From: Thermalbibacter longus
Lineage (GTDB): Bacteria; Chloroflexota; Chloroflexia; Thermomicrobiales; Thermomicrobiaceae
Direction of reading: 5' to 3'
NCBI RefSeq assembly: GCF_023806485.1
Contig: NZ_JAMSLR010000003.1
Location: 62,001-126,000 of the forward strand
DNA: 64,000 nt
Shown here: positions 1-64,000 of the stretch, piece by piece
Numbering within the stretch: the stretch's first letter is position 1
Layout: every line of letters begins with the position of its first letter
Notes under the pieces: model-generated
What the model saw: only the letters and a program-made list of their open reading frames with translations
Database searches by the model: none
What the model was told of the DNA's origin: nothing
Translations under genes and position numbers: made by a program

Positions 1-152
1 CAGGCCCGCTCGCGTAGCTCCAGTGGGACGAACCGTTCACGGGGCACTTTAGCGATCGCCAGGAGGACGCGCTGGTCGCGCACGCCGTTCCGGTGCAGCT
101 CGCGCAGCAAGTCCTTGATCTGGCGAGTTCGAGGTGATTCACGAGCATTCAT
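1..152 (-). CDS. pcm: Protein-L-isoaspartate O-methyltransferase, N-terminal part (truncated by window edge)
   Basis: Reading the minus strand from the ATG at 152 gives about 50 codons that run off the window. The stretch VRDQRVLLAIAKVPRERFVP matches the start of PCMT family proteins, where 'V.d.rVL.a...VPRe.FVp' precedes the SAM-binding domain. The family repairs isoaspartyl residues in aged proteins using S-adenosylmethionine. The catalytic SAM motifs lie outside the window, so only the N-terminus supports the call. It lies 165 bp downstream of the peptide-transporter permease on the same strand and may be read from the same transcript. An AAGG sequence sits about 12 nt before the start. 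Confidence 0.7.
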   Translation of the reverse strand, partial: MNARESPRTRQIKDLLRELHRNGVRDQRVLLAIAKVPRERFVPLELRERA

Positions 153-317
153 CGGGGAGGACCTTTCACGCAGGTTGCCTCTCGAGGTCGCTGCTGGCGA
201 GCCGGTAGAGGGCGCGAGGGAGCGACGTCGCAGCGCAGCCAACCAGCGATCGGGCACTCGCCTGCCGGCCCGCGCCGCTGCCTGGACTGAACCAGCAGGG
301 TTGAGGGTACTACGGGA

Positions 318-1223
318 TCAGGCCCAGCGGCCACGGCGACGCGGGTCGAGCGCGTCGCGCAGCCCGTCGCCGAGGAAGTTGAGTGCCATGACCACGCTGA
401 AGATCGCTAGCCCGGGGAAGGTGGCCATCCACCACTGGCTGAAGCGCCGCTGCCCTTCGCGGATCATCGCTCCCCACTCGGGATCTGGGGGAACCGCCCC
501 TAACCCGATGAACGAGAGCCCGGCGGTGAGCACGATCGCGGCGCCGACGTCGAGCGTCGCCTTGACGACGATAGGCGCTTGGGTATTGGGCAGGATATGC
601 CGGATCAGGAGCCTGCTGCGCCTGGCTCCTAGGGCCTCGGCTGCGGTCACGTACTCGTGCGCCTTCACGGCGAGCACCTGTCCCCGCATGAGCCGGGCGT
701 ACTCCGGCCAGAGAACCACGACGATCGCGATCAACGCGTTTTTGAGCCCCGGCCCCAGTGCTGCGGCGATGGCCATCGCTAGCACGATCGAGGGGAACGC
801 CAGCACCATATCGGCGACCCGCATCAGCGCGTTGTCGATCCAGCCACCGGCATAGCCGGCCACCGCGCCGACGATGCAGCCGATCAGCAGGGCTGCCAGC
901 ACGGTCAGAAAGCCGGCCGGGATCGAGTAGCGCGAGCCGAAGAGCACGCGCTTGAACACGTCGCGCCCCAGATCGTCGGTACCGAACCAGTGGCTCGCGC
1001 TCGGGGGCGACAGCCGGTTGCTCACGTCGGTCTTCAACGGGTCGAAGGGCACGATGAACGAGACGGTAAAAGCGACGAGGATCCAGAACACGAGGATTCC
1101 GAGGCCGGCCATCGCCGCGCGGTTACGCGCGAGCTCCCGCGCGGCTTGCCCGAGCGGCGACTCCCAGAAGGGGCGGCGCGCTGCCAGTGGCGTGGTCGAT
1201 ACCCTGGTCGTCGTCGCGGTCAT
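318..1223 (-). CDS. Dipeptide/oligopeptide ABC transporter permease (DppC/OppC type)
   Basis: 301-residue inner-membrane permease. It has an N-terminal cytoplasmic tail, one membrane helix near residues 40-60, and the conserved extracytoplasmic FGTDDLGRDVF motif of DppC/OppC proteins near residue 80. The EAA loop (AAEALGARRSRLLIRHILPN) that docks onto the ATPase is near residues 200-220. It is the second permease of a minus-strand operon of substrate-binding lipoprotein, DppB-like permease and this gene. No ATPase gene is present in the cluster, so DppD/F-type subunits must be encoded elsewhere. The imported substrate (peptide, nickel chelate or other) cannot be read from the sequence. Confidence 0.9.
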   Translation of the reverse strand: MTATTTRVSTTPLAARRPFWESPLGQAARELARNRAAMAGLGILVFWILVAFTVSFIVPFDPLKTDVSNRLSPPSASHWFGTDDLGRDVFKRVLFGSRYSIPAGFLTVLAALLIGCIVGAVAGYAGGWIDNALMRVADMVLAFPSIVLAMAIAAALGPGLKNALIAIVVVLWPEYARLMRGQVLAVKAHEYVTAAEALGARRSRLLIRHILPNTQAPIVVKATLDVGAAIVLTAGLSFIGLGAVPPDPEWGAMIREGQRRFSQWWMATFPGLAIFSVVMALNFLGDGLRDALDPRRRGRWA

Positions 1224-1257
1224 CCGGTGTCCGTCCTCAATCGCCTGCCCCTGCCTG

Positions 1258-2292
1258 TCAGCCGACCCGGATCCGGGGGTCGAGAATCCCGTAGAGGATA
1301 TCGGTGATCAGGTTGACGATGACGTAGACGACGGCGATCAGCAGTGTCACGCCCAGGATCGCTGGCAGGTCGAGCTTGGTCGCGGCGTCTACCGCGTAGC
1401 GGCCGATGCCGGGCCAGGAGAAGATCGTCTCGGTCAGCACGGCACCGGCTAGCAGGCTGCCGAAGGTGAGCCCGACGACGGTCACGGTGGGGATCAGCGC
1501 GTTGCGCAGCGCGTGGCCGATCACGACGCGCTGCTCGGCGAGCCCCTTGGCCCTGGCGGTTCGGATGTAGTCGAGGCTGAGCACCTCCAGCAGCGAGGAG
1601 CGCGTCATCCGGGCGATGATCCCCATGGCGTAGCTGCCGAGGACGATGCCGGGCAGGATCAGGTGGTAGAGCGTGTTGAGGAAGACGTCGAACTGGCCAG
1701 CCAGGAGGCTGTCGATCGTATAGAAGCCGGTGCGAGTCGGCGGGGCGACGAGCCGCGTGTCGATTCGCCCTGGCCCGGGCAGGAGGCCGAGATTGGCATA
1801 GAAGACCTGCAGGGCCAGGAGCCCGAGCCAGAAGACCGGCAGCGAGACGCCGACCAGCGCGATCAGCCGCGCGAGGTGATCAGCCAGCCGGTTGCTCCAG
1901 ACAGCCGAGACCACGCCCAGCGCTATGCCGACAGTCACCGCGTAGAGCATCGCCGCGGCCGCGAGCTCGATCGTGGCTGGGAAGAACAGCCGGAGATCCG
2001 TCCCGACCGGCCGGCGCGTGGTGTACGACTCGCCGAGGTCACCGTGGAGCAGGTTGCGCAGGTAGATCAGGTACTGCTCGTGCAGTGGCCGGTCGAGCCC
2101 CCAGCGCTCCCGGTACATCTGCACCGTCTCGGGGTTGTTCCAGGCCCGCTCGGGAAGGACTGCAGTCAGGGGATCGGCCGGGACGAGGTGCGACACGACG
2201 AACGTGACCAGCGTAATCCCGATCAGCAGCGGGATCGAGAGCAGGATGCGCTTGGCGACGAACTGCAGGAGCACCGCAGTTCTCCCTGGCAC
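1258..2292 (-). CDS. Dipeptide/oligopeptide ABC transporter permease (DppB/OppB type)
   Basis: 344-residue permease with the DppB/OppB layout: a first membrane helix at residues 13-33, the periplasmic segment with ERWGLDRPLHEQY and LHGDLGESY, then the BPD_transp_1 domain with an EAA-like loop (IRTARAKGLAEQRVVIGHAL). It ends 34 nt before the DppC-like gene, and the two should form the heterodimeric channel. The start is the ATG in MPGRTAVLLQF. A start a few residues later is possible, since the first helix begins soon after. Confidence 0.9.
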   Translation of the reverse strand: MPGRTAVLLQFVAKRILLSIPLLIGITLVTFVVSHLVPADPLTAVLPERAWNNPETVQMYRERWGLDRPLHEQYLIYLRNLLHGDLGESYTTRRPVGTDLRLFFPATIELAAAAMLYAVTVGIALGVVSAVWSNRLADHLARLIALVGVSLPVFWLGLLALQVFYANLGLLPGPGRIDTRLVAPPTRTGFYTIDSLLAGQFDVFLNTLYHLILPGIVLGSYAMGIIARMTRSSLLEVLSLDYIRTARAKGLAEQRVVIGHALRNALIPTVTVVGLTFGSLLAGAVLTETIFSWPGIGRYAVDAATKLDLPAILGVTLLIAVVYVIVNLITDILYGILDPRIRVG

Positions 2293-2345
2293 GCGAGCAG
2301 GAGGCTGGAGCGAGTCCTACCAAGCTCGCCCCAGCCCTCACCCGT

Positions 2346-4088
2346 TCACGATGTCTTTCGGAGCTGCGCAACGTCGACCTGGGTTACCGGGTTGAAGACA
2401 TACCCCTCGACCGACTTCGCCACAGCCACCTGAGCCTTCGGCTGGTACAGGCAGATGAACGGTGCGTCCTCGTTGAGCAGGCGCTGGCCCTCGGCGTACA
2501 GCCGGGCGCGCTCCGCCGGGTCGGCCACGCGGACGGCCTGCTGGAACAGCTCCGCGACTTCCTGGTTCTCGTAAGCGACGCGGCGGGCCGCTGCCTCACC
2601 AGGCACGCCGAAGGGGATGGCCCACCCGTGGGAGTCGAGGAAGTCGGGTGTCCAGCCGGAGATCGTGCACTGGAGCTTGCCGGCCCGGTAGTCGGCCAGC
2701 CGAACATCGGGTGCCCGCGGGTCGAGCGTGACGCGTACCCCGATCTGGCTGAGGTCATCTGCGATCTTGCTCGCCAGCACTTCGGAGGAGACGCCGCCGA
2801 CTTCGGTTCCGCCACTGTTATACGTCAGGGTGAGGTCGAAGCCGTCGGCTAGCCCCGCCTCGGCGAGCAGGGCCTTCGCCCTCTCGACGTCCTGCACGTA
2901 CTTGTATTGCTCAGCCTCGGCCACGCCGACGAGCCCGGCAGGGATCACCGAGGGCGGGCGCACCGCGGCACCGCGCAGGATCTGCTCGATGATGCCGTCG
3001 TAGTCGATCGCGTAGGCCAGCGCCTGCCGCACGCGCCGGTCAGCCAGCTCCTTGCCCACGTCCTGGCCGGTATGCATGGCGAAGTACTCGGTGTCGAGCG
3101 TGTCGCCACGGACGATGTTGACGGTTCCCGCCTGTTCCAGCTCAGCGATGATATCGGCATCGAGGTTGTGGGCGGCATCGATGTCGCCGCTCTCCAGAAG
3201 TTGCCGCTGGGTCGTCGGATCGGCGACATGGCGGATGATCACGCGCTCGAGTGCCGGAGGGTCACCCCAGTAATCGGGGTTGCGCTCCATCACGATCTCG
3301 GTCTCCGGCACCCAGCTCCTGAGGATGAAGGGGCCGCTGCCCGCTGAGTTCTGGTTCAGCCATTCAGTGGCCGTATCGGACTGATCGGCGCCTGGCTGGT
3401 CGGTTCCACCGTGCTCTTTGACGACCTGGCTGTCGAGCACGGAGAAGTTGGGGGAGACCAGCATCGCCAGGAACGCGGCGTTGGGCTCGCTCAGCGTAAT
3501 CGTGAGCGTATGGTCGTCGGCAGCATCCATCGAGCTGATGACTTCGGCCATCCAGGACGGGTTGTCCTTCAGCTCGCGCAGCCGGTTGAAGCTGAAAATC
3601 ACGTCGGATGCGGTCAACCGGTTCCCGGAGGCGAACGTCACGTCGTCGCGGAGCATGAAGGTATACGTGGTGACGTCCTCGCTGATCTCCCACTCCCGGG
3701 CAAGCTGGGGGACGACGGTCTTGATGTCCGGCGGCTCGATGGTCACCAGCCGCTCGTAGCAGGCGCCGACGACGATCGGCGAGGTCAGCTCGTATTGCCG
3801 CGACGGATCCAGGGTGACCGTGTCGGTCAGGCGAGCGATGACGAAGGTGCCGCCGGTGGCCGGCGCGGCCGTTGCGGTCGCCTGAGCCGCTGGGGCGGTC
3901 GTGGGAGTCGGTTGCTCGCCGGCCGGGGCGGCCGTGGGCGACGTCTCGGCACCGCCGCAGGCGGCCAGCAGGCTGCCCGTCGCCAGCAACCCTCCGCCCA
4001 TCGCCGCCAGGCGCAGGAGCCGGCGGCGGTGCATCCTCGTCTTCAGTGCCGATGCTGTCGTGAGAGACGATTCCGCTCGGGGAAACAT
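2346..4088 (-). CDS. Extracellular solute-binding lipoprotein of a peptide ABC transporter (SBP_bac_5)
   Basis: 580-residue substrate-binding protein. A twin-arginine-like HRRRLLRLAA stretch is followed by a hydrophobic segment and a lipobox (LLAAC, Cys near residue 44). A Pro/Thr/Ala-rich linker follows, then a family-5 solute-binding domain with typical stretches such as LTASDVIFSFNRL and VRQALAYAIDYDGI. It delivers ligand to the two downstream permeases. The ATG at 4088 was chosen because a strong GAGGAGG lies about 9 nt upstream. A second ATG at 4034 lacks a well-spaced ribosome-binding site. It is transcribed away from rny from a shared 309-bp intergenic region. Confidence 0.92.
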   Translation of the reverse strand: MFPRAESSLTTASALKTRMHRRRLLRLAAMGGGLLATGSLLAACGGAETSPTAAPAGEQPTPTTAPAAQATATAAPATGGTFVIARLTDTVTLDPSRQYELTSPIVVGACYERLVTIEPPDIKTVVPQLAREWEISEDVTTYTFMLRDDVTFASGNRLTASDVIFSFNRLRELKDNPSWMAEVISSMDAADDHTLTITLSEPNAAFLAMLVSPNFSVLDSQVVKEHGGTDQPGADQSDTATEWLNQNSAGSGPFILRSWVPETEIVMERNPDYWGDPPALERVIIRHVADPTTQRQLLESGDIDAAHNLDADIIAELEQAGTVNIVRGDTLDTEYFAMHTGQDVGKELADRRVRQALAYAIDYDGIIEQILRGAAVRPPSVIPAGLVGVAEAEQYKYVQDVERAKALLAEAGLADGFDLTLTYNSGGTEVGGVSSEVLASKIADDLSQIGVRVTLDPRAPDVRLADYRAGKLQCTISGWTPDFLDSHGWAIPFGVPGEAAARRVAYENQEVAELFQQAVRVADPAERARLYAEGQRLLNEDAPFICLYQPKAQVAVAKSVEGYVFNPVTQVDVAQLRKTS

Positions 4089-4151
4089 GGTCGCCTGCCT
4101 CCTCCTCGAACCCGGCCTGGTGCCCAGTGCCGGGCGATACTGTCATCAGAT

Positions 4152-4160
4152 CATATAGCA
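4152..4160 (-). promoter_or_regulatory. Possible extended -10 of the peptide-transporter operon
   Basis: On the minus strand this reads TGCTATATG, an extended -10 form (TGnTATAnn), about 65 bp upstream of the lipoprotein start. I found no convincing -35 box. It resembles several other candidate promoters in the window that carry TGC directly before the -10. Confidence 0.35.
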
Positions 4161-4223
4161 CAAATCGTCCTCGCGCTCGACTCCCCGAGAGGAGATCAAT
4201 GCCCGTGCAACCCCGCGAGGACG

Positions 4224-4256
4224 GCATGAGGCAAGTCTATTTGCATGAGGCAAATA
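4224..4256. promoter_or_regulatory. Candidate operator in the divergent dpp-like/rny intergenic region
   Basis: A perfect 7-bp inverted repeat with a 5-bp spacer lies at 4238-4256 (TATTTGC, ATGAG, GCAAATA). Its core GCATGAGGCAA also occurs as a direct copy at 4224-4234, 19 bp upstream, about two helical turns away. The repeat sits just upstream of the -35 box proposed for rny, in the region shared with the divergent transporter operon. This is what a paired dimeric-regulator site would look like. No regulator gene is adjacent. Confidence 0.45.
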
Positions 4257-4262
4257 TTCGCG

Positions 4263-4292
4263 TTGACCGTGAAGAAGCGCAGTCGGTATGCT
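4263..4292 (+). promoter_or_regulatory. Putative rny promoter
   Basis: TTGACC at 4263-4268 and TATGCT at 4287-4292 are separated by 18 bp, which fits a housekeeping sigma-factor promoter. It lies about 105 bp upstream of the rny start and immediately downstream of the inverted repeat at 4238-4256. Confidence 0.5.
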
Positions 4293-4397
4293 TAGAGGGG
4301 CAAACGCTCCTACCCATCGCCATTGGGTCGCTACAGTCCAGGCGGTGGCGACCTGCATGGACCTTACCAACCGACATGTCTAGGGAGTGACAACGCT

Positions 4398-5930
4398 ATG
4401 GAGATCCTGGTGCCTATCATCCTGACCGCGGTGGCGACTGCCATCGTGGCAGGCGCGGCGACCTACCTGTACTTGCGCCATTCGGCTCGCTCGCGGCTGC
4501 GAGCGACCGCCGACGAGGTGAAGCGGCTCATCGAAGATGCCGAGGCGCGCCAGCGCGAGATCCTGCTGGAGGCGAAGGATGCGGCGATCAAGCTCCGCGA
4601 TGAGCTCGAGCAGGAGTACCAGCAGCGCCGGCGAGAGGTCGAGCGTATCGAACGACGGCTCCAGAACAAAGAGGAGCAGCTCGACCGGCGTATCGAGGCG
4701 CTGGAGCGACGCGAGCGCAAGCTCCAGGCGCGCGAGAAGGAGATCGAAGACCAGATCGAGCAACTCAACAAGCTCGCGGAGGAGCGCCAGCTCGAGCTCC
4801 AGCGCGTCGCTGCGCTGTCGGTGGAGGAAGCCCGCAACCTGGTGATCCAGCAGGTCATGGAGGAGGCGCGCGAGTTCATCAACCGCCAGGTGCGTGAACT
4901 GGAGCAGCAGGCTCGCGAGGAGGCCCGCCAGCGCGCGCAGCTGATCCTGGCCACGACGATCCAGCGCATCGCCTCCGAGTACGTCGCCGAGAACACGGTC
5001 TCGGTCGTCCCGCTGCCGAGCGACGACATGAAGGGGCGGATCATCGGCCGCGAGGGGCGCAACATCCGTGCCCTGGAGCAAGCTACCGGCGTCGACCTGA
5101 TCGTCGACGATACGCCGGAGGCGGTGACCGTCTCGTCGTTCGACCCGGTGCGCCGGGAGATCGCTCGGCGAGCGCTGCTCCGCTTGATCCAGGATGGCCG
5201 GATCCATCCGGCCCGGATCGAAGAGGTCGTCGAGAAGACACGCCTGGAGGTCGAACAGATCATTATCGAGGAGGGGGAGCGGGCCGCGCTGGAGGCGAAC
5301 GTCCAGGGACTACACCCCGACCTGATCAAGCTCCTGGGCCGGCTGCGCTTCCGCACGAGTTACGGCCAGAACGTGCTCCAGCACTCCATCGAAGTGTCGA
5401 TGATCGCTGGGGCGCTGGCTGCTGAGCTCGGTGCCGACGTCAACGTCGCGAAGACGGCTGGCTTGCTGCACGACATCGGGAAGGCTGTCGACCACGAGGT
5501 CGAAGGTCCCCATGCCTTGATCGGCGCCGATATTGCCCGCCGTCTCGGGCGATCCGCCAAGATCGTGCACGCGATCGCCGCGCATCACGGCGAGGAGGAG
5601 CCCAAGACGGTCGAGGCCTTCATCGTCGCGGCGGCTGATGCAATCAGCGGTGCCCGGCCTGGGGCGCGCCGCGAGATGCTGGAGGCGTACATCAAGCGCC
5701 TCGAAGCGCTGGAGAGCGTCGCCACCTCGTTCAAGGGGGTGCAGAAGGCCTACGCGATTCAGGCGGGCCGTGAGGTGCGAATTCTGGTCAAGCCCGAGGC
5801 GATCGATGACCTCGGTGCGATGCGGCTGGCGCGGGATGTGGTGAAGAAGATCCAGGAGACGCTCGACTATCCTGGTCAGATCAAGGTGACAGTCATTCGC
5901 GAGACCAGGGCGGTCGAGTATGCCCGATGA
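4398..5930 (+). CDS. rny: Ribonuclease Y
   Basis: 510-residue membrane-anchored endoribonuclease that initiates mRNA decay. An N-terminal membrane helix (about residues 3-25) is followed by a long charged coiled coil (about 35-190). Next come a KH domain with the [15 protein letters not shown] loop near residue 215 and an HD domain with the metal-binding [12 protein letters not shown] motif near residue 360. The length matches the family. The start is the ATG at 4398, with AGGGAG 10 nt upstream. The frame is open further upstream, but that part lacks coding character and would place sequence before the membrane anchor. A strong hairpin terminator follows 18 bp after the stop. Confidence 0.97.
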
Positions 5931-5948
5931 GCGCGCAAGACAGGTGAC

Positions 5949-5985
5949 GAGCGGCCGGGTTGTACCCCGGCCGCTCGCGCTTTTT
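5949..5985 (+). terminator. Intrinsic terminator of rny
   Basis: An 11-bp perfect stem (GAGCGGCCGGG at 5949-5959 with CCCGGCCGCTC at 5966-5976) with a 6-nt loop is followed by GCGC and a T5 run at 5981-5985. It lies directly after the rny stop codon. Confidence 0.85.
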
Positions 5986-6492
5986 CAGTGGTCTTGAGCC
6001 GCCCTGGAGCTGTCCGCTGGCCTGGGGTAGCCGATCCCGTGTTCCCGCTATTGACAGCGGTAGGGCGGCTGGGTGCTCCTCTCTGCCAGCCGGCCGGGAT
6101 CCTCTCGCCACTCAGGGGGCGGCCGGTGCGTGTGCCGGCCTGTTGCCATCTCCGGACGCAGCTAGGCGTGGCCCCGGTGCCCCGAGGTCACCTGCCCAGG
6201 CCAGCCCCGAACGCGCAAGGTTGCTCAAGCCTCAGCATCGCCCCGTGTTGACGTGCTTGTACGTTCTGTGGTACCAGTTCTGGCCAGGCGGCGCCAGGCA
6301 CGAGCCGTGCCTGGCGATCCCATAGGCGACGGGGCGTCGCTTGTGAGGGTAAGGCGCCGCCGTGGGCGTGGTCAGTCGACGGTACTGGAGAGGAGTGGGC
6401 CCCCGGAGAGACTGACGGAGTCGCACTGCTCGCGCTGAGAGACAGGCTTGTGCGTTTTGCGTGGCAGGACCAAGCGTAAGTGGAGGGGTAGG
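5986..6492. other. About 500-bp region without a convincing gene, containing a strong hairpin
   Basis: Open frames here are short, overlapping and unlike known proteins. The notable element is a perfect 11-bp stem with a 3-nt loop (CGCCAGGCACG at 6292-6302, CGTGCCTGGCG at 6306-6316) and no T-run. A TTGACG at 6248-6253 could be a -35 box for the downstream spoVS, but the -10 position is poor. The RNase P RNA, tmRNA, SRP RNA and tRNA signatures I looked for are absent. This may be a long 5' leader of spoVS or an unrecognised small RNA. Confidence 0.4.
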
Positions 6493-6888
6493 ATGGATCG
6501 CTTCTTCAGCAAGCTCGACCTGCGGGACATCAAGATCGACCCCGAGGCAAGCTTCCCGCCGGACGAGGAAGGCTATGCCCAAACGGCTCAGGCGCCGGCT
6601 CAGGAACGCCAGGCACCTGCCCGTCGCAGTGAGGTCCTGAAGGTCTCCGCTCGCTCGCGCCCGAGCGCCGTGGCCGGCGCGATCGCCGGTGTGGTCCGCG
6701 AGTGTGGGCGAGCCGAGGTACAGGCCATCGGCGCCGGCGCTGCGAACCAGGCGGTCAAGGCAGTCGCCATTGCCCGCGACTACCTGGCTGAGACCGGGAT
6801 CGACGCGGTCTGCCTGCCCTCCTTCATCAACGTCACGATCGGCGACGAGGATCGCACCGCGCTCCGGCTGATCGTCGAACCGCGGTAA
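6493..6888 (+). CDS. spoVS: Stage V sporulation protein S (SpoVS) family, with N-terminal extension
   Basis: 131 residues. The C-terminal 85 or so (LKVSARSRPSAVAGAIAGVV through IGAGAANQAVKAVAIARDYL to the end) form the Alba-like SpoVS domain. SpoVS is known from Bacillus sporulation and is widespread in non-sporulating thermophiles, where its role is unclear; nucleic-acid binding has been proposed. The first 45 residues are an acidic, Gln/Ala-rich extension absent from the 86-residue Bacillus protein. The ATG at 6493 follows GGAGGGG. Proximity to rny mirrors Bacillus, where spoVS lies near the RNase Y gene, which suggests an RNA-related function. Confidence 0.88.
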   Translation: MDRFFSKLDLRDIKIDPEASFPPDEEGYAQTAQAPAQERQAPARRSEVLKVSARSRPSAVAGAIAGVVRECGRAEVQAIGAGAANQAVKAVAIARDYLAETGIDAVCLPSFINVTIGDEDRTALRLIVEPR

Positions 6889-6947
6889 CTACCTGAGCGG
6901 GCAGTACTCTCTGCACGAGGTGCTGTCCCGCGCAACTTGGACGCCGT

Positions 6948-7802
6948 ATGGACGAAGCCGCGCATCGACGCCAGCGCGTCGACCTGCATACCCATACGAC
7001 AGCGTCTGATGGCCGGTTACGCCCCGCTGAGCTGATCGCTCTGGCCGCGCAGCGGGGCGTCGCTGTGCTCAGCGTAACCGACCACGATACCACCGCGGGG
7101 ATCGATGAGGCGGTCGCCGCTGGTCAGGCCGCCGGCGTCGAGATCGTCCCGGGAATCGAGCTGAGCACGGCCGTCGAAGCCGGCGAGGTCCATATCCTCG
7201 GCTACTTCATCGACTCCCACGACCAGGGGCTCCAGGAGGCGCTGCGCTCCTTCCAGGAGCGGCGGCTGGAGCGGGCGCGGGCCATGGTCTCGCGCTTGCA
7301 GGCGCTCGGGCTCCAGATCGACTTCGACGAGGTGCGCGCCCTGGCGGGTGAGGGAACGATCAGCCGGGCGCATCTCGCCCGGCTGCTCACCGAACGGGGC
7401 TACACCTCCTCCATCGACGAGGCGTTCGCCCGCTACCTCGCGCGTGGCAGGCCAGCCTACGTCCCACATGAGCGCCCCTCGCCAGCGGAAGCGGTCCAGG
7501 TGGTGCGAGCCGCCGGTGGGGCTGCGGTGCTGGCGCATCCCTACACGGCAAGCGATCTTGCGCGTCTCTTGCCGGAGCTGATCGCAGCCGGGTTGGCCGG
7601 CCTGGAGGCCTGGTACGGAGAGTATTCAGAGGACCAGCGGCGGTCGCTGGCGGAGCTCGCGGAGGCGCACGGTCTGATCGCAACGGGGGGAAGCGACTAC
7701 CACGGCGAGGGCTTCCGTAAGGGACGCGAGCTCGGCGGGGTCGACGTGCCGCTGGAGGCGGTTGAGCGGCTACGCCGCGCCGCGGGTCGAACGGGCCGTT
7801 GA
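6948..7802 (+). CDS. PHP-domain phosphoesterase (RNase AM/YciV-like)
   Basis: 284 residues with the PHP metal-binding signature VDLHTHTTASDG near residue 12, followed by LSVTDHDTTAGIDEA (near 43), IELSTAVEAGEVHILGYF (near 75), LAHPYTA (near 190) and GGSDYHGEG near residue 245. This arrangement fits the stand-alone PHP family that includes E. coli YciV/RNase AM, which removes nucleotides from short RNAs or nucleoside bisphosphates. Neighbouring rny and spoVS make an RNA-turnover role plausible. The ribosome-binding site before the ATG is weak. Confidence 0.82.
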   Translation: MDEAAHRRQRVDLHTHTTASDGRLRPAELIALAAQRGVAVLSVTDHDTTAGIDEAVAAGQAAGVEIVPGIELSTAVEAGEVHILGYFIDSHDQGLQEALRSFQERRLERARAMVSRLQALGLQIDFDEVRALAGEGTISRAHLARLLTERGYTSSIDEAFARYLARGRPAYVPHERPSPAEAVQVVRAAGGAAVLAHPYTASDLARLLPELIAAGLAGLEAWYGEYSEDQRRSLAELAEAHGLIATGGSDYHGEGFRKGRELGGVDVPLEAVERLRRAAGRTGR

Positions 7803-7827
7803 ATGGCCTCATCTGCCGTGCTACACT
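7799..7827 (+). promoter_or_regulatory. Promoter of the PIN/TRAM-ispD-ispF operon
   Basis: TTGAAT (7799-7804) and TACACT (7822-7827) are separated by exactly 17 bp, and the -10 is preceded by TGC (extended -10). It overlaps the stop codon of the PHP gene, so the downstream operon can start independently about 70 bp before the GTG at 7907. Confidence 0.7.
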
Positions 7828-7906
7828 GCCCGTTGCCGCTACGGCGCTGCAGCGGGCCTCCCATGTGCACGAGACCAGAGTACGCGCTGGCCTGAAGAGG
7901 TATGAA

Positions 7907-9052
7907 GTGACACGGTTTCCCGAGATCTCGGGGCAGCAGCCCACGCTCGAGCAGCGAACCAACCAGGACGCGCGGAGTCGAGGACTCGATCGACGGGCGC
8001 GGATGGAGCGGGCGAACTCACCGATCGGCCGATTGCTGCGCTACACCGGCTTGCTGATCGGAGTCCTGCTCGGCTGGCAGGTTGGGTTGTACTTCGCCAT
8101 GACGACCGAGGCGGGGCAGATCTACCCCGTCTTCGTCGCGGCCCTGCTCGGCGCGCTCGGCTTCCTCGTCACCCCGTACGCTGTCTTCGGGCTGATCGAC
8201 ATGCTCCATGTCCAGATTCGCCGCCTGACTCTGGAAGATCTGACGGCGGTGACGGTCGGTCTGCTCATCGGCGGCGTGCTCTCGGCCCTGCTGGCCTGGC
8301 CGCTCTCCTTCCTGCCACGGCCGGCAGGCCAGATCATCCCCGCTGTCGTCGCGGTCCTTCTCACGCTGGGATCGGCGACGGCGATGCTGGCGAAGCGAGA
8401 CGAGCTCTTCGCCGCGCTGCGGCGGGGGCAGGACTCAGCACCGGTCGCGCCGGTGGTTCTCGATACCAGCGCGATCATCGATGGCCGGGTACGGGAGATC
8501 GCTCGCTCGGGCTTCCTCGAGGGCCAGCTCGTGGTGCCGCAGTTCGCCCTGCACGAGCTCCAGCAGCTCGCCGAGGGGACCGATCCCGGCAAGCAGGCGC
8601 GCGGGCGGCGTGGGCTGGAGCTGCTGCGCCAGCTTCGCCAGGATCCGCATATCGATCTCGTGGTGTGTGATCTCGACCCACCGGGGACGGATGACGTCGA
8701 TCAGAAGCTGCTGCGGACGACCCAGGAGCTAGGGGGACGGCTGCTGACTTGCGACCAGAACCTGGCGCAGATCGCGATGCTCTCCGGCATCACGGTCCTG
8801 AACCCGAACACGCTGGAGCGGGCGTTGCGCCCCCCGATTCACCCTGGAGACGAGTTCCAGATCCGGGTCGTTGGGGAGGGGCGCGAGCCCGGGCAGGGCG
8901 TCGGCTACCTCGAGGACGGCACGATGGTCGTCATCGAGGCCGGCCAGCCGTACGTGGGGCAGGAGATCAACGTCACCGTCACGCGTACCCTGCAGACTGC
9001 GGCTGGGCGGATGGTCTTCGCCCAGGCCAGACGATCCGGACAGGCGGCATGA
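7907..9052 (+). CDS. Membrane protein with PIN and TRAM domains (YacL-like)
   Basis: The protein has four predicted membrane segments (8040-8400 region), then a PIN ribonuclease-like domain with VVLDTSAIIDGRV, an internal LHELQQLAEG and LLTCDQNLA carrying acidic metal-site residues, and a C-terminal TRAM RNA-binding domain (GVGYLEDGTMVVIE). The family is YacL/PilT-N membrane PIN-TRAM proteins of unknown substrate, typically next to ispD. The GTG at 7907 was chosen for AAGAGG six nucleotides upstream. An ATG at 8003, closer to the first membrane helix, is a reasonable alternative. The stop overlaps the ispD start by 4 bp. Confidence 0.85.
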   Translation: MTRFPEISGQQPTLEQRTNQDARSRGLDRRARMERANSPIGRLLRYTGLLIGVLLGWQVGLYFAMTTEAGQIYPVFVAALLGALGFLVTPYAVFGLIDMLHVQIRRLTLEDLTAVTVGLLIGGVLSALLAWPLSFLPRPAGQIIPAVVAVLLTLGSATAMLAKRDELFAALRRGQDSAPVAPVVLDTSAIIDGRVREIARSGFLEGQLVVPQFALHELQQLAEGTDPGKQARGRRGLELLRQLRQDPHIDLVVCDLDPPGTDDVDQKLLRTTQELGGRLLTCDQNLAQIAMLSGITVLNPNTLERALRPPIHPGDEFQIRVVGEGREPGQGVGYLEDGTMVVIEAGQPYVGQEINVTVTRTLQTAAGRMVFAQARRSGQAA

Positions 9053-9747
9053 GGTGCGGCGCGGTCATCGCGGCGGCAGGCAGCAGTCGCCGGATGCAAG
9101 GGCTCGACAAGACGCTGGCCCAGCTTGCGGGGAGGCCGGCGCTCGCCTGGGTGCTCGATGCCGTCGCCGCTGTCCCTGAGATCACCGAGCTCGTGGTGGT
9201 CGCAAGCCCGGCGAATCACGATGCTGCCAGTGCGCTCCTCCGGGCCACCCCGCTGTCTGCCCGATCCATCGTCTGCCTCGGCGGCGCGCATCGGCAGGAC
9301 TCGGTGCGTGCTGGGGTCGAGCGGTTGAGCGCGGAGGTCGAGCTCGTCTTGATCCACGACGCCGCGCGGCCGCTCGTCACGCCGGGGCTGCTGCGGCGCG
9401 GGATCGAGGCCGGTGCCGCCTGGGGAGCTGCCGTCGCGGCGGTTCCGGTATCCGACACGATCAAGCAGGTCGACGCGAGCGGCCAGGTGGCCTGTACTCT
9501 CGATCGGAGCAGCCTGGTCGCTGCGCAGACGCCGCAGGTCTTCCGGCGTGACTGGCTCGAGGTAGCCTACCGGCGCTGGCCACCCGATGCGCCACCGGCG
9601 ACCGACGAGGCCACGCTGGTCGAGCGCGCTGGCTTTCCGGTGCGCGTCTTCCCCGGCAGCGCTGACAACCTCAAGCTGACGACCGAGACCGATCTCGTCG
9701 TCGCAGCCGCGCTCCTGGCCCGCCGACAGCAGGGAGCCCGGGCGTGA
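9049..9747 (+). CDS. ispD: 2-C-methyl-D-erythritol 4-phosphate cytidylyltransferase
   Basis: 233 residues. IspD makes CDP-ME from MEP and CTP in the non-mevalonate isoprenoid pathway. The nucleotide-binding start AVIAAAGSSRRM, with KTLAQLAGRP, is followed by LIHDAARPLV near residue 100 and the NLKLTTETDL motif near residue 205, all standard for the family. Start and stop both overlap neighbours by 4 bp, indicating translational coupling with the PIN-TRAM gene and ispF. Confidence 0.96.
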   Translation: MRCGAVIAAAGSSRRMQGLDKTLAQLAGRPALAWVLDAVAAVPEITELVVVASPANHDAASALLRATPLSARSIVCLGGAHRQDSVRAGVERLSAEVELVLIHDAARPLVTPGLLRRGIEAGAAWGAAVAAVPVSDTIKQVDASGQVACTLDRSSLVAAQTPQVFRRDWLEVAYRRWPPDAPPATDEATLVERAGFPVRVFPGSADNLKLTTETDLVVAAALLARRQQGARA

Positions 9748-10229
9748 TCCGTGTTGGCATCGGCTACGACGTCCACCGCCTCGTCCAGGGGCGACGGCTC
9801 GTGCTGGGAGGCGTCGAGATCCCCGGCGAGCTAGGGCTGGAAGGGCACTCCGACGCCGACGTGCTCCTGCACGCGATCGGCGATGCGCTGCTGGGCGCGG
9901 CCGGCCTCGGTGACCTGGGCCGGCATTTCCCCCCTGGGGACGATCGCTGGCGAGATGCTCCGAGCACGCTCCTGCTGCGCGAGATCGTGCGGCTACTGGG
10001 CGAGGCTGGCTGGCAGGTGGTCAACGTCGATGCCACGCTGATCGCCGAGTGGCCTCGCCTCGGTCCGTTCCGCGAGGAGATGCGGGCACGGGTTGCCGCC
10101 GCGCTCGGGATCGAGGTCGAGCGGGTAAGCCTGAAAGCGACGACCAACGAGGGGCTAGGCTTCGTCGGACGGGGCGAGGGTATCGCCGCGCTGGCCGTCG
10201 CGCTCATCACCGACCGGCGAGGAGGGTAG
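9744..10229 (+). CDS. ispF: 2-C-methyl-D-erythritol 2,4-cyclodiphosphate synthase
   Basis: 161 residues. IspF cyclises CDP-ME 2-phosphate, two steps after IspD. GIGYDVHRL (zinc ligands Asp and His), the HSDADVLLHAIGDALLGA motif near residue 36 and TTNEGLGFVGRGEGI near residue 135 are all present. It uses a GTG start overlapping the ispD stop. The intermediate kinase gene ispE is not in the window. Confidence 0.96.
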   Translation: MIRVGIGYDVHRLVQGRRLVLGGVEIPGELGLEGHSDADVLLHAIGDALLGAAGLGDLGRHFPPGDDRWRDAPSTLLLREIVRLLGEAGWQVVNVDATLIAEWPRLGPFREEMRARVAAALGIEVERVSLKATTNEGLGFVGRGEGIAALAVALITDRRGG

Positions 10230-10287
10230 GCGGACCAGCAGCAGGTAGCCCCGTCTGGCCCGGGATTCACGGGAGAGAGGAGCGCGC

Positions 10288-10740
10288 ATGCGGGCGCTGA
10301 TCCAGCGCGTCAGCCAGGCGTCGGTGACGGTCGAGGGTCGGGTGGTAGGGCAGATCGGCCCTGGGCTGCTGGTGCTCGTCGGCGTCCGGCACGGGGACGA
10401 CGCCGGGGCGGCGGCGTTGCTGGCCCGGAAGGTGGCGCATCTCCGCATCTTCGAGGATGAGGCGGGCAAGATGAACCGGTCGGCGGTGGAGCTCGGGCTG
10501 GCAGCGCTCGTGGTCTCGCAGTTCACGCTCTACGCCGATGTCCGCAAGGGTCGGCGGCCCAGCTTCATCGACGCTGCCCCGCCCGAGGTGGCCAGCCCGC
10601 TCGTCGACCGCTTCGCTGAGGAGCTGCGAGCTGCGGGGCTACGCGTCGAAACCGGCTGCTTCGGCGCCCATATGCAGGTGGCGCTCGTCAACGACGGCCC
10701 GGTCACGATCTGGATCGACACTGACGACCTGCGCGGGTAG
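10288..10740 (+). CDS. dtd: D-aminoacyl-tRNA deacylase
   Basis: 150 residues, the usual length. The N-terminus [15 protein letters not shown] is characteristic, and the two active-site motifs are intact: SQFTLYAD near residue 75 and NDGPVT near residue 138. The enzyme hydrolyses D-amino acids and glycine from mischarged tRNAs. It lies 58 bp after ispF on the same strand and is probably the last gene of that operon. Confidence 0.95.
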
Positions 10741-10925
10741 CCCCAGCTCCCGAGGAAGTCCGAGGGGGCCCAGCTTTGGGCGCCAGGGCCAGCTTTCGGG
10801 CGGCACACGCAAGCGCTGTTGTCAGCTAGCCCTTCCGAGAGCATCGCTTCTCCTGCTCACTGTTCCTCTGCCGGCGGGGAGGTGCAGTCTAGGACTTCCG
10901 GGCCGGTGCGCTCGGCTCGATGCGA

Positions 10926-10934
10926 TGCTACACT
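10926..10934 (+). promoter_or_regulatory. Possible extended -10 before the zinc-ribbon/MutL-like operon
   Basis: TGCTACACT matches the extended -10 seen at 7819-7827. No clear -35 is visible, as expected for extended -10 promoters. It lies about 80 bp upstream of the GTG at 11016, in an otherwise featureless 275-bp gap after dtd. Confidence 0.4.
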
Positions 10935-11015
10935 GTCGTCCGAGGTCGACCACACGACGTTCCACAGTGCCGGCTCACCCAGCGGCAGCGAGCTGGCCGG
11001 ATCGGGAGGAGTCTC

Positions 11016-11816
11016 GTGTACTGTTCGCAGTGCGGTTCCCGTAAGGAGCCCGACGAGCTCGCCTGTGGTATCTGCGGCTATGCGGCGCTGAGCAGTCCGG
11101 GGGACCAGCGGTGCCCGGCTTGTCAGGAGCCGGTCGGCAATGACGACCGCTACTGCCAGGCATGCGGCGCCAGGCTTCCGGAGCGACCGGCTGAGGCAAT
11201 GGAGCCCGCGAGCTTCACCGTCGAGGACGAGCTCGCGGTCGACCCGGGTGAGTTGCCTGACTGGCTGCGCGAGTTCGCGCACGAGCAGGAAGCCGGACGA
11301 CCGGAACGGGCTTCGGAGGAGCCGTCCCCGGCCTGGCTCTCGGCGACGCGCGGCGAACTCGCCGGTGACAGACAAGATGAGCCGGCGCGTTCACCCGAGG
11401 GCACTGGCCCCCGGCCGGACGATGCCGACGTCCTGCAATTCATCGACGAGCGAGATCTGCCCGAGTGGCTGCGTGAGCTGGAGGTCGAGACGCCAGTCAC
11501 GGCGGAGGTGCCCTCGGAGACTCAGCAGGAACAGCGGACGACGCTGCCGCCGCCGGCTGTCTCCCGCGCCTGGCTCGTACCGGAGAGCGGCGACGCGGAG
11601 CGCGAGACGGTGCCGGCGTTCCAACCGCTGGCACCGGTGCTGGCCCAAGTGTCGCACGGACCGGCAGTGGCGACAGCGGAGCGTCCATCCCAACCAGCGC
11701 CGGTCGAAGAGCCAGCGGGGGCAGCCCCGGCGAACTGGTTGCGTCGAGTCTTGCTCATCCTGGTGCTCATCATGATCGTGCTACTCGTCGTCTACGTCGT
11801 GGTCTTGAGCCGATAG
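11016..11816 (+). CDS. Zinc-ribbon membrane protein of unknown function
   Basis: 266 residues. Two zinc ribbons occupy the first 60 or so residues (CSQCG...CGICG and CPACQ...CQACG). A long acidic, proline-rich, probably disordered region follows, and a C-terminal membrane helix (VLLILVLIMIVLLVVYVVVL) anchors the protein with the ribbons in the cytoplasm. The linker repeats a short module (LPDWLREF, LPEWLREL) that could be a peptide ligand. The start is the GTG at 11016 after GGGAGGA. It is followed 12 bp later by the MutL-like gene. The function is unknown; a scaffold or sensor partner of the downstream proteins is an inference. Confidence 0.75.
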   Translation: MYCSQCGSRKEPDELACGICGYAALSSPGDQRCPACQEPVGNDDRYCQACGARLPERPAEAMEPASFTVEDELAVDPGELPDWLREFAHEQEAGRPERASEEPSPAWLSATRGELAGDRQDEPARSPEGTGPRPDDADVLQFIDERDLPEWLRELEVETPVTAEVPSETQQEQRTTLPPPAVSRAWLVPESGDAERETVPAFQPLAPVLAQVSHGPAVATAERPSQPAPVEEPAGAAPANWLRRVLLILVLIMIVLLVVYVVVLSR

Positions 11817-11828
11817 GGGGCAACGGGA

Positions 11829-13580
11829 GTGGTACGCAAGGTGTCGGCAGAGACCGGCCAGCCGGCGACGCAGCGCCGGGAGCGCCGCGTGCATGCAGCG
11901 GTCGCGATGCACGCCGACCGGGTAAGGTGCCGGGCCACGCTATTCGACCGCGTCGAGCGGGTCCCGCGCCTCGTTGCCTCCGCGGTAGCACCGCCGGATC
12001 CATCCTCCAGCGCTGCCGAACTGGCAGGAGCCAGGGCAGCACTGGCTGCGCTGGCGGAGGAGGCCGGTCGCGCCTTCCAGGAGGGCGCGAAGCTGCTCAT
12101 CCCGCGGCAGGCGCTCGGTGACGGGGCCGATATCTATGTCCTCACCGGGCTTCCGAAACCACCACTTCCGGTTGCCCTGATCTCCATCGGGCCAGACCAA
12201 ACGCTTTCCAGGCTGCTCGCGAGCGCGCTCAGGAGTACTCCGATCCGGCTGGCCCAGCTCCGCGTCAGCGAGCAGGCGGGCACGAGCCGCCCTTCGGCGG
12301 TTGCCGTGGAGCAGTGGTTGCGACAGGTACGTCCCGGGGTGATCGTGCTGGCCCATGACAGCGGCACGCCCGACGAATGGGCCACGGTGTTCGACGGGAT
12401 CAGGGGGCTGGCGGATGACGCGGAGGCGCCAGTCCTGGGCCTGGTCGTCGGGCCGGAAGCGCACCAGGAGCAGGCCGCTGAGGCGATCGGAGATCAGCTC
12501 GAGCTGGTCGGAGTCGATCCTAGCGCGCATGAGACCGCCTCCGTCACGCTGGCGCTGACCACCGAGCTGCGCGACCGGTACAAGGATGCCGTCCGCCAGT
12601 CGCTGGCGGCACACCAGCTCGGTTCGATCCCGTTCGTCGATCTGGTCGAGGCGCTCGAGCTGAGCATGGCGTTCACGCACCGTCGCACCGGACAGAGCGC
12701 GCTGCTCGTCCATATCGATCAGGGAATGCTACTGATGTGGACGCACGACGGGCAGGCGGCGACCGCGTTTTATGCTGAGCGAGACCTCGGCCCCGGTGCT
12801 GCCGAGCTCTCGCGCATCGCCCCGGAACGCATCGCTCGCTGGCTTCCCACGCAGTATCCCCTGGAGTCGTTGACCGAGTGGCTCCTCAACCGTTCGCTCA
12901 GGCCACTCGCAGCCCTGGAGACCCGTGAGGATGCGTTGATCGCAAGCGCGGTATTGCGCGAGGCGCTGGCCGACGGCCTGGGTGATCTCGGGCTGCAACC
13001 CCCGGCCGACGTGCAGCTCGTGATCGCTAGCTCGTGGTTCGCCGAGTTGCCACCGGCCCTGGTCGCGCTCCTGCTTCTCGACAGCGTGCAACCGCTGCCG
13101 AGCAGAGGGCTCGTCACTCTGGCGCTCGACGACGTGGATCTGTTCGCCGCGGCCGGCGCGCTGGCGACACTGCATCCGGGATACGCGGGCGCGGTGATGG
13201 AGCAGGACGCGCTGATCCCGCTGGCGCACTGCATCGTCGTCAGTGGGGAGGGCGCCGAGGGCGCGCTGGCCGTGCGTGGGGAGTTGCGGGTCGACGGTGT
13301 GGGGCAGCGATTCAGCGTGCCGTACGGGAGCCTGCATGTGCTTCGTCTGCCTGAGACCGGGTCGATCGAGCTGAGCCTGGAACTCGAGCCGGGGTTCCGG
13401 GTTGGGGCTGGAGAGCCGGGGAGGAGGGTCGAGCTCAGCGGGGAGTCAGGGTTGAGCTGGGCGAAGCTGGGTCTGCTCATCGATGCCCGGGGCCGGCTGC
13501 TCCGGTTGCCTGATGCGACCGAACTCCGGCTGGCGCGTATCGCCTCCTGGCTCGCTGACCTCGGCTGGCAAGTGCGCTAG
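11829..13580 (+). CDS. MutL/GlmL-like protein (glutamate mutase L-related), divergent
   Basis: 583 residues. The central stretch FVDLVEALELSMAFTHRRTG, followed by SALLVHIDQGMLLMWTHDGQ and YPLESLTEWLLNRSLRP, resembles the MutL/GlmL family. Those are ASKHA-fold proteins found beside adenosylcobalamin glutamate mutases, and uncharacterised versions are common in Chloroflexota. The usual N-terminal phosphate-binding loop (DIGSTTTK-type) is not apparent: the protein begins with an Arg-rich segment and VALISIGPDQTLSRLL. It may be a degenerate, non-ATP-binding member. No mutase subunits are nearby. It sits between a zinc-ribbon protein and a lipoyl-like protein in one operon. The function is unknown. 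Confidence 0.6.
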   Translation: MVRKVSAETGQPATQRRERRVHAAVAMHADRVRCRATLFDRVERVPRLVASAVAPPDPSSSAAELAGARAALAALAEEAGRAFQEGAKLLIPRQALGDGADIYVLTGLPKPPLPVALISIGPDQTLSRLLASALRSTPIRLAQLRVSEQAGTSRPSAVAVEQWLRQVRPGVIVLAHDSGTPDEWATVFDGIRGLADDAEAPVLGLVVGPEAHQEQAAEAIGDQLELVGVDPSAHETASVTLALTTELRDRYKDAVRQSLAAHQLGSIPFVDLVEALELSMAFTHRRTGQSALLVHIDQGMLLMWTHDGQAATAFYAERDLGPGAAELSRIAPERIARWLPTQYPLESLTEWLLNRSLRPLAALETREDALIASAVLREALADGLGDLGLQPPADVQLVIASSWFAELPPALVALLLLDSVQPLPSRGLVTLALDDVDLFAAAGALATLHPGYAGAVMEQDALIPLAHCIVVSGEGAEGALAVRGELRVDGVGQRFSVPYGSLHVLRLPETGSIELSLELEPGFRVGAGEPGRRVELSGESGLSWAKLGLLIDARGRLLRLPDATELRLARIASWLADLGWQVR

Positions 13581-13597
13581 TGGATAGTGGAGCGGCG

Positions 13598-14752
13598 ATG
13601 GAGAGACCACTGGTCGAGCAGGTGCCAGCGCTGACCCGGGATGTTACGCTGCACATCGAGCGCCGTGCCGCGCTGCCGGGCGAGGTGCGAGTGCCGGTTG
13701 GCGCTCGGGTCGAGCCCGCAACGGTGGTGCTGTCAGCGCCGTCGAGCGTTCCCCGCCCGGTTACCGTCCATGTCGCCCGCGAGCTGGGTCTGTCGCCTGG
13801 GGTGGTTCGGCGGCATCTCACGCGCCCGCTCGGAAGCCAGGTCACGGCTGGCGAGCCGATCGCCTCCGCTCGCCGGGGATTGCGCACCGCCCAGGTGACC
13901 GCTCCGATCACCGGGCAGCTCGCCGAGGTCGACGAGCAGCTCGGCACGGTGACGGTCACGCCCGCTGTTGCCTCGGTCGAGTACGCCGCGCTGGTGCATG
14001 GAGACGTCATCGAGGCCGATGAGGCGCAGCGGGTGACTATCAAGGCGAGTGGAGATCGCGTCGCGGGAGCTGTTCTTCTGGGGAAGGAAGTCTACGGCCC
14101 GCTGCGTGTCCTCACCGATCGCCCGGATCGCGAGCTGCCGCCGGATGCGATCGACGAGCGCTGCCGCGGTGCGGTGGTCGTCGCAGGCATGACCGTGAGC
14201 AGCGCGGCGTTGCGCCGGATGGCCTCGCTCGGGGTGGCTGGCGTCATCGTCGGTAGCCTCAGCGCCACCTCGATCCAGGCCGTGCTCGGGATCAGTGGTT
14301 CCGATGCTCAGGCCGACCTCTGGGCAGCGCGGCTGCTGCATGGATCCTGGTCAGGGGGCTTCACCGAAGCACCGGTCAGCGTCCTGGTGACCGAAGGGTT
14401 CGGCCGGCGGCCGATGGCCCGGCCACTGTTCGACGCGCTGGCCACGCGCGAGGGACACGACGCTGCGTTACTCTTCGCCAGCAGCATCAGGGGCGAGACG
14501 CGACCCGCGTGCCTGATCACCAGGGCGGGCGCGACTGGTGGTCGCGAGCCAGTCGCTGTTCCAGTGCGAGACGGCGTGCGTGTCCGTCTCACCGATCCGG
14601 GCAGGCTCGGCCAGGTCGGCGTCTGCCGGGGCGACCCGGTGCTCGATCTGCGGCTCGACGGCGTGGCGCGCTGGGCCGTCGTGGTCGAATTCGACGATGG
14701 CGCGCGCCGGCTCGTTCCGCTGGCCAACCTCGAAGTCCTGGTGGAGCCCTAG
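13598..14752 (+). CDS. Conserved protein with lipoyl/barrel-sandwich-like N-terminal domain
   Basis: 384 residues from the ATG at 13598 (GGAG 5 nt upstream; an in-frame GTG at 13580 touches the previous stop). About residues 75-125 (PLGSQVTAGEPIASARRG, then APITGQLAEVDEQLG) look like a barrel-sandwich hybrid domain as in biotinyl/lipoyl carriers, without a clear modifiable lysine motif. The middle (CRGAVVVAGMTVSSAALRRM, GVAGVIVGSLS) and a C-terminal small beta-barrel (DDGARRLVPLANLEVL) are unassigned. It forms the end of the trio with the zinc-ribbon and MutL-like genes. The function is unknown. Confidence 0.65.
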   Translation: MERPLVEQVPALTRDVTLHIERRAALPGEVRVPVGARVEPATVVLSAPSSVPRPVTVHVARELGLSPGVVRRHLTRPLGSQVTAGEPIASARRGLRTAQVTAPITGQLAEVDEQLGTVTVTPAVASVEYAALVHGDVIEADEAQRVTIKASGDRVAGAVLLGKEVYGPLRVLTDRPDRELPPDAIDERCRGAVVVAGMTVSSAALRRMASLGVAGVIVGSLSATSIQAVLGISGSDAQADLWAARLLHGSWSGGFTEAPVSVLVTEGFGRRPMARPLFDALATREGHDAALLFASSIRGETRPACLITRAGATGGREPVAVPVRDGVRVRLTDPGRLGQVGVCRGDPVLDLRLDGVARWAVVVEFDDGARRLVPLANLEVLVEP

Positions 14753-14774
14753 CGAGGAGAGGCGATCGACGACG

Positions 14775-14801
14775 CTGGGGCGCCCGCGGTGGGCGCCCCA
14801 G
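14775..14801. terminator. Bidirectional hairpin between convergent operons
   Basis: A perfect 11-bp stem (CTGGGGCGCCC with GGGCGCCCCAG) around a GCGGT loop sits in the 88-bp gap between the convergent trio operon and dnaK. There is no T-run on either side, so termination efficiency is uncertain. Confidence 0.55.
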
Positions 14802-14840
14802 GTCATCTCGCGCGTTCTGGTCTGCCGGGCGCTACCAGTG

Positions 14841-16748
<1,908 letters not shown>

Positions 16749-16773
16749 AGCTCTCCCTCACGACCCTCTCACA

Positions 16774-17469
16774 CTACGACGTTGCCTGCTCTGCTTGCCG
16801 ACCGTCGGTGGGTGACGGTTCGTCCCCCGCTGGGCTCTGCTCGCCCCGCTGCCGGCGCCGGCGCCCGACCCGCACCAGCGAGGGGCGCAGCACCCGCCCG
16901 CCGAGCGTGTAGCCGCGCCGCACCTCTTCGATGACCACCTGCTCCTCGCCTTCACCCTCTTCGACGGCGATCGCCTCGTGCTCGGCCGGGCTGAACGGCG
17001 TGCCCACTGCCTCGATCGGCTTGACTCCCTCGGACTCCAGCGCGCTCCAAAGCTTTCGCTCGATCAGGAGCAACCCCTGGATCCAGGGATTCTCTCGCTC
17101 CGCCTCCGGAATACGGGCGATCGCGAGGTGGAAGTCGTCCAGCACCGGGAGGAGCTTGAGGATGAGCTGGGCGTTGGCCTGCGCGCGCAGCTCGTCCATC
17201 TCTTGCTGGATCCGGCGCTTGTAGTTCAGGAACTCGGCGCGTGCCCGCCGTGCCTGGTCGAGGTACTCCTCGGCCAGGCGCTGCTGATGCTCGAGTTCCC
17301 GGCTGAGGCGATCCACCTCGCTCCTGTCCGATGGCTGTCCCGGCGGCGCCTCGAGTTCTTCCGACGTCGCCAGCTCCGCATGAACCTGCACCGGCTCCTG
17401 TGCGCGATCCGGCTCCGCCTGCGTCGTGCGCTCGGGTCCCTGTTCCTCTACTCGTCGCTCCTCGTTCAT
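16774..17469 (-). CDS. grpE: Nucleotide exchange factor GrpE
   Basis: 231 residues. An acidic, poorly conserved N-terminus is followed by the long dimerising helix (about residues 50-110, with ARRARAEFLNYKRRIQQE) and the beta-domain (AVGTPFSPAEHEAIAVEEGE, and GGRVLRPSLVRVGR). It releases ADP from DnaK. The start codon overlaps the hrcA stop by 1 bp. An Arg-rich, Glu/Pro-containing tail extends past the usual end. Confidence 0.96.
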   Translation of the reverse strand: MNEERRVEEQGPERTTQAEPDRAQEPVQVHAELATSEELEAPPGQPSDRSEVDRLSRELEHQQRLAEEYLDQARRARAEFLNYKRRIQQEMDELRAQANAQLILKLLPVLDDFHLAIARIPEAERENPWIQGLLLIERKLWSALESEGVKPIEAVGTPFSPAEHEAIAVEEGEGEEQVVIEEVRRGYTLGGRVLRPSLVRVGRRRRQRGEQSPAGDEPSPTDGRQAEQATS

Positions 17470-18536
17470 CAGTTCAGCATCCCCTTCACCGCATCGTCGG
17501 CTCCGATGTTCTCGTCCTCGCCGTAGAGTTCGCCCATCAAACGAGAGACGACGTGGGCGAGGTAGCGGACCATCGAGATCGAGCGCGCGTACGCCATGCG
17601 CTGGGGACCGAGCACGCCGAGCAACCCGCTGCTCTCGTCGCCGGCACGGTAGGCCGAGACGACCACGCTGAACGGCCGCAGCTCGCGCAGGTGCAGGTCG
17701 GACCCGATCAAGACGCGTACCTCATCCCCCGGCTCGAGCTGGGGGAGGAGCACTGAGAGGATCATCCCGCCCCGGAGTAGCTCCAGCAGCGCGTATGCCA
17801 TGTCGCCCCGGGCGAACTCCGGCTGGCGAATGACCTGATCCAGCCCCTCCGCGTAGAGCTCGCTGCGCTGCTGCCGCTCGAGGTAGTGCAGCGCCTCGGC
17901 GATCCAGCGAAGCACGGAGGCGACCAGCGGGCTCGCCCCGCGCGCTTTGCGCTCGATCTGCTCGCGGTCCAGCCAGCGGATCTCCGGGTTGAGCCGCTGG
18001 CTGAGCGCGCTCAGCGTCGTCTGGTCTACCGGCTCGCTGAACTCGAGCAGCGACTGGTGAATCGCGCTCGACTGCGTCACCAGGACCAGCAATGCCAGGC
18101 GTCCGCGCAGGTTGATCAGCTCGAAATGGCGCAGCCGCTCGACCCGAGAGCGTGGCGGCGTCACCAGTCCCACGTTGCCGCTGGCGTTCGCGAGCACGGC
18201 TGCCGCTAGCTTGAGCCAGCTCGCCACCTGCTGCTCCACCTGGCGGAACTGGTGGCTGATCATGAGCTGCTCCGCCGGCGACAGCTCGTCGGTCTGCATC
18301 AGATGCTCGACGTAGTAGCGCAACCCGCGCTCGGTCGGCACACGACCGGCCGAGGTGTGCGGCTGCTGCAAGTAGTCGAGGGTCTCCAGCACGCCCATCT
18401 CGTTGCGAACCGTCGCCGAGCTCACGCCTAGCGGGAATCGATCGAGCAGCGCTTTCGAGCCGATTGCCCGGCCGGTCCGAATGTACTCCTCGACCACGTA
18501 TTTGAGGATGGATTGCTGTCGCTCGGTCAGCTCCAC
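17469..18536 (-). CDS. hrcA: Heat-inducible transcription repressor HrcA
   Basis: 355 residues with an N-terminal winged helix (LTERQQSILKYVVEEYIRTG, SSATVRNEMGVLE, HTSAGRVPTERG) and the long C-terminal GAF-like dimerisation region. It represses its own operon by binding CIRCE, and one CIRCE copy lies 14 bp upstream of its start. It is the first gene of hrcA-grpE-dnaK. Confidence 0.97.
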   Translation of the reverse strand: MELTERQQSILKYVVEEYIRTGRAIGSKALLDRFPLGVSSATVRNEMGVLETLDYLQQPHTSAGRVPTERGLRYYVEHLMQTDELSPAEQLMISHQFRQVEQQVASWLKLAAAVLANASGNVGLVTPPRSRVERLRHFELINLRGRLALLVLVTQSSAIHQSLLEFSEPVDQTTLSALSQRLNPEIRWLDREQIERKARGASPLVASVLRWIAEALHYLERQQRSELYAEGLDQVIRQPEFARGDMAYALLELLRGGMILSVLLPQLEPGDEVRVLIGSDLHLRELRPFSVVVSAYRAGDESSGLLGVLGPQRMAYARSISMVRYLAHVVSRLMGELYGEDENIGADDAVKGMLN

Positions 18537-18550
18537 GGCGTCTCATCCCG

Positions 18551-18577
18551 TTAGCACTCAGCATGATCGAGTGCTAG
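18551..18577 (-). promoter_or_regulatory. CIRCE operator
   Basis: TTAGCACTC, nine nucleotides, GAGTGCTAG. This is the consensus HrcA site with one mismatch in the last base. It lies between the -10 box and the hrcA start, where bound HrcA would block transcription. Confidence 0.95.
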
Positions 18578-18585
18578 CCATTGCA

Positions 18586-18614
18586 AGGATAGGACTTGAT
18601 ACGGCCAGTGTCAA
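18586..18614 (-). promoter_or_regulatory. hrcA-grpE-dnaK promoter
   Basis: On the minus strand TTGACA (18609-18614) and TATCCT (18586-18591) are separated by 17 bp. The -35 box is a perfect consensus. CIRCE begins 8 bp downstream of the -10. Confidence 0.88.
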
Positions 18615-18656
18615 GTTTCGGTGCGCCTGATCGGCGCGTGGGCTGTTGGGCATCGC

Positions 18657-18685
18657 TTGACGGCGCTGGGAGCTGCTGCTAGAGT
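18657..18685 (+). promoter_or_regulatory. Promoter of the thiamine-pyrimidine salvage operon
   Basis: TTGACG (18657-18662) and TAGAGT (18680-18685, preceded by TGC) are separated by 17 bp. The expected start of transcription lies about 20 bp before the TPP aptamer. Confidence 0.7.
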
Positions 18686-18704
18686 GTGGGCGACAACGCA
18701 ACAG

Positions 18705-18812
18705 CCAGTCGTCCCGGGAGCTTGGGGGAACCAGGCTGAGAGGGTGGCTTACGATCCCGCCACCGACCGGTGAACCTGACCTGGGTAATGCCAGCGGAGG
18801 GAGCACTCGTGC
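18705..18812 (+). ncRNA. TPP riboswitch (THI element)
   Basis: The diagnostic core elements are present in order: CTGAGA at 18736-18741 (pyrimidine-binding loop), a GGTGG/CCACC stem, then AACCTGA at 18773-18779 and CTGGGTAATGCCAGCG with AGGGA at 18781-18802 (pyrophosphate-binding helix). It lies 85 bp upstream of the first tenA-type gene and controls a pyrimidine salvage and transport operon, matching known THI regulons. Confidence 0.95.
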
Positions 18813-18820
18813 GGCGTACG

Positions 18821-18871
18821 GAGCACCATGGGCAATCGATCGCCTCGCCTGTGGTGCTCTTCTTATTTGTT
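18821..18871 (+). terminator. Riboswitch-controlled terminator
   Basis: An 8-bp stem (GAGCACCA at 18821-18828 with TGGTGCTC at 18852-18859) with internal pairing in the loop is followed by a T-rich tract (TTCTTATTTGTT). It lies between the TPP aptamer and the first gene, so TPP binding probably favours transcription termination. I did not resolve the antiterminator pairing. Confidence 0.75.
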
Positions 18872-18897
18872 CGAGGCCAGCGAGCGGAGTAGACACG

Positions 18898-19557
18898 ATG
18901 AGCGGGAGCCATGCGTACCTCGCCGGCCTCCTCACCGAGGCCCGGCCGATCTGGGAGGCGATGGTCCGTCACCCCTTCGTCCGGGAGTTGGCGGCCGGGA
19001 CGCTCGCGCCCGAGCGGTTCGCCTTCTGGGTCCAGCAGGACTACCTGTTCGTGCGCGAGGCGCTCAAGATCCGCGGGCTCTCGATCGCCCGCGCGCCGGA
19101 TGAGGGGATCCGGCGCGCGCTGATCGACAACGCGGCCGCGCTGCGTCGGGAGCTGGACCTGTTCGAGGAGTACGCTCGGGAGCACGGCCTCAGCCTGGAG
19201 GTCGAGCCGACTCCGGTCTGCCTCGGCTATGCCGCCTACCGGCAGGCCGCCGCGGCGTTGGGGTCGTTCCCCGAGTTTCTCGCCGGAACCTGGGCGGCTG
19301 AGAAGGCGTACCTCGATACCTGGTCGACAGTGAAGGGCGCCGCCCGGTCGGCCGGCGACTACCAGCGGTGGATCGAGAACTGGACCAGCCCCGGCTTCGT
19401 TGCCTGGGTCGAGTGGCTGGAGACAACGCTCGCCCGCTTGCTGGAGGGGCAGCCGGCCCATGAGCTCGAGCGCGTGCGGGCGGCATTCCTCACGACCGCG
19501 CGCTTCGAGTACCTCTTCTGGGACATGGTCTATCGTCGCGAGAGCTGGCCGGTCTGA
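18898..19557 (+). CDS. TenA-family protein, TenA_E-like (lacks catalytic cysteine)
   Basis: 219 residues with the all-helical TenA/TENA_THI-4 fold (FAFWVQQDYLFVREALKIRG, ending FEYLFWDMVYRRESWPV). Where TenA_C enzymes have the catalytic cysteine in an LPCYW context, this protein reads FLAGTWAAEKAYLDTW, typical of the TenA_E subfamily that uses glutamate. TenA_E proteins act on degraded thiamine pyrimidines such as amino-HMP or its formyl derivative. It is the first gene after the TPP riboswitch. A second, cysteine-containing TenA closes the operon. Confidence 0.85.
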   Translation: MSGSHAYLAGLLTEARPIWEAMVRHPFVRELAAGTLAPERFAFWVQQDYLFVREALKIRGLSIARAPDEGIRRALIDNAAALRRELDLFEEYAREHGLSLEVEPTPVCLGYAAYRQAAAALGSFPEFLAGTWAAEKAYLDTWSTVKGAARSAGDYQRWIENWTSPGFVAWVEWLETTLARLLEGQPAHELERVRAAFLTTARFEYLFWDMVYRRESWPV

Positions 19558-19581
19558 GCGAATCGGCGCGGAGGGAGCACG

Positions 19582-20166
19582 ATGAGACGACTGCTGCAAC
19601 CCTGGACGACGGCCGAGATCCTCGTCGTCGCGACCATGGGCATCGCGATCGGTCTGATCTGGGTGCCCTGGACCTGGTTCTACCAGGCGACTGCGGCAGT
19701 TCTTGGTCCTTGGGCTGCCCACTTCGTCGGCGGCTTCTGGCTGATCGGCGGCGTGATCACGCCCTACATCGTGCGCAAGCCTGGCGCGGCACTGCTCGGC
19801 GAGCTGATCGCTGCCCTGGCCGAGATGCCGCTGACTCCCTGGGGCGCGATCGTCCTCATAGCCGGGCTGATCGAGGGCGGCGCCTGCGAGCTCTTCTTCC
19901 TCGCCACCGGCTACCGCCGCTTCAGCCTGCCCTGGCTCATGGGCGCAGCCGCGTTCGGTGGACTGGCTTTCTCGCTGCTCTACCTCTATCCCATCCAGGG
20001 ATGGGGGCGGCTGGCGATCGAGGCGCAGGTTCTCTACACGCTGATGCGCATGGCCGGCGCGGCGATCCTGGCCGGTGGTGGGGCCAAGCTCATCGCCGAT
20101 GCCCTGGTGCCGACGGGAGTGCTCGATGCTTTCCCCATCGCTCGCGAGCGCCGGCCGGAGATCTAG
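19582..20166 (+). CDS. ykoE: YkoE-type substrate-binding membrane component of an ECF transporter (HMP/thiamine)
   Basis: 194 residues with five to six membrane segments. The pattern (VPWTWFYQATAAVLGPW, FVGGFWLIGGVITPYIVRKP, IAGLIEGGACELFFLATGYR) matches YkoE, the S component of the YkoEDC ECF-type transporter for hydroxymethylpyrimidine or thiamine. It is followed by the ATPase gene, which starts 41 bp inside its 3' end, and then ykoC. The TPP riboswitch upstream supports the vitamin B1-related substrate. Confidence 0.88.
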   Translation: MRRLLQPWTTAEILVVATMGIAIGLIWVPWTWFYQATAAVLGPWAAHFVGGFWLIGGVITPYIVRKPGAALLGELIAALAEMPLTPWGAIVLIAGLIEGGACELFFLATGYRRFSLPWLMGAAAFGGLAFSLLYLYPIQGWGRLAIEAQVLYTLMRMAGAAILAGGGAKLIADALVPTGVLDAFPIARERRPEI

Positions 20167-21883
20167 CCTCGAGCCGGCCGTCCTGGTCGAAGGCCTGACG
20201 GTCAAATACCCGGGCCGCAAGTGCCCGGCGCTGGAGGAGGTCTCCTTCTCCATTCAGCCGGGGGAGCTCGCGCTCGTTCTCGGGCCGTCGGGCTGTGGCA
20301 AGAGCACGCTGGCGCTCTGCCTCAACGGCGTGATCCCGCAGGCCATTGGGGCGATGATGGACGGGCAGGTCCGTGTCGCCGGGCTCGATACCCGCCACGC
20401 GCCCCTCAACCGGCTGAGCGAGAAGGTCGGCGTGGTCTTCCAGGACCCGGAGTCGCAGTTCTGCCTGCTCACGGTCGAGGAGGAGATCGCCTTCGGGCTG
20501 GAAAACCTGGGCATTCCGCCAGGCGAGATGCCGGGGCGGATCGCGGCCGCGCTGGAGCTGGTCGGGCTCTCCGAGCTGCGGGATCGGCGGATCGATCGGC
20601 TGTCCGGCGGTCAGAAGCAGCGGCTGGCCCTGGCCTGCGTGCTCGCGATGGAGCCCCAGGTCCTAGTGCTCGACGAGCCGACCGCGCACCTCGATCCCCA
20701 GGCGGCCGCCGAGTTCTTCTCCGCTGTAGCCCACCTGAAGGCGACCGGGCAGCACACGATCATCGTGATCGAGCACCGGCTCGACGACCTGATGCCGCTG
20801 GTCGACCGTGTCTTGCTGTTCGGCCCTGGGGGCAGGCTGCTGGCCGAGGGGCCGCCGCGCGCGGTGTTCGCCACCTACCGGCAGGACCTCGACCGCTCCG
20901 GGATCTGGATCCCGCAGGTGACCGAGCTGGCCTACCGGCTGGCCGAGGCAGGCGTTGAGATCGATCCCTTGCCGCTGACGGTCGAGGAGGCAGCCGAGGC
21001 GCTGGAGCCCTACCTGGGGCGGGTATGCCTGCGCTGGCCTCCCATAGTAGATCCGCCGGAGCGACAGCCGGCGACCGAGGTTCGTCGCCTCTCGTACCGT
21101 TTCCCGTCTGGATTCCAGGCGCTCCGCGAGGTGAGTCTGGCGATCCCCGAGGGCAGCTTCTTCGCCCTGGTCGGCCCCAATGGCGCGGGCAAGAGCACGC
21201 TGGCGCTCCACCTCGTCGGCGTGCTGGAGCCGCCGCCTGGGGCGGTCCGGCTGCTCGGCCGGCCGCTCGGGGCGTACACGCGCCAGGGATTGCCGCACCT
21301 CGTGAGCTACGTCTTCCAGAACCCCGAGCATCAGTTCCTCACTGGAACCGTCTACGACGAAGTCGCGTTCGGGCTCCGGGTCCAGGGGCTCGCCGAGCGG
21401 GAGGTCGAGGCCCGCGTGAGCGCGATCCTCGAGGAGTTCGGCCTGGCGTCGCTGGCGCCCGCTCACCCGTTCACGCTGAGCCAGGGGGAGAAGCGCCGGC
21501 TCTCGGTCGCGACCGCGCTAGTGCTACGTCCCCGCCTGCTCATCCTCGACGAGCCGACCTTCGGCCAGGACCGGCGGACCACGGCGCTGATCATGGGCCG
21601 CCTCCGCGAGCTGGTCCGTGGTGGGGGGACGGTCGTGGCGATCACGCACGATCTGCGGCTCGTCGCCGAGGAGGCCAGCGCAGCCGGGGTGCTCGTCGCC
21701 GGGCAGCTCGCGTTCCTCGGGCCGGTCGCCGCGTTGCTCGGCAGCACGTCGCTCCTGCGGCGGGCTGGGCTGGTTCCCCCGCCGCTGGTGCGGCTCGGCC
21801 AGCGCCTGGCCGAGCAGAGAGACGGGTTACCGTTGCTGAGCACGATCGAGCACTATCTCGCCGCGCTGGGAGCGGGGCGATGA
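20126..21883 (+). CDS. ykoD: Double-domain ECF transporter ATPase (YkoD/EcfA type)
   Basis: 585 residues containing two complete ABC ATPase domains. The first has GPSGCGKST, LSGGQKQR and VLVLDEPTAHLD. The second (from about residue 320) has GPNGAGKST, LSQGEKRR (a variant signature) and LLILDEPTFGQD. It energises pyrimidine uptake with YkoE and YkoC. The ATG at 20126 was chosen for GGGAG seven nucleotides upstream; it overlaps ykoE by 41 bp. The frame is open further upstream without a ribosome-binding site. The stop overlaps ykoC by 4 bp. Confidence 0.93.
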   Translation: MLSPSLASAGRRSSLEPAVLVEGLTVKYPGRKCPALEEVSFSIQPGELALVLGPSGCGKSTLALCLNGVIPQAIGAMMDGQVRVAGLDTRHAPLNRLSEKVGVVFQDPESQFCLLTVEEEIAFGLENLGIPPGEMPGRIAAALELVGLSELRDRRIDRLSGGQKQRLALACVLAMEPQVLVLDEPTAHLDPQAAAEFFSAVAHLKATGQHTIIVIEHRLDDLMPLVDRVLLFGPGGRLLAEGPPRAVFATYRQDLDRSGIWIPQVTELAYRLAEAGVEIDPLPLTVEEAAEALEPYLGRVCLRWPPIVDPPERQPATEVRRLSYRFPSGFQALREVSLAIPEGSFFALVGPNGAGKSTLALHLVGVLEPPPGAVRLLGRPLGAYTRQGLPHLVSYVFQNPEHQFLTGTVYDEVAFGLRVQGLAEREVEARVSAILEEFGLASLAPAHPFTLSQGEKRRLSVATALVLRPRLLILDEPTFGQDRRTTALIMGRLRELVRGGGTVVAITHDLRLVAEEASAAGVLVAGQLAFLGPVAALLGSTSLLRRAGLVPPPLVRLGQRLAEQRDGLPLLSTIEHYLAALGAGR

Positions 21884-22713
21884 GCCAGGGCATCTACATG
21901 GAGACCAGCTCGTATCTCCATCGGCTGAACCCGGTGACCAAGTTCGTGCTGGTTATCCCGACGACGCTCATCCTCACGTTGGTCGTGGATATCGCTGTAC
22001 CGGCCCTCTTCAGCCTGTTCTTCCTGCTCGCGCTGCTCGTGCTCGGGCGTATCCCGCCGTCGCGGCTGGCCCGAGCGCTGCTGCCCTTCTTGCCAGCCGG
22101 CATCGGTCTCCTCTGGACCACGGCGGCCTTCTACCAGACCCGGATGGCGGAGGCGCCAGCGGTGGCGCTCGATCTCGGCCCGCTCCAGCTCACCAGGGCT
22201 GGCATCATCTATGCCGTAAGCATCGTGCTGCGCGTGCTGGCGATCTATACCTCCTCGCTTCTCTTCCTGCTCACGACGCATCCGACCGACTTCATCCTGG
22301 CGCTGGTGCAGCAGTGCCGGCTGCCGGTTCGGCTCGGCTACGGCGTGATGGCAGCCTATCGGTTCGTCCCGCTCCTGAGCACTGAGCTGGCTCAGATCCG
22401 CGCGGCGCACCGGGTGCGCGGGGTGCCAGAGGGCGGCGGAGCTTTGGCGGCGCCTCGCCGGCTGCTCGGCTACGCGATCCCGCTCCTGGCGAGCGGCATC
22501 CGCCGTGCCCAGCAGGTAGCCGTGGCGATGGACGCGCGGGCGCTCGGTGCCCAGCGCCGGCGGACGTTTTACCGGCATCTGCGCTTCTCTGGGAGCGACC
22601 TGGCGTTCTTGCTAGCGTACGCGGTCTTCGCGGTGGTCGTTCTCTCGCTACTGGTCTGGATGGGGTTACCGGCACGGCTCGATCCGTTCGGCGGGCCGGC
22701 GATGCGACGTTGA
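21880..22713 (+). CDS. ykoC: ECF transporter transmembrane subunit (YkoC/EcfT type)
   Basis: 277 residues. The CbiQ/EcfT family T-component has membrane segments in the N-terminal half, cytoplasmic coupling helices with Ala-Arg-Gly-like motifs (AHRVRGVP near 175 and MDARALGAQ near 217, replacing the usual ARG), and a final helix (LAFLLAYAVFAVVVLSLLVW). It couples the double ATPase to YkoE. The ATG lies in the 4-bp overlap with ykoD. Confidence 0.9.
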   Translation: MSQGIYMETSSYLHRLNPVTKFVLVIPTTLILTLVVDIAVPALFSLFFLLALLVLGRIPPSRLARALLPFLPAGIGLLWTTAAFYQTRMAEAPAVALDLGPLQLTRAGIIYAVSIVLRVLAIYTSSLLFLLTTHPTDFILALVQQCRLPVRLGYGVMAAYRFVPLLSTELAQIRAAHRVRGVPEGGGALAAPRRLLGYAIPLLASGIRRAQQVAVAMDARALGAQRRRTFYRHLRFSGSDLAFLLAYAVFAVVVLSLLVWMGLPARLDPFGGPAMRR

Positions 22714-22723
22714 GGAGGCGGTG

Positions 22724-22831
22724 ATGGGGCGAGTACTGCGCATCTGGACGATTGTTTTGCTCATGGTGATCGCGATCTGGCTCATCCTCTTTCTCGGGGT
22801 AACGCACGGCGGCTGGCGTCTTCTCCCATAG
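22724..22831 (+). CDS. Small single-pass membrane protein (35 residues)
   Basis: A short ORF with a strong ribosome-binding site (GAGGAGG at 22712-22718, 5 nt spacing) right after the ykoC stop. It encodes a basic start (MGRVLRIW), one hydrophobic helix (TIVLLMVIAIWLILFLGV) and a short tail ending in WRLLP. It sits between ykoC and the second tenA in the TPP-controlled operon. It could be an accessory subunit of the ECF transporter. No family is recognised. Confidence 0.6.
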   Translation: MGRVLRIWTIVLLMVIAIWLILFLGVTHGGWRLLP

Positions 22832-22892
22832 ACGGAGCGTGGGGTCGGGACTGGAACGTGACGAGGCGTGGCTAGCTGGAGGGAGGAACGCG

Positions 22893-23561
22893 ATGAGCAG
22901 GCCGTTTACGGCTGAACTGTGGACGTCCATCGAAGGGATCTACCAGGCGATCCTGGCGCACCCGTTCATCCGGGGGTTGACCGATGGCTCGCTGCCGGAG
23001 CCGGCCTTCCGGTACTACGTGATCCAGGACGCCCTGTACCTGCAAGACTACGCCCGCTGCCTGGCGCTGGCCGGAGCCAAGTCGCCGGTCGACGCCTGGT
23101 GCGAGATGTTCGCTGAGCACGCCAAAACGGCGCTGGTCGTCGAGCGGTCGCTGCACGAGGGCTTCTTTCAGGGCTGGAGCTTGAGCCCGGAGGCGATCTA
23201 CCGGACGCCGAAAGCGCCCACCAACCTGGCCTATACCTCGTACCTGCTGCGGGTGGCCCATGCCCGGCCGTTCGAGGAGGTCGTGGGCGCGGTCTTGCCC
23301 TGCTACTGGATCTACTGGGAGGTAGGCAAGCATCTGGAGCGGGAGGGCTCGCCGAACCCGCTCTACCGGCGCTGGATCGACACCTACGCCTCTGAGGAGT
23401 TCGGGACGGTGGTGCAGCAGGTGCTGGAGGTGATGGATCGGGCAGTCGAAGACTTGCCGGAGGGCCGGCGAGCGCCGGTGCGCGAGCACTTCGTCACCAC
23501 CAGCCGGTATGAGTGGATGTTCTGGGACGCCGCCTACCGGCAAGAGACCTGGCCGGTCTGA
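22893..23561 (+). CDS. tenA: Aminopyrimidine aminohydrolase TenA (TenA_C, cysteine type)
   Basis: 222 residues. This classical TenA has the catalytic cysteine in VLPCYWIYWEVG near residue 135, the N-terminal FRYYVIQDALYLQDYARCLA segment and the C-terminal SRYEWMFWDAAYRQETWPV. It hydrolyses the amino group of aminomethyl-HMP to give HMP for thiamine synthesis. The ATG at 22893 follows GGAGGGAGG. It is the last gene of the TPP-riboswitch operon, downstream of the transporter that probably imports its substrate. A palindromic hairpin lies about 120 bp after the stop. Confidence 0.93.
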   Translation: MSRPFTAELWTSIEGIYQAILAHPFIRGLTDGSLPEPAFRYYVIQDALYLQDYARCLALAGAKSPVDAWCEMFAEHAKTALVVERSLHEGFFQGWSLSPEAIYRTPKAPTNLAYTSYLLRVAHARPFEEVVGAVLPCYWIYWEVGKHLEREGSPNPLYRRWIDTYASEEFGTVVQQVLEVMDRAVEDLPEGRRAPVREHFVTTSRYEWMFWDAAYRQETWPV

Positions 23562-23680
23562 CCAGCTCCCGGCGGCTGCCCGACAGCGCATGCCCGCACC
23601 AGGTGGATGCCGTCCTGCGTGGAGCGTGAGGGCAACTGGCGCAGTGTCAAACGGGCAGGTTCCGAACTTGCCGCGAGCGG

Positions 23681-23708
23681 GTAGGGGCGACCGGCCGGTC
23701 GCCCCTAC
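23681..23708. repeat. 28-bp perfect palindrome, dispersed-repeat copy A
   Basis: GTAGGGGCGACCGG followed by its exact reverse complement. The same core recurs at 53235-53258, and a relative lies at 53201-53222. It lies between convergent genes (tenA and the 124-residue membrane protein), so it may act as a bidirectional terminator or be a REP-like element. A second imperfect hairpin (GGCAGGTTC, then GAACTTGCC) lies just upstream at 23655-23673. Confidence 0.7.
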
Positions 23709-23778
23709 GTCTTGTCCAGTGCCGGTAAGCGTGGCAGGTAACCGCGGCTGGCCATATAGCGGCGCGCGCCAGGGCCGA

Positions 23779-24153
23779 TCAGGGCTGGCTGAGCTGGAGC
23801 GGCCTGCGCGCGACGACGAGCCAGTAGGGTAGGAAAGCTAGCACGTTGAGGAAGGCCAGAGCGATGAGCCAGGCCAGCCGAGCGCTCTCCGAGAGCTGCG
23901 TCGCCGGCCGGCTGGTCACGTCCACCAGGGCCACGATCAGCGCGATCCAGGTGACGAGCAGCGACGGCACACTGGGCAGGATGAGTACCCAGATCGGCAG
24001 ATCATACAAAATGCCGCCGGCGAGCGCGCCAGCGACATAGACCACGAACACGATTGTCGCGACCGGGAGCATCCACGTGAGGCCGGCGATTGCCTGGGCC
24101 AGGGTATCCTTACGCTGCTGTCCCGGGCGAGCACCCCAACGAGAAACCGGCAT
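23779..24153 (-). CDS. Small integral membrane protein, PLDc_N-like
   Basis: 124 residues with three hydrophobic segments (about 22-50, 55-80 and 92-112). The last one with its tail (ARLAWLIALAFLNVLAFLPY, then a basic ARRP) resembles the phospholipase D-nuclease N-terminal domain seen in small membrane proteins. Nothing points to an enzymatic function. It lies 46 bp downstream of rpsU on the same strand and could be cotranscribed. Confidence 0.6.
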   Translation of the reverse strand: MPVSRWGARPGQQRKDTLAQAIAGLTWMLPVATIVFVVYVAGALAGGILYDLPIWVLILPSVPSLLVTWIALIVALVDVTSRPATQLSESARLAWLIALAFLNVLAFLPYWLVVARRPLQLSQP

Positions 24154-24199
24154 CGACCTCTACCCACGCCGATCGGACGAGTTCGCCCGATCAGACCCC

Positions 24200-24424
24200 T
24201 CAGAGCAGGTTCTGGCCCTTCTTCGCCAGCTTGGCCAGCTTGCGTCGCCGTCGATGCTCGGCCTTGCGCATCTTGGCCCGGCGCTGCTCGCTCTTGCTCA
24301 CGAAGTGCCGCTTCGCGCGATAATCGCGCAGCACACCGGACTTCTGGAGCTCCTTAGTGAAGCGCTTGAGAAGGGCTTCGAAGCTCTCGTTATCGCGCAG
24401 CTCCACACGCACAGTCTTCGCCAC
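24200..24424 (-). CDS. rpsU: 30S ribosomal protein bS21
   Basis: 74 residues, strongly basic. VELRDNESFEALLKRFTKEL is followed by VLRDYRAKRHFVSKSEQRR and a Lys/Arg-rich tail, as expected for bS21, which binds the 3' domain of 16S rRNA in the small subunit. A -10 element and a perfect palindrome lie upstream. Confidence 0.95.
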   Translation of the reverse strand: MAKTVRVELRDNESFEALLKRFTKELQKSGVLRDYRAKRHFVSKSEQRRAKMRKAEHRRRRKLAKLAKKGQNLL

Positions 24425-24503
24425 CGGCTATCACTCTCCCATTGAGCGAGACACTGAACCTATCCCAGGTAGCCAGACCCTGGCCCACCGGTCACACCGA
24501 CCC

Positions 24504-24512
24504 AGTATATCA
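24504..24512 (-). promoter_or_regulatory. Putative extended -10 of rpsU
   Basis: The minus strand reads TGATATACT (TGn plus TATACT), 80 bp upstream of the rpsU start. The -35 position is not conserved, as is usual for extended -10 promoters. Confidence 0.55.
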
Positions 24513-24532
24513 CATGGTTGACCGGTTTGCTC

Positions 24533-24544
24533 CTGTACGTACAG
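24533..24544. promoter_or_regulatory. 12-bp perfect palindrome upstream of rpsU promoter
   Basis: CTGTACGTACAG lies directly upstream of the -35 position of the rpsU promoter and 56 bp past the citrate synthase stop. Its CTGT/ACAG arms look like a dimeric regulator site. The spacing is shorter than the E. coli LexA box, so no regulator is assigned. Confidence 0.4.
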
Positions 24545-24600
24545 TGAATTCCGCGTGTGGCCGTCTCGCCTCGCTCGGAACCGATCCGGCAGCGGATCCC

Positions 24601-25755
24601 TTATCCCCGCTGGTCGAGCGGGACGAAGTGGCGCTCGCGCTCGCCGACGTAACTCGCCTGTGGCCGGATCAGCCGGTTGCTGGCGAGCTGCTCGAGCGCG
24701 TGCGCCACCCAGCCGGCTACCCGGCTGATCGCGAACGCGCCTGGCATGAGATCGGGCGCCAGCCCCAGCCCGTAGAGCAGCGGCGCCGAGTAGAACTCCA
24801 CATTGGGGTAGAGCTTCCGCTCGACGTAGTACGGGTGATTCGCGGTCACCTCCTCCAGCCGCTCGGCGATCGTGTGCCAGGTCCTCTCGCCGGACTCCTC
24901 GGCCACCGCCTTCGACCACCCCATCAGGTGAGCTGCCCGCGGGTCACGCGTGCGGTAGACCCGGTGACCGATCCCCATGAGCCGGCGCTTGATGCGCAGC
25001 GACTCCTCCACGTAGTCGACGACGTTGTCGGGCGATCCGATCTCGAGCAACATCTCCATTGCCCGCTGGTTCGCCCCGCCGTGGGCATCGCCCTTGAGCG
25101 CAGCCAGCGCGGCCGCTACCGCAGCGTAGAGGTCGGCCAGGGTCGAGATGGTGACCCGGAGCGCGAAGGTGGAGGCGTTCAGGCTATGCTCGGCCAGCAG
25201 GACCAGGTAGCAGTTGAAAGCAGCCTGCTGCGTCTCGGTCGGCCGCCGGCCGTAGAGCATCGAGAGGAAGTTGCCGGCCTGCCCCAGTTCCGGATCCGGC
25301 TCCACCGGTTGCTCGCCCTGGCGCAACCGCGCGTAGGCCGCCAGCATCGTGGGCATCATGGCGACCAGGCGGAGCCCGCGCCGCAGGATCCCTTCGGGAC
25401 TCAGGTCACGGATCTCCGGGTCAGTCATCCCCAGTGCGGTCACGCCGGCTCGCAGGGCGTCGATCGGCTCTCCTGACCTGGGCAGTGCCTCGATGGCGCG
25501 TCGCACCTCCTCCGGGAGGGCACGGTTCGCGGCTAGCTCGCGGTGCAGCGCGGCGAGCTCGTCCCGCGCCGGCAGCTCCCCGTGCCAGAGCAGGTAAAGG
25601 ACCTCCTCGTAGGTCGCATGGCGCGCCAGGTCGTCGATGCTGAACCCGCGGTAGGCGAGCCGACCATTGAGGCCGTCGACCTCGCTGAGCGCGGTCTCGG
25701 CGACGACCACTCCCTCGAGCCCCGGCGCAACGATGGTGGAACCCGACTGGCTCAT
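24601..25755 (-). CDS. gltA: Citrate synthase (or 2-methylcitrate synthase)
   Basis: 384 residues, type II-like short citrate synthase. It has the N-terminal region LNGRLAYRGFSIDDLA, the catalytic histidines in LLAEHSLNAST (near 190) and MGIGHRVYRTRDPRA (near 270), and the C-terminal arginine-containing segment. It condenses acetyl-CoA with oxaloacetate; methylcitrate activity cannot be excluded. Divergently encoded, 157 bp away, is a lone HTH protein of the type that in other bacteria is fused to citrate synthase. It has its own promoter (25804-25832). Confidence 0.94.
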   Translation of the reverse strand: MSQSGSTIVAPGLEGVVVAETALSEVDGLNGRLAYRGFSIDDLARHATYEEVLYLLWHGELPARDELAALHRELAANRALPEEVRRAIEALPRSGEPIDALRAGVTALGMTDPEIRDLSPEGILRRGLRLVAMMPTMLAAYARLRQGEQPVEPDPELGQAGNFLSMLYGRRPTETQQAAFNCYLVLLAEHSLNASTFALRVTISTLADLYAAVAAALAALKGDAHGGANQRAMEMLLEIGSPDNVVDYVEESLRIKRRLMGIGHRVYRTRDPRAAHLMGWSKAVAEESGERTWHTIAERLEEVTANHPYYVERKLYPNVEFYSAPLLYGLGLAPDLMPGAFAISRVAGWVAHALEQLASNRLIRPQASYVGERERHFVPLDQRG

Positions 25756-25803
25756 GGTCTTGCCCCTCTCACTGATGCCTCTCGCGCACCCCTGTTGTGC
25801 CTC

Positions 25804-25832
25804 ATGCTAACACGATGAAACGCGATTGTCAT
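25804..25832 (-). promoter_or_regulatory. Citrate synthase promoter
   Basis: On the minus strand ATGACA (25827-25832) and TAGCAT (25804-25809) are separated by 17 bp. The -10 overlaps the motif GCATGAGGCA, which also occurs twice upstream of rny. Confidence 0.65.
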
Positions 25833-25853
25833 TGACGGAGGTTGATCGAGCGC

Positions 25854-25882
25854 TGGACGTGCCCTCTGCTCACCCGTATACT
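25854..25882 (+). promoter_or_regulatory. Promoter of the HTH-urease operon
   Basis: TGGACG (25854-25859) and TATACT (25877-25882) are separated by 17 bp, about 30 bp upstream of the HTH gene. It is divergent from the citrate synthase promoter, with 21 bp between the two -35 boxes. Confidence 0.65.
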
Positions 25883-25911
25883 GTCGATGCGAGGCCCGGG
25901 AGTGCAGGGCG

Positions 25912-26160
25912 ATGATCGAGATCGACGGCGTTGAATACCTCACCGCCCAGGAGGCAGCGCGCCTGCTGGGTGTCAAGCTGGCGACCCTCTACGCCTATGC
26001 CAGCCGGGGGCGGATCCAGAGTTACCGGCGCGGGGTGCGCCGGGAGCGCTACTACCGCCGCTCCGAGATCGAGGCGCTGCTGCGCCTGCAGCCAGCCGAG
26101 CGCGAGCGCGCCAGCGATGAGCGCCTCCCGCCGGCCGAGTCCTGGATCCCGTTCACGTAG
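25912..26160 (+). CDS. Stand-alone MerR/excisionase-like helix-turn-helix protein
   Basis: 82 residues. YLTAQEAARLLGVKLATLYA followed by YASRGRIQSYR and RYYRRSEIEALL is an excisionase/MerR-type winged HTH. The phrase 'LTAxEAAxLLGVxxxTLYAYxSRG' is the one found at the N-terminus of HTH-fused citrate synthases in other bacteria. Here the domain is a separate gene divergent from citrate synthase. It probably binds DNA and may regulate one or both divergent operons. Its stop abuts the next ATG with no gap. Confidence 0.8.
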   Translation: MIEIDGVEYLTAQEAARLLGVKLATLYAYASRGRIQSYRRGVRRERYYRRSEIEALLRLQPAERERASDERLPPAESWIPFT

Positions 26161-26532
26161 ATGCCTGAGCGTAAGCTGTACATCTGGCTCGACAGCGATC
26201 CACTGGCACACCCGCCCGATCGGACGATCGAGGATGTCCCCGGGCGTGCCGACCTGGACCTGGTGGCCGAAGCCCTTGCCGCCGGCCGGCTGGGCACGCT
26301 GCTGCCGACGAAGCTCGCGATCTCGCCCCACCGGCGACCGGAGACGCCAGCCGGGTACCGGACGGTCGATCTCACGAGGCTCCTGCGCGATTACCGGATC
26401 CCGTACCGCGTGCGTTTCGAGCTGACCGGCCGTTCGCCACTTGGCGGCCCGAGGGACGCCGGGGATAATCAGCCGTCGAAGAGCCGGACGCGAGGGCGAG
26501 CAGCAGGTGCATCTGACACAGAAAGAGCTTGA
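26161..26532 (+). CDS. Hypothetical protein between HTH gene and ureA
   Basis: 123 residues, starting immediately after the HTH stop. The first 95 or so residues have coding-like codon use (LDLVAEALAAGRLGTLLPTK, YRTVDLTRLLRDYRIPYRV), while the last 25 overlap the ureA start in another frame and look random. It is soluble, with no signal peptide or membrane helix. The family is not recognised. Its position in the operon suggests co-expression with the urease subunits. Confidence 0.5.
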   Translation: MPERKLYIWLDSDPLAHPPDRTIEDVPGRADLDLVAEALAAGRLGTLLPTKLAISPHRRPETPAGYRTVDLTRLLRDYRIPYRVRFELTGRSPLGGPRDAGDNQPSKSRTRGRAAGASDTERA

Positions 26533-26809
26533 CCGGCTGACCATCTTCACCCTAGCCGAGCTGGCCCGGCGGCGACGCGCTCGCGGGCTCAAGCTCAACT
26601 ATCCGGAGAGCGTTGCCATCATCTGCGACGAGGTGTTCGAGGAGGCGCGCGCCGGCCGGCCCTACGACGAGGTGGTCGCGCATGGCTGCTCGGTGCTCAC
26701 CCGTGAGGACGTGCTGCCCGGCGTGGCGGAGATGATCCCTGTGCTCCAGATCGACGCGCTCTTCCCTGACGGCACCCGGCTGGTGACGCTGAGGAACCCG
26801 ATCCGATGA
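26507..26809 (+). CDS. ureA: Urease gamma subunit (UreA)
   Basis: 100 residues. HLTQKELDRLTIFTLAELAR, LNYPESVAIICDEVFEEARAG and the C-terminal VLQIDALFPDGTRLVTLRNP match UreA. The start is the GTG at 26507, giving the normal family N-terminus. The frame extends upstream but without similarity. It overlaps the ureB start by 4 bp. It forms the trimeric urease core with UreB and UreC. Confidence 0.93.
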   Translation: MHLTQKELDRLTIFTLAELARRRRARGLKLNYPESVAIICDEVFEEARAGRPYDEVVAHGCSVLTREDVLPGVAEMIPVLQIDALFPDGTRLVTLRNPIR

Positions 26810-27204
26810 GGCTGGATGACCTGCCGCCCGGTGCCATCTTGCCGGCCTCCGACCCGGTCGAGATCAACGCCGGGCTGCCGGTGACTCGGGTACGGATCAC
26901 CAACGAGGACGACGTTCCCGTCCACCTGACGGCGCATTTCCACGTCTTCGAAGCGAACCCCCGGCTCCGCTTCGACCGGCGCAAGGCGTTCGGTATGCGC
27001 CCCGACGTCCCGTCGGGCGGGGCGATTCGCATCGAGCCAGGGCAAACGGTCGAGGTGCCGCTGGTGCCGATCGGCGGGCGGCGAGTCGTGCGGGGGTTCC
27101 ACGGCCTGGTCGATGGCCCGCTCGATCAGGTCGATCTCGAGGCCGTGCTGGAGCACATGGTCGCCCAGGGGTTCCTGCACGAGCCGGAGGAGCCGGCGGA
27201 GTAG
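26806..27204 (+). CDS. ureB: Urease beta subunit (UreB)
   Basis: 132 residues. HFHVFEANPRLRFDRRKAFG and the PGQTVEVPLVPIGGRRVVRG pattern are those of UreB. The N-terminus (PGAILPASDPVEINAGLPVT) fits too. A C-terminal extension of about 25 residues, acidic and with LEHMVAQGFLHEPEEP, exceeds the usual roughly 105-residue length. ATG start within the ureA stop overlap. Confidence 0.92.
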   Translation: MRLDDLPPGAILPASDPVEINAGLPVTRVRITNEDDVPVHLTAHFHVFEANPRLRFDRRKAFGMRPDVPSGGAIRIEPGQTVEVPLVPIGGRRVVRGFHGLVDGPLDQVDLEAVLEHMVAQGFLHEPEEPAE

Positions 27205-27261
27205 GCGCACGGGCCATGCGCCGCCGGGCAATGGCGAGCCAGGGGTGCCAGGAGGACGACG

Positions 27262-28962
27262 ATGCCGCACTCGATGGACCGCCGCACCTACAACGCGATC
27301 TACGGCCCGACCACCGGTGACCGCGTGCGGCTGGCCGACACCAACCTGTTCGCCAGGATCGAGCGCGACGATACCCCGCCAGGCTTCGAGCCGCTCACCG
27401 GTTTCGGCAGGCCGGTACGCGACGGCATGCTCGCCGGGCGCCAGCCGGGCCCGAGCAAGCTCGACTTGTTGATCACCAACGTCGTCGTCATGGATCCCGT
27501 GCTCGGCATCTTCAAGAGCAACATCGGGATCAAGGACGGCCGTATCGCCGCGATCGGCCGGGCCGGCAACCCGGACGTGATGGATGACGTCGAGCTGGTC
27601 TTGAGCGCCAGTACCGGTGTTATCCCGGGCGATGGACTGATCGCGACCCCCGGCGGGATCGACTCTCATGTCCATCTCTCCTCCACCAGCCTGATCCCGG
27701 CAGCCCTGGCCGGAGGGATCACGACGCTGGTGGCCCAGGGCTCCGGCGGCGTCTGGGATCTGGGCGTCAACCCGGCGTCCAACATCCAGCGCCTCTTCGA
27801 GGCGTTCGAGGCGATCCCGATCAACCTGGCTGTGCTCGGCCGTGGCTCCTCGGCGCGTGACCATCTGGAGGAGCACATCGAGGCCGGCTGCGCCGGCTTG
27901 AAGATCCACGAGGACGTGGGCGCCTTCCCCGCGGTGATCGATGCCTGCCTGAGCGTGGCCGACCAGACCGGCGTGCAGGTGGCGCTGCACACCGACGGGA
28001 TCAACGAGGCCGGGGCACTGCGGGAGACGATCGCTGCCATCGGCGGGCGCTCGATCCATGCCTACCATGTCGAGGGCTCGGGCGGCGGGCACGCGCCCAA
28101 CATCCTGGAGATTACCAGCGTGCCCAACATCATCGGCTCCTCCACGAGCCCTACTATCCCGTACTCGGTGAACAGCGCCCGCGAGCTGTACGAGATGATC
28201 ATGGTCGTCCACCGGATGACCCCGCTGTTTCCCACCGACGTGCAGGCGGCGCGTGACCGCGTGCGGCCGAGCACCATCGCCGCGGAGGACGTGCTGCACG
28301 ACCTGGGCGCGATCAGCATCATGTCCTCCGACTCGCAGGGCATGGGGCGGATCGGCGAAGTCATCAGCCGCACCTGGCAGCTTGCTCACCGGATGAAGGA
28401 GGTGCGCGGAGGTGGCTTCGATCCGGCGACCGGCGAGGGCGACGACAACCCGCGGATCCTCCAGTACTTGGCCAAGTACACCATCAACCCGGCGATCGCC
28501 CACGGGCTAGCCCGTGAGGTCGGCAGCCTGGAGCCCGGCAAGCTGGCCGATATCGTGCTCTGGCACCCGGCGCTCTTCGGCGCCAAGCCGCAGGCCGTGA
28601 TCAAAGGCGGGTTCGTCGCCTGGGCGGTCGTCGGCGATGGCATGGGCTCGACCCGGGTCAGCCAGCCGTTGATCTACCGGCCCATGTTCGGCGGGCTGGG
28701 TGCGGCGCCCGCCGCGCTCGCGGTCAACTTCGTCTCGCGGCAAGCGTTCGAGTCCGGCTTCTCCGAGCGGAACGGGCTGCGCCGCCGCGCGGTGCCAGTC
28801 GAGAGCACGCGCCAGACCTTCAAAGCGGCGATGCGCTACAACACGGCTTCGCCCCAGGTACGCGTCGACCCGCGGACGCTGGAGGTCAGCATCGAGGGCC
28901 AGCGGGTCGACGTACCGCCAGCGGAGTCTCTCCCGCTCACGCTCCGCTACTTCGTGGCCTAG
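27262..28962 (+). CDS. ureC: Divergent urease alpha subunit (UreC-like)
   Basis: 566 residues. All nickel ligands of urease are recognisable: HVH in GGIDSHVHLS (near 134), the carbamylated Lys in GLKIHEDVG (near 213), His in ALHTDGINEAG and YHVEGSGGGHAPN, and Asp in SSDSQGMGR. The flap histidine is kept (MVVHRM), but the usual Cys-His-His flap reads Val-His-Arg. The conserved GGGTGPAAGTHAT substrate-pocket segment is replaced by QGSGGVWDLGV and shortened. The protein therefore belongs to a divergent branch. No UreD/E/F/G nickel-insertion genes occur in the window. It may act on urea or a related amide. AGGAGG precedes the ATG. Confidence 0.87.
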   Translation: MPHSMDRRTYNAIYGPTTGDRVRLADTNLFARIERDDTPPGFEPLTGFGRPVRDGMLAGRQPGPSKLDLLITNVVVMDPVLGIFKSNIGIKDGRIAAIGRAGNPDVMDDVELVLSASTGVIPGDGLIATPGGIDSHVHLSSTSLIPAALAGGITTLVAQGSGGVWDLGVNPASNIQRLFEAFEAIPINLAVLGRGSSARDHLEEHIEAGCAGLKIHEDVGAFPAVIDACLSVADQTGVQVALHTDGINEAGALRETIAAIGGRSIHAYHVEGSGGGHAPNILEITSVPNIIGSSTSPTIPYSVNSARELYEMIMVVHRMTPLFPTDVQAARDRVRPSTIAAEDVLHDLGAISIMSSDSQGMGRIGEVISRTWQLAHRMKEVRGGGFDPATGEGDDNPRILQYLAKYTINPAIAHGLAREVGSLEPGKLADIVLWHPALFGAKPQAVIKGGFVAWAVVGDGMGSTRVSQPLIYRPMFGGLGAAPAALAVNFVSRQAFESGFSERNGLRRRAVPVESTRQTFKAAMRYNTASPQVRVDPRTLEVSIEGQRVDVPPAESLPLTLRYFVA

Positions 28963-29371
28963 AGCCGGCTCGAGACAGGGGTGCATCCCAGCCGAGGGCT
29001 TGAGGGCGCAAGGCAGCCGGTGCGACTACGAATCGAAGCAAGAAGGACGCAATTGTTCAATCTCTGGTACATTGTGAGCTGATTCACGCGGTGTATGATT
29101 TACAGAATCTGAAACGCATCAGCTATACTGTAAACATACGGTTCCCTCTAGCGAGGTGCAGACGTGGGGTACAGCTCCTGTCACGCTTAGTACTAGGCTG
29201 TGGCCGAGCGAGCGCGTGGGTGCTCCACCGCTGAAGCTCCACAGCCTGCCGGCTTATGGGCAGGCACTCACCGCAGGACAAACGAAAGGAGGACCAGCAG
29301 CAGGGTGGGCCAGAGTTTACGACTCACGATGCTGCACCCGCCACTGCGACGTCGTCGATAAGGAGGCCAGC
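28963..29371 (+). promoter_or_regulatory. 409-bp intergenic region with promoter at 29099-29129
   Basis: The AT-rich part at 29040-29145 stands out from the GC-rich surroundings. It holds TTTACA (29099-29104) and TATACT (29124-29129) with a 19-bp spacer; shifting the -35 by one base gives 18 bp. It would drive the secreted-protein gene at 29372 through a leader of about 240 nt. No other gene or RNA is evident. Confidence 0.5.
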
Positions 29372-30007
29372 ATGGCACGCCGCTTGCTCCTCGCACTGGT
29401 CCTCGCGCTCGGCCTGTTCGGTGTGCTCGCCGCCCTGCAGCCGCTCAGGGCCGCTGAAGCTGAGACACATCACTTCTGGTTCAAGAGCCAGTTCGCCGAG
29501 GCGTTCTTCTCCAACCTCGATGAGACTGGATGTGTCGTCACCGATGCCTTCGTCGCGGCCGTCGATGGCCGTAGCAAGGAGGCGGGTACGCCAGAGGTCA
29601 GCTCACAAGCCTTCCTGTTCATCTCCCGGTTCGACCAGTGCACCGGGACACAGCTCCTCGCTGCTGAAGGCTTCCCTATTCTGACAGAGCGGGAGTTTCA
29701 GATCGATCATCGGCTGACCACGGCGACGCTCGAGACCACTATCGAGGTCTTCGACTATGTCTCGGGCACCTCCTTCCCAGTCGACGTCAGCGTGAGCTGG
29801 GAAGGCTCCGGCGATCGCGTCCGGATCAGCGATCACTTCCAGGTCAAGGCACCAGGCTTCAAGCTCAATGCCCGCTTCGACGGCACTTTCCGCACGGCTC
29901 AGGCCTCCGGGCCCATCTCGGATGGCACCACCGACTTTACCCCGGACCCTGCGGTATTCGCCAATATGAGCTCGGTCAAGCAGGGAGAGCTAGTCGTAAC
30001 GCACTGA
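29372..30007 (+). CDS. Secreted protein of unknown function
   Basis: 211 residues. The ATG at 29372 follows AAGGAGG. The N-terminus is a clear Sec signal peptide (basic MARRLL, a hydrophobic stretch, ending near ALQPLRAAEA). The mature part is beta-rich (FWFKSQFAEAFFSNLDETGC, TATLETTIEVFDYVSG, VDVSVSWEGSGDRVRIS) with two cysteines (near 53 and 90) that could form a disulfide. No known family is recognised. It is transcribed alone, between its own promoter and the terminator at 30058. Confidence 0.75.
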   Translation: MARRLLLALVLALGLFGVLAALQPLRAAEAETHHFWFKSQFAEAFFSNLDETGCVVTDAFVAAVDGRSKEAGTPEVSSQAFLFISRFDQCTGTQLLAAEGFPILTEREFQIDHRLTTATLETTIEVFDYVSGTSFPVDVSVSWEGSGDRVRISDHFQVKAPGFKLNARFDGTFRTAQASGPISDGTTDFTPDPAVFANMSSVKQGELVVTH

Positions 30008-30057
30008 AAGGAGTAACTCCTGACCTCGAGTGGGCAACATGGGCCGGCCGTCAAATC

Positions 30058-30090
30058 GGGGCACGGGGCCTCTATCCCGTGCCCCTTCTC
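30058..30090 (+). terminator. Hairpin terminator after the secreted-protein gene
   Basis: A perfect 10-bp stem (GGGGCACGGG at 30058-30067, CCCGTGCCCC at 30076-30085) with an 8-nt loop is followed by TTCTC. It lies between convergent genes and may serve both. Confidence 0.7.
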
Positions 30091-30169
30091 TCCGGCGTGC
30101 CGGCAGAGCTTCGGCGCCGCGCTACAGGTCGCGCGGCGGATCGGTGAGTGCCTGCGGCTGCCACTCTGG

Positions 30170-30406
30170 CTAAGGGGCCATGCCTTCGTCCACCCAGCGA
30201 CGGAAGAGCTCGATCTGCTCCGGCGGCCAGGGGCCGTCGCAGGGCATCTCGCCCTCTTCGAGCTCCTCGAGGATCTCGCTGGCGTGCGCCGCCACGTCCT
30301 CGTAGCTGTGGAGGTCGAACAAGAAGCGCATGCTCTCGCGGTCCTTGTCGCGGAAGAGCGGCTGGATATCGCGCGCGAAGCTCGGAGAGCCGGAGACGGT
30401 CGCCAT
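30170..30406 (-). CDS. Small conserved protein, cytochrome-c-like domain without heme motif
   Basis: 78 residues. FARDIQPLFRDKDRESMRFL, then LHSYEDVAAHASEILE and MPCDGPWPPEQIELFRRWVDEGM resemble small proteins related to the planctomycete-type cytochrome C-like region. There is no CxxCH, so heme binding is unlikely. No signal peptide is seen. It lies 23 bp downstream of the DUF1989 gene on the same strand and may be functionally tied to it. Confidence 0.65.
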   Translation of the reverse strand: MATVSGSPSFARDIQPLFRDKDRESMRFLFDLHSYEDVAAHASEILEELEEGEMPCDGPWPPEQIELFRRWVDEGMAP

Positions 30407-30429
30407 CGTTGTCCCTCCTTCCCAGGAGG

Positions 30430-31062
30430 TCAGTCGTAGACGCGGATCAGGATATCGGTCGGGTTGAAGGCGTTGCAGGCATTCTGATCCTGAGGGCAGG
30501 CCGAGACCGCGACGATCAGATCCATCATCGCTTTGAGCAGCACGTAGTCGTTCCGCTCCGACAGCGGCTCGCGGATCTCGAACTCGCCGCGTGCCTTCAG
30601 CCCCACGTTCATGAACCAGTTCACCGGGTCGGGGATGTAGTCGTACTCCACTCCGTACTCTTTGAGCACGTTGTAGAAGTTGTCCCGGCAGTTGGGATGG
30701 CCCTCGATGCCGTAGTCGTCCAGGTAGCGCCGCGGGTCGCAGCTCGGGAAGAGAATGTCGTGCCGCCCCACGGTGTCCTCGATCAGCACCAGCATCGGGT
30801 TGCGCCGGTTACTGTAGAGCGTCATGCCCTGAACCAGCATCAACGAGTTGTTGATCGCCCGGGTGTGCGAAGTCGAGAGGAACTCCTTGATATCGTGCCG
30901 GTTGAAGGCGACCATATCGGCCACCTGCTTGCCTTGGACATCGGTGATCTGGAGAAGCTGTCCCTCTTTGACCGGGAAAGCGAGTGGGGCCGTCGGGCGG
31001 ATCTGCGCTGCCCGGCGGGGAATGCGCCCGAAGAGAATATGCTCGGTGCCGGTGATGGTCAT
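30430..31062 (-). CDS. DUF1989 protein (urea carboxylase-associated / carboxyguanidine deiminase-like)
   Basis: 210 residues. VKEGQLLQITDVQGKQVADM, the THTRAINNSLMLVQGMTLYS-like segment (here SHTRAINNSLM) and DPVNWFMNVGLKARGEFEIR, with the cysteine pair region ACPQDQNACN, are DUF1989 hallmarks. Members associate with urea carboxylase, and some form the heteromeric carboxyguanidine deiminase of guanidine catabolism. That enzyme needs two paralogues, and only one is present here. It is encoded with a ureohydrolase upstream (96 bp away) and near urease genes, consistent with metabolism of guanidino compounds. Confidence 0.85.
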   Translation of the reverse strand: MTITGTEHILFGRIPRRAAQIRPTAPLAFPVKEGQLLQITDVQGKQVADMVAFNRHDIKEFLSTSHTRAINNSLMLVQGMTLYSNRRNPMLVLIEDTVGRHDILFPSCDPRRYLDDYGIEGHPNCRDNFYNVLKEYGVEYDYIPDPVNWFMNVGLKARGEFEIREPLSERNDYVLLKAMMDLIVAVSACPQDQNACNAFNPTDILIRVYD

Positions 31063-31158
31063 GAGTCCCTCCCTCGTCCTACGCCACTGCTCCGGCTGCC
31101 CCGATCCGGCACGGTGCCTGGCTGTCCCGACACTCCAGATCCGGTCGTCCCAGTGCGG

Positions 31159-32109
31159 TCACGCTGGGCGACGGTTGAGCGCGATGACGCTCAGCGCCTC
31201 GAAGATAACGTTGGCTGCGATCAGCGCCGTAATCCCGGCCGGGTCGTGAGCCGGCAAGACCTCCACCAGGTCCATGGCCACCAGGTTCACGCCGGCCAGG
31301 CCGCGGACGAATTCCTGGGCCTCGCGGCTGGTGAACCCGCCGATCTCCGGCGTGCCGGTACCGGGCGCGAAGCTGGGGTCGACGAAGTCGATATCGAAGC
31401 TGAGAAAGACGGGCCCATCGCCGAGCCGGCGGCGGACGGCCTCGATCACCGCCGGGATCCCCGCGCGGCGCACGTCGTCGGTCGGCCAGACCTCGAAGCC
31501 GAGCGCGCGGGACTGGTCGTAGTCCTCCGGCCCGTAGAGCGAGCCGCGCATGCCGACCTGGATGGCTCGGGCGGTATCGATCAGCCCCTCCTCGACCGCG
31601 CGCCGGAACGGCGTGCCGTGCGTGTACTTGCGCCCGAAGTACTCGTCCCAGGTATCGGTGTGCGAGTCGAACTGGACGAAGCCGACCGGGCCGTACTTCT
31701 TCGCCACCGCGCGCAGCTCGGCCAGCGAGATCGAGTGGTCGCCGCCGATGCAGATCGGGATCACCCCGGCCTCCAGCACCGGCGATAACCCCTCCTCGAT
31801 GCGGGCGTAGCTGTCCTCGATGTAGCCCGGTACCACGGGGAGATCGCCGTAGTCGACGACCGAGAGGACGTCGTACACGTTCACGTCGAGCGCCGGGTTG
31901 TAGGCCCGCAGCATGGCCGACATCTCGCGAACTGCCGCCGGGCCGAAGCGGGCACCGATCCGGTATGTCACCCCGGTATCGAACGGCACGCCGATGACCG
32001 CGACGTCGACCTCGTCCAGGTCGCGGACGTGCGGCAGGCGAGCGAAGGTGCGGATCCCGCTGAAGCGCGGGCTGACCAGGCCACTGGCCGGTGCATAGCG
32101 GCGAGGCAT
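31159..32109 (-). CDS. Ureohydrolase (agmatinase/guanidinobutyrase/guanidinase family)
   Basis: 316 residues. The binuclear metal-site motifs of the arginase superfamily are present: GGDHSISL near 123, FDSHTDTWDEYFG near 147 (Asp-x-His-x-Asp) and SFDIDFVDPSFAPGTGTPE near 240. The enzyme releases urea from a guanidino compound; the sequence alone does not settle whether that is agmatine, 4-guanidinobutyrate or free guanidine. It neighbours DUF1989 and, on the other strand, urease, which would consume the urea. It lies 27 bp after the zinc-ribbon-FabF gene, suggesting one operon. Confidence 0.9.
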   Translation of the reverse strand: MPRRYAPASGLVSPRFSGIRTFARLPHVRDLDEVDVAVIGVPFDTGVTYRIGARFGPAAVREMSAMLRAYNPALDVNVYDVLSVVDYGDLPVVPGYIEDSYARIEEGLSPVLEAGVIPICIGGDHSISLAELRAVAKKYGPVGFVQFDSHTDTWDEYFGRKYTHGTPFRRAVEEGLIDTARAIQVGMRGSLYGPEDYDQSRALGFEVWPTDDVRRAGIPAVIEAVRRRLGDGPVFLSFDIDFVDPSFAPGTGTPEIGGFTSREAQEFVRGLAGVNLVAMDLVEVLPAHDPAGITALIAANVIFEALSVIALNRRPA

Positions 32110-32136
32110 CGACTCCCTCCTCTGGCGCGCGGCCGT

Positions 32137-33468
32137 CTAGGGCACCCAGGCGCCGAAGACCAGGCAGGTGTTCTGCCCCCCTAAGCCGAACGAGTTCTTG
32201 AGCGCGATCCGTACCGTCGCGCGGCGAGCGCAGTTGGGCACGTAGTCCAGGTCGCACTCCGGGTCGGGCGTCTCGTAGTTGATCGTGGGGTGGATGATCC
32301 CGTCCCGAATGGTCAGCACCGTGGCGATCGACTCGACAGCACCGGTCGCGCCCATCAGGTGCCCGAGCATCGACTTCGTGGAGCTAACGGGCACACGGTA
32401 GGCGTGCTCGCCGAAAACCTGCTTGATCGCCAGCGTCTCGGCCTTGTCGCCGAGCGGCGTGCTGGCCGCATGCGCGTTGATGTAGTCCACCTGCTCCGGT
32501 CGAACGCCGGCGTCGGCTAAGGCGGCGCGGATCGCGCGCGCGGCGCCGCTTCCCTCGGGATCGGGAGCGATCGGGTGATAGCCGTCGTTGCTGGACGAAT
32601 AGCCGAGCAACTCAGCGTAAATGGTGGCACCGCGCGCCAGGGCGTGCTCCGCGGCCTCCAGAACCATGATCCCGGCCCCCTCGCTGACGACGAAGCCGTG
32701 GCGCTCGGCGTCGAAGGGGCGGCTTGCTCGCTGCGGCCGGTCGTTCCAGGTGGAGGCCGCGCGCTGCACGGCGAAGCTGGCGATGAAGAGCGGGAAGACA
32801 CAGTACTCGGTGCCGCCGGCCAGCGCGACATCGGCCTGGCCGCTGCGGATCAGCTCGGCGGCCTCGCCGAGCGCCTGGGCCCCAGTGGCGCAGGCAGTGG
32901 ACACGGTCAGGCTCGGGCCGAGGAAGCGGAAAGCCTGGGCGATGTGATAGGCCGGCATGTTGTGCGGGAAGGTCGTCATAAAGTGCGGCGAGACCCGCAT
33001 CAGACCCCGTCGCTGCGCCAGCTCGTGCGTCTCTAGGATCGTCGCCATCCCGCCAGCCCCGGTGCCGATCACCACGGCTGCCCGCGCCGGATCCACGGTC
33101 TCTGGGTCCAGCCTCGCGTCAATCAATGCCATGCCTGCGCAGGCGACGGCGTACTGGCTGAACGGTGCCATCTGGCGGGCGGTCTTGGCGTCGACCCATT
33201 CACCGAGGACGAAGTCTCGCACCTCGCCGGCGATCTGAACCGGCAGCTCGCTCGCGTCGAAGCGCTCGATCCGGCGAATGCCGGACTCCCCAGCGATGAG
33301 CCCGCGCCAGGTCTCTTCGGCGCTCAGGCCCAGTGGCGTGACTGCCCCGACTCCCGTGATGACGACCCGACGGCGCGCCGCGCGCCCGTGCTCGCCGAGC
33401 GCCTGCCCGCACTGCGGGCAGTAGCGTGCTCCCTCCGGAACCGGCGTTTGGCAGGCACCGCAGTTCAA
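32137..33468 (-). CDS. fabF: Beta-ketoacyl-ACP synthase II with N-terminal zinc ribbon
   Basis: 443 residues. Residues 3-22 form a zinc ribbon (CGACQTPVPEGARYCPQCG), then from residue 34 a complete FabF (VVITGVGAVTPLGLSAEETW, catalytic Cys in STACATGAQALGEA, His in NAHAASTPLGDKAE, and GHLMGATGA). It elongates fatty acids by Claisen condensation of acyl groups with malonyl-ACP. The TTG start is supported by AAGGAG at good spacing, and no other start codon lies before the FabF core, so the ribbon is a real part of the protein. A zinc ribbon on a KAS II is unusual. Isolation from other fab genes suggests a specialised role. Confidence 0.9.
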   Translation of the reverse strand: MNCGACQTPVPEGARYCPQCGQALGEHGRAARRRVVITGVGAVTPLGLSAEETWRGLIAGESGIRRIERFDASELPVQIAGEVRDFVLGEWVDAKTARQMAPFSQYAVACAGMALIDARLDPETVDPARAAVVIGTGAGGMATILETHELAQRRGLMRVSPHFMTTFPHNMPAYHIAQAFRFLGPSLTVSTACATGAQALGEAAELIRSGQADVALAGGTEYCVFPLFIASFAVQRAASTWNDRPQRASRPFDAERHGFVVSEGAGIMVLEAAEHALARGATIYAELLGYSSSNDGYHPIAPDPEGSGAARAIRAALADAGVRPEQVDYINAHAASTPLGDKAETLAIKQVFGEHAYRVPVSSTKSMLGHLMGATGAVESIATVLTIRDGIIHPTINYETPDPECDLDYVPNCARRATVRIALKNSFGLGGQNTCLVFGAWVP

Positions 33469-33728
33469 CCGCTCACTCCTTCTCGGCTGTGACCTGGCCT
33501 TTCGAGCCAGCGGCTCGCGCTGCCGATCGTACCAGAATCGTCTCGCCGCTCCCAGAGGACGGCGCGTCCGTCGTCATGCCTCTCGCGGATCACCGGGAGG
33601 ATCATGGGAGGAGCATCGCGGCCAGCCACGGGGGACGGCAGCGATGAGGGAAGGCGGAGCCGCACATGCGCGGGCGAACGCGCGCTCGACCCGCGCGCTG
33701 GAGTGTCCTTGTGCGTTCGTTGGGCTCG
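33469..33728. other. Intergenic region, 260 bp, no recognised element
   Basis: It separates the zinc-ribbon-FabF gene from the duplicated two-gene module. I see no convincing gene, terminator or promoter in it. Confidence 0.4.
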
Positions 33729-34061
33729 TTACGCCGGGCTAGCGGCGCGCGCGACCTGCTGCCGTAGCCGGCGCTGCTCGCGCCGCAGCAGCTCGTCGAG
33801 CGGCAGCGGCTCCTGGCCAGGGAGCTGCCACAGGAGGTCGAGCTTGGGGAGATCATCCCAGCGGTCGAACTCGAGGATCGCGAGTTCCACGCCGACGATC
33901 CGGCCGGTCTCCTGCTCGTGCTCATCGAGCTCGAGCAGGAGGTTATCGGTGACGTCACCGAACGGCTCTGGCACGAATGCCCGGCCGGCGAGATCGTCAT
34001 TCCACAGCACGAATCGATCGATCTCGGGCGTCCACTCTATGGTCGCTCTGATTGTCTCCAT
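33729..34061 (-). CDS. Module 1 small protein B1 (DUF2283-like, candidate antitoxin)
   Basis: 110 residues, acidic N-terminal half with a DUF2283-like pattern (LLLELDEHEQETGRIVGVEL) and a C-terminal tail LPKLDLLWQLPGQEPLPLDE followed by basic RREQRRLRQQ. It is a paralogue of the protein encoded at 34748-35077, with a near-identical C-terminal half at the DNA level. The ATG at 34061, preceded by GGAGG, lies 25 bp inside the end of the upstream gene. By analogy with other small acidic partners of BECR-type proteins it may be an antitoxin; this is an inference. Confidence 0.7.
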   Translation of the reverse strand: METIRATIEWTPEIDRFVLWNDDLAGRAFVPEPFGDVTDNLLLELDEHEQETGRIVGVELAILEFDRWDDLPKLDLLWQLPGQEPLPLDELLRREQRRLRQQVARAASPA

Positions 34062-34486
34062 ATGATCTCGCCTCCACGCCGAGTATAGCGCCGCATGCGT
34101 TTCGCATCAATGAGGTGCAGCGACCACAACCGATTTCCTGGTTCGAGAATGATGCTAGCGAGCAGTGCCTTCGTGCCCTTTGTCCATCTGCTGAATGCCT
34201 GGCGGCGTCCACTGTGGGAACGGCGAATTTCGAAGACGTGTGCGATAGCACGCTCGATCCGCTCGGGATGACGCCAGATGCGGCTATCGACGATGACGTG
34301 GTAGAGGTCGTCGAGCGTGATGCGCACTAGTTCGCCGTTCGGCATGGTGACCCCGTGCCGCAGCCGTTCCTGCCAGAGCCGCTCGACCTGCTCGACCGCT
34401 GCCCGTGGCATCTGGCCCTCAGCCACCAGGCGCTCGATCCGCTCTCGGGGAGGCTCCGCGCTGCCACGGCCCGGCTCCGGCTCCAC
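34037..34486 (-). CDS. Module 1 protein A1 (candidate BECR-fold/RelE-like toxin)
   Basis: 149 residues, basic. The N-terminus PRERIERLVAEGQ is followed by ELVRITLDDLYHVIVDSRIW, RHPERIERAIAHVFEIRRS and WSLHLIDAKRMRRYTR. The order (His after a Thr-Leu strand start, 'HPERI' helix, basic strand, 'SLHLID') resembles phage-type Barnase/EndoU/RelE-like nucleases, but I cannot assign a specific family. GTG start with AGGGGA upstream. It is a paralogue of the protein at 35011-35496. Its 3' end overlaps the start of B1 in another frame. Confidence 0.68.
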   Translation of the reverse strand: MEPEPGRGSAEPPRERIERLVAEGQMPRAAVEQVERLWQERLRHGVTMPNGELVRITLDDLYHVIVDSRIWRHPERIERAIAHVFEIRRSHSGRRQAFSRWTKGTKALLASIILEPGNRLWSLHLIDAKRMRRYTRRGGEIIWRQSERP

Positions 34487-34747
34487 CGTCGTATTCCCCT
34501 AACCCTGTCTACCCTTCCTCATTGGTCGACTTGGCTGGGAGTATAGGAGTTCCCGGCCGGGCTTGGGAATGGATACCGCAGTCTCAGCCGCGACAGGCGG
34601 GGCACAGGGCAACAGCCATCCGTCGCAGCGAGTGTCCATGGCGAGCGGTGCGGTGGCGTTCGGGAGCGTTGTCCCCAGGCAAGCCGGCCGCGACGAGCCG
34701 CATGGGGAGCGCCAGCCCACCGCGCGTTGAACGTGTATACGGGGGTG
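34487..34747. other. Spacer between the two duplicated modules, 261 bp
   Basis: It separates the stop of B2 from the start of A1. I see no gene, and no strong promoter or terminator could be identified. The second module may therefore be read from the first. Confidence 0.4.
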
Positions 34748-35077
34748 CTAGGCCGTGCTCGCGATCTGCCTCGCCTGCTGGCGTAGCTCGCGCTGCAAGC
34801 GCCGCAGCAGCTCGTCGAGCGGCAACGGCTCCTGGCCGGGGAGCTGCCACAGGAGGTCGAGCTTGGGAAGTGAGTCCCAGCGGTCGAACTCGAGGAAGCC
34901 AATGACTTCGATGCCGGTAACCGGACCGGTTGGCTCTTCGTTCCGATCGAGCGCGCGGTAGAGGATCAGGTCTTCGTCGTGCACCACCGCGCCGGAGGGA
35001 AGCGCAGGCTCTACGAACACGCGGACGATGTCTGCCCCTGGTCCGTCCCAGACGACGGTCGCTCTGACCGTGACCAC
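34748..35077 (-). CDS. Module 2 small protein B2 (DUF2283-like, candidate antitoxin)
   Basis: 109 residues, paralogue of B1. The N-terminal half is divergent (VFVEPALPSGAVVHDEDLIL, then PTGPVTGIEVIGFLEFDRWD), while the C-terminal LPKLDLLWQLPGQEPLPLDE is identical to B1. The GTG at 35077 has AAGGAA about 10 nt upstream and lies 67 bp inside the 3' end of A2, so translation is probably coupled. Confidence 0.68.
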   Translation of the reverse strand: MVTVRATVVWDGPGADIVRVFVEPALPSGAVVHDEDLILYRALDRNEEPTGPVTGIEVIGFLEFDRWDSLPKLDLLWQLPGQEPLPLDELLRRLQRELRQQARQIASTA

Positions 35078-35496
35078 AGCACTGGTTCCTTCGCGTACTT
35101 GCGGAGATCGCGCTCGTCGATGACGTGCATCGTCCGCGCCCGGCTCTCAGCGTCCAGGATAGCAAACCCGAAGAGGTGGCGCTCACCCTCTTGCCAGGCG
35201 CTGAGCGCTCGCCGACGGTTTTGCCTGGCCTGTCGTATCTTGAAGATGCTGAGCAGTATCAGCTCGATCCGCTCTGGCTTCCGAAAAATTCGATCATCGA
35301 CCAGCAGGTGGTAGAGGTCGTCGAGGGTGATCCGGACCATTTCGCCGGTTGGCAGCAGGATGCCCGCCTGCAAACGCTGCCGCCAGAACAGCAGCGCTCG
35401 CTCGAGATCGGCCCGGGCCTTCCGTCCTTCAGCCACCAGGCGCTCGATCCGCTCTCGCGGCGTCTCCATTCTGCCCTGGCTCGGCTCTAGGCCCAC
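35011..35496 (-). CDS. Module 2 protein A2 (candidate BECR-fold/RelE-like toxin)
   Basis: 161 residues, paralogue of A1 with the same motif order: PRERIERLVAEGRKA, MVRITLDDLYHLLVDDRIFR, KPERIELILLSIFKIRQARQ and RTMHVIDERDLRKYAK. It reads past the point where A1 stops, adding a 14-residue hydrophilic tail over the B2 start. A nuclease-like toxin role is suggested by the fold-level pattern and the small overlapping partner gene, not by a proven family match. Confidence 0.68.
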   Translation of the reverse strand: MGLEPSQGRMETPRERIERLVAEGRKARADLERALLFWRQRLQAGILLPTGEMVRITLDDLYHLLVDDRIFRKPERIELILLSIFKIRQARQNRRRALSAWQEGERHLFGFAILDAESRARTMHVIDERDLRKYAKEPVLWSRSERPSSGTDQGQTSSACS

Positions 35497-35725
35497 TGCC
35501 GATCCCGTCGCCTCTCATCGACCCCGTTGACGCAGTCGGCAGTCTACCCTGTCTCCGGCCACAGCCGGAGTAGCGGGGTGACGGTCACCGGCAGGACGGG
35601 AGCATTGCGGGTGGGAGTTGCCGGCTGGCCAGGCGGGTCGCGCAGCCGGCACAGCCAGACGTCGCGTAGCCTTGCGGTGTGCAGCGGTAATCGCGCCTGC
35701 TGACGCGTTCGCGCCAGGCAGAGTG

Positions 35726-35751
35726 CGGGGCGGGTCGGGCGACCCGCCCCG
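35726..35751 (-). terminator. Strong GC hairpin after mrp
   Basis: A perfect 12-bp stem (CGGGGCGGGTCG with CGACCCGCCCCG) around a GG loop lies 29 bp past the mrp stop. It has no T-run but is very stable. It sits in the 283-bp gap before the duplicated module, which otherwise shows no recognisable element. Confidence 0.6.
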
Positions 35752-35779
35752 TCGTGGTCGCTCGTGCTCGCCGGCGTGC

Positions 35780-36871
35780 CTACGCCCCCGGCTTGAGCAT
35801 GATCGTCGGCTTGCGCGGCTTGCGTACGGCCTCGACCGAGAGCCGGCCGGCTGCCCGGCGCGCTGCCTCGCGGAACGCCTCCGCGGTCGGCGACTCCGGC
35901 GCGCTGACCACGATCGGCGCACCAGCGTCACCACCCTCGCGCACCGCGGGGTCGATCGGAATCTGGCCCAGCAACGGTACGTCGTAGCGCTCGGCTGTGC
36001 GCTGGCCCCCGCCGAAGCCGAAGATCTCCGAGCGGCCACCGCAGTGCGGGCAGATGAAATAGCTCATGTTCTCGACGATCCCGAGGACGGGCGTCTTGAC
36101 CTCGCGGAACATCTGCAGTCCCTTCACTGCGTCGGCCAGCGCCACGTCCTGCGGCGTCGTCACGATGATGGCACCGGAGAGCGGAATGCGCTGTACCAGC
36201 GTGAGCTGGACGTCTCCGGTACCCGGCGGCAGGTCGATGACCAAGTAGTCCAACTCTCCCCAGTCCACGTCGTTCAGGAACTGCGTGATGAGCTGCGAGA
36301 CCAGCGGGCCGCGCCAGATCAGCGCCCGCTCGGGGTCGAGGATGAACCCGACCGACATGATGCGCACACCGTAGGACTCGAGCGGCATGATCTTGTCGTT
36401 CTGGAGGTACGGCCGCCCGCGGTTGCCCATCATCGTCGGGATGCTGGGGCCGTAGACGTCCGCGTCGAGCAGCCCGACGGCCGCCCCGTCCTGCGCCAGC
36501 GCCACCGCCAGGTTGACTGCGACCGTCGACTTGCCTACGCCGCCCTTGCCGCTCGCGACGGCGATCGTGTTCTTGACGCCAGGAAGCGGCGTGCGGCTGG
36601 TCATCCCGGTGCCGGCAGCCCGTACCCGGGAGCTAAAGGCGACTTTCACCTGATGGACGCCCGGCAGGGCCTTCACCGCTTGCTCGACATCGGTCTGGAT
36701 CCTGGCCCGCAGCGGGCAGGCCGGCGTCGTCAACTCGACCTGGACGTGGACCGTTCCGTCTTCGATCTGCACGTCCTTGATCATGCCAAGATCGACCAGG
36801 CTGCGGCCGATCTCCGGATCCTTCACCGGGCGCAGAGCGTCGATGACCTGCTCGCGATGTATCCCAGTCAT
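35780..36871 (-). CDS. mrp: Mrp/ApbC family iron-sulfur cluster carrier ATPase
   Basis: 363 residues. An N-terminal MIP18/DUF59 domain (about 5-85) precedes the MinD-like ATPase with the deviant Walker A VASGKGGVGKSTVAVNL near residue 105, IDLPPGTGDVQLTL, and the cluster-binding CPHCGG near residue 278. Such proteins carry and transfer 4Fe-4S clusters to apo-enzymes in the cytoplasm. Monocistronic by position, ending at the hairpin at 35726. Confidence 0.95.
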   Translation of the reverse strand: MTGIHREQVIDALRPVKDPEIGRSLVDLGMIKDVQIEDGTVHVQVELTTPACPLRARIQTDVEQAVKALPGVHQVKVAFSSRVRAAGTGMTSRTPLPGVKNTIAVASGKGGVGKSTVAVNLAVALAQDGAAVGLLDADVYGPSIPTMMGNRGRPYLQNDKIMPLESYGVRIMSVGFILDPERALIWRGPLVSQLITQFLNDVDWGELDYLVIDLPPGTGDVQLTLVQRIPLSGAIIVTTPQDVALADAVKGLQMFREVKTPVLGIVENMSYFICPHCGGRSEIFGFGGGQRTAERYDVPLLGQIPIDPAVREGGDAGAPIVVSAPESPTAEAFREAARRAAGRLSVEAVRKPRKPTIMLKPGA

Positions 36872-37010
36872 ACTCGCCCCTTCTTCTCTTACCGGCCCGC
36901 AAGAGGCGCGCGCTCGGCTTTCTCAACCTGCCGCTATCATAACATCGCCAGTCGCCGGGCGCACTCCCTCGGGTGGATCTCCCCGGGGCCAGCCGGTGAC
37001 TGCGCTCTCC

Positions 37011-38366
37011 TCACCGGTGTGCCGATCGCGGCGACCTCCCGGCCAAGGCCGTTCGGATTGGCCCCGACATGCCCACTACCCTGGTGTTCAGGGCGAAGAG
37101 CAGCAGCGCTGCCATCGCCGCAGGCCCGGCGATGGCCCCGAGCCACCCGGCCAGCGGGGCAGCCGGGGCGAGCGACCAGGCCAGCCGGCCAGCGACGGCA
37201 ACGTTACCGAGCCCCAGCAGCGCCCAGCTCGCGCGGGGCCAGCGCAGCCGCTGGCCGCTGAACCCAGGCAGGAGGTGCGACCCGACGGCCAGGATCAGCA
37301 GCGTGACGTAGCCGGCACCTAGCAGGTGCCATTCGAGGTCGAGCGAGCGCGGGACGAGGCTGGCGCGAGGCAACGCCAGCCGGCCCAGCAGCGCGAGCGC
37401 CGCGAGCGCCAGCCAGCCATGCGCCGAGGTGGCCAGGAGGCTCAGCGGGTCGAGCCAGGCGCTCCTCTGGTCTCGCGGTAACGGGCGGCGTGGGGCGAAG
37501 ACTTGCAGCGCAGCGATACCAGCCAGCAGGCCGCAGCCGAGGAGCGCCTCTCCGCCGGCACGGAGCGGGCCCGTGCTGACCAGCACGCCAGGTGCGCGGA
37601 GGACAGTGCCGAGGGCGAGCGCGCCGAGGGCGCTGGCGAGGAGGATGGGTCGCGGCGCCTGCGTGCGGAAGAAGAGCGGGAACGTACGGCTGCCCATAGC
37701 GAAGGCGATCGGAAGCAGGAAACCGTAGAAGCCCAGCGCCGCCAGCGCGGTGCTGGCCGGCGCCGGCACGATCCCGGGGCGCTCGGTGCTAGCCGCAGCG
37801 TGCCAGGTGCCGAGCAGGTTGATTGCCAGTGCCGCTTCGTACGCCGCAAGGCCGGTCACCAGGGCCGTCGTGAACGTGCGGAGTGGCCGCTTGTGGGTGA
37901 CGCCGGGCCGGCGCAGGGTAGCGGCGAGTGCCCAGACCAGCAGGCTGCCGCCGACGAGCTCCAGCGTCCCGGAGATGACTAGAGCGGTCGCGGCAGCCTG
38001 GATGGTGATCCCGCCGGCCAGCAGTGGCTGGCTGAGGATGCGAAGCCCCAGCCCAGCGCCCAACAGCGACAGCCCGAGCCAGCAGAGCCTCGCATCGGGC
38101 GGGCTCACCCCGCGCAGCCGGGGGACGAAGTGCTGGGCCACACCGAGCGTCATCAGCCCGGCGAAGCCATAGATCTGCACGTGCCCGTGGGCCTGGGCCA
38201 GCGCTGCTGTCCAGAGTGACGGGCCGCCCGCTAGACGGACGAGTACGGCGAGCGTGCCCGAGGCGAAGCCAGCCAGGATCGCCAGCGCGAGCCCGGCCAC
38301 GGCGAACGCGCGCCAGATCCGAAGGGCAGGCTTGCTGGCTATCTCTGTGCTCGATGCTCCGGCCAT
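37011..38366 (-). CDS. NnrS-like polytopic membrane protein
   Basis: 451 residues with about 12 membrane segments. LAQAHGHVQIYGFAGLMTLG, near residue 60, and the conserved AVGSHLLPGFSGQ (near 370) match NnrS/heme-copper-like proteins linked to nitric oxide and nitrite stress in denitrifiers. No other nitrogen-oxide gene is nearby. The ATG at 38366 has GGAG upstream; an in-frame GTG 13 codons earlier is possible. The function is inferred from family similarity only. Confidence 0.78.
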   Translation of the reverse strand: MAGASSTEIASKPALRIWRAFAVAGLALAILAGFASGTLAVLVRLAGGPSLWTAALAQAHGHVQIYGFAGLMTLGVAQHFVPRLRGVSPPDARLCWLGLSLLGAGLGLRILSQPLLAGGITIQAAATALVISGTLELVGGSLLVWALAATLRRPGVTHKRPLRTFTTALVTGLAAYEAALAINLLGTWHAAASTERPGIVPAPASTALAALGFYGFLLPIAFAMGSRTFPLFFRTQAPRPILLASALGALALGTVLRAPGVLVSTGPLRAGGEALLGCGLLAGIAALQVFAPRRPLPRDQRSAWLDPLSLLATSAHGWLALAALALLGRLALPRASLVPRSLDLEWHLLGAGYVTLLILAVGSHLLPGFSGQRLRWPRASWALLGLGNVAVAGRLAWSLAPAAPLAGWLGAIAGPAAMAALLLFALNTRVVGMSGPIRTALAGRSPRSAHR

Positions 38367-38520
38367 CCGCCGGCTCCGTCCCTCAGCGCTGCGCCCGCCG
38401 GGCACGCAGAGCGACCGGCTGGTGCTTGCTGGGATACCATAGCGCGAACGAAGCCCGGGCGGGAGAGCCCCTCCGGCGCACCCGGAGTGTCGCAGTATCC
38501 CTACCTGGACGACCGGTCAC

Positions 38521-38529
38521 TGCTAGAAT
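38521..38529 (+). promoter_or_regulatory. Extended -10 promoter of folC
   Basis: TGCTAGAAT matches the extended -10 form, 48 bp upstream of the folC start. No clear -35 is visible. Confidence 0.5.
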
Positions 38530-38576
38530 CACCCTGTCTCGCCGCGGGACGGCTGACGTAAGGGGCGAAGAGAGCC

Positions 38577-40007
38577 ATGACCGAGTCCGTCGAGCAGGCG
38601 CTCGCGCAGTATCGCTGGGCCGCGGAGTACCTTCTCGGCCTTATCCAGGGCCCACCCTCGCCACCACCGGGAGCAACGACGGAGGAGATTCGCGCGCGGG
38701 CCAAAGCTCGCCTCGAGCGGCTGGCCGGATTCCTGGACTTCATCGGCCGGCCGCAGGATGCCTATCCCTCCGTTCACGTCACCGGCACTTCAGGAAAGGG
38801 CTCGACGGCGACGCTCATCGCCAGCATCCTGACCCAGGCCGGCTACCGCACCGGGCTGCACCTCTCGCCCTACCTTCAGGTGGAGACCGAGAAGCTTCAG
38901 ATCGATGGCCGGCTCCTGCCGGCGGATCGCTTCGCCCGCTATGTCGCCGAGCTGGATGGGCTGGTCGGCTCCTGGACCGCGCGTGGCGGCCAGCGCCTCA
39001 CGTACGGTGAATTCTGGGTGGCGCTCACGTTCCTGGCCTTCGCTCGCGACCGCGTTGACGTGGCCGTCGTCGAGGTGGGAGCGGGCGGTCGATTCGATCT
39101 CACCAACGTGCTCCAACCGGAAGTGGCCGTGATCACCTCGGTCGGGCTCGACCATGTGCGCACGCTGGGGCCGACGCTGCTCGACATCGCGTGGCACAAG
39201 GCTGGGATTATCAAGGATGGCCGGCCGGCGGTGACGACCGTGACCGATCCCGGCCCGCTCGCCGTGATCCGCCAGGAGGCCGAGCTCCAGGCCGCGCCGC
39301 TCGACGTCCTGTATCCCGGCCAGGACTACGCCGAGCTCGAGTGTGACGAGCAGGGTAGCCGCATGCTCGATCTGCGCCGTGGCCGGGTCTATCGGATCGG
39401 CCTGCCCGGGCACTTTCAGGTCGCGAACGCCGCCGTCGCCATCGCCGCGGTGGAGAAGCTCGGTCATCTCCCGCGCGGCGAGGTGAGCGCGGAGACCATC
39501 GCCGCTGGGCTGGAGCAGGCCCGCATACCGGGGAGAGTCGAGGTGGTGCAGGTGACGCCGCAGGTGGTGCTGGATGGCGCGCACAATCCCGACAAGGTCG
39601 GGGCGTTGCTCGAGAGCCTGCGATGCCTGGGGCATCCACGGCGGAGGATCGTCGTCTATGGGGTGCTGGAGGGGCACGACGCGACGGCGATGGCGCAGCA
39701 GCTCAGCGCGGCAGCCGACCAGGTGGTGGTGACGGCACCGGTTGCTGTGCAGCGCGAGCACGCGCCGCTGGAGCTGCTGGTCGAGACCTTCCAGGCCCAG
39801 GGTTGCCCGGCAGTCGCCATCCCCGAGCCCCTGGAAGCGGTCGACTGGGCGCTAGAGCAGGCCGAGCCGGACGACCAGGTTCTGGTGACGGGCTCGCTCT
39901 ATCTGGTGGGTCAGGCCCGCGAGCGCTGGTACCCTGCGAGCGAGATCGTGCTCCAGTGCTCCTGCTGGCCGCTGATCACCACACGCCAGGGTGAGCGCGC
40001 GTCGTAG
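38577..40007 (+). CDS. folC: Folylpolyglutamate synthase / dihydrofolate synthase
   Basis: 476 residues. Mur-ligase fold with the P-loop VTGTSGKGSTATLI near residue 67, SPYLQVETEKLQIDG, VEVGAGGRFDLTNVL near residue 165, and LDGAHNPDK near residue 335. It adds glutamate to folates, and in many bacteria also makes dihydrofolate. The N-terminal RWAAEYLLGLIQGPPSPPPG insertion is somewhat longer than usual. Confidence 0.94.
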   Translation: MTESVEQALAQYRWAAEYLLGLIQGPPSPPPGATTEEIRARAKARLERLAGFLDFIGRPQDAYPSVHVTGTSGKGSTATLIASILTQAGYRTGLHLSPYLQVETEKLQIDGRLLPADRFARYVAELDGLVGSWTARGGQRLTYGEFWVALTFLAFARDRVDVAVVEVGAGGRFDLTNVLQPEVAVITSVGLDHVRTLGPTLLDIAWHKAGIIKDGRPAVTTVTDPGPLAVIRQEAELQAAPLDVLYPGQDYAELECDEQGSRMLDLRRGRVYRIGLPGHFQVANAAVAIAAVEKLGHLPRGEVSAETIAAGLEQARIPGRVEVVQVTPQVVLDGAHNPDKVGALLESLRCLGHPRRRIVVYGVLEGHDATAMAQQLSAAADQVVVTAPVAVQREHAPLELLVETFQAQGCPAVAIPEPLEAVDWALEQAEPDDQVLVTGSLYLVGQARERWYPASEIVLQCSCWPLITTRQGERAS

Positions 40008-40056
40008 CTCCTGGGCTCTTGTGGCGGGGAACCCGGTCACTGGCGAGCGGACAGAG

Positions 40057-40062
40057 TAAAAT
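40057..40062 (+). promoter_or_regulatory. Possible -10 box of potABCD
   Basis: TAAAAT, 117 bp upstream of the potA start, is the only A/T-rich hexamer in a GC-rich gap. No good -35 precedes it. Confidence 0.3.
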
Positions 40063-40178
40063 AGCGCAGGTTCCAGTGCGCCTGCCGATCGCGACAGCGG
40101 TCAGCGTACTGAGCCATCGGCACTTCTGAGCGTCGCCAGCGATGACCCCGGGTCGGGGATGCGTGGGGAGGAGGCAGC

Positions 40179-41279
40179 TTGAGCCGCACTGCCGACGTCG
40201 AGCTGCGCAACGTCAGCAAGGTGTTCGATAACTCCGTCGTCGCGGTCGATAACGTCTCGCTCGAGATCGAGCAGGGAGAGTTCTTCTCGCTGCTGGGGCC
40301 ATCCGGGTGTGGCAAGACGACGACGCTGCGGATGATCGCTGGCTTCGAGATGCCGACCTCCGGCGAGATCTCGATCGAAGGCCGGCCGATGGGGGAGACC
40401 CCGCCCTTCCGGCGCAACGTCAATACGGTCTTCCAGAACTACGCGCTCTTCCCGCACATGACCGTCGCCGAGAACGTCGCGTTCGGCCTGCGGATGAAGC
40501 GGATCCCGCGAGACGAGATCGCCCGGCGGGTACGGGAGGCGCTCCAGCTCGTCCGCCTGGGCGGCTTCGAAGACCGCTACCCGCGCCAGCTCTCCGGTGG
40601 CCAGCAGCAGCGCGTCGCTCTCGCCCGGGCCCTGATCAACCGGCCTCGGGTGCTGCTCCTCGATGAGCCCTTGGGCGCGCTCGATCTCAAGCTGCGCAAG
40701 GAGATGCAGCTCGAGCTCAAGCACCTCCAGATGACGGTCGGTATCACCTTCATCTACGTCACCCACGACCAGGAAGAGGCGCTGACCATGTCCGATCGGA
40801 TCGCGGTCATGAACGCCGGCCGCGTGCTCCAGGTAGGGACGCCGCTCGAGATCTACGAGCGGCCGAGCAGCCGGTTCGTGGCCGACTTCATCGGCGAGTC
40901 GAACTTCCTGGACGGGCGGGTGGTCGATCTGAACGGGCAGCGGGCGACGGTGGTGGTCGACGACCGCGTGCCGGTACCGGCACGCGCGCAGGACGGTCTC
41001 GCCATCGGCGAGCAGGTGACCGTCGCTATCCGGCCAGAGAAGATCCGGCTGCGCTCGCTGGGGACGGAAGGGGCCGATGGGTGTGTCCGTGGGCGCGTCG
41101 AAGAGATCGTCTACATCGGGACCGACACCTACTATCTGGTGCGGCTGACCGACCGCTGTACCGTGCGCGTGCGGGTGCAGAACAGCCAGAACCGGCTCGA
41201 TAGCAGCGAGACGATCGGTCATGGGGAGGAAGTCCTTTTGAGCTGGCTACCCGAGACCGCGATGGTGTTGAAGACATGA
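40179..41279 (+). CDS. potA: Spermidine/putrescine ABC transporter ATP-binding protein
   Basis: 366 residues. Walker [13 protein letters not shown] near 40, signature [15 protein letters not shown] near 137, Walker [13 protein letters not shown], and a C-terminal TOBE domain (AIRPEKIRL). Best fit is the PotA branch of the polyamine/opine/iron importer ATPases, supported by the downstream potBCD. It uses a TTG start with GAGGAGG 5 nt upstream. Confidence 0.94.
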
Positions 41280-41344
41280 GCGCCAGCAAAAGATCGACCC
41301 GGGATCGTCTCGTCGATCTGAGCGAGCGGGCGAGGAGGAGCTGA
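41276..41344 (+). CDS. Possible 22-residue ORF between potA and potB
   Basis: It starts in the ATGA overlap with the potA stop and ends 2 bp before the potB GTG. The peptide is very basic and Ser-rich ([20 protein letters not shown]...). It may simply bridge translation between potA and potB: ribosomes ending here sit next to the GAGGAGG that serves potB. No independent ribosome-binding site is evident. Confidence 0.3.
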   Translation: MSASKRSTRDRLVDLSERARRS

Positions 41345-41346
41345 GC

Positions 41347-42264
41347 GTGGCGCTGGCTGAGCGAGTCGAGACACCATCACCGCCGCCGGCGAACCTGGCG
41401 ACTCGACTAGTCGACTGGGTGCGCCGGCGTTCCGGAGTCAAGCTCTCGCTGGTGCTGGGGCCGGGAGCGTTCTGGCTGCTGGTCTTCTTTCTCATCCCCC
41501 TGGGCGTGGTGCTGGCCTACAGCTTCGCCAGCCGCGGCGCCTACGGCCAGGTGATCTGGCGCCTCACGCTCGAGAACTACACCCGGTTCTTCGACTGGCT
41601 CTATATCCGCGTCTTCCTCGTCTCGGTCTGGATTGCGCTGCTCACGACCGTCATCTGCCTCGTCATCGGCTACCCGTTCGCCTTCGTGATGGCCCGGGTG
41701 CCGCGCCGCTGGCGCAACGCGCTGCTGGTTCTGGTGATGGTGCCCTTCTGGACGAACTTCCTGGTTCGTACCTATGCCATCATGTTGCTGCTGCGCAACG
41801 AGGGGTTGATCAACAGCGCGCTACGGTGGCTCGGCATCATCGAGCAGCCGGTCACCATGCTCTTCACCACCTTCGCCGTGGTACTGGGGCTGGTCTACGG
41901 CTATTTGCCATTCATGATCCTGCCGTTGTATGCCTCCATCGAGAAGTTCGACTTTACCTTAGTGGAGGCGGCGCAGGACTTGGGGGCCAACACCTGGCAG
42001 GTCTTTACCCGGGTGATGCTGCCGCTGACCATGCCGGGCGTGGTGGCGGGTTCTATCCTCGTCTTCATCCCATCGGTCGGCGCGTTCGTCACGCCGGATC
42101 TCCTGGGTGGCGGCAAGGTGGTCATGATCGGCAACCTGATCCAGCAGCAGTTCCTGACGGTTCGGCACTGGCCGTTCGGCTCGGCAGTGTCCTTCGTGTT
42201 GATGGCCATCGTGCTGATCTCGACGATGGCCTACTTCCGGGTCGGCGGGGAGCGGCGAGTATGA
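41347..42264 (+). CDS. potB: Spermidine/putrescine ABC transporter permease PotB
   Basis: 305 residues with six membrane segments. The EAA loop (VEAAQDLGANTWQVFTRVML) is near residue 210, and NFLVRTYAIMLLLRNEGLIN is typical of PotB. GTG start with GAGGAGG upstream. It forms the channel with PotC, whose start overlaps its stop by 4 bp. Confidence 0.93.
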   Translation: MALAERVETPSPPPANLATRLVDWVRRRSGVKLSLVLGPGAFWLLVFFLIPLGVVLAYSFASRGAYGQVIWRLTLENYTRFFDWLYIRVFLVSVWIALLTTVICLVIGYPFAFVMARVPRRWRNALLVLVMVPFWTNFLVRTYAIMLLLRNEGLINSALRWLGIIEQPVTMLFTTFAVVLGLVYGYLPFMILPLYASIEKFDFTLVEAAQDLGANTWQVFTRVMLPLTMPGVVAGSILVFIPSVGAFVTPDLLGGGKVVMIGNLIQQQFLTVRHWPFGSAVSFVLMAIVLISTMAYFRVGGERRV

Positions 42265-43124
42265 GCACCACGGCGACGACAGCCCCGCGGACTGCGCCGC
42301 TCGCGCCCCGGCGACGCCGGCGGTTGAAGCCGGGCTGGCTGGTGCTGAACACCAACGTGGTGCTCACCTTCCTCTTCCTGTATGCGCCGATCCTGATCCT
42401 GGTCATCTTCAGCTTCAACGCCTCTCGCCAGCAGGCTGTCTGGGTCGGCTTCACGATCGAGTGGTACGAGCAGATGATGCGCGACGAGCGAGTCATCGCC
42501 GCGGCCAAGAACAGCCTGATCATCGCGCTCGTCTCGACGGCCGTCTCGACCGTCATCGGCACGCTGACCGCCCTGGCGCTCGATCGCTTCCGCTTCCGGG
42601 CCAAGACCGCCTTCGAGGGCGCGATGTACCTGCCGATCATCGTGCCCGAGATCGTGATGGCGATCTCGCTCCTGGTCTTCTTCAACACCACGTTCACCCT
42701 GCTCGACCGCTGGCTCGGCCTCACGCTCAAGTTCGGGCTGGGAACGATCACGATCGCGCACATCGCCTTCTCCTTCCCCTTCGTCGCGGTAGTCGTTCGC
42801 GCCCGGCTGGCCGACTTCGACCGCACGCTCGAGCAGGCTGCCCAGGATCTCGGCGCCAACGAGTGGCAGACGTTCCGCTATGTGACGCTACCGCTGCTGA
42901 TGCCCGGTATCCTGGCCGGCGCGCTGCTGGCCTTCACGCTCTCGATCGACGACTTCGTGATTACCTTCTTCAATGCGGGGATCGGGGCGACGACGCTGCC
43001 GCTCGAGATCTACGGCCGCATCCGGCGCGGGATCACCCCCGAAGTCAACGCGCTCTCGGCGGTGCTGCTGCTCGCCTCCATCGCGCTCGTGCTCGGGTCG
43101 GTGCTCCTGCAACGCCGGCGATAG
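42261..43124 (+). CDS. potC: Spermidine/putrescine ABC transporter permease PotC
   Basis: 287 residues. A basic N-terminal tail is followed by six membrane segments, with the EAA loop EQAAQDLGANEWQTFRYVTL near residue 200 and the PotC-typical LSIDDFVITFFNAG. It starts at the ATG overlapping the potB stop. The frame is open well upstream inside potB, but that part is a shadow. Confidence 0.93.
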   Translation: MSTTATTAPRTAPLAPRRRRRLKPGWLVLNTNVVLTFLFLYAPILILVIFSFNASRQQAVWVGFTIEWYEQMMRDERVIAAAKNSLIIALVSTAVSTVIGTLTALALDRFRFRAKTAFEGAMYLPIIVPEIVMAISLLVFFNTTFTLLDRWLGLTLKFGLGTITIAHIAFSFPFVAVVVRARLADFDRTLEQAAQDLGANEWQTFRYVTLPLLMPGILAGALLAFTLSIDDFVITFFNAGIGATTLPLEIYGRIRRGITPEVNALSAVLLLASIALVLGSVLLQRRR

Positions 43125-43217
43125 AGTGGAGGTGACGACTGGAGAACCAGGCCGGGGAACTGCGAGCCGGACGATCGATACACCGAGAGGTAATGCTCGA
43201 TCCGTGAGGAGGACGCC

Positions 43218-44453
43218 GTGAGACAGGACCTTCGCGTTCAGCGGCTGATCAGGACGTGGCAGCAGGGCCGGCTCTCTCGCCGCGAGCTCATCCGCCGGCT
43301 CGCCCTGATGGGGCTCAGCCTGCCGGCGATCGCCGCGCTGCTCGCCGCCTGCGGTGGTGAGGCAGAGACGCCGACGACCGCGCCAGGCGGGACGACGCCC
43401 GCCACTGGCGAAACACCGGCCGCCGGCGAGACGCCGGCCGCGGGTGGCATCCCCGACTATATCGACCGCAGCAAGCTCGAGGGCGAGCTCAACTTCTATA
43501 ACTGGTCGGAGTACCACGATCCCGAGGTGATCGCCGAGTTCGAGCAGACCTACGGCGTCAAGGTCACTCAGGATACCTACGCCAGCAACGAGGACCTGCT
43601 CGCTAAGTTGCAGGGTGGCGCCACCGGCTACGACGTGATCGTGCCCTCGGACTACATGGTGAGCATCATGATCAACCTCGGCATGCTGGAACCGCTCGAC
43701 TACAACGTGATCAAGACCATCGAGCACATCGATCCCAACAACCTGAAGGCGTACTACGACCCGGAGAACACGTACAGCATCCCCTACATGTGGGGCACCT
43801 CCGGCTATAGCTACGATACCGCGATCCTGGGCGAGGATCTGGAGAGCTGGAAGGAGGTCTTCGAGCCGGGCGCGGAGGCGCAGGGCAAGATCGTCATGCT
43901 CGACGACCAGCGCGAGGTGATCGGCGCAGCCCTGATGTATCTCGGCTACTCGATCAACGAGACCAGCGACGAGGCACTGGCTAAGGTCAAGGAGCTGCTC
44001 TTGGCTCAGAAGCCGCACGTCCTGGCCTACAGCAGCCAGAACAACGACGACCTGCTCGTGGCCGGCGAGGCCGTGATCTCGCACATCTGGACCGGTGACG
44101 CGCTGCTGGCCGAGCAGGAGCGCGAGGGCCTGCGCTACGTGATCCCGAAGGAAGGTTGCACGGTCTGGCAGGACAACCTCTGCGTGCCGGCGAGCGCGCC
44201 GCACAAGTACACGGCGATGGCGTTTATCGACTTCATGAACCGGCCCGACATCGCTGCCCGCAACGCCAACTTCATCTGGTACGGCTGCCCGAACAAGACG
44301 GCGCGCGAGCAGGGGCTCATCGACGAGGCGATGCTCAACCATCCCGGCGTCTATCCGCCGGACGAGGTGTGGCAGCGGCTCCAGTGGATCGAGGACGTCG
44401 GCGAGGATACGCTGAAGTTCGACCGGCTCTGGACTGAGATCAAGACGGCGTAG
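43218..44453 (+). CDS. potD: Spermidine/putrescine-binding lipoprotein PotD
   Basis: 411 residues. A twin-arginine-like RRELIRRLAL is followed by a hydrophobic stretch and the lipobox LLAAC (Cys near 45), then a Thr/Pro linker and a polyamine-binding domain (LNFYNWSEYHDPEVIAEFEQ, YDVIVPSDYMVSIMI, IPYMWGTSGYSYD, PPDEVWQRLQW). It delivers polyamines to PotBC. GTG start with a GAGGA upstream. It is the last gene of potABCD. Confidence 0.94.
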   Translation: MRQDLRVQRLIRTWQQGRLSRRELIRRLALMGLSLPAIAALLAACGGEAETPTTAPGGTTPATGETPAAGETPAAGGIPDYIDRSKLEGELNFYNWSEYHDPEVIAEFEQTYGVKVTQDTYASNEDLLAKLQGGATGYDVIVPSDYMVSIMINLGMLEPLDYNVIKTIEHIDPNNLKAYYDPENTYSIPYMWGTSGYSYDTAILGEDLESWKEVFEPGAEAQGKIVMLDDQREVIGAALMYLGYSINETSDEALAKVKELLLAQKPHVLAYSSQNNDDLLVAGEAVISHIWTGDALLAEQEREGLRYVIPKEGCTVWQDNLCVPASAPHKYTAMAFIDFMNRPDIAARNANFIWYGCPNKTAREQGLIDEAMLNHPGVYPPDEVWQRLQWIEDVGEDTLKFDRLWTEIKTA

Positions 44454-44665
44454 CGCCTGGGATCGTCGCGCTCTCATGTCCGGGCGAGCGCCACGTGCCC
44501 TTTGCCCGGATCCCGATCCGAGTCGTTCGCGACGTGGACAGGGATGGGGGCGTGGCGGGTCTCCTCCTGACCGAGCTCTCCCGCTTCTGCCCCTCGCCGC
44601 GCCCCAATGACCGAACGGCGAGACCCGGCACTGGGTGGAGAGTGGCATGCCTCCGCGCGAGCGCG

Positions 44666-46285
44666 CTACTCCGGGCAGCCGCTCGCGCCCCAGCGCAGCA
44701 CCCGGCCAGGCCGGGCGCCAGTGTGGTGTCCCTCGGCTACCACCGGCACGCCGTTGACGATGACCCACTCGATCCCGGCCGGATACCGGTGTGGCTCGGC
44801 CCAGGTCGCCGTCTCGGCCACGCTGTCCGGGTCGAAGACGACGACATCGGCCTTGAACCCGGCCACGATCCGGCCGCGATCTTTGAGTCCCAGCCGGTGG
44901 GCCGGGAGCCCAGTCATCTTGCGGATGGCCTCGGGCAAGCTCAGCACGCGCTCCTCGCGCACGTAGTGGCCCAGCACGCGCGGGTAGGTGCCGTAGGAGC
45001 GCGGGTGCGGCTTGCCGCGCGCCAGGGGCCCGTCGGCTGCGAGCGAGGAGCCATCCGAGCCGACCATCACCAGCGGGTGGCGCATGATCTCGCGCACATC
45101 GTCCTCGCTCATCGCAAAGCGGATGATCGCGACGTCACCGTTGGCCTCCTCGAGGAGCCGCAGCACCGCTTCCTCCGGCTCGACGCCCTGCTCCTCGGCG
45201 ATCGCCGCGATCGACCTCCCCTCCCAGCTCGGGTTGGGAGCGAAGGAGGCGACGACGATATCCTCGAAGGTGCAGCCACGCATCAGCGGGTTCGGCCAGT
45301 CGGGTGCGCCCTCGGTGATCTGGCGCCGGATCAGCGCTCGCTGCTCGGCATCGGCGAGCCGCCCGAGCATCGCCCCGGTGCCGCCGCTGAGCGCCCAGGG
45401 TGGCAGCACCGCGGTCAGCGTGGTGCTGCTGGCGACATAGGGGTACTGGTCGGCCATCACGTCCACGCCGTCGGCGCGGGCGCGCTCGATCAGCGAGAGC
45501 AGTTCCGGCCCGCGACCCCAGTTGTTGCGCCCGGTCGCCTTGAGGTGGGAAACCTGCACCGGCACCCCGGCTCGCCGGCCGACCTCGATCGCCTCAGCGA
45601 CCGCCTGGGCCACGGTGTCGCCCTCGCCGCGGACGTGGCTGGTATACAGCCGCCCGTACTCGCGCAGTACTTGCGCCAGGGCCACGATCTCGTCGGTGTC
45701 GGCGTACATGCTCGGCGCGTAGATGAGCCCGGTCGAGAGCCCGAGCGCCCCCTGCTCCAGCTCCCGCCGCAGCAGCTCCTGCAACGCCCGCAGCTCGCCC
45801 CCACTCGGCGGCCGCTGTTCCGACCCCATCACCGCCGCGCGCAGCGTGCCATGCCCGACTAAAAACGCGACGTTCAGCGCGACCCCGCGTTCCTCCAGCT
45901 TCGCCATCACGTCGCCGGTCGACTGCCAGCGCCAGCGCTGCAGCTCGTCGTCGGGCGGCGCCAGCCTGCGCAGTCTCTGCCCTACCGCGGCCGTCCACGG
46001 CCCCGGCGAGGTGCCGCAGTTGCCCACGACCTCCAGCGTGACGCCCTGCATTACCTTGCTCATGGCGCGGCCATCGACGAGCAGCGGCAGCTCGGAGTGG
46101 GTGTGGATGTCGATGAACCCCGGCGCGACGACCCTGCCGCGCGCCTGGATCACCCGGCGGGCCGGGGCTTCGCCGAGCTGCCCGATAGCCGCGATCCGAT
46201 CCCGCTCGATCGCCACATCGGCCTGGAATCCGGCACGGCCGCTGCCGTCGAGCACCTCACCACCCCGGATCAGCAGGTCGTACAC
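44666..46285 (-). CDS. N-acyl-D-amino-acid deacylase (D-aminoacylase), amidohydrolase superfamily
   Basis: 539 residues. GFIDIHTHSELPLLVDG near residue 57 holds the HxH metal site. VVGNCGTSPGP (the metal-bridging Cys), YTSHVRGEGDTV, VSHLKATGRNNWG and VGSDGSSLAADG match D-aminoacylases. The enzyme frees D-amino acids from N-acyl forms. It is separated from HAD and ADP-ribosylglycohydrolase genes on the same strand by 188 bp. Its stop lies 212 bp from that of the convergent potD, and no clear terminator was seen between them. Confidence 0.9.
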   Translation of the reverse strand: MYDLLIRGGEVLDGSGRAGFQADVAIERDRIAAIGQLGEAPARRVIQARGRVVAPGFIDIHTHSELPLLVDGRAMSKVMQGVTLEVVGNCGTSPGPWTAAVGQRLRRLAPPDDELQRWRWQSTGDVMAKLEERGVALNVAFLVGHGTLRAAVMGSEQRPPSGGELRALQELLRRELEQGALGLSTGLIYAPSMYADTDEIVALAQVLREYGRLYTSHVRGEGDTVAQAVAEAIEVGRRAGVPVQVSHLKATGRNNWGRGPELLSLIERARADGVDVMADQYPYVASSTTLTAVLPPWALSGGTGAMLGRLADAEQRALIRRQITEGAPDWPNPLMRGCTFEDIVVASFAPNPSWEGRSIAAIAEEQGVEPEEAVLRLLEEANGDVAIIRFAMSEDDVREIMRHPLVMVGSDGSSLAADGPLARGKPHPRSYGTYPRVLGHYVREERVLSLPEAIRKMTGLPAHRLGLKDRGRIVAGFKADVVVFDPDSVAETATWAEPHRYPAGIEWVIVNGVPVVAEGHHTGARPGRVLRWGASGCPE

Positions 46286-46473
46286 GCGTGTTCCCTCCCC
46301 TCTCCTGATCGGCTCACTCGCGCCCTGTACTCAGCTCTCCTTCGTCCCCGCTCCTGGCTTCCGCGGTCGTCTCCCCGTGATTCTGCAACCCGCCCGAGTC
46401 GCGAAACCTTCCCGATGGGACGTCTCGAAAGCAGAGGCGAATCGCAACTCGCCTCTGCAGCGACCGCGATCGA

Positions 46474-47163
46474 TCATTCGGGCCTGATGTCCCCCATCCA
46501 GCCCTGTGCCTCCAGCCAGGGCAACACCTCGCACAGCGAGGGGAGGATCGCGTCTGCTTCCTCCAGCCCGGGTAGTGACCGCGTGTGCTCGTTGGGGATG
46601 GCAAGGCAGCGCAGACCGGCCGCTCGGGCTGCCCGTACGCCGAGCGGAGCGTCTTCGAGCGCCAGGCAGGCTTCCGGCGGCAAGCCCAACCGGTCTACCG
46701 CTAGCCGGTAGCAGTCCGGCGCCGGCTTGCCTCGTTCGACATCCTCGGCCGTGACCACGACGGAGAACGCGCTGGCCAGCCCGATCTCGACGAGCGCCCG
46801 CTCAACGTAGTGCCGGTGGCCGGAGGTGGCCAGCCCGAGCGGCACCCCGCGCTCGGCCAGCTCCGTGACCAGTTCCCGCGCGCCCGGCATCGCTCGTAGC
46901 TGACCGGCGAGCGAGTCGAGAAAGATCGCGTCGCGCTCCGCAAGCACCTGCTCCAGCGTGAGCGACAGGCCCAACCGCTCGATCACCAGCCGGGCCGAGT
47001 CGCGCAGCCGCAGCCCGAACAGCTCGTTCAGTAGCCCCTCGTCGAGCCGCTTGCCGTGGCCGGCCAGGAACGCCTGCCACGCGGCGATCTGAAGCGGCTC
47101 GCTATCGACCAGCAGGCCATCGAGGTCGAAGACGACTCCCCGAACCGCGATCGCTGGCTCCAT
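46474..47163 (-). CDS. HAD-superfamily phosphatase (beta-phosphoglucomutase-like)
   Basis: 229 residues. HAD motifs: FDLDGLLVDSEP (nucleophile Asp), LATSGHRHYVERAL, RGKPAPDCYRLA, LEDAPLGVRAARAAG. The helical cap between motifs 1 and 2 places it among phosphoglycolate phosphatase/beta-phosphoglucomutase-like enzymes; the substrate is unknown. Its start overlaps the stop of the ADP-ribosylglycohydrolase gene by 1 bp, so the two are coupled. Confidence 0.88.
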   Translation of the reverse strand: MEPAIAVRGVVFDLDGLLVDSEPLQIAAWQAFLAGHGKRLDEGLLNELFGLRLRDSARLVIERLGLSLTLEQVLAERDAIFLDSLAGQLRAMPGARELVTELAERGVPLGLATSGHRHYVERALVEIGLASAFSVVVTAEDVERGKPAPDCYRLAVDRLGLPPEACLALEDAPLGVRAARAAGLRCLAIPNEHTRSLPGLEEADAILPSLCEVLPWLEAQGWMGDIRPE

Positions 47164-48281
47164 CAGCGCCTCCGCAGCCGGAGGTAGAGCCCGGCCCGGC
47201 GCTGGGCCGTCTGGAAGAGCCCCGGCGCGGCGACCAGCAGGTACATCCGTCCCTCCAGGCCATCGACCAGTTCGGCCGGGATCGCCTGGGCACCCAGGTA
47301 GGCGCCCGCCAGCGCGCCGGTCATCGCGGCGATCGAGTCGGTATCCCCGCCGGCGTTGACCGCGGTGAGCACCGCGGCGGCGAAGTCGTCCGGGTGTGCT
47401 GCGAAGCAGTAGAAGGCGGCGGCCACGGCTTCGGCGACGTACGACGACGTGCCGATCTCTCGGAGGTTGGCGAGGTCGCGTTCCGGCTGGCCGCCGTGCG
47501 CGGCCAGCGAGGCGGCCAGCCGCAGGCGACGGGCGACCGCGTCCTCGTCGATGAAGTGCAGCACGTCCTCGATCAGCATCTCCGGCGGGACTTCGGCCGC
47601 CACCAGCAGGCGCACCGCGTAGGCCACGGCCAGCGCCCCGTTGATCGCGGCTGGGTCGCTGTGCGTGATCAGGCAGGCGCGCAGGACGTCGCGGGTGAAG
47701 ACCTCCGGGTTGAAGCGGCCGAGCGCGTGCACTAGCCCGATAGGGGCGACCCGTGAGGCCGCCGAGCAGTTCGGCCGCTCCTCGCCGCCGATCCCCTGCT
47801 GGAAGTCGTCGGACTCGGCGGCCCGCTCGAGGGCGCGGCGGCTGGTCGGATCGAGGAAGTGCCCGCTGTCGCTCTGGAGGACGCGCAGGAAGCGATAGCC
47901 GGCCGCCTCGGGATCGACGAAGCCGTGGGCACCGATCAGGCTCTCGACGAGGCAGAGCGCTAGCTCGGTGTCGTCAGTGAACTCCCCGGCCGGCGTCTCC
48001 ACCTGGCCATCGGGGCCGAGACGCGGCAGGTAGCGATCGATCCAGCCGTACTGCTCGCGGATGCGCTCCGGCGCCCAGCCTTCGACCGGCATACCGAGCG
48101 CGTCCCCGATCGCCAGGCCGAGCAGGCAGCCCAGGAAGCGTGCTTGGAGCTCGTGCTCGTCGCGGAAGCGTTCCAACGCTCGATCCTCCCGTGACGCCGC
48201 CCCGCGTATCGCTCGGAGGCTCGCCTCGCCGTGCGCCGGCGCGACAGCGAACGTCATCTCAGGCGAAACGCCGGTCGACAT
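47163..48281 (-). CDS. ADP-ribosylglycohydrolase family protein
   Basis: 372 residues. The metal-binding motifs of the DraG/ARH family are visible: CLLGLAIGDALGMPVEG near 52, GEFTDDTELALCL near 100, and AGGDTDSIAAMTGALAG near 315. It removes ADP-ribose from proteins or small molecules. The first 45 residues precede the family core and could be non-native; an ATG at codon 9 is an alternative start. Paired with a HAD phosphatase, it may release and process ADP-ribose; that is an inference. Confidence 0.88.
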   Translation of the reverse strand: MSTGVSPEMTFAVAPAHGEASLRAIRGAASREDRALERFRDEHELQARFLGCLLGLAIGDALGMPVEGWAPERIREQYGWIDRYLPRLGPDGQVETPAGEFTDDTELALCLVESLIGAHGFVDPEAAGYRFLRVLQSDSGHFLDPTSRRALERAAESDDFQQGIGGEERPNCSAASRVAPIGLVHALGRFNPEVFTRDVLRACLITHSDPAAINGALAVAYAVRLLVAAEVPPEMLIEDVLHFIDEDAVARRLRLAASLAAHGGQPERDLANLREIGTSSYVAEAVAAAFYCFAAHPDDFAAAVLTAVNAGGDTDSIAAMTGALAGAYLGAQAIPAELVDGLEGRMYLLVAAPGLFQTAQRRAGLYLRLRRR

Positions 48282-48466
48282 CTGCCTGCCACGGAAACCT
48301 GCGCCGGCTCGGCGACAGCGTCAGAGAAGTAAAGCACGGCGGATATCCGGCGGCAACGGCGGGTTGCGACCGACAGAAGGGGTGACGCGCTCTACCTGAC
48401 CATTAGGAGCAGGACTTTCGACTGCACAAGTACTACAATTGACTGTAATGCTCAGCCAGTACCCTT

Positions 48467-48485
48467 GCACCCGACGTTCGGGTGC
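48467..48485 (+). promoter_or_regulatory. Hairpin in the leader of the 114-residue coiled-coil gene
   Basis: A perfect 8-bp stem with a 3-nt loop (GCACCCGA, CGT, TCGGGTGC), about 50 bp upstream of the ATG. A TACAAT at 48434-48439 could be the -10 box. No T-run follows, so it would be a leader structure rather than a terminator. Confidence 0.35.
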
Positions 48486-48537
48486 TGGATACTCCACGGG
48501 CGTATGACGCTCCTCTGGAGCGGCGAAAGGATGAGCG

Positions 48538-48882
48538 ATGTATTTGATCGAGGCGTTGCAGCGAGTGCGCCAGCGACTGATCGAGAACCACGCTCGCCCG
48601 GAGACGATCCGGCTGGTGGATAGCGTGATGCAGACAGCCGAGCGGCAGGGCGGTGAGCAGGCGCAGGTGCGCTCCCAGCTCGAGCTCGTCCGTCGCCTGA
48701 TGCGTACTCCGGCCGCGAATGCCAACATCGGCATCTACGACGATCTGGCAGTCCTGGAGGAGCAGCTCACCCAGGCTGCCACCCAGGCTGCTGCCGCGCG
48801 GGCGGCTGAGGAGAGTCGCCCGCTACCCAAGCCGAAGAAGTACTACCGCCAGCTCAAGGAGAAGGACCAGCGCAAGTCCTGA
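48538..48882 (+). CDS. Small helical hypothetical protein
   Basis: 114 residues, predicted all-helical. The central part is rich in Glu, Gln and Ala (LAVLEEQLTQAATQAAAARA), likely coiled coil, followed by a basic C-terminal tail (PKPKKYYRQLKEKDQRKS). There is no membrane segment or signal peptide. The family is not recognised. It is followed after 42 bp by the dehydrogenase-like gene. Confidence 0.6.
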   Translation: MYLIEALQRVRQRLIENHARPETIRLVDSVMQTAERQGGEQAQVRSQLELVRRLMRTPAANANIGIYDDLAVLEEQLTQAATQAAAARAAEESRPLPKPKKYYRQLKEKDQRKS

Positions 48883-48924
48883 GACCAGTCGGCCGCGTGC
48901 AGGTGAAGCAGGGTGGGAGGGTAG

Positions 48925-49923
48925 ATGACGGTCTATCGCGTTGTCCAGTTCGGCCTGGGCCCGATCGGGCAGGAGATCGCGCGTCTCGCAGCGCGGCGGG
49001 AATCGTACGAGCTGGTCGGCGCTGTGGATATCGACCCCGGGAAGGTGGGACGCGACATTGGGGAGGTCATCGGGCTTGACCGCGCGCTCGGCGTGACAGT
49101 GCGCAGCGATGCTGAGCGGGTGCTCGCTGAGACGAAGCCCGATTGCGTGCTCCACTGCACTGGCTCGTACCTGCACCAGGTCTGGCCCCAGCTCGAGTTG
49201 ATCATCCGAAGCGGCTGCAACGTCGTATCGACCTGCGAGGAGTTGTCCTTCCCGGCTGCCCAGCACCCCGATCTCGCGCAGGAGCTCGACCGGCTGGCCC
49301 GAGAGCACGCGGTCACGGTGCTCGGCACGGGAGTGAACCCGGGCTACGTGATGGATGCCTTGCCGCTGTTCTTCAGCGGCATCGCTCAGTCAGTCACTGC
49401 AGTCCGGGTGCAGCGCGTGCAGAATGCGTCGACCCGGCGTCGCCCGCTCCAGGCCAAGATCGGCTCGGGCAAGACCGTCGAGGAATTCCGCGAGCTCGTA
49501 GCGGCCGGCACGGTGCGGCATGTCGGTCTGCAGGAGTCGGTCTACCTGATCGCTGCTGGGCTCGGCTGGGAGCTGGACGACTACCGCGAGTCGACGGAGC
49601 CGGTCATCGCCGAGCGACGGATTACGACCCAATACTTTACGGTGGAGCCAGGCTATGTCTGCGGCGTCGAGCAGCTCGGCCGGGGCTACGTCGGTGGCGA
49701 GGAGAAGATCACGCTTCACCTGCGCATGTATCTGGACGCCGATCCGGCCTACGATAAGATCCTGCTCGAGGGGCCGACGCCATTGGAGCTGGTCATCCCG
49801 GGCGGTCTCCAGGGAGATCGGGCGACGACCGCCATCGCGCTCAACGCGGTGCCGCGCGTGGTGGAGCATGCGCCGGGACTGGTGACGATGAAAGATCTGC
49901 CGATCGTGACCGCCCGCGCCTGA
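48925..49923 (+). CDS. Dihydrodipicolinate reductase-like NAD(P) oxidoreductase (2,4-diaminopentanoate dehydrogenase type)
   Basis: 332 residues. A Rossmann fold begins VVQFGLGPIGQEIARLAARR, followed by LVGAVDIDPGKVGRDIGEV, then VLHCTGSYLHQVWPQLELII and ELSFPAAQHPDLAQELDRLA. This layout fits the DapB-N/2,4-diaminopentanoate dehydrogenase group that oxidises amines, as in ornithine fermentation. No ornithine aminomutase or OrtAB genes are nearby, so the substrate is uncertain. GGGAGGGT precedes the ATG. Confidence 0.72.
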   Translation: MTVYRVVQFGLGPIGQEIARLAARRESYELVGAVDIDPGKVGRDIGEVIGLDRALGVTVRSDAERVLAETKPDCVLHCTGSYLHQVWPQLELIIRSGCNVVSTCEELSFPAAQHPDLAQELDRLAREHAVTVLGTGVNPGYVMDALPLFFSGIAQSVTAVRVQRVQNASTRRRPLQAKIGSGKTVEEFRELVAAGTVRHVGLQESVYLIAAGLGWELDDYRESTEPVIAERRITTQYFTVEPGYVCGVEQLGRGYVGGEEKITLHLRMYLDADPAYDKILLEGPTPLELVIPGGLQGDRATTAIALNAVPRVVEHAPGLVTMKDLPIVTARA

Positions 49924-50033
49924 GCTTACGCAGAGGTCACTCAGGGGAGGCGAAGGGGGTGAGCGTGGGTGCCCAGTGGTGGCACACAACAGAAGAGCCA
50001 GATGACCATATCTGGAGGAAGTCAGGGTTACAG

Positions 50034-50675
50034 ATGATTCAGCCTGAAAAGCTCGATCGCGTCGCCGTCTTCTTCGACATGTCCAACCTCTACTTCACTG
50101 CGCGCGACCTAGGCGTGCGGATCGACTACACCAAGCTGCTCGAATTCCTGGTAGCCGGACGTCGTCTCTACTGCGCGTACGCGTATGTGGCGCTCTCTGG
50201 AGACGACAGCACCGCGGTGCCGTTCCTGACCTGGCTGCGGCGTAACGGGTTTCGGGTCGTGACCAAATCGCTCAAGCGTCTGCCCGATGGCTCGCTCAAG
50301 GGCGATCTGGATCTCGAGCTGGCGGTCGATCTCTTGACGCAGGCGCCGCACTTCGACGTGGCCGTGCTGGTCAGCGGGGACGGCGACTTCACGTACCTGG
50401 TCGAGAGCGCTCAACGTCTGGGCCTGCGCGTCGAGGTCGCCTCGACACCGCGCAACACGTCGGTCGAGTTGATGGAGGCTGCCGACCGCTACATCGACCT
50501 CGAGGCGAACCTCCGTCACTTCAGCCAGCCGCGGCCGGCCGGCTATTCGGAGTGGTCGCGCAACACTGGCACCGGCCGGCTCGACCCCGAGGCCTGGCGA
50601 TACCGGCCGGCGACGCAGCGCTTCGATTTGCCCGCGGAGGAAGAAGAGGAAGAGCCGCATGAGCCTGATCGGTGA
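50034..50675 (+). CDS. NYN-domain protein (LabA/DUF88, PIN-like nuclease fold)
   Basis: 213 residues. VAVFFDMSNLYFTARDLG, the central KGDLDLELAVDLL and VAVLVSGDGDFTYLVESAQR carry the conserved aspartates of NYN-type RNase domains. The acidic C-terminus ends in a Glu run. The ATG at 50034 fits the domain start. An in-frame GTG at 49959 with GAAGGGGG upstream would add 25 residues of atypical codon use. It overlaps the M20 peptidase start by 17 bp. RNA processing is the likely activity; the target is unknown. Confidence 0.8.
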   Translation: MIQPEKLDRVAVFFDMSNLYFTARDLGVRIDYTKLLEFLVAGRRLYCAYAYVALSGDDSTAVPFLTWLRRNGFRVVTKSLKRLPDGSLKGDLDLELAVDLLTQAPHFDVAVLVSGDGDFTYLVESAQRLGLRVEVASTPRNTSVELMEAADRYIDLEANLRHFSQPRPAGYSEWSRNTGTGRLDPEAWRYRPATQRFDLPAEEEEEEPHEPDR

Positions 50676-51792
50676 GATGGCGCGCCGGCGCGAGGCGCTG
50701 CTCGAGATCCTGCGAGAGATCGTTACCCTCGAGTCGCCCAGCACCGACAAAGCGGCCGTTGACCGGCTGGCTCGCCTCCTGCAGGAACGCTGCCGCGAGC
50801 TCGGCGCCGAGGTGGACGTCTACCCCCAGGCAGAGTACGGCGATCTCACGGTCGCCTCCTGGCCCGCCCGCGGGCGAGATGCCGAGCCACTGCTGGTCAT
50901 GACCCATATCGATACGGTCTGGCCGCTCGGCACGATCGAGCGTCGGCCGTTCGTGGTCGAAGACGACGTGGCCCGTGGCCCCGGTGTCTTCGATATGAAA
51001 GCCAGCGTGGCCATGATGCTGGAAGCGGTACGCTGGCTCGAGGAGCAGGGTCTCGAACACCGAGCGATCCGCTGGCTGATCAATACGGAGGAGGAGGTCG
51101 GTAGCCCGGTCTCCCGGCCGTTGATCGAGGAGCTGGCGCGGCAGAGCGGCTACGTGCTCTGCCTGGAGCCGCCGGTTCCCCCGATGGGCGCGCTGAAGAC
51201 CTCGCGCAAGGGGGTCGGCATCTTCACGGTGCGCATTCGAGGGCGGGCGGCCCATGCCGGGGCTGATCCGGAGAAGGGGATCAGCGCGATCCAGGAGCTC
51301 GCCAATCAGATCCACTACCTGCATAGCCTCACCGACTTCAGCCTGGGCACGACGGTCAACGTGGGCGTGGTCGGCGGTGGGACACGCCCCAATGTCGTCG
51401 CGGAGGAGGCGTGGGCACGGGTCGACCTGCGTGTATCGACCATGGCGGAGGCCGAGCGAGCCGTCGCGGCGATCCTCGGGAGCCGGCCCTGGCTCCCTGG
51501 GGCGGAGGTCACTGTCGAGGGCGGGCTCAACCGGCCGCCGATGGAGCGCACCCCGAGCATCGTCGCCGCCTTCGAGCGCGCTCGCGAGATTGGCCGGCAG
51601 ATCGGCCTGGAGTTGACTGAGGCCGCGACCGGTGGTGCCAGCGACGGGAACTTCACAGCCGCGCTGGGTGTGCCGACGATCGATGGGCTGGGCTGTCCCG
51701 GGGACGGCGGCCACGCTGAGCACGAGCACATTCGGGTCAGCGGGCTGATCGAGCGGACCGCTCTGCTGATCGCGCTCTTGCACGAGCTCTAG
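50659..51792 (+). CDS. M20-family metallopeptidase (carboxypeptidase G2/ArgE-like)
   Basis: 377 residues. The zinc-site motifs MTHIDTVWP, GPGVFDMKASVAMM, INTEEEVGS and the terminal HAEHEHIRVS are present, with the lid/dimerisation domain in between (GRAAHAGADPEKGISA). It is closest to glutamate carboxypeptidase-type M20 enzymes. Cytosolic (no signal peptide), it probably trims peptides or N-acyl amino acids. It starts inside the NYN gene and is followed 47 bp later by the aminotransferase. Confidence 0.88.
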   Translation: MSLIGEMARRREALLEILREIVTLESPSTDKAAVDRLARLLQERCRELGAEVDVYPQAEYGDLTVASWPARGRDAEPLLVMTHIDTVWPLGTIERRPFVVEDDVARGPGVFDMKASVAMMLEAVRWLEEQGLEHRAIRWLINTEEEVGSPVSRPLIEELARQSGYVLCLEPPVPPMGALKTSRKGVGIFTVRIRGRAAHAGADPEKGISAIQELANQIHYLHSLTDFSLGTTVNVGVVGGGTRPNVVAEEAWARVDLRVSTMAEAERAVAAILGSRPWLPGAEVTVEGGLNRPPMERTPSIVAAFERAREIGRQIGLELTEAATGGASDGNFTAALGVPTIDGLGCPGDGGHAEHEHIRVSGLIERTALLIALLHEL

Positions 51793-51839
51793 CAGCATCC
51801 GCGGATGCCAGATCGACAGGGTCAGGAAGGAGAGGTGCG

Positions 51840-53120
51840 ATGGCGGCAACGGAGTTGAACCCCCAGGAGATCATCCCGCGCGTCCTCACTCGCTACTCGC
51901 CGGTCGTGGTCGACCGTGCAGAGGGGCTGTACCTCTGGGACATCCACGGCGAGCGGTGGGCGGATTTCACATCCGGGATCGCGGTGGTCAACACCGGGCA
52001 CTGTCATCCCAAGGTCGTCGCCGCCATCCGCGAGCAGGCCGGCAAGATCATCCACGCCCAGGCTAACATCCTGGCGCACGAGCCGATGATGCGGCTGGCC
52101 CAGGCGATCACGGCGACGATGCCGCCGAAGCTGAACCAGGTCTTCTTCAGCAACTCGGGCGCCGAGGCGGTCGAAGGGGCCGTCAAGCTGGCTAAGGCCG
52201 CCACCGGCCGCCCGGCGATCATCGCCTTCCGGGGCGCGTTCCACGGGCGCACGCACCTGGCCATGGCGCTCACCAGCTCGCGGGTGAAGGTGCGTGGCCA
52301 CTACGAGCCGCTGGTGCCCTCGATCTACTACGCCCCCTACCCCTACCCGTTCCGCAACCCCTACGGGGTGCCGCCGGACGAGGTCGACCTCGTCTGCCTG
52401 GCCGAGCTGGAGCGCCTCTTCGAGACGATGGTGATGCCGGACGACGTGGCAGCCATCATCGTGGAGCCGATGCTCGGCGAGGGGGGCTACATCCTGCCGC
52501 CCAAGCGCTTCCTCCAGAATCTGCGCCGGCTGTGCGACCAGTACGGGATCCTGCTGATCGCCGACGAGATCCAGACTGGGGTGGGCCGCACCGGCCGGAT
52601 GTGGGCGTTCGAGCACTTCGAGATCGTGCCCGACATCGTCACCGTGGCGAAGGGGATCGCCTCCGGCCTGCCGCTCTCGGCGGTCGTCGCCAACCGCGAG
52701 TTGATGGACAAGTGGGCGCCCGGTGCGCACGGCGGCACGTACGGCGGCAACGCCGTCGCCTGCGCCGCGGGCGTGGCGACCTTCGAGGTGATGCGCGAGG
52801 AGCGGCTGCCGGAGAACGCCGAGCGGGTCGGCAATTTCCTGATGGCCCAGCTCCGAGAGCTGCAGGACGAGTTCCCGGTGATCGGCGAGGTGCGCGGGTT
52901 GGGGCTGATGATCGGGGTCGAGTTCGTCAAGCCCGACCGCTCGCCCAACCCTGACGCGGTCAAGCGGGTGATCCAGCGTGCCCAGGAGTTGCGGACGCTG
53001 CTGATCACGGCAGGCGAGCATGACCAGGTCATCCGGGTGATCCCGCCGCTGATCATCAGCCAGCGCCAGGCCGAAGAGTTCCTCGATGTCTTCGCCGAGG
53101 CGGTGAAGAGCGCTTCCTGA
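51840..53120 (+). CDS. gabT: Class III aminotransferase (4-aminobutyrate transaminase-like)
   Basis: 426 residues. PLP-fold class III enzyme with FFSNSGAEAVEGAVKLAK, AFRGAFHGRTHLAMALT, LIADEIQTGVGRTGRMWAFE and the PLP lysine in TVAKGIASGLPLSAVV. The overall pattern fits GabT, acting on omega-amino acids such as GABA. With the upstream peptidase and the nearby polyamine importer, a role in amine catabolism is plausible, but the exact substrate is not proven. Confidence 0.85.
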   Translation: MAATELNPQEIIPRVLTRYSPVVVDRAEGLYLWDIHGERWADFTSGIAVVNTGHCHPKVVAAIREQAGKIIHAQANILAHEPMMRLAQAITATMPPKLNQVFFSNSGAEAVEGAVKLAKAATGRPAIIAFRGAFHGRTHLAMALTSSRVKVRGHYEPLVPSIYYAPYPYPFRNPYGVPPDEVDLVCLAELERLFETMVMPDDVAAIIVEPMLGEGGYILPPKRFLQNLRRLCDQYGILLIADEIQTGVGRTGRMWAFEHFEIVPDIVTVAKGIASGLPLSAVVANRELMDKWAPGAHGGTYGGNAVACAAGVATFEVMREERLPENAERVGNFLMAQLRELQDEFPVIGEVRGLGLMIGVEFVKPDRSPNPDAVKRVIQRAQELRTLLITAGEHDQVIRVIPPLIISQRQAEEFLDVFAEAVKSAS

Positions 53121-53200
53121 GCCAGTCGTGACTCTCCGTCCTAGCGAGCATGTAGCGCGGACTAGCTGGGGTTACGGTCATCATCGGGTTGCATCGAGGA

Positions 53201-53222
53201 GGGGCGAACGATCGTTCGCCCC
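53201..53222. repeat. 22-bp palindrome, dispersed-repeat relative
   Basis: GGGGCGAACGA and its exact complement. It shares the GGGGCGA/TCGCCCC arms of the palindromes at 23681 and 53235 but has a different centre. It sits between convergent genes, 12 bp from the next palindrome. Confidence 0.6.
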
Positions 53223-53234
53223 CTCTAGGACAGG

Positions 53235-53258
53235 AGGGGCGACCGGCCGGTCGCCCCT
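53235..53258. repeat. 24-bp palindrome, dispersed-repeat copy B
   Basis: AGGGGCGACCGG and its exact complement, identical over 24 bp to the palindrome at 23681-23708. It lies in the 211-bp gap between the convergent aminotransferase and membrane-anchored protein genes. Confidence 0.7.
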
Positions 53259-53331
53259 ACGGCAGGTCGCGTGCCTCGACATGCTCCCCACGCTGACCGC
53301 TGCTCCGCCCAGAGCAGGCGGGCGCTGGGCC

Positions 53332-54126
53332 TCAGCGCGAGAGATCGGTGAAGGCCGTGTCCTCGCTCTGGAAGTCGGCCCACAGATCCTGGATCTGTAC
53401 CCAGGCTGTGCTGATCGCCTGCCGAACGCGTGCCCGCTGCTCATCGTTCAGCAGGCCGAAGTAGACGAGCGCGCCAGCCGCGCCGGCCCAGAACCCGATC
53501 GCCGCGGTCTCCTGCACTGCCGCGCCGATCCGCGCGAGAAGCCGGCCGGGCGCTTCGCGCGCGGCTTGCGTGCCTGCGCGCAGCCGGCCGCGGCGCCGGC
53601 GAGCGCGGCTGGGGGCCACCTGGCCGACCACACCGAGCACGGTGCCGGCTCCCTCGCGGGCACGGGCCGGCAGCTCTTCGCGCATGCGACCCGTTACCGC
53701 CTCGGCGCGCTGTCGTGCCGTGCTCAAGAGCTCCTCGGCCTCGCGCAGCGCTTCCTGCGCCAGCCGCTGGGTCGATGGTGCCACCTCGCGCTCGAGCACC
53801 TTGGCCAGGTGCTCGCGCTCGGCTTCGAGCTGCTTGATGGCGCGGCGGGTACGCTTGGGCAGCTCTCGCCTCGTGACGGCGGCCAGCGGCTTGAGCCGGT
53901 GCTCCATGACCTGCCGCACCACTCGCCCGTCTTCCGGCAGGTATTCCCGGACGTCACCCATCGCCTGGCGCAACGATTCGAGTGCCGAACGCACATCGAT
54001 CTCCTCGGCCAGCCGCTGGCGCAGCGTCTTCGGGCGACGCCTGGCGCGCAGCGCGAGTAGCCCGAGCCCGAGCGCGCCTCCTGCTACCAGACCCATCGAC
54101 CTCCAGTCCTGCCCGTCCTGTACCAT
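53332..54126 (-). CDS. Membrane-anchored helical protein of unknown function
   Basis: 264 residues from the ATG at 54126 (GGGAGGG upstream). A short N-terminal helix (MGLVAGGALGLGLLAL) is followed by an Arg-rich boundary, then long amphipathic helices (REVAPSTQRLAQEALREAEE) and a second hydrophobic segment near 215-235 (AIGFWAGAAGALVYFGLL). The helical part resembles YtxH-like or apolipoprotein-type repeats without a firm match. The frame is open further upstream but without a ribosome-binding site. The function is unknown. Confidence 0.68.
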   Translation of the reverse strand: MVQDGQDWRSMGLVAGGALGLGLLALRARRRPKTLRQRLAEEIDVRSALESLRQAMGDVREYLPEDGRVVRQVMEHRLKPLAAVTRRELPKRTRRAIKQLEAEREHLAKVLEREVAPSTQRLAQEALREAEELLSTARQRAEAVTGRMREELPARAREGAGTVLGVVGQVAPSRARRRRGRLRAGTQAAREAPGRLLARIGAAVQETAAIGFWAGAAGALVYFGLLNDEQRARVRQAISTAWVQIQDLWADFQSEDTAFTDLSR

Positions 54127-54462
54127 CGGCACCCTCCCTTCCTGCAATGTGCTCCGCCGGCACTGTGGCCACGACCTCGAGAGCTCGTCCTCTCCGGTGC
54201 CGGTCGTACCTATCATGCTTCGCCATGACAGAATTTGCCAGCCTGGCACCGAAGCGCCCGCCGGATCGTTGGGACGTGTTTCCTGCTCGTGCCTGCGCTG
54301 CCTCGGCTATACTACCCGCCATGATCGAGAGGCATCGCGTAACAGGCAACAGGATCGCCATCAGCGCTGGTTCGCTTCGGGTCGATGCGACGGCATCAGT
54401 CGACCATCTCGAGTCGCTGGCGATGGTGCGCTAGACTTCGATGACATGTTTGGAGACCACTT
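54127..54462. other. Intergenic region, 336 bp, with a possible short leaderless ORF
   Basis: A TATACT at 54308-54313 lies 8 bp before an ATG at 54321 opening a 37-residue frame (MIERHRVTGNRIAISAGSLR..., stop at 54434). If the hexamer is a -10 box, the transcript would begin at that ATG. No -35 is evident and the peptide resembles nothing known. The rest shows no recognisable element. Confidence 0.3.
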
Positions 54463-55194
54463 GTGCGCATCCTGATCATCGCGGATATTCACGCGAATCT
54501 GGTAGCCCTGGAATCGGTTCTCGCCGCTGCCGGCACGGTGGACGATGTCTGGTGCTTGGGCGATATCGTCGGGTATGGGCCACGCCCGCGCGAATGTGTG
54601 GAGCGCGTGCAGAATATCGCGACCGAGGTTAGTGTGGTCGGCAACCATGATTGGGCCTGCCTGGGTCGGGCGGCCCTCGAGGGGTTCAATCCGATCGCCC
54701 AGTACGCGCTGCGCTGGACGATTGCCCAGCTCGGGCGCGAGCATCTGTCCTATCTCGAGGGGCTACCGAATCGCGTGATCTCGGGAGCGTCCACTATCGT
54801 GCACGGGAGCCCGCGGAATCCGGTGTGGGAGTACGTCTATAACGCGCATCTCGCGGCGGTGAATTTCAACTACTTCGACACCTCGATCTGTTTCTTCGGC
54901 CACACGCACGTGCCGTTCGTGATCCGCGAGCGGGAGGCGCTCCGCGGCTTGCCGCCCTATGCGCCACGTCATGGGGATCGAATTCTGCTCAGCGACGACC
55001 GCTACATGATCAACCCCGGAGCGGTCGGCCAGCCCCGTGACGGCGACCCGCGCGCCGCATACGCGATCTTCGACCCTGAGATGGGGGTCGTGACCTTCCA
55101 CCGCGCACAGTACGCGGTCGAACAGGTACAGGAGGACATGCGCGCTGCCGGCCTTCCGGAGCCACTGATCCGCCGGCTCGCGCTCGGGGTATAA
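54463..55194 (+). CDS. Calcineurin-like metallophosphoesterase (YfcE/MPP_DR1281-like)
   Basis: 243 residues. All five metallophosphoesterase blocks are present: IADIHANLVAL, CLGDIVGYGPRP, VGNHDWACLG, VHGSPRN and FGHTHVPFV, followed by MINPGAVGQPRDGDPRA. The family hydrolyses phosphodiesters; the substrate cannot be deduced. GTG start with GGAG about 8 nt upstream. It leads a plus-strand run with a stress-protein-like gene and two TrkA-type genes. Confidence 0.9.
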   Translation: MRILIIADIHANLVALESVLAAAGTVDDVWCLGDIVGYGPRPRECVERVQNIATEVSVVGNHDWACLGRAALEGFNPIAQYALRWTIAQLGREHLSYLEGLPNRVISGASTIVHGSPRNPVWEYVYNAHLAAVNFNYFDTSICFFGHTHVPFVIREREALRGLPPYAPRHGDRILLSDDRYMINPGAVGQPRDGDPRAAYAIFDPEMGVVTFHRAQYAVEQVQEDMRAAGLPEPLIRRLALGV

Positions 55195-55291
55195 CGTCCC
55201 CCGTCGCAGGAGTGAATACTTGCGCGAGGAGTTCGAGCGAGCCGTGATTGGTAGGACAATCCGCCGGATAGGAAGGTAGGAGCGGACAGGC

Positions 55292-55741
55292 GTGTATCGC
55301 CGCATTCTCGTACCGGTGAGTGGACTGGCCGGTGACCGCCGAGCGATCGACCTGGCTGCGGCGATCTGTAGCTCCGGAGAGACCTGGCTCACCCTGGTCT
55401 ACGTCGTCGAAGTGCCCCAGCGATACGCCCTCGACAGCGAGCTGCCGGATCAGATCGAGCAGGGCACCAGCGTCCTGGAAGCCGCTGCGAGCTATGCGCA
55501 GAAGGTGGCTCGCGGCCGCTGGAAACGGATCACGACCGAGTTGCTGCAAGCTCGCGTGGCGGCGGCTGCGATCGTGGACGAGGCGATCGAGCGCGCGGCG
55601 GATGCCATCATTATGGCGACCACGAGCCGATGGCACCTCGGCGTGCTGACCCAGGGTGAGACGCTCCCCTATATCCTCGATAATGCGCCGTGCGATGTCG
55701 TCGTCATCCGGGTGGCGAGCGAGAGCGAGACGAGAACATGA
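55292..55741 (+). CDS. UspA-like universal stress protein without ATP-binding motif
   Basis: 149 residues. YRRILVPVSGLAGDRRAIDL, and the C-terminal NAPCDVVVIRV, give the Usp fold. The ATP-binding G-2x-G-9x-G(S/T) motif is not recognisable: the segment reads ATTSRWHLGVLTQGETLPYI. It is therefore probably a non-ATP-binding member. Its stop overlaps the start of the first TrkA-type gene by 4 bp (ATGA), a coupling that suggests it modulates that protein. Confidence 0.78.
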   Translation: MYRRILVPVSGLAGDRRAIDLAAAICSSGETWLTLVYVVEVPQRYALDSELPDQIEQGTSVLEAAASYAQKVARGRWKRITTELLQARVAAAAIVDEAIERAADAIIMATTSRWHLGVLTQGETLPYILDNAPCDVVVIRVASESETRT

Positions 55742-56160
55742 GAATCCTCATCGTGGGTTGCGGTCGAGTCGGTAGTCGACTGGCGATCGAGTTCGTGGCC
55801 GAGGGACACCGCGTCTCGATAGTCGATCAGCGGCAAGAAGCGTTCCGTCGCCTGCCTGACCACTTTCCCGGCCAGCTCGTCCTCGGAACCGGGATCGATG
55901 AAGACGTCCTCCGATCGGCAGGGATCGAATCGGCTGACGTCTTCGTGGCCGTGACCGAGGATGACAACACGAACATCATGGCGGCCCAGATCGCCCAAGC
56001 GATCTACCAGGTGCCGAAAGTCATCCTGCGGATCTACGATCCGGAGCGCGCCGAGGTCTACCGCGGGTTGGGACTTACGGTGATCTGCCCGACCAGAACG
56101 GTTGCCGATATGATCGAGGAGCAGGTGCGCCAGCATCGCCCGGCTCGCGTCTCCGGCTGA
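55738..56160 (+). CDS. TrkA-N (RCK) domain protein, single domain
   Basis: 140 residues comprising one RCK Rossmann domain (RILIVGCGRVGSRLAIEFVA, VLGTGIDEDVLRSAGIESAD, FVAVTEDDNTNIMAAQIAQ). It binds NAD(H) or nucleotides in potassium-channel regulators. It lacks a TrkA-C domain. It is followed 46 bp later by a second TrkA-type protein with both domains. No membrane subunit (TrkH/KtrB) is encoded in this neighbourhood. Confidence 0.88.
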   Translation: MRILIVGCGRVGSRLAIEFVAEGHRVSIVDQRQEAFRRLPDHFPGQLVLGTGIDEDVLRSAGIESADVFVAVTEDDNTNIMAAQIAQAIYQVPKVILRIYDPERAEVYRGLGLTVICPTRTVADMIEEQVRQHRPARVSG

Positions 56161-56206
56161 CGGGCGGCAGACAAGCGACGGCAATACGCGCGACGGGAGC
56201 GCTGTC

Positions 56207-56872
56207 ATGTACATCATCGTCGTTGGCGGCGGGAAAGTCGGCTACTACCTCACGAAGACGCTGGTCAACGAGGGGTACGAGGTCTTCCTCATCGAGAAGA
56301 ACCCGGCGAAGGTGCAGGTCTACCGCGACCGGTTCGGCGCCATCGTGATGCAAGGCGACGGAGCGGAGGTGGCGACGCTCGCCGCGGCCGGTGCCGGGCG
56401 GGCCGATGTCGTGATCGCAGTCACCGGCGACGACGAGGACAACCTCGTCATCTGCCAGATGGCCCGCGAGCGCTTCGGAGTCCGCCGGACGATCGCCCGC
56501 GTGAATAACCCGAAGAACGAGGAACTCTTCCGCAAGCTCGGCATCGACGTGACGGTCAGCCAGACCAACGTGATCCTGAGCATCATCGAGCAGCAGATAC
56601 CGGAGCGCCCGTTCGTCCATCTCATGGCGCTGCGCCACGCCGATCTGGCCATCGTCGAGGCCAAGGTCTCCCAGGACTCGCCGGTAATCCATCAGCCGAT
56701 CTGGCAAATCGAGCTACCGCCCGAGGTGATCATCACCGCCATTCTGCGACATGGCGAGCTGATCATTCCAACCGGCCAGACGGTGATCGAGCCAGGCGAC
56801 GAGCTGATTGTCGTCACGAAGCAGCAGCGCGAGGCCGAGCTGCGCGAGTTGCTCACCGGCCCACCGGCGTGA
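56207..56872 (+). CDS. trkA: TrkA-type potassium uptake regulator (TrkA-N plus TrkA-C)
   Basis: 221 residues. An N-terminal RCK domain (YIIVVGGGKVGYYLTKTL, GDGAEVATLAAAGAGRADVV, DDEDNLVICQMARERF) is followed by a TrkA-C domain (about 140-215, GELIIPTGQTVIEPGDELIV). Length and layout fit KtrA/TrkA. It gates a Trk/Ktr potassium transporter in response to nucleotide binding. Together with the preceding single-domain paralogue it may form a mixed ring. Confidence 0.9.
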   Translation: MYIIVVGGGKVGYYLTKTLVNEGYEVFLIEKNPAKVQVYRDRFGAIVMQGDGAEVATLAAAGAGRADVVIAVTGDDEDNLVICQMARERFGVRRTIARVNNPKNEELFRKLGIDVTVSQTNVILSIIEQQIPERPFVHLMALRHADLAIVEAKVSQDSPVIHQPIWQIELPPEVIITAILRHGELIIPTGQTVIEPGDELIVVTKQQREAELRELLTGPPA

Positions 56873-57020
56873 CTGCGGGTCGCGCGCTCCACGGCTGCCT
56901 CGCCCGCTGGGCGGGTGAGGTGCGAACGGTCGGCTGCTCGCCCCGACCGCCGGCCAGGCCCTGCTCCAGGCATTCTCGCTGTGCGTTCCGGGGCAAGGAG
57001 GACGCTCGTCCTCGCGCGGT

Positions 57021-59939
57021 CTACTCCTCCGCAAGCAGCACCGCGACGGGCCAGCGCGCGAAGACCTGTGCCAGCGGCAGCCGCGGCGGCTCTTCCCCCG
57101 TCGCCTCGACGCGTTCTCCGGTCAAGCGGCACTGCCAGCGGCGTGGGGCTCCGCTCGGCAAGACGAGCGCCGTGTCCTGCCAGATGGGTTGCCCGAGCGG
57201 GTAGCGCCGGGCCGGCAGCCCATCCTCCCACTCGACCAGCCGAGCGGTGAAGCGCGGCACCGCGGTCAAGCTCCACCTCTTGCCCCGCTGGCGAACGAAC
57301 GCGACCACGGACTCCGCGCGCGACCCTTCGCTGGCCAGTGGGAGATAGCTCCCGGATCCGAACAGCTCGGGATCGTCTCGCCGCAGGGAGAGCAGCCGGG
57401 TGGTGAGGTGGAGTTTGATCCGGCCGTCTTCCCAGGTCTCGAGTAGCTCGCTCGCCAGCACGGGGTGGTCGCCGCGGGCGTGCAACTGGCGGAGCGCAGC
57501 CTCGCGGCGGGCAAAGTCGACCGGCCGGCGGTTGTCGGGGTCGACGAGCGAGAAGCACCACAGCTCGCATCCCTGGTAGAGGTCGGGCACACCTGGCGCG
57601 GTCAGCTTGATCGCTGTCTGTGCCAGGCTGGTCAGCGCGCCGTGGAAGGCGACCGGCCTCCAGAAGCAGTGAAAGTCTCGGCAGAAGGGCTCCGCTTGCC
57701 GGTCGGTCAGGAGGGCCTCGACGAAGCGCGCCAGCGCGCGCTCGTAGGGCTCGTTCGGATCCAGCCAGCTCGTGCGCAGCTTCGCTTCTCGCGCTGCTTT
57801 GACCAGGTACTCTTGGAGTCTCGGCGAGAAGCCGTCCTGCTCGGCCGGGTCGAGCGGCCAGGCAGCCAGGAGCGACTGGTAGCAGAGCAGCTCCATCGCC
57901 GGTTCCGGAGCCGGTTCGCCATCGACCATCGCGCGGAAGGGCGCGGCAGCGTCACGCCAGCGGCCGACCGCTGCCTGCCAGGCGTCCGGTAGATCGGCGA
58001 GGACGCAGAGCCGGGCGCGCGCATCCTCGCTGCGCTTGGTGTCGTGGGTCGAGGTCGCGTTCAAGCTCTGCGGCCACCGCTCCAGCCGCGAGCCGCACCA
58101 GCGGTGGAAATCCTGCGGCGCCAGCGGCCCGTCATCCGGCTCTGCTCCGACCTCGTTCAGGGCGAGCAGGCGGGCATCACGGTAGAGTGCGGTGTCTTCG
58201 ACCCCCTTCGCCATCGCCGCTCCGGTGAGCTGTTGCCAGCGGCGGACGAAGCCGAGCCATTCCTCGCCGGCCCACTCCCGGGCGAGCAGCACCGTCTCCA
58301 GGAAAGCGAGGGCCGGCTCTCCTTCCGGCCAGCGTTGCCTGGCCTCCGCCAGCGCGTGCTCGATGCTTGCCCGGTCAGCCGGCCGTAGAGGCCGCTCGCT
58401 GCGGTAGGTGCGGTAGACCGGAAGCGTCGCGGTGACCTCGAACAATGCCCGGCATAGCTCACCCGCGGTCAGGTCTCGTCCCTCCGGGTACCGCTGGGCC
58501 AGTCTCGCCAGGCGGCTCGCGAGCAGGTCGAGCTCGGCGCCGAAGAGCTCGCGCAGAACCTGCCGCCGGGCCTGGTCGGCGACTTCCGCAAAGGTCGGCA
58601 CCTCGCTCGTCTGGTGCCCGGTGACCGCGCGGACGGTCACGCTGCCCGGTGGTTGGCCGGGCGAGAGCTCTGTTGTCCCGGTGCGCCGCTCCACCTCGGC
58701 CCATGCGCTCCAGGCGACCGACAGCGCGGTGTTGGCCGCATAGAGCCGGGCGCTCCCTTCTGGATGGAGGAAAAGCCGCGTCACCTGCCGCGCGAACTCG
58801 TACCCGGTCGTGCCAGCCACAGGCCACTCCTCGGGGAGCGCCTCGTCGCCGGTCAGGATCTTCTCCACCACGACGTAGCCGGATAGCCCGCCAGGGGCTG
58901 GCTGGGCGTCCGGGGCGTGCCAGGCGCGTCGCTGGAGCATCTCCAGGTACGCGCCCGGATCCGCGAGCCCGTCGATATGGTCGACCCTGAGGCCGGTGAC
59001 CTGTCCGGAGCGAACCAGCTCAACGATCAGGCGGTGGGTGGCGTCGAAGACGAGCGGATCTTCCACGCGCACTCCAGCGAGGTCGGAGATATCGAAGAAG
59101 CGACGGTAGTTGAGCTGGCCGATGGCGCTGCGCCAGAACGCTGGCCGGTAGTGCTGGATTGCGATGAGCCGGTCGAGGCGCTGCGCGGCTTCCTCACCGG
59201 ATCCTGGATCGAAGCGCTCGACCGCTCGGGAGATCCCCTGTTCGAGCTCGGGGAAGACGCCCAGCAGCGCGCGAAGCTGGTGGGCGGCCGCGTCCAGTGT
59301 GAGAGCCTCCGTCTCGACCTGCCTGGCGATCCGCTCGATGGCACGGTGCAGTGCTGCGTCGATATGTTGCGGCAGTTCCTCGATGACCGCGTCCAGCACC
59401 GCTTGCCAGCCCTGCCGGTTCAGTGGGAAGCGTCGGTCGTAGTAGTGAAGAGCGAAGCCGTCGTCGTCCCAGTGCAGCCGCAACTCGCCAACGCGAAGGG
59501 CCTCGGCGTAGCGCCGACCAAGCACCGGTAGCAGGAGCTGTTCCTCCAGACCTGGCCACGGCGGGTTCCAGTCGATGTCGAAGAAACGAGCAGCCGGCGA
59601 GTGCCGGCCGGCTTGCAGCACGGCCCGCCAGCGCGGGTTCTCCTCGTGGGCTGCCTGGTGGTTGGGCACGATATCGAGCAGCAGTCCCAAGCCGTGCTCG
59701 CGGAGCGCCGAGCTCAGGCGGGCGAACCCTTCGGGCCCGCCGAGGTGCGCGCTGATCTGGGTCGGATCGGTCACGTCGTAGCCGTGGGTGCTCCCGCTGC
59801 GGGCCTGGAAGATCGGCGAGAGGTAGAGGTCGGAGACGCCGAGCGCGGCGAGATAGGGCACGATCGCACATGCCCGGTCGAAGCTCATCTCCGGGCCGAG
59901 CTGGAGCCGGTAGGTCGCTGTCGGGACACGCACGGGCAC
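57021..59939 (-). CDS. treY: Malto-oligosyltrehalose synthase
   Basis: 972 residues, GH13 family. The N-terminal PTATYRLQLGPEMSFDRACA with LGVSDLYLSPIFQARSGSTH, the catalytic region GLRVDHIDGLADPGAYLEML near 315, VEKILTGDEALPEEWPVAGT and the C-terminal VPDLYQGCELWCFSLVDPDN are specific to TreY. It isomerises the terminal alpha-1,4 bond of maltodextrins to alpha,alpha-1,1. GTG start one nucleotide after the GH57 stop, so it is coupled. TreZ, encoded further upstream, then releases trehalose. Confidence 0.95.
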   Translation of the reverse strand: MPVRVPTATYRLQLGPEMSFDRACAIVPYLAALGVSDLYLSPIFQARSGSTHGYDVTDPTQISAHLGGPEGFARLSSALREHGLGLLLDIVPNHQAAHEENPRWRAVLQAGRHSPAARFFDIDWNPPWPGLEEQLLLPVLGRRYAEALRVGELRLHWDDDGFALHYYDRRFPLNRQGWQAVLDAVIEELPQHIDAALHRAIERIARQVETEALTLDAAAHQLRALLGVFPELEQGISRAVERFDPGSGEEAAQRLDRLIAIQHYRPAFWRSAIGQLNYRRFFDISDLAGVRVEDPLVFDATHRLIVELVRSGQVTGLRVDHIDGLADPGAYLEMLQRRAWHAPDAQPAPGGLSGYVVVEKILTGDEALPEEWPVAGTTGYEFARQVTRLFLHPEGSARLYAANTALSVAWSAWAEVERRTGTTELSPGQPPGSVTVRAVTGHQTSEVPTFAEVADQARRQVLRELFGAELDLLASRLARLAQRYPEGRDLTAGELCRALFEVTATLPVYRTYRSERPLRPADRASIEHALAEARQRWPEGEPALAFLETVLLAREWAGEEWLGFVRRWQQLTGAAMAKGVEDTALYRDARLLALNEVGAEPDDGPLAPQDFHRWCGSRLERWPQSLNATSTHDTKRSEDARARLCVLADLPDAWQAAVGRWRDAAAPFRAMVDGEPAPEPAMELLCYQSLLAAWPLDPAEQDGFSPRLQEYLVKAAREAKLRTSWLDPNEPYERALARFVEALLTDRQAEPFCRDFHCFWRPVAFHGALTSLAQTAIKLTAPGVPDLYQGCELWCFSLVDPDNRRPVDFARREAALRQLHARGDHPVLASELLETWEDGRIKLHLTTRLLSLRRDDPELFGSGSYLPLASEGSRAESVVAFVRQRGKRWSLTAVPRFTARLVEWEDGLPARRYPLGQPIWQDTALVLPSGAPRRWQCRLTGERVEATGEEPPRLPLAQVFARWPVAVLLAEE

Positions 59940-59940
59940 C

Positions 59941-62361
59941 TCACTCGACCGCGATCCACAGCGCGTCGCAGAGCTGCCTGAATGCCTGGATCCACTCCAG
60001 CGCCGCGTCGTCGCCTCGCTCGCTGCGCCAGCTCATCTCCGGGTAGACCGTGTGCAAGACCTCGTAGACGATGTTCTGGACGAGCCAGGTGTTGACCGGC
60101 TCCTTCAGGCGTGGGGCGACCGATGACAGGCCGGTCAAGAGGCCCAGGAGCTCGCGATCCTCCGGGCTTAGGCGCCAGCGCTCGGCGGCGCGCTCGAGCG
60201 CTCGCTGCAGGGCGTAGGCGAGCCCGTGCTGGTCCAGATCCAGGCGCCAGGTCTCGGCCTCGCTGAAGAGCCGATCGATCCGCTCGAAGTCGGGCTGTGG
60301 AGACTCGATCTCCCGGCGCAGATCGGCGTTGACGGTGAAGCCGGCCGCTGTCTGGAACGCCGGCGGGATCGGCGCGCCGAGGTCGGCGAGGAAGCGCATG
60401 AGCGGCTGGCTGTCCTCGTACAGGTGACGATACATCCCCTCAGCCTCTTGCAGCGTCGAGGCGAGGATCAGATCCAGGATCTTCCGCTGCTCGTCGCGGA
60501 AGAGCGTCCGGAGCGAGTAGGTGGCCGGCCGGAAATGCTCGTCGAGCGCTCGGAGCGTCTCCGGGATATCAGCCCGGGCGAAGCTCTCGGTGAGCGCGTT
60601 CACCAGCTCCCGGTATGCCCGCTCGTCGTGGTCGCCGCGCACCCCGCTGATCACGTTGTGGTCGCCGAGGTGGAGCGCGGCGACGTTGAAGACGCCGGAT
60701 TCCTCGGTAATCAGCGATCGCACCTGGATCTGTCCGGTCAACAGGCGTGCCCGGCCTGCCTCCTGGACATCGAGCGCGAGACGATCCACTTGATAGCAGG
60801 CGACCGAGACGGACTCGGGATATCCCTCGAAGAGAGCGCTGACCGCGTAGTGCGCCGCGACTTTGGGGAGATCGACGCGTGCCGGGAGCACGAACCGCTC
60901 ATAGGCGACGCGCCCGTTGCCGATCTCGGGGATGTTGCTCGGTGCCCTCTCCAGGAGCGCCAGGAACTGCTCCTCGAACCGATCCCCGAAGAGTTCATCG
61001 GCAAGCTGGATCACGCGCCCGGCGTACTGGAGTACCTGCACGGTCTCGATGCCGGAGATCTCGTCGAAGAACCAGCCGCAGCTCGTGTACATCAGCATGG
61101 CGTGCCGCTGGAGCTCGAGGAGCTTGAGCGCCGTCACCCGCTCGTCCGGCTCGAGCGCGCGGCGCTGCCAGCGCTCCAGGAAGCGGGTGACGTTGTCCTC
61201 AGCGCGGTCGAGGACGACGCTGATGTAGTCGTCCCTGGCTGCCCAGGGGTCGGTGAAGAGCTCGCTGCCCATGCGCTCGTAGATGGGGGCCAGCGTGTCG
61301 AGCAGCCAGTCGAGGGCCTCGCGCAGCGGGGCGCGCCACTCTTGCGTCCATCCGGGGTGCATGCCGGTATTGCACCCGCAGTTGCTGCGCCAGCGCTCGA
61401 CGCCGTGGGCGCAGCTCCAGGACGTGAACTCCTGGATCTCGGCCTCCCACACCGGAGGATGTTGCGCCAGGTAGGCTGCGTAGTTGGTCAGCGCGACGTC
61501 GGCGCTGGACTCGATCTGCTCCAGCGCGAAGGCGAGCGCCATGTCCCCGAAGCGGTGATGGTGGCCATACGTCTCCCCGTCGGTCGCCACGTGGACGAGC
61601 GGCTCTCCCTTCGCGTCCCAGGCCGCCGCGAGCAGGCGCTGGGCGAAGCGCTCGCCGCTGTTGAGCAGGTCACCGAAGGCGATCTCCCGCGAGATCGGCC
61701 CGTTGTAGAAGAAGACCACGATCGATCGGCCGGACGGCAGTCTGACCAGGTAGGGCCGGGTCGGATCCACCCGGCCATCGGAGACGTCCTGCCAGTCGCC
61801 GCCCTCGCGCGGCTTTACCCGCTTCGCCTGGTGCGGCGCGAGGACGGTGAAGGCGATCCCGTTCTCGGCGAGGATGTCGAGCGTCTCGAGGTCGACGGCG
61901 GTCTCAGGCAGCCACATGCCGACCGGCGCGCGGCCGAAGCGCGCTTCGAAGTCGCGGATGCCCCAGATCACCTGGGTACGCTTGTCCCGCGTGTTGGCGA
62001 GCGGCATGATGATGTGGTTGTATGCCTGCGCCATCGCCGAGCCGTGGCCGCCGAACCGCACCTGGCTCTCGCGGTCAGCCGCCAGGATAGCCTGGTAGAC
62101 CGCCGGCTCCTGCTCCGCCATCCAGGAAAGGAGCGTAGGGCCGAAGTTGAAGCTGATCCGGGCGTAGTTGTCGACGATCTTGACGATCCGCCCCTCGCTG
62201 TTGAGGATGCGCGACCAGGCGTTCGGCCCGTAGCACTCCGCCGTAATCCGCGCGTTCCAGTCGTGGTAGGGGTATGCCGAGTCCTGGAGTTCAACGACTT
62301 CGAGCCAGGGATTCTCGCGCGGTGGCTGGTAGAAGTGACCGTGGATACAAATATGCTTCAT
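59941..62361 (-). CDS. Glycoside hydrolase family 57 protein with DUF3536
   Basis: 806 residues. The N-terminus ICIHGHFYQPPRENPWLEVV is GH57-like, with GMWLPETAVDLETLDILAEN and VATDGETYGHHHRFGDMALA (candidate acidic catalytic residue), followed by a long helical domain typical of DUF3536. These enzymes act on alpha-glucans; the precise activity (amylase or branching-type) is not established. The ATG at 62361 has GGAG upstream; the longer frame adds 20 residues without a ribosome-binding site. It lies between treZ and treY in one operon, suggesting it prepares glucan for trehalose production. Confidence 0.88.
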   Translation of the reverse strand: MKHICIHGHFYQPPRENPWLEVVELQDSAYPYHDWNARITAECYGPNAWSRILNSEGRIVKIVDNYARISFNFGPTLLSWMAEQEPAVYQAILAADRESQVRFGGHGSAMAQAYNHIIMPLANTRDKRTQVIWGIRDFEARFGRAPVGMWLPETAVDLETLDILAENGIAFTVLAPHQAKRVKPREGGDWQDVSDGRVDPTRPYLVRLPSGRSIVVFFYNGPISREIAFGDLLNSGERFAQRLLAAAWDAKGEPLVHVATDGETYGHHHRFGDMALAFALEQIESSADVALTNYAAYLAQHPPVWEAEIQEFTSWSCAHGVERWRSNCGCNTGMHPGWTQEWRAPLREALDWLLDTLAPIYERMGSELFTDPWAARDDYISVVLDRAEDNVTRFLERWQRRALEPDERVTALKLLELQRHAMLMYTSCGWFFDEISGIETVQVLQYAGRVIQLADELFGDRFEEQFLALLERAPSNIPEIGNGRVAYERFVLPARVDLPKVAAHYAVSALFEGYPESVSVACYQVDRLALDVQEAGRARLLTGQIQVRSLITEESGVFNVAALHLGDHNVISGVRGDHDERAYRELVNALTESFARADIPETLRALDEHFRPATYSLRTLFRDEQRKILDLILASTLQEAEGMYRHLYEDSQPLMRFLADLGAPIPPAFQTAAGFTVNADLRREIESPQPDFERIDRLFSEAETWRLDLDQHGLAYALQRALERAAERWRLSPEDRELLGLLTGLSSVAPRLKEPVNTWLVQNIVYEVLHTVYPEMSWRSERGDDAALEWIQAFRQLCDALWIAVE

Positions 62362-62460
62362 GCAAACTCCAAACCTCGTCTCGCGGCAATCAGCGGTGGT
62401 CTCTCCGTCTCGTCGATTCACGTGGCCGTCCGGCCTCGATGAGGTCAGAGCGGCTCTTCC

Positions 62461-64000
62461 TCACGAGTCGTCTTCGTGCTCCAGGAGGATGGCTGACCAG
62501 GGTTGAGCGCCCAAGTTTACCATACTATTCACCGCGAGCTGATCACCGAGCCTGCTGCCCTGGCCGTTCCAGCGCTCGGCTTCGGAGTCGAGCCGGACGC
62601 TCCACACCCCCGGTTCTAGGCTGAGCGGGATACTCTGGGCCTGCGCGGCGAAACACAGGATCAGGCATGCCCGGCTGTTCCCCGCCTGCCGGTGCACGAT
62701 GATCGACCGGTGTTCCTCGCGAACCTGCACGTCGATCCCCTCGCGATCCAGCGTCGCTAGTGCCGGAATGCTTCTCCGCAGGCGGAGCAACTCCCGGTAG
62801 TACGCCTGCAGCGCGGCATGCTGGCGCTGCTCACGGAGCGCGCGCTGGAGCTTCGAGCGCTCGAACGTGGCCGGATCCTGCGGGTCGGGCACCTCGTCGC
62901 CCCAGGCGAAGGCGGCGAACTCTCTGCGGCGTCCCTCGCGCACCGCGCGGGCTAGGTCTGGATCGCTGTGGCTGGTGAAGTACTGGAACGGCGCGGTCTC
63001 GCCGTACTCCTCGCCCATGAAGAGCAGGGGCAGGTACGGCGAGAGGATGACGGTGGCGGCGGCCAGCTTGAGCTGGGCGAGCGAGACGAGCTGGCTCAAC
63101 CGCTCTCCGGCTGCCCGGTTGCCCACCTGGTCGTGGTTCTGCGCGCACACCACGAACTGCCGGGGGTGAGCCAGCGGGGCTGGCCGGCCGTGGCTCCGGC
63201 GGCGATGGGGCGAATACTGACCGGTGTAGGTGAAGCCGGAGCGAAGCGCCCGGGCCAGGTGATCGAGGGAACCGTAGTCCTGGTAGTAGCCCTGTCGCTC
63301 GCCGGTCAGGAGCGAGTGCAGGCTGTGGTGGAAGTCGTCGCTCCAGACGCCGTCTAGCCCGTAGCCGCCAGCGGCAGGGTGAGCGATCAGCCGGGGATCA
63401 TTGGCGTCGCTCTCGGCGATGACGTGGATCAAGCGGCCCTGGCGCTCGGCCTCGCGGTGGATGGCCTGGGAGAGCTCCTCGAGGATATGGAGCGGCCGCT
63501 GGTCGAGGATGGCGTGCACGGCGTCCAGCCGGAAGCCGTCGATGTGGTACTCGCGGAGCCACATCAGCGCGTTCTCGATCACGTAGCGGCGCACCTCGTC
63601 GCTCGCTGGCCCGTCGAAGTTGATGGCTGGTCCCCAGGGAGTGCGGTAGCGCTCGGTGAAGTAGAAGCCGTACTCGCCCAAGTAGTTGCCCTCCGGGCCG
63701 AGGTGGTTGTAGATCACGTCCAGGAAGACCGTGATCCCCTGCCGGTGACAGGCATCGACCAGCCGGCGCAGGCCGTCGGGCCCGCCGTACGAGTGCTGGA
63801 CGGCGAACGGATAGACGGCGTCGTAGCCCCAGTTGCGCTCGCCGGGGAACTGGCTCACCGGCATCAGCTCGATCGCCGTGATCCCCAGTTCAGCCAGCTC
63901 GGGCAGGTGAGGGACGACGGCGTCGAACGTCCCTTCCGGGGTGAAGGCGCCGACGTGCAGCTCGTAGAAGATCAGCGCGTCTTGCGGTCGTCCACGCCAC
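62461..64000 (-). CDS. treZ: Malto-oligosyltrehalose trehalohydrolase, C-terminal part (5' end beyond window)
   Basis: The frame stays open to the window edge, so about 512 residues are visible. Upstream of the first internal methionine it reads IFYELHVGAFTPEGTFDAVV, typical of TreZ, followed by IELMPVSQFPGERNWGYD, DVIYNHLGPEGNYLG, the nucleophile region DGFRLDAVHAILD, VIAESDANDPRLI (acid/base Glu) and FVVCAQNHDQVGNRA. It cleaves trehalose from maltooligosyl trehalose. The N-terminal domain and start lie outside. Confidence 0.94.
   Translation of the reverse strand, partial: WRGRPQDALIFYELHVGAFTPEGTFDAVVPHLPELAELGITAIELMPVSQFPGERNWGYDAVYPFAVQHSYGGPDGLRRLVDACHRQGITVFLDVIYNHLGPEGNYLGEYGFYFTERYRTPWGPAINFDGPASDEVRRYVIENALMWLREYHIDGFRLDAVHAILDQRPLHILEELSQAIHREAERQGRLIHVIAESDANDPRLIAHPAAGGYGLDGVWSDDFHHSLHSLLTGERQGYYQDYGSLDHLARALRSGFTYTGQYSPHRRRSHGRPAPLAHPRQFVVCAQNHDQVGNRAAGERLSQLVSLAQLKLAAATVILSPYLPLLFMGEEYGETAPFQYFTSHSDPDLARAVREGRRREFAAFAWGDEVPDPQDPATFERSKLQRALREQRQHAALQAYYRELLRLRRSIPALATLDREGIDVQVREEHRSIIVHRQAGNSRACLILCFAAQAQSIPLSLEPGVWSVRLDSEAERWNGQGSRLGDQLAVNSMVNLGAQPWSAILLEHEDDS

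Follow-up and report, generated by a model that had tools for sequence, protein, structure and literature searches.

Which function is shared by a zinc-ribbon membrane protein, a MutL-related protein and a multidomain protein that are encoded one after the other in the window, the whole stretch of 64,000 nucleotides of Thermalbibacter longus analysed here? The first-pass annotation had proposed a conserved complex with a function not related to glutamate mutase, and this proposal is supported by the comparative analysis of genes and genomes, from which physical assembly of the complex is extrapolated. The three proteins probably make up a membrane complex whose actin-shaped member would recognise short peptide repeats, much as proteins of cell division and of pili do.

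The locus

Three ORFs, here named P1, P2 and P3, lie on the same strand exactly where a tightly linked trio had been reported (11016-14752), and the start of P3 overlaps the stop of P2 by one base. Their features are the following:

11016..11816, + strand: P1, GTG start, 266 aa; double zinc ribbon, low-complexity region with two LPxWLRE peptides, C-terminal TM segment
11022..11168, + strand: P1 double zinc ribbon (residues 3-51), match to DZR PF12773
11253..11273, + strand: P1 peptide 1, LPDWLRE (motif)
11457..11477, + strand: P1 peptide 2, LPEWLRE (motif)
about 11748..11807, + strand: P1 predicted TM segment (hydropathy)
11829..13580, + strand: P2, GTG start, 583 aa; MutL-related, predicted actin fold (ASKHA), nucleotide site eroded
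11904..11942, + strand: P2 eroded phosphate-1 loop, AMHADRVRCRATL; family form VADCGSxxTRVxL (alignment)
12705..12740, + strand: P2 eroded phosphate-2 loop, LVHIDQGMLLMW; family form TVDxGxxST (alignment)
13023..13037, + strand: P2 eroded adenosine motif, IASSW; family form xxGGx (alignment)
13479..13499, + strand: P2 C-terminal signature IDARGRL, strongly conserved across the family (alignment)
13580..14752, + strand: P3, GTG start, 390 aa; predicted barrel-sandwich, RraA-like and KOW/SH3 domains
13742..13972, + strand: P3 predicted barrel-sandwich region (residues 55-131; RnfC, Z 7.9)
13985..14527, + strand: P3 predicted RraA-like region (residues 136-316; RraA-type entries, Z 7.6-8.8)
14552..14749, + strand: P3 predicted KOW/Tudor/SH3 region (residues 325-390; best Z 8.5)

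Compared with two sister genomes, all three genes are under purifying selection (dN/dS 0.12-0.34). An anti-phage defence role was rejected, PADLOC on seven proteins giving two weak matches only (E 0.043 and 0.089), and so was membership of phage families, for which the best PHROGs match had E 0.042.

Conservation of the cluster in Chloroflexota

Of 400 Chloroflexota genomes, 212 encode both P2 and P3 (P2 in 228, P3 in 227); in a set of 101 relatives that includes the genome of the window, P2 is found in 61. The genomes are interrelated, so that the Fisher value for P2/P3 co-occurrence does not amount to an independent test. Gene order was examined in 61 loci: 40 chosen from the 61 P2-bearing relatives, 20 chosen from the phylum matches, and the window. 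In 51 of these loci a motif-bearing protein is encoded upstream of P2 at a distance of at most three genes, P3 lies directly downstream of P2 in 45, and further genes of the cluster, c4, c7 and c5, are found upstream in 25, 23 and 22 loci, respectively. Several families have the full cluster, in the order DUF6754 - multi-TM protein - P1 - multi-TM protein - P2 - P3. Comparison of sequences demonstrates the linkage and co-occurrence of P1, P2 and P3 and the existence of a six-gene cluster elsewhere. The conservation of the neighbourhood, put forward as a check on the trio, was borne out; the trio as a unit is conserved but incomplete, with three more membrane genes in the cluster of other families, and judged by gene content it is a reduced version of the six-gene Chloroflexota cluster.

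DUF6754 (PF20539), which opens the cluster in these families, was matched in 87 of the 400 genomes, 86 of them with P2, and in none of 14 control genomes; it had no match in the window's genome or in the other genomes of family f1 searched. A single scan of genome contigs brought up three near relatives. P2 and P3 stand without a recognisable neighbouring P1 in L045, L139, L144, L150, L151 and L152, and the loci L065 and L073 end at contig edges. Because the loci of families f11-f14 keep P1, and not P3, beside P2, the P1-(c4)-P2 linkage outlasts the P1-P3 linkage. This membrane-linked cluster, present in over half of the 400 sampled genomes, has a function undescribed in the literature searched: open-licence papers yielded nothing on P1-P2-P3, nor the term DUF6754.

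P1 carries repeated peptides ahead of a predicted membrane anchor

P1 had been taken for a zinc-ribbon membrane protein, and in fact it matches the DZR family (E 2.2e-7, 31.4 bits against a cut-off of 27.3) and has a predicted TM segment. The repeated LPxWLREL-like peptides attributed to the partners of the MutL-like protein are confined to P1, which has two, and are absent from P3. These repeats are beyond chance, since [LVIM]PxWL was observed 449 times, against 1.9 in shuffles, in the 57 ORFs called P1, a set that includes fragments and paralogues; the P1 of L134 and L146, both missed by the profile, were entered in the motif count by hand, and that of L036 was entered by hand into the locus rows. 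The other 896 ORFs of the same loci contain the pattern 11 times, 8 of them in P2 tails. The longer form [DE][LIVM]PxWL[RK] is present in 40 of 52 motif-bearing P1, the peptide count ranges from 0 to 49 (2 in the window), and the protein, 266 aa long in the window, reaches 1664 aa elsewhere; the P1 of L136 and L149 are without the motif.

The idea that LPxWLR is a genome-wide code in the window's own genome was rejected: the DNA pattern gave 19 matches, two of which are those of P1, against 23 for the reversed control, so that it is not enriched elsewhere. Six of the other 17 sites were opened and none was P1-like, one being a methyltransferase, one an ORF read as a membrane protein, and four short or unsupported frames.

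In all 44 motif-bearing P1 with a predicted TM segment, every motif is N-terminal of the first one. The remaining 8 of the 52 lack a predicted TM segment; in five of them (f30, f46, f49) the C-terminus is basic-aromatic, for instance KRSFLDVIRSWFPH or KKRGGWRRIFGR, in two it is polybasic, and one is a fragment, and therefore TM-less P1 may have other means of membrane attachment. According to the prediction, P1 is anchored at the membrane and its zinc ribbons and peptides share one face of it, most probably the cytoplasmic one.

P2 is a predicted actin-fold protein with an eroded nucleotide site

The window P2 matches no Pfam family, and nothing was found at E <= 1 with the GlmL models of NCBIfam (NF040745, NF040744, TIGR01319) or with NCBIfam FtsA. 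Its homologues are related to MutL: alignment A1 has 35 members, the window P2 among them, and 25 of the 35 match PF13941 (E <= 0.1, best 4.5e-79; 178.5 bits against a cut-off of 27 for L050), and the GlmL models match 34 of the 54 members of alignment A4 at E <= 0.001 (best 5.6e-32). A4 comprises 54 P2 rows, the window's own and those of 53 loci out of 60, with L040, L057, L058, L065, L066, L072 and L073 left out.

These matches, and the presence of ASKHA reactivases among the structural neighbours, would fit a chaperone of GlmL/MutL type that acts on a cobalamin mutase or some other enzyme to reactivate it, with P1 and P3 as carriers; GlmL is described as a chaperone for glutamate mutase reactivation in PMC4682846. 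We consider this explanation very unlikely. Where bit scores are given they fall far under the equivalog cut-offs of the GlmL models (bits/cut-off 59.3/600, 58.2/475 and 25.8/204 for L050, 50.9/475 and 25.9/600 for L056, 19.9/475 for L142), and glutamate mutase E (PF06368), the sole mutase searched, is above the Pfam cut-off in none of the 101 relatives, which gave 20 sub-threshold matches, one in the window's genome. Moreover, P2 is longer than GlmL/MutL, its cluster neighbours are membrane proteins, and the window's branch has lost the nucleotide site while the gene is still under selection. A glutamate-mutase accessory role was accordingly rejected on the GlmL cut-offs and the absence of PF06368 above its cut-off, in agreement with the initial proposal.

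The fold was modelled on the P2 of L056, a homologue 23% identical to the window P2 (mean pLDDT 85.4), and structural matches, as for P3, come from VIA-align re-scoring of Foldseek's own matches. The closest structure is FtsA (4a2b, Z 14.2 over 254 residues); FtsA with its FtsZ peptide (4a2a) scores Z 13.9, PilM with its PilN peptide (5eou) Z 12.8 and the ASKHA reactivase 2d0o Z 11.7, and Foldseek itself matched 5l9w_B with probability 1.00 and E 1.9e-9. FtsA kinship within ASKHA is insecure, because its lead is only 1.1 Z over acetone carboxylase and 1.3 Z over a subunit of a 3-methylbenzoyl-CoA reductase. The window P2 is predicted from this homologue to have an ASKHA fold, with FtsA nearest. 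A P2 profile against PDB sequences also matched SRP-type chains, at E 3e-5 to 7e-5, along a stretch of roughly 100 residues in its middle region.

Besides the fold and the putative reading of short peptides, P2 resembles FtsA in its basic tails: at least five K/R among the last 14 residues are found in 15 of the 54 rows, often with F or W (KRGFFRRK), the window P2 being without such a tail. Unlike FtsA, it has an extra C-terminal beta region with the IDARGRP signature, is encoded alongside P1, P3 and membrane genes, co-exists with a canonical FtsA in 20 of 20 chosen genomes, and in the window is devoid of nucleotide loops. PilM is likewise an ASKHA protein and, as PMC7613929 describes, reads a cytoplasmic peptide of its bitopic partner. 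This likeness, the membrane-anchored partner with short peptides and the multi-TM neighbours would suit a distant type IV pilus-like platform, in which P2 and its membrane partners are analogous to PilM-PilN-PilO; we judge it highly improbable, as the gene rows of the loci, read as such and not by a pilus-family search, show no recognised pilus genes. The partners differ as well, PilN having a single short tail and P1 zinc ribbons together with anything from 0 to 49 peptides.

The reported lack of an obvious phosphate-binding N-terminus in the MutL-like protein applies to the window P2, judged from its residues: AMHADR (phosphate-1), LVHIDQ (phosphate-2) and IASSW (adenosine) stand in these places, DxG, DxG and GG are all lost, and a normal ATP site is not kept. 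As a family trait the claim fails, both phosphate loops being kept in 28 of the 54 A4 rows; both are absent from every one of the 12 rows that represent families f1 and f2. In the alignment the ATP site has been lost in the window's branch and in a small number of others, a loss that the family as a whole does not share, and P2 in the window's branch is, on these residues and dN/dS, a pseudo-ATPase under purifying selection.

P3 and the possibility of another peptide reader

The P3 model (AF2, mean pLDDT 91.5) has three parts whose predicted folds resemble the N-terminal barrel-sandwich of RnfC, RraA and KOW domains, all at modest scores (Z 7.6-8.8); among the structure matches listed, no solved chain spans the three. 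The barrel-sandwich-like domain ascribed to the partners of the MutL-like protein is located in P3, where it is moderately supported (RnfC, Z 7.9).

The predicted KOW/Tudor/SH3 domain and the close co-occurrence of P3 with P2 are consistent with a different division of labour, in which P3, through KOW/SH3, or another protein reads the P1 peptides and P2 has another task, for example as an ATP switch for membrane subunits. The motif carried by four P2 tails (L053, L056, L059, L060) would also fit a receptor other than P2, as would the model of the L056 P2, which has two PDWL motifs in its own tail and shows no confident docking in cis (pLDDT about 55 around the first and about 43 at the second). 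The retention of P1 beside P2, and not P3, in the f11-f14 loci argues against it, and we regard this alternative as possible but rather unlikely.

Likeness of the P1 peptides to FtsZ tails

The P1 motif, [DE]-[LVI]-P-x-W-L-[RK], is similar to the phylum's FtsZ tails, [DE]-[IV]-P-x-F-L-R, with about five positions in common and W in P1 where FtsZ has F. The tail of the best FtsZ per genome has the form [DE][IV]PxFLR in 19 of 20 chosen P2-bearing genomes; for example, G098 has the FtsZ tail LDIPPFLRGR and the P1 peptide EHLPPWLRN. FtsZ and FtsA both score above cut-off in all 20 of the P2-bearing genomes chosen from outside the window's order. By mimicking FtsZ tails, P1 might draw in FtsA or other readers of such tails, or compete for them, and the complex would be a regulator of cell division. 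We find this decidedly unlikely, for the window's genome keeps the P1 peptides with a different FtsZ tail and no FtsA above cut-off: the tail is EPSILRFLRDR, FtsZ in the window's own order ending without the [DE][IV]PxFLR form; the interval from FtsQ to FtsZ contains no FtsA gene; and the FtsA model (TIGR01174) gave three sub-threshold matches in the genome, none on P2. Since this genome keeps the peptides without FtsA beside FtsZ and with an altered FtsZ tail, the reader of LP[DE]WLRE should be one that the genome still encodes, for example P2 or P3.

A proposed peptide-reading complex

We tentatively favour, with somewhat less than even confidence, the reading in which the trio is the window-branch form of a phylum-wide Chloroflexota membrane-associated complex, with P2 reading the P1 peptides. 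The peptides, [DE]-[LVI]-P-x-W-L-[RK]-[ED], would be docking motifs presented at the membrane and read by P2, by analogy with FtsA as the reader of the FtsZ tail or FtsN and with PilM as the reader of PilN; FtsA and PilM take up the FtsN and PilN peptides in their cleft, according to PMC7613929. With 2 sites in the window and as many as 49 in other loci, P1 would be a multivalent receptor able to gather several P2 and to link them to the membrane partners, while P3 and P2 would form the soluble core. Nucleotide could act as the P2 switch in lineages with intact loops, and in the window's branch P2 would retain the scaffold role alone. As for the cellular role of the complex, the most probable class is a function in the envelope or at the cell surface.

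A bolder version is speculative and unlikely to hold in full: much of the phylum would possess, beside FtsA and PilM, a dedicated actin-fold peptide-reader system, in which peptides resembling FtsZ tails, as many as 49 on one membrane-held receptor, bring numerous P2 molecules together as a multivalent scaffold or filament coupled to membrane subunits, one branch working with a pseudo-ATPase and no recognisable FtsA. If P2 does read the P1 peptides, it would join FtsA and PilM as a peptide-reading adaptor of actin fold, one whose partner is unusually multivalent, and P2 of the window's branch would be a case of such an adaptor working without nucleotide.

The conserved cluster and its distribution

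The cluster to which the following three genes belong is real and conserved, and no description of it was found in the literature searched; we are confident that it represents a conserved functional unit.

P1, 11016-11816, plus strand: predicted zinc-ribbon, LPxWLRE-peptide, transmembrane (TM) protein
P2, 11829-13580, plus strand: predicted MutL-related ASKHA protein
P3, 13580-14752, plus strand: predicted barrel-sandwich, RraA-like, KOW-SH3 protein

The genes are closely spaced, the start of P3 overlapping the stop of P2 by 1 base. A PIN/TRAM gene, IspD, IspF and D-Tyr-tRNA deacylase (Dtd) lie upstream on the same strand, and DnaK and a further gene, which we take to be GrpE, lie downstream on the opposite strand. 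A scan of 10700-14900 for sigma-70-type promoters and terminators found none. The window belongs to a Chloroflexota genome, and its near relatives in a contig scan were Bacterium HR26 and two Thermomicrobiaceae MAGs.

P2 was found in 61 of 101 relatives, and in none of the f3 family genomes listed among them. Among 400 genomes of the phylum, P3 occurs in 227 and P2 in 228 (both in 212, P2 only in 16, P3 only in 15, neither in 157); DUF6754 (PF20539), whose gene opens the fuller cluster, occurs in 87, of which 86 have P2. The sampled genomes share kinship, so these co-occurrences cannot be counted as independent of one another.

Gene order was compared at 61 loci (40 chosen from P2-bearing relatives, 20 phylum hits chosen for family coverage, and the window). 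The fullest order, DUF6754 - multi-TM - P1 - multi-TM - P2 - P3, where multi-TM denotes further membrane genes, is present at L050, L054, L070, L134, L135, L136, L137, L145, L146, L147 and L148. In families f11-f14 P3 is encoded at another place in the genome, away from P2, and P2-P3 occurs without P1 at L045, L139, L144, L150, L151 and L152. In Thermomicrobiaceae, f30, f46 and f49 the locus holds P1-P2-P3 only, and no DUF6754 was found in their genomes within the 400-genome set.

At four loci the gene after P3 (L134:7941-8507, L146:7941-8414, L147:7645-8229, L148:12373-13101) encodes in every case a protein with an N-terminal TM, a region rich in Pro and Thr, LPxTG and a TM at the C-terminus; the LPXTG_anchor model, run on three of them, scored below cut-off in L147 and L148 and had no match in L134. 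A small gene (81-106 aa) precedes DUF6754 in L134, L137, L145, L147 and L148; four of the five have no Pfam match at E <= 1, and L145 has one far below cut-off.

Features of P2 and P3

P2 homologues can be aligned along their full length, and MutL PF13941 is matched by 25 of the 35 members of one alignment, window included. The L056 homologue is predicted to be an ASKHA protein (model of mean pLDDT 85.4); its best structural match is FtsA at Z 14.2, followed by acetone carboxylase at 13.1, a 3-methylbenzoyl-CoA reductase subunit at 12.9 and PilM:PilN at 12.8. Among 54 aligned rows (53 of 60 loci and the window) the first DxG loop is present in 31, the second in 36, both in 28 and neither in 15; the tally of canonical loops is a strict count, since the first-loop D is replaced by E in eight f11 rows. 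The 15 comprise the window, 11 rows from f1 and f2, families of its order (L034-L039, L041-L043, L067, L068), and L045, L149 and L150. The IDARGRP signature is nearly unchanged across rows, and when the window is compared with L067 and L068, dN/dS is 0.24 and 0.34 for P1, 0.15 and 0.14 for P2, and 0.12 and 0.18 for P3. At the sequence level, these ratios and the retained signature indicate that loss of the P2 nucleotide site did not entail loss of function.

In two f8 genomes P2 is split across two or three overlapping ORFs (L057 6755-8780, L058 7830-9494), one of the matches having an internal TGA.

In the predicted model of P3 (mean pLDDT 91.5), residues 55-131 resemble RnfC (Z 7.9), about 136-316 RraA-type proteins (Z 7.6-8.8) and 325-390 KOW/Tudor/SH3 domains (Z up to 8.5); these matches are hints of fold, because by the comparison tool's own caveat Z near 8 may reflect merely a common arrangement. 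Sequence profiles gave weak matches to Spt5, L24 and RNA polymerase beta'.

P1 peptides and their candidate reader

The window P1 combines a double zinc ribbon with two LPxWLRE peptides and a predicted TM at its C-terminus; in other families P1 is much longer, with 1664 aa at L050 and 1616 aa, including 49 [LVIM]PxWL peptides, at L049. Such peptides number 449 across the 57 ORFs assigned to P1, vs 1.9 expected from shuffles, and 51 ORFs have at least one. The consensus of 352 unique instances has D/E (62%) ahead of L/V/I/M and P, next a residue that is mostly A/D/P/E, W and L after it, and finally R (45%), Q (21%) or K (9%) followed by E/D (46%); the search pattern itself imposes P, W, L and the hydrophobic residue before P. 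Two TMs are predicted in 26 of the 52 motif-bearing P1, one in 18 and none in 8; all motifs are N-terminal of the first TM in 44 of the 44 that have one, and the membrane side of the motifs is one that we infer. Five of the eight TM-less P1 (f30, f46, f49) have basic-aromatic tails, two (f8) polybasic tails, and one is a fragment. In L140, L141, L142, L143 and L153 the short basic-aromatic C-terminal tail resembles an amphipathic membrane anchor.

The conserved C-terminal FtsZ peptide is a binding site for FtsA and others (PMC8669495), and FtsA and PilM take up FtsN and PilN peptides in their IA-IC cleft (PMC7613929). The P1 form [DE][LVI]PxWL[RK] resembles the FtsZ tail of the phylum, [DE][IV]PxFLR. 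In a chosen set of 20 P2-bearing genomes the best FtsZ ends in this tail in 19; among five second copies that were read, DIPAFMR occurs in one, SAPPFLR in another and neither in the remaining three. On these grounds we propose that P2 would read the peptides of P1; the mechanism is of a known kind, and its assignment to P2 is tentative, with somewhat less than an even chance.

FtsA itself is an unlikely reader. In the window genome the FtsZ tail is EPSILRFLRDR, FtsZ directly follows FtsQ with no FtsA gene between (G000:C34:219458-220438, L194), and no FtsA match reached the cut-off. FtsA exceeded it in 0 of 21 genomes of the Thermomicrobiaceae family (f1) and 6 of 61 relatives overall, the genomes being partly incomplete. 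That the window genome lacks FtsA over cut-off and has a divergent FtsZ tail, while LPDWLRE and LPEWLRE are kept, argues against FtsA. The reader should be a protein still present there, P2 or P3, and P2 is favoured because P1-P2 linkage persists beyond P1-P3 linkage. AlphaFold gave no confident docking in a single cis case, L056 P2 with motifs in its tail.

Across the window's order FtsZ tails (L154-L190) also depart from [DE]IPxFLR, EPAILRFLRER and ESSIIRFLRER being examples, and in genus g2 a partial FtsA-like match adjoins FtsZ.
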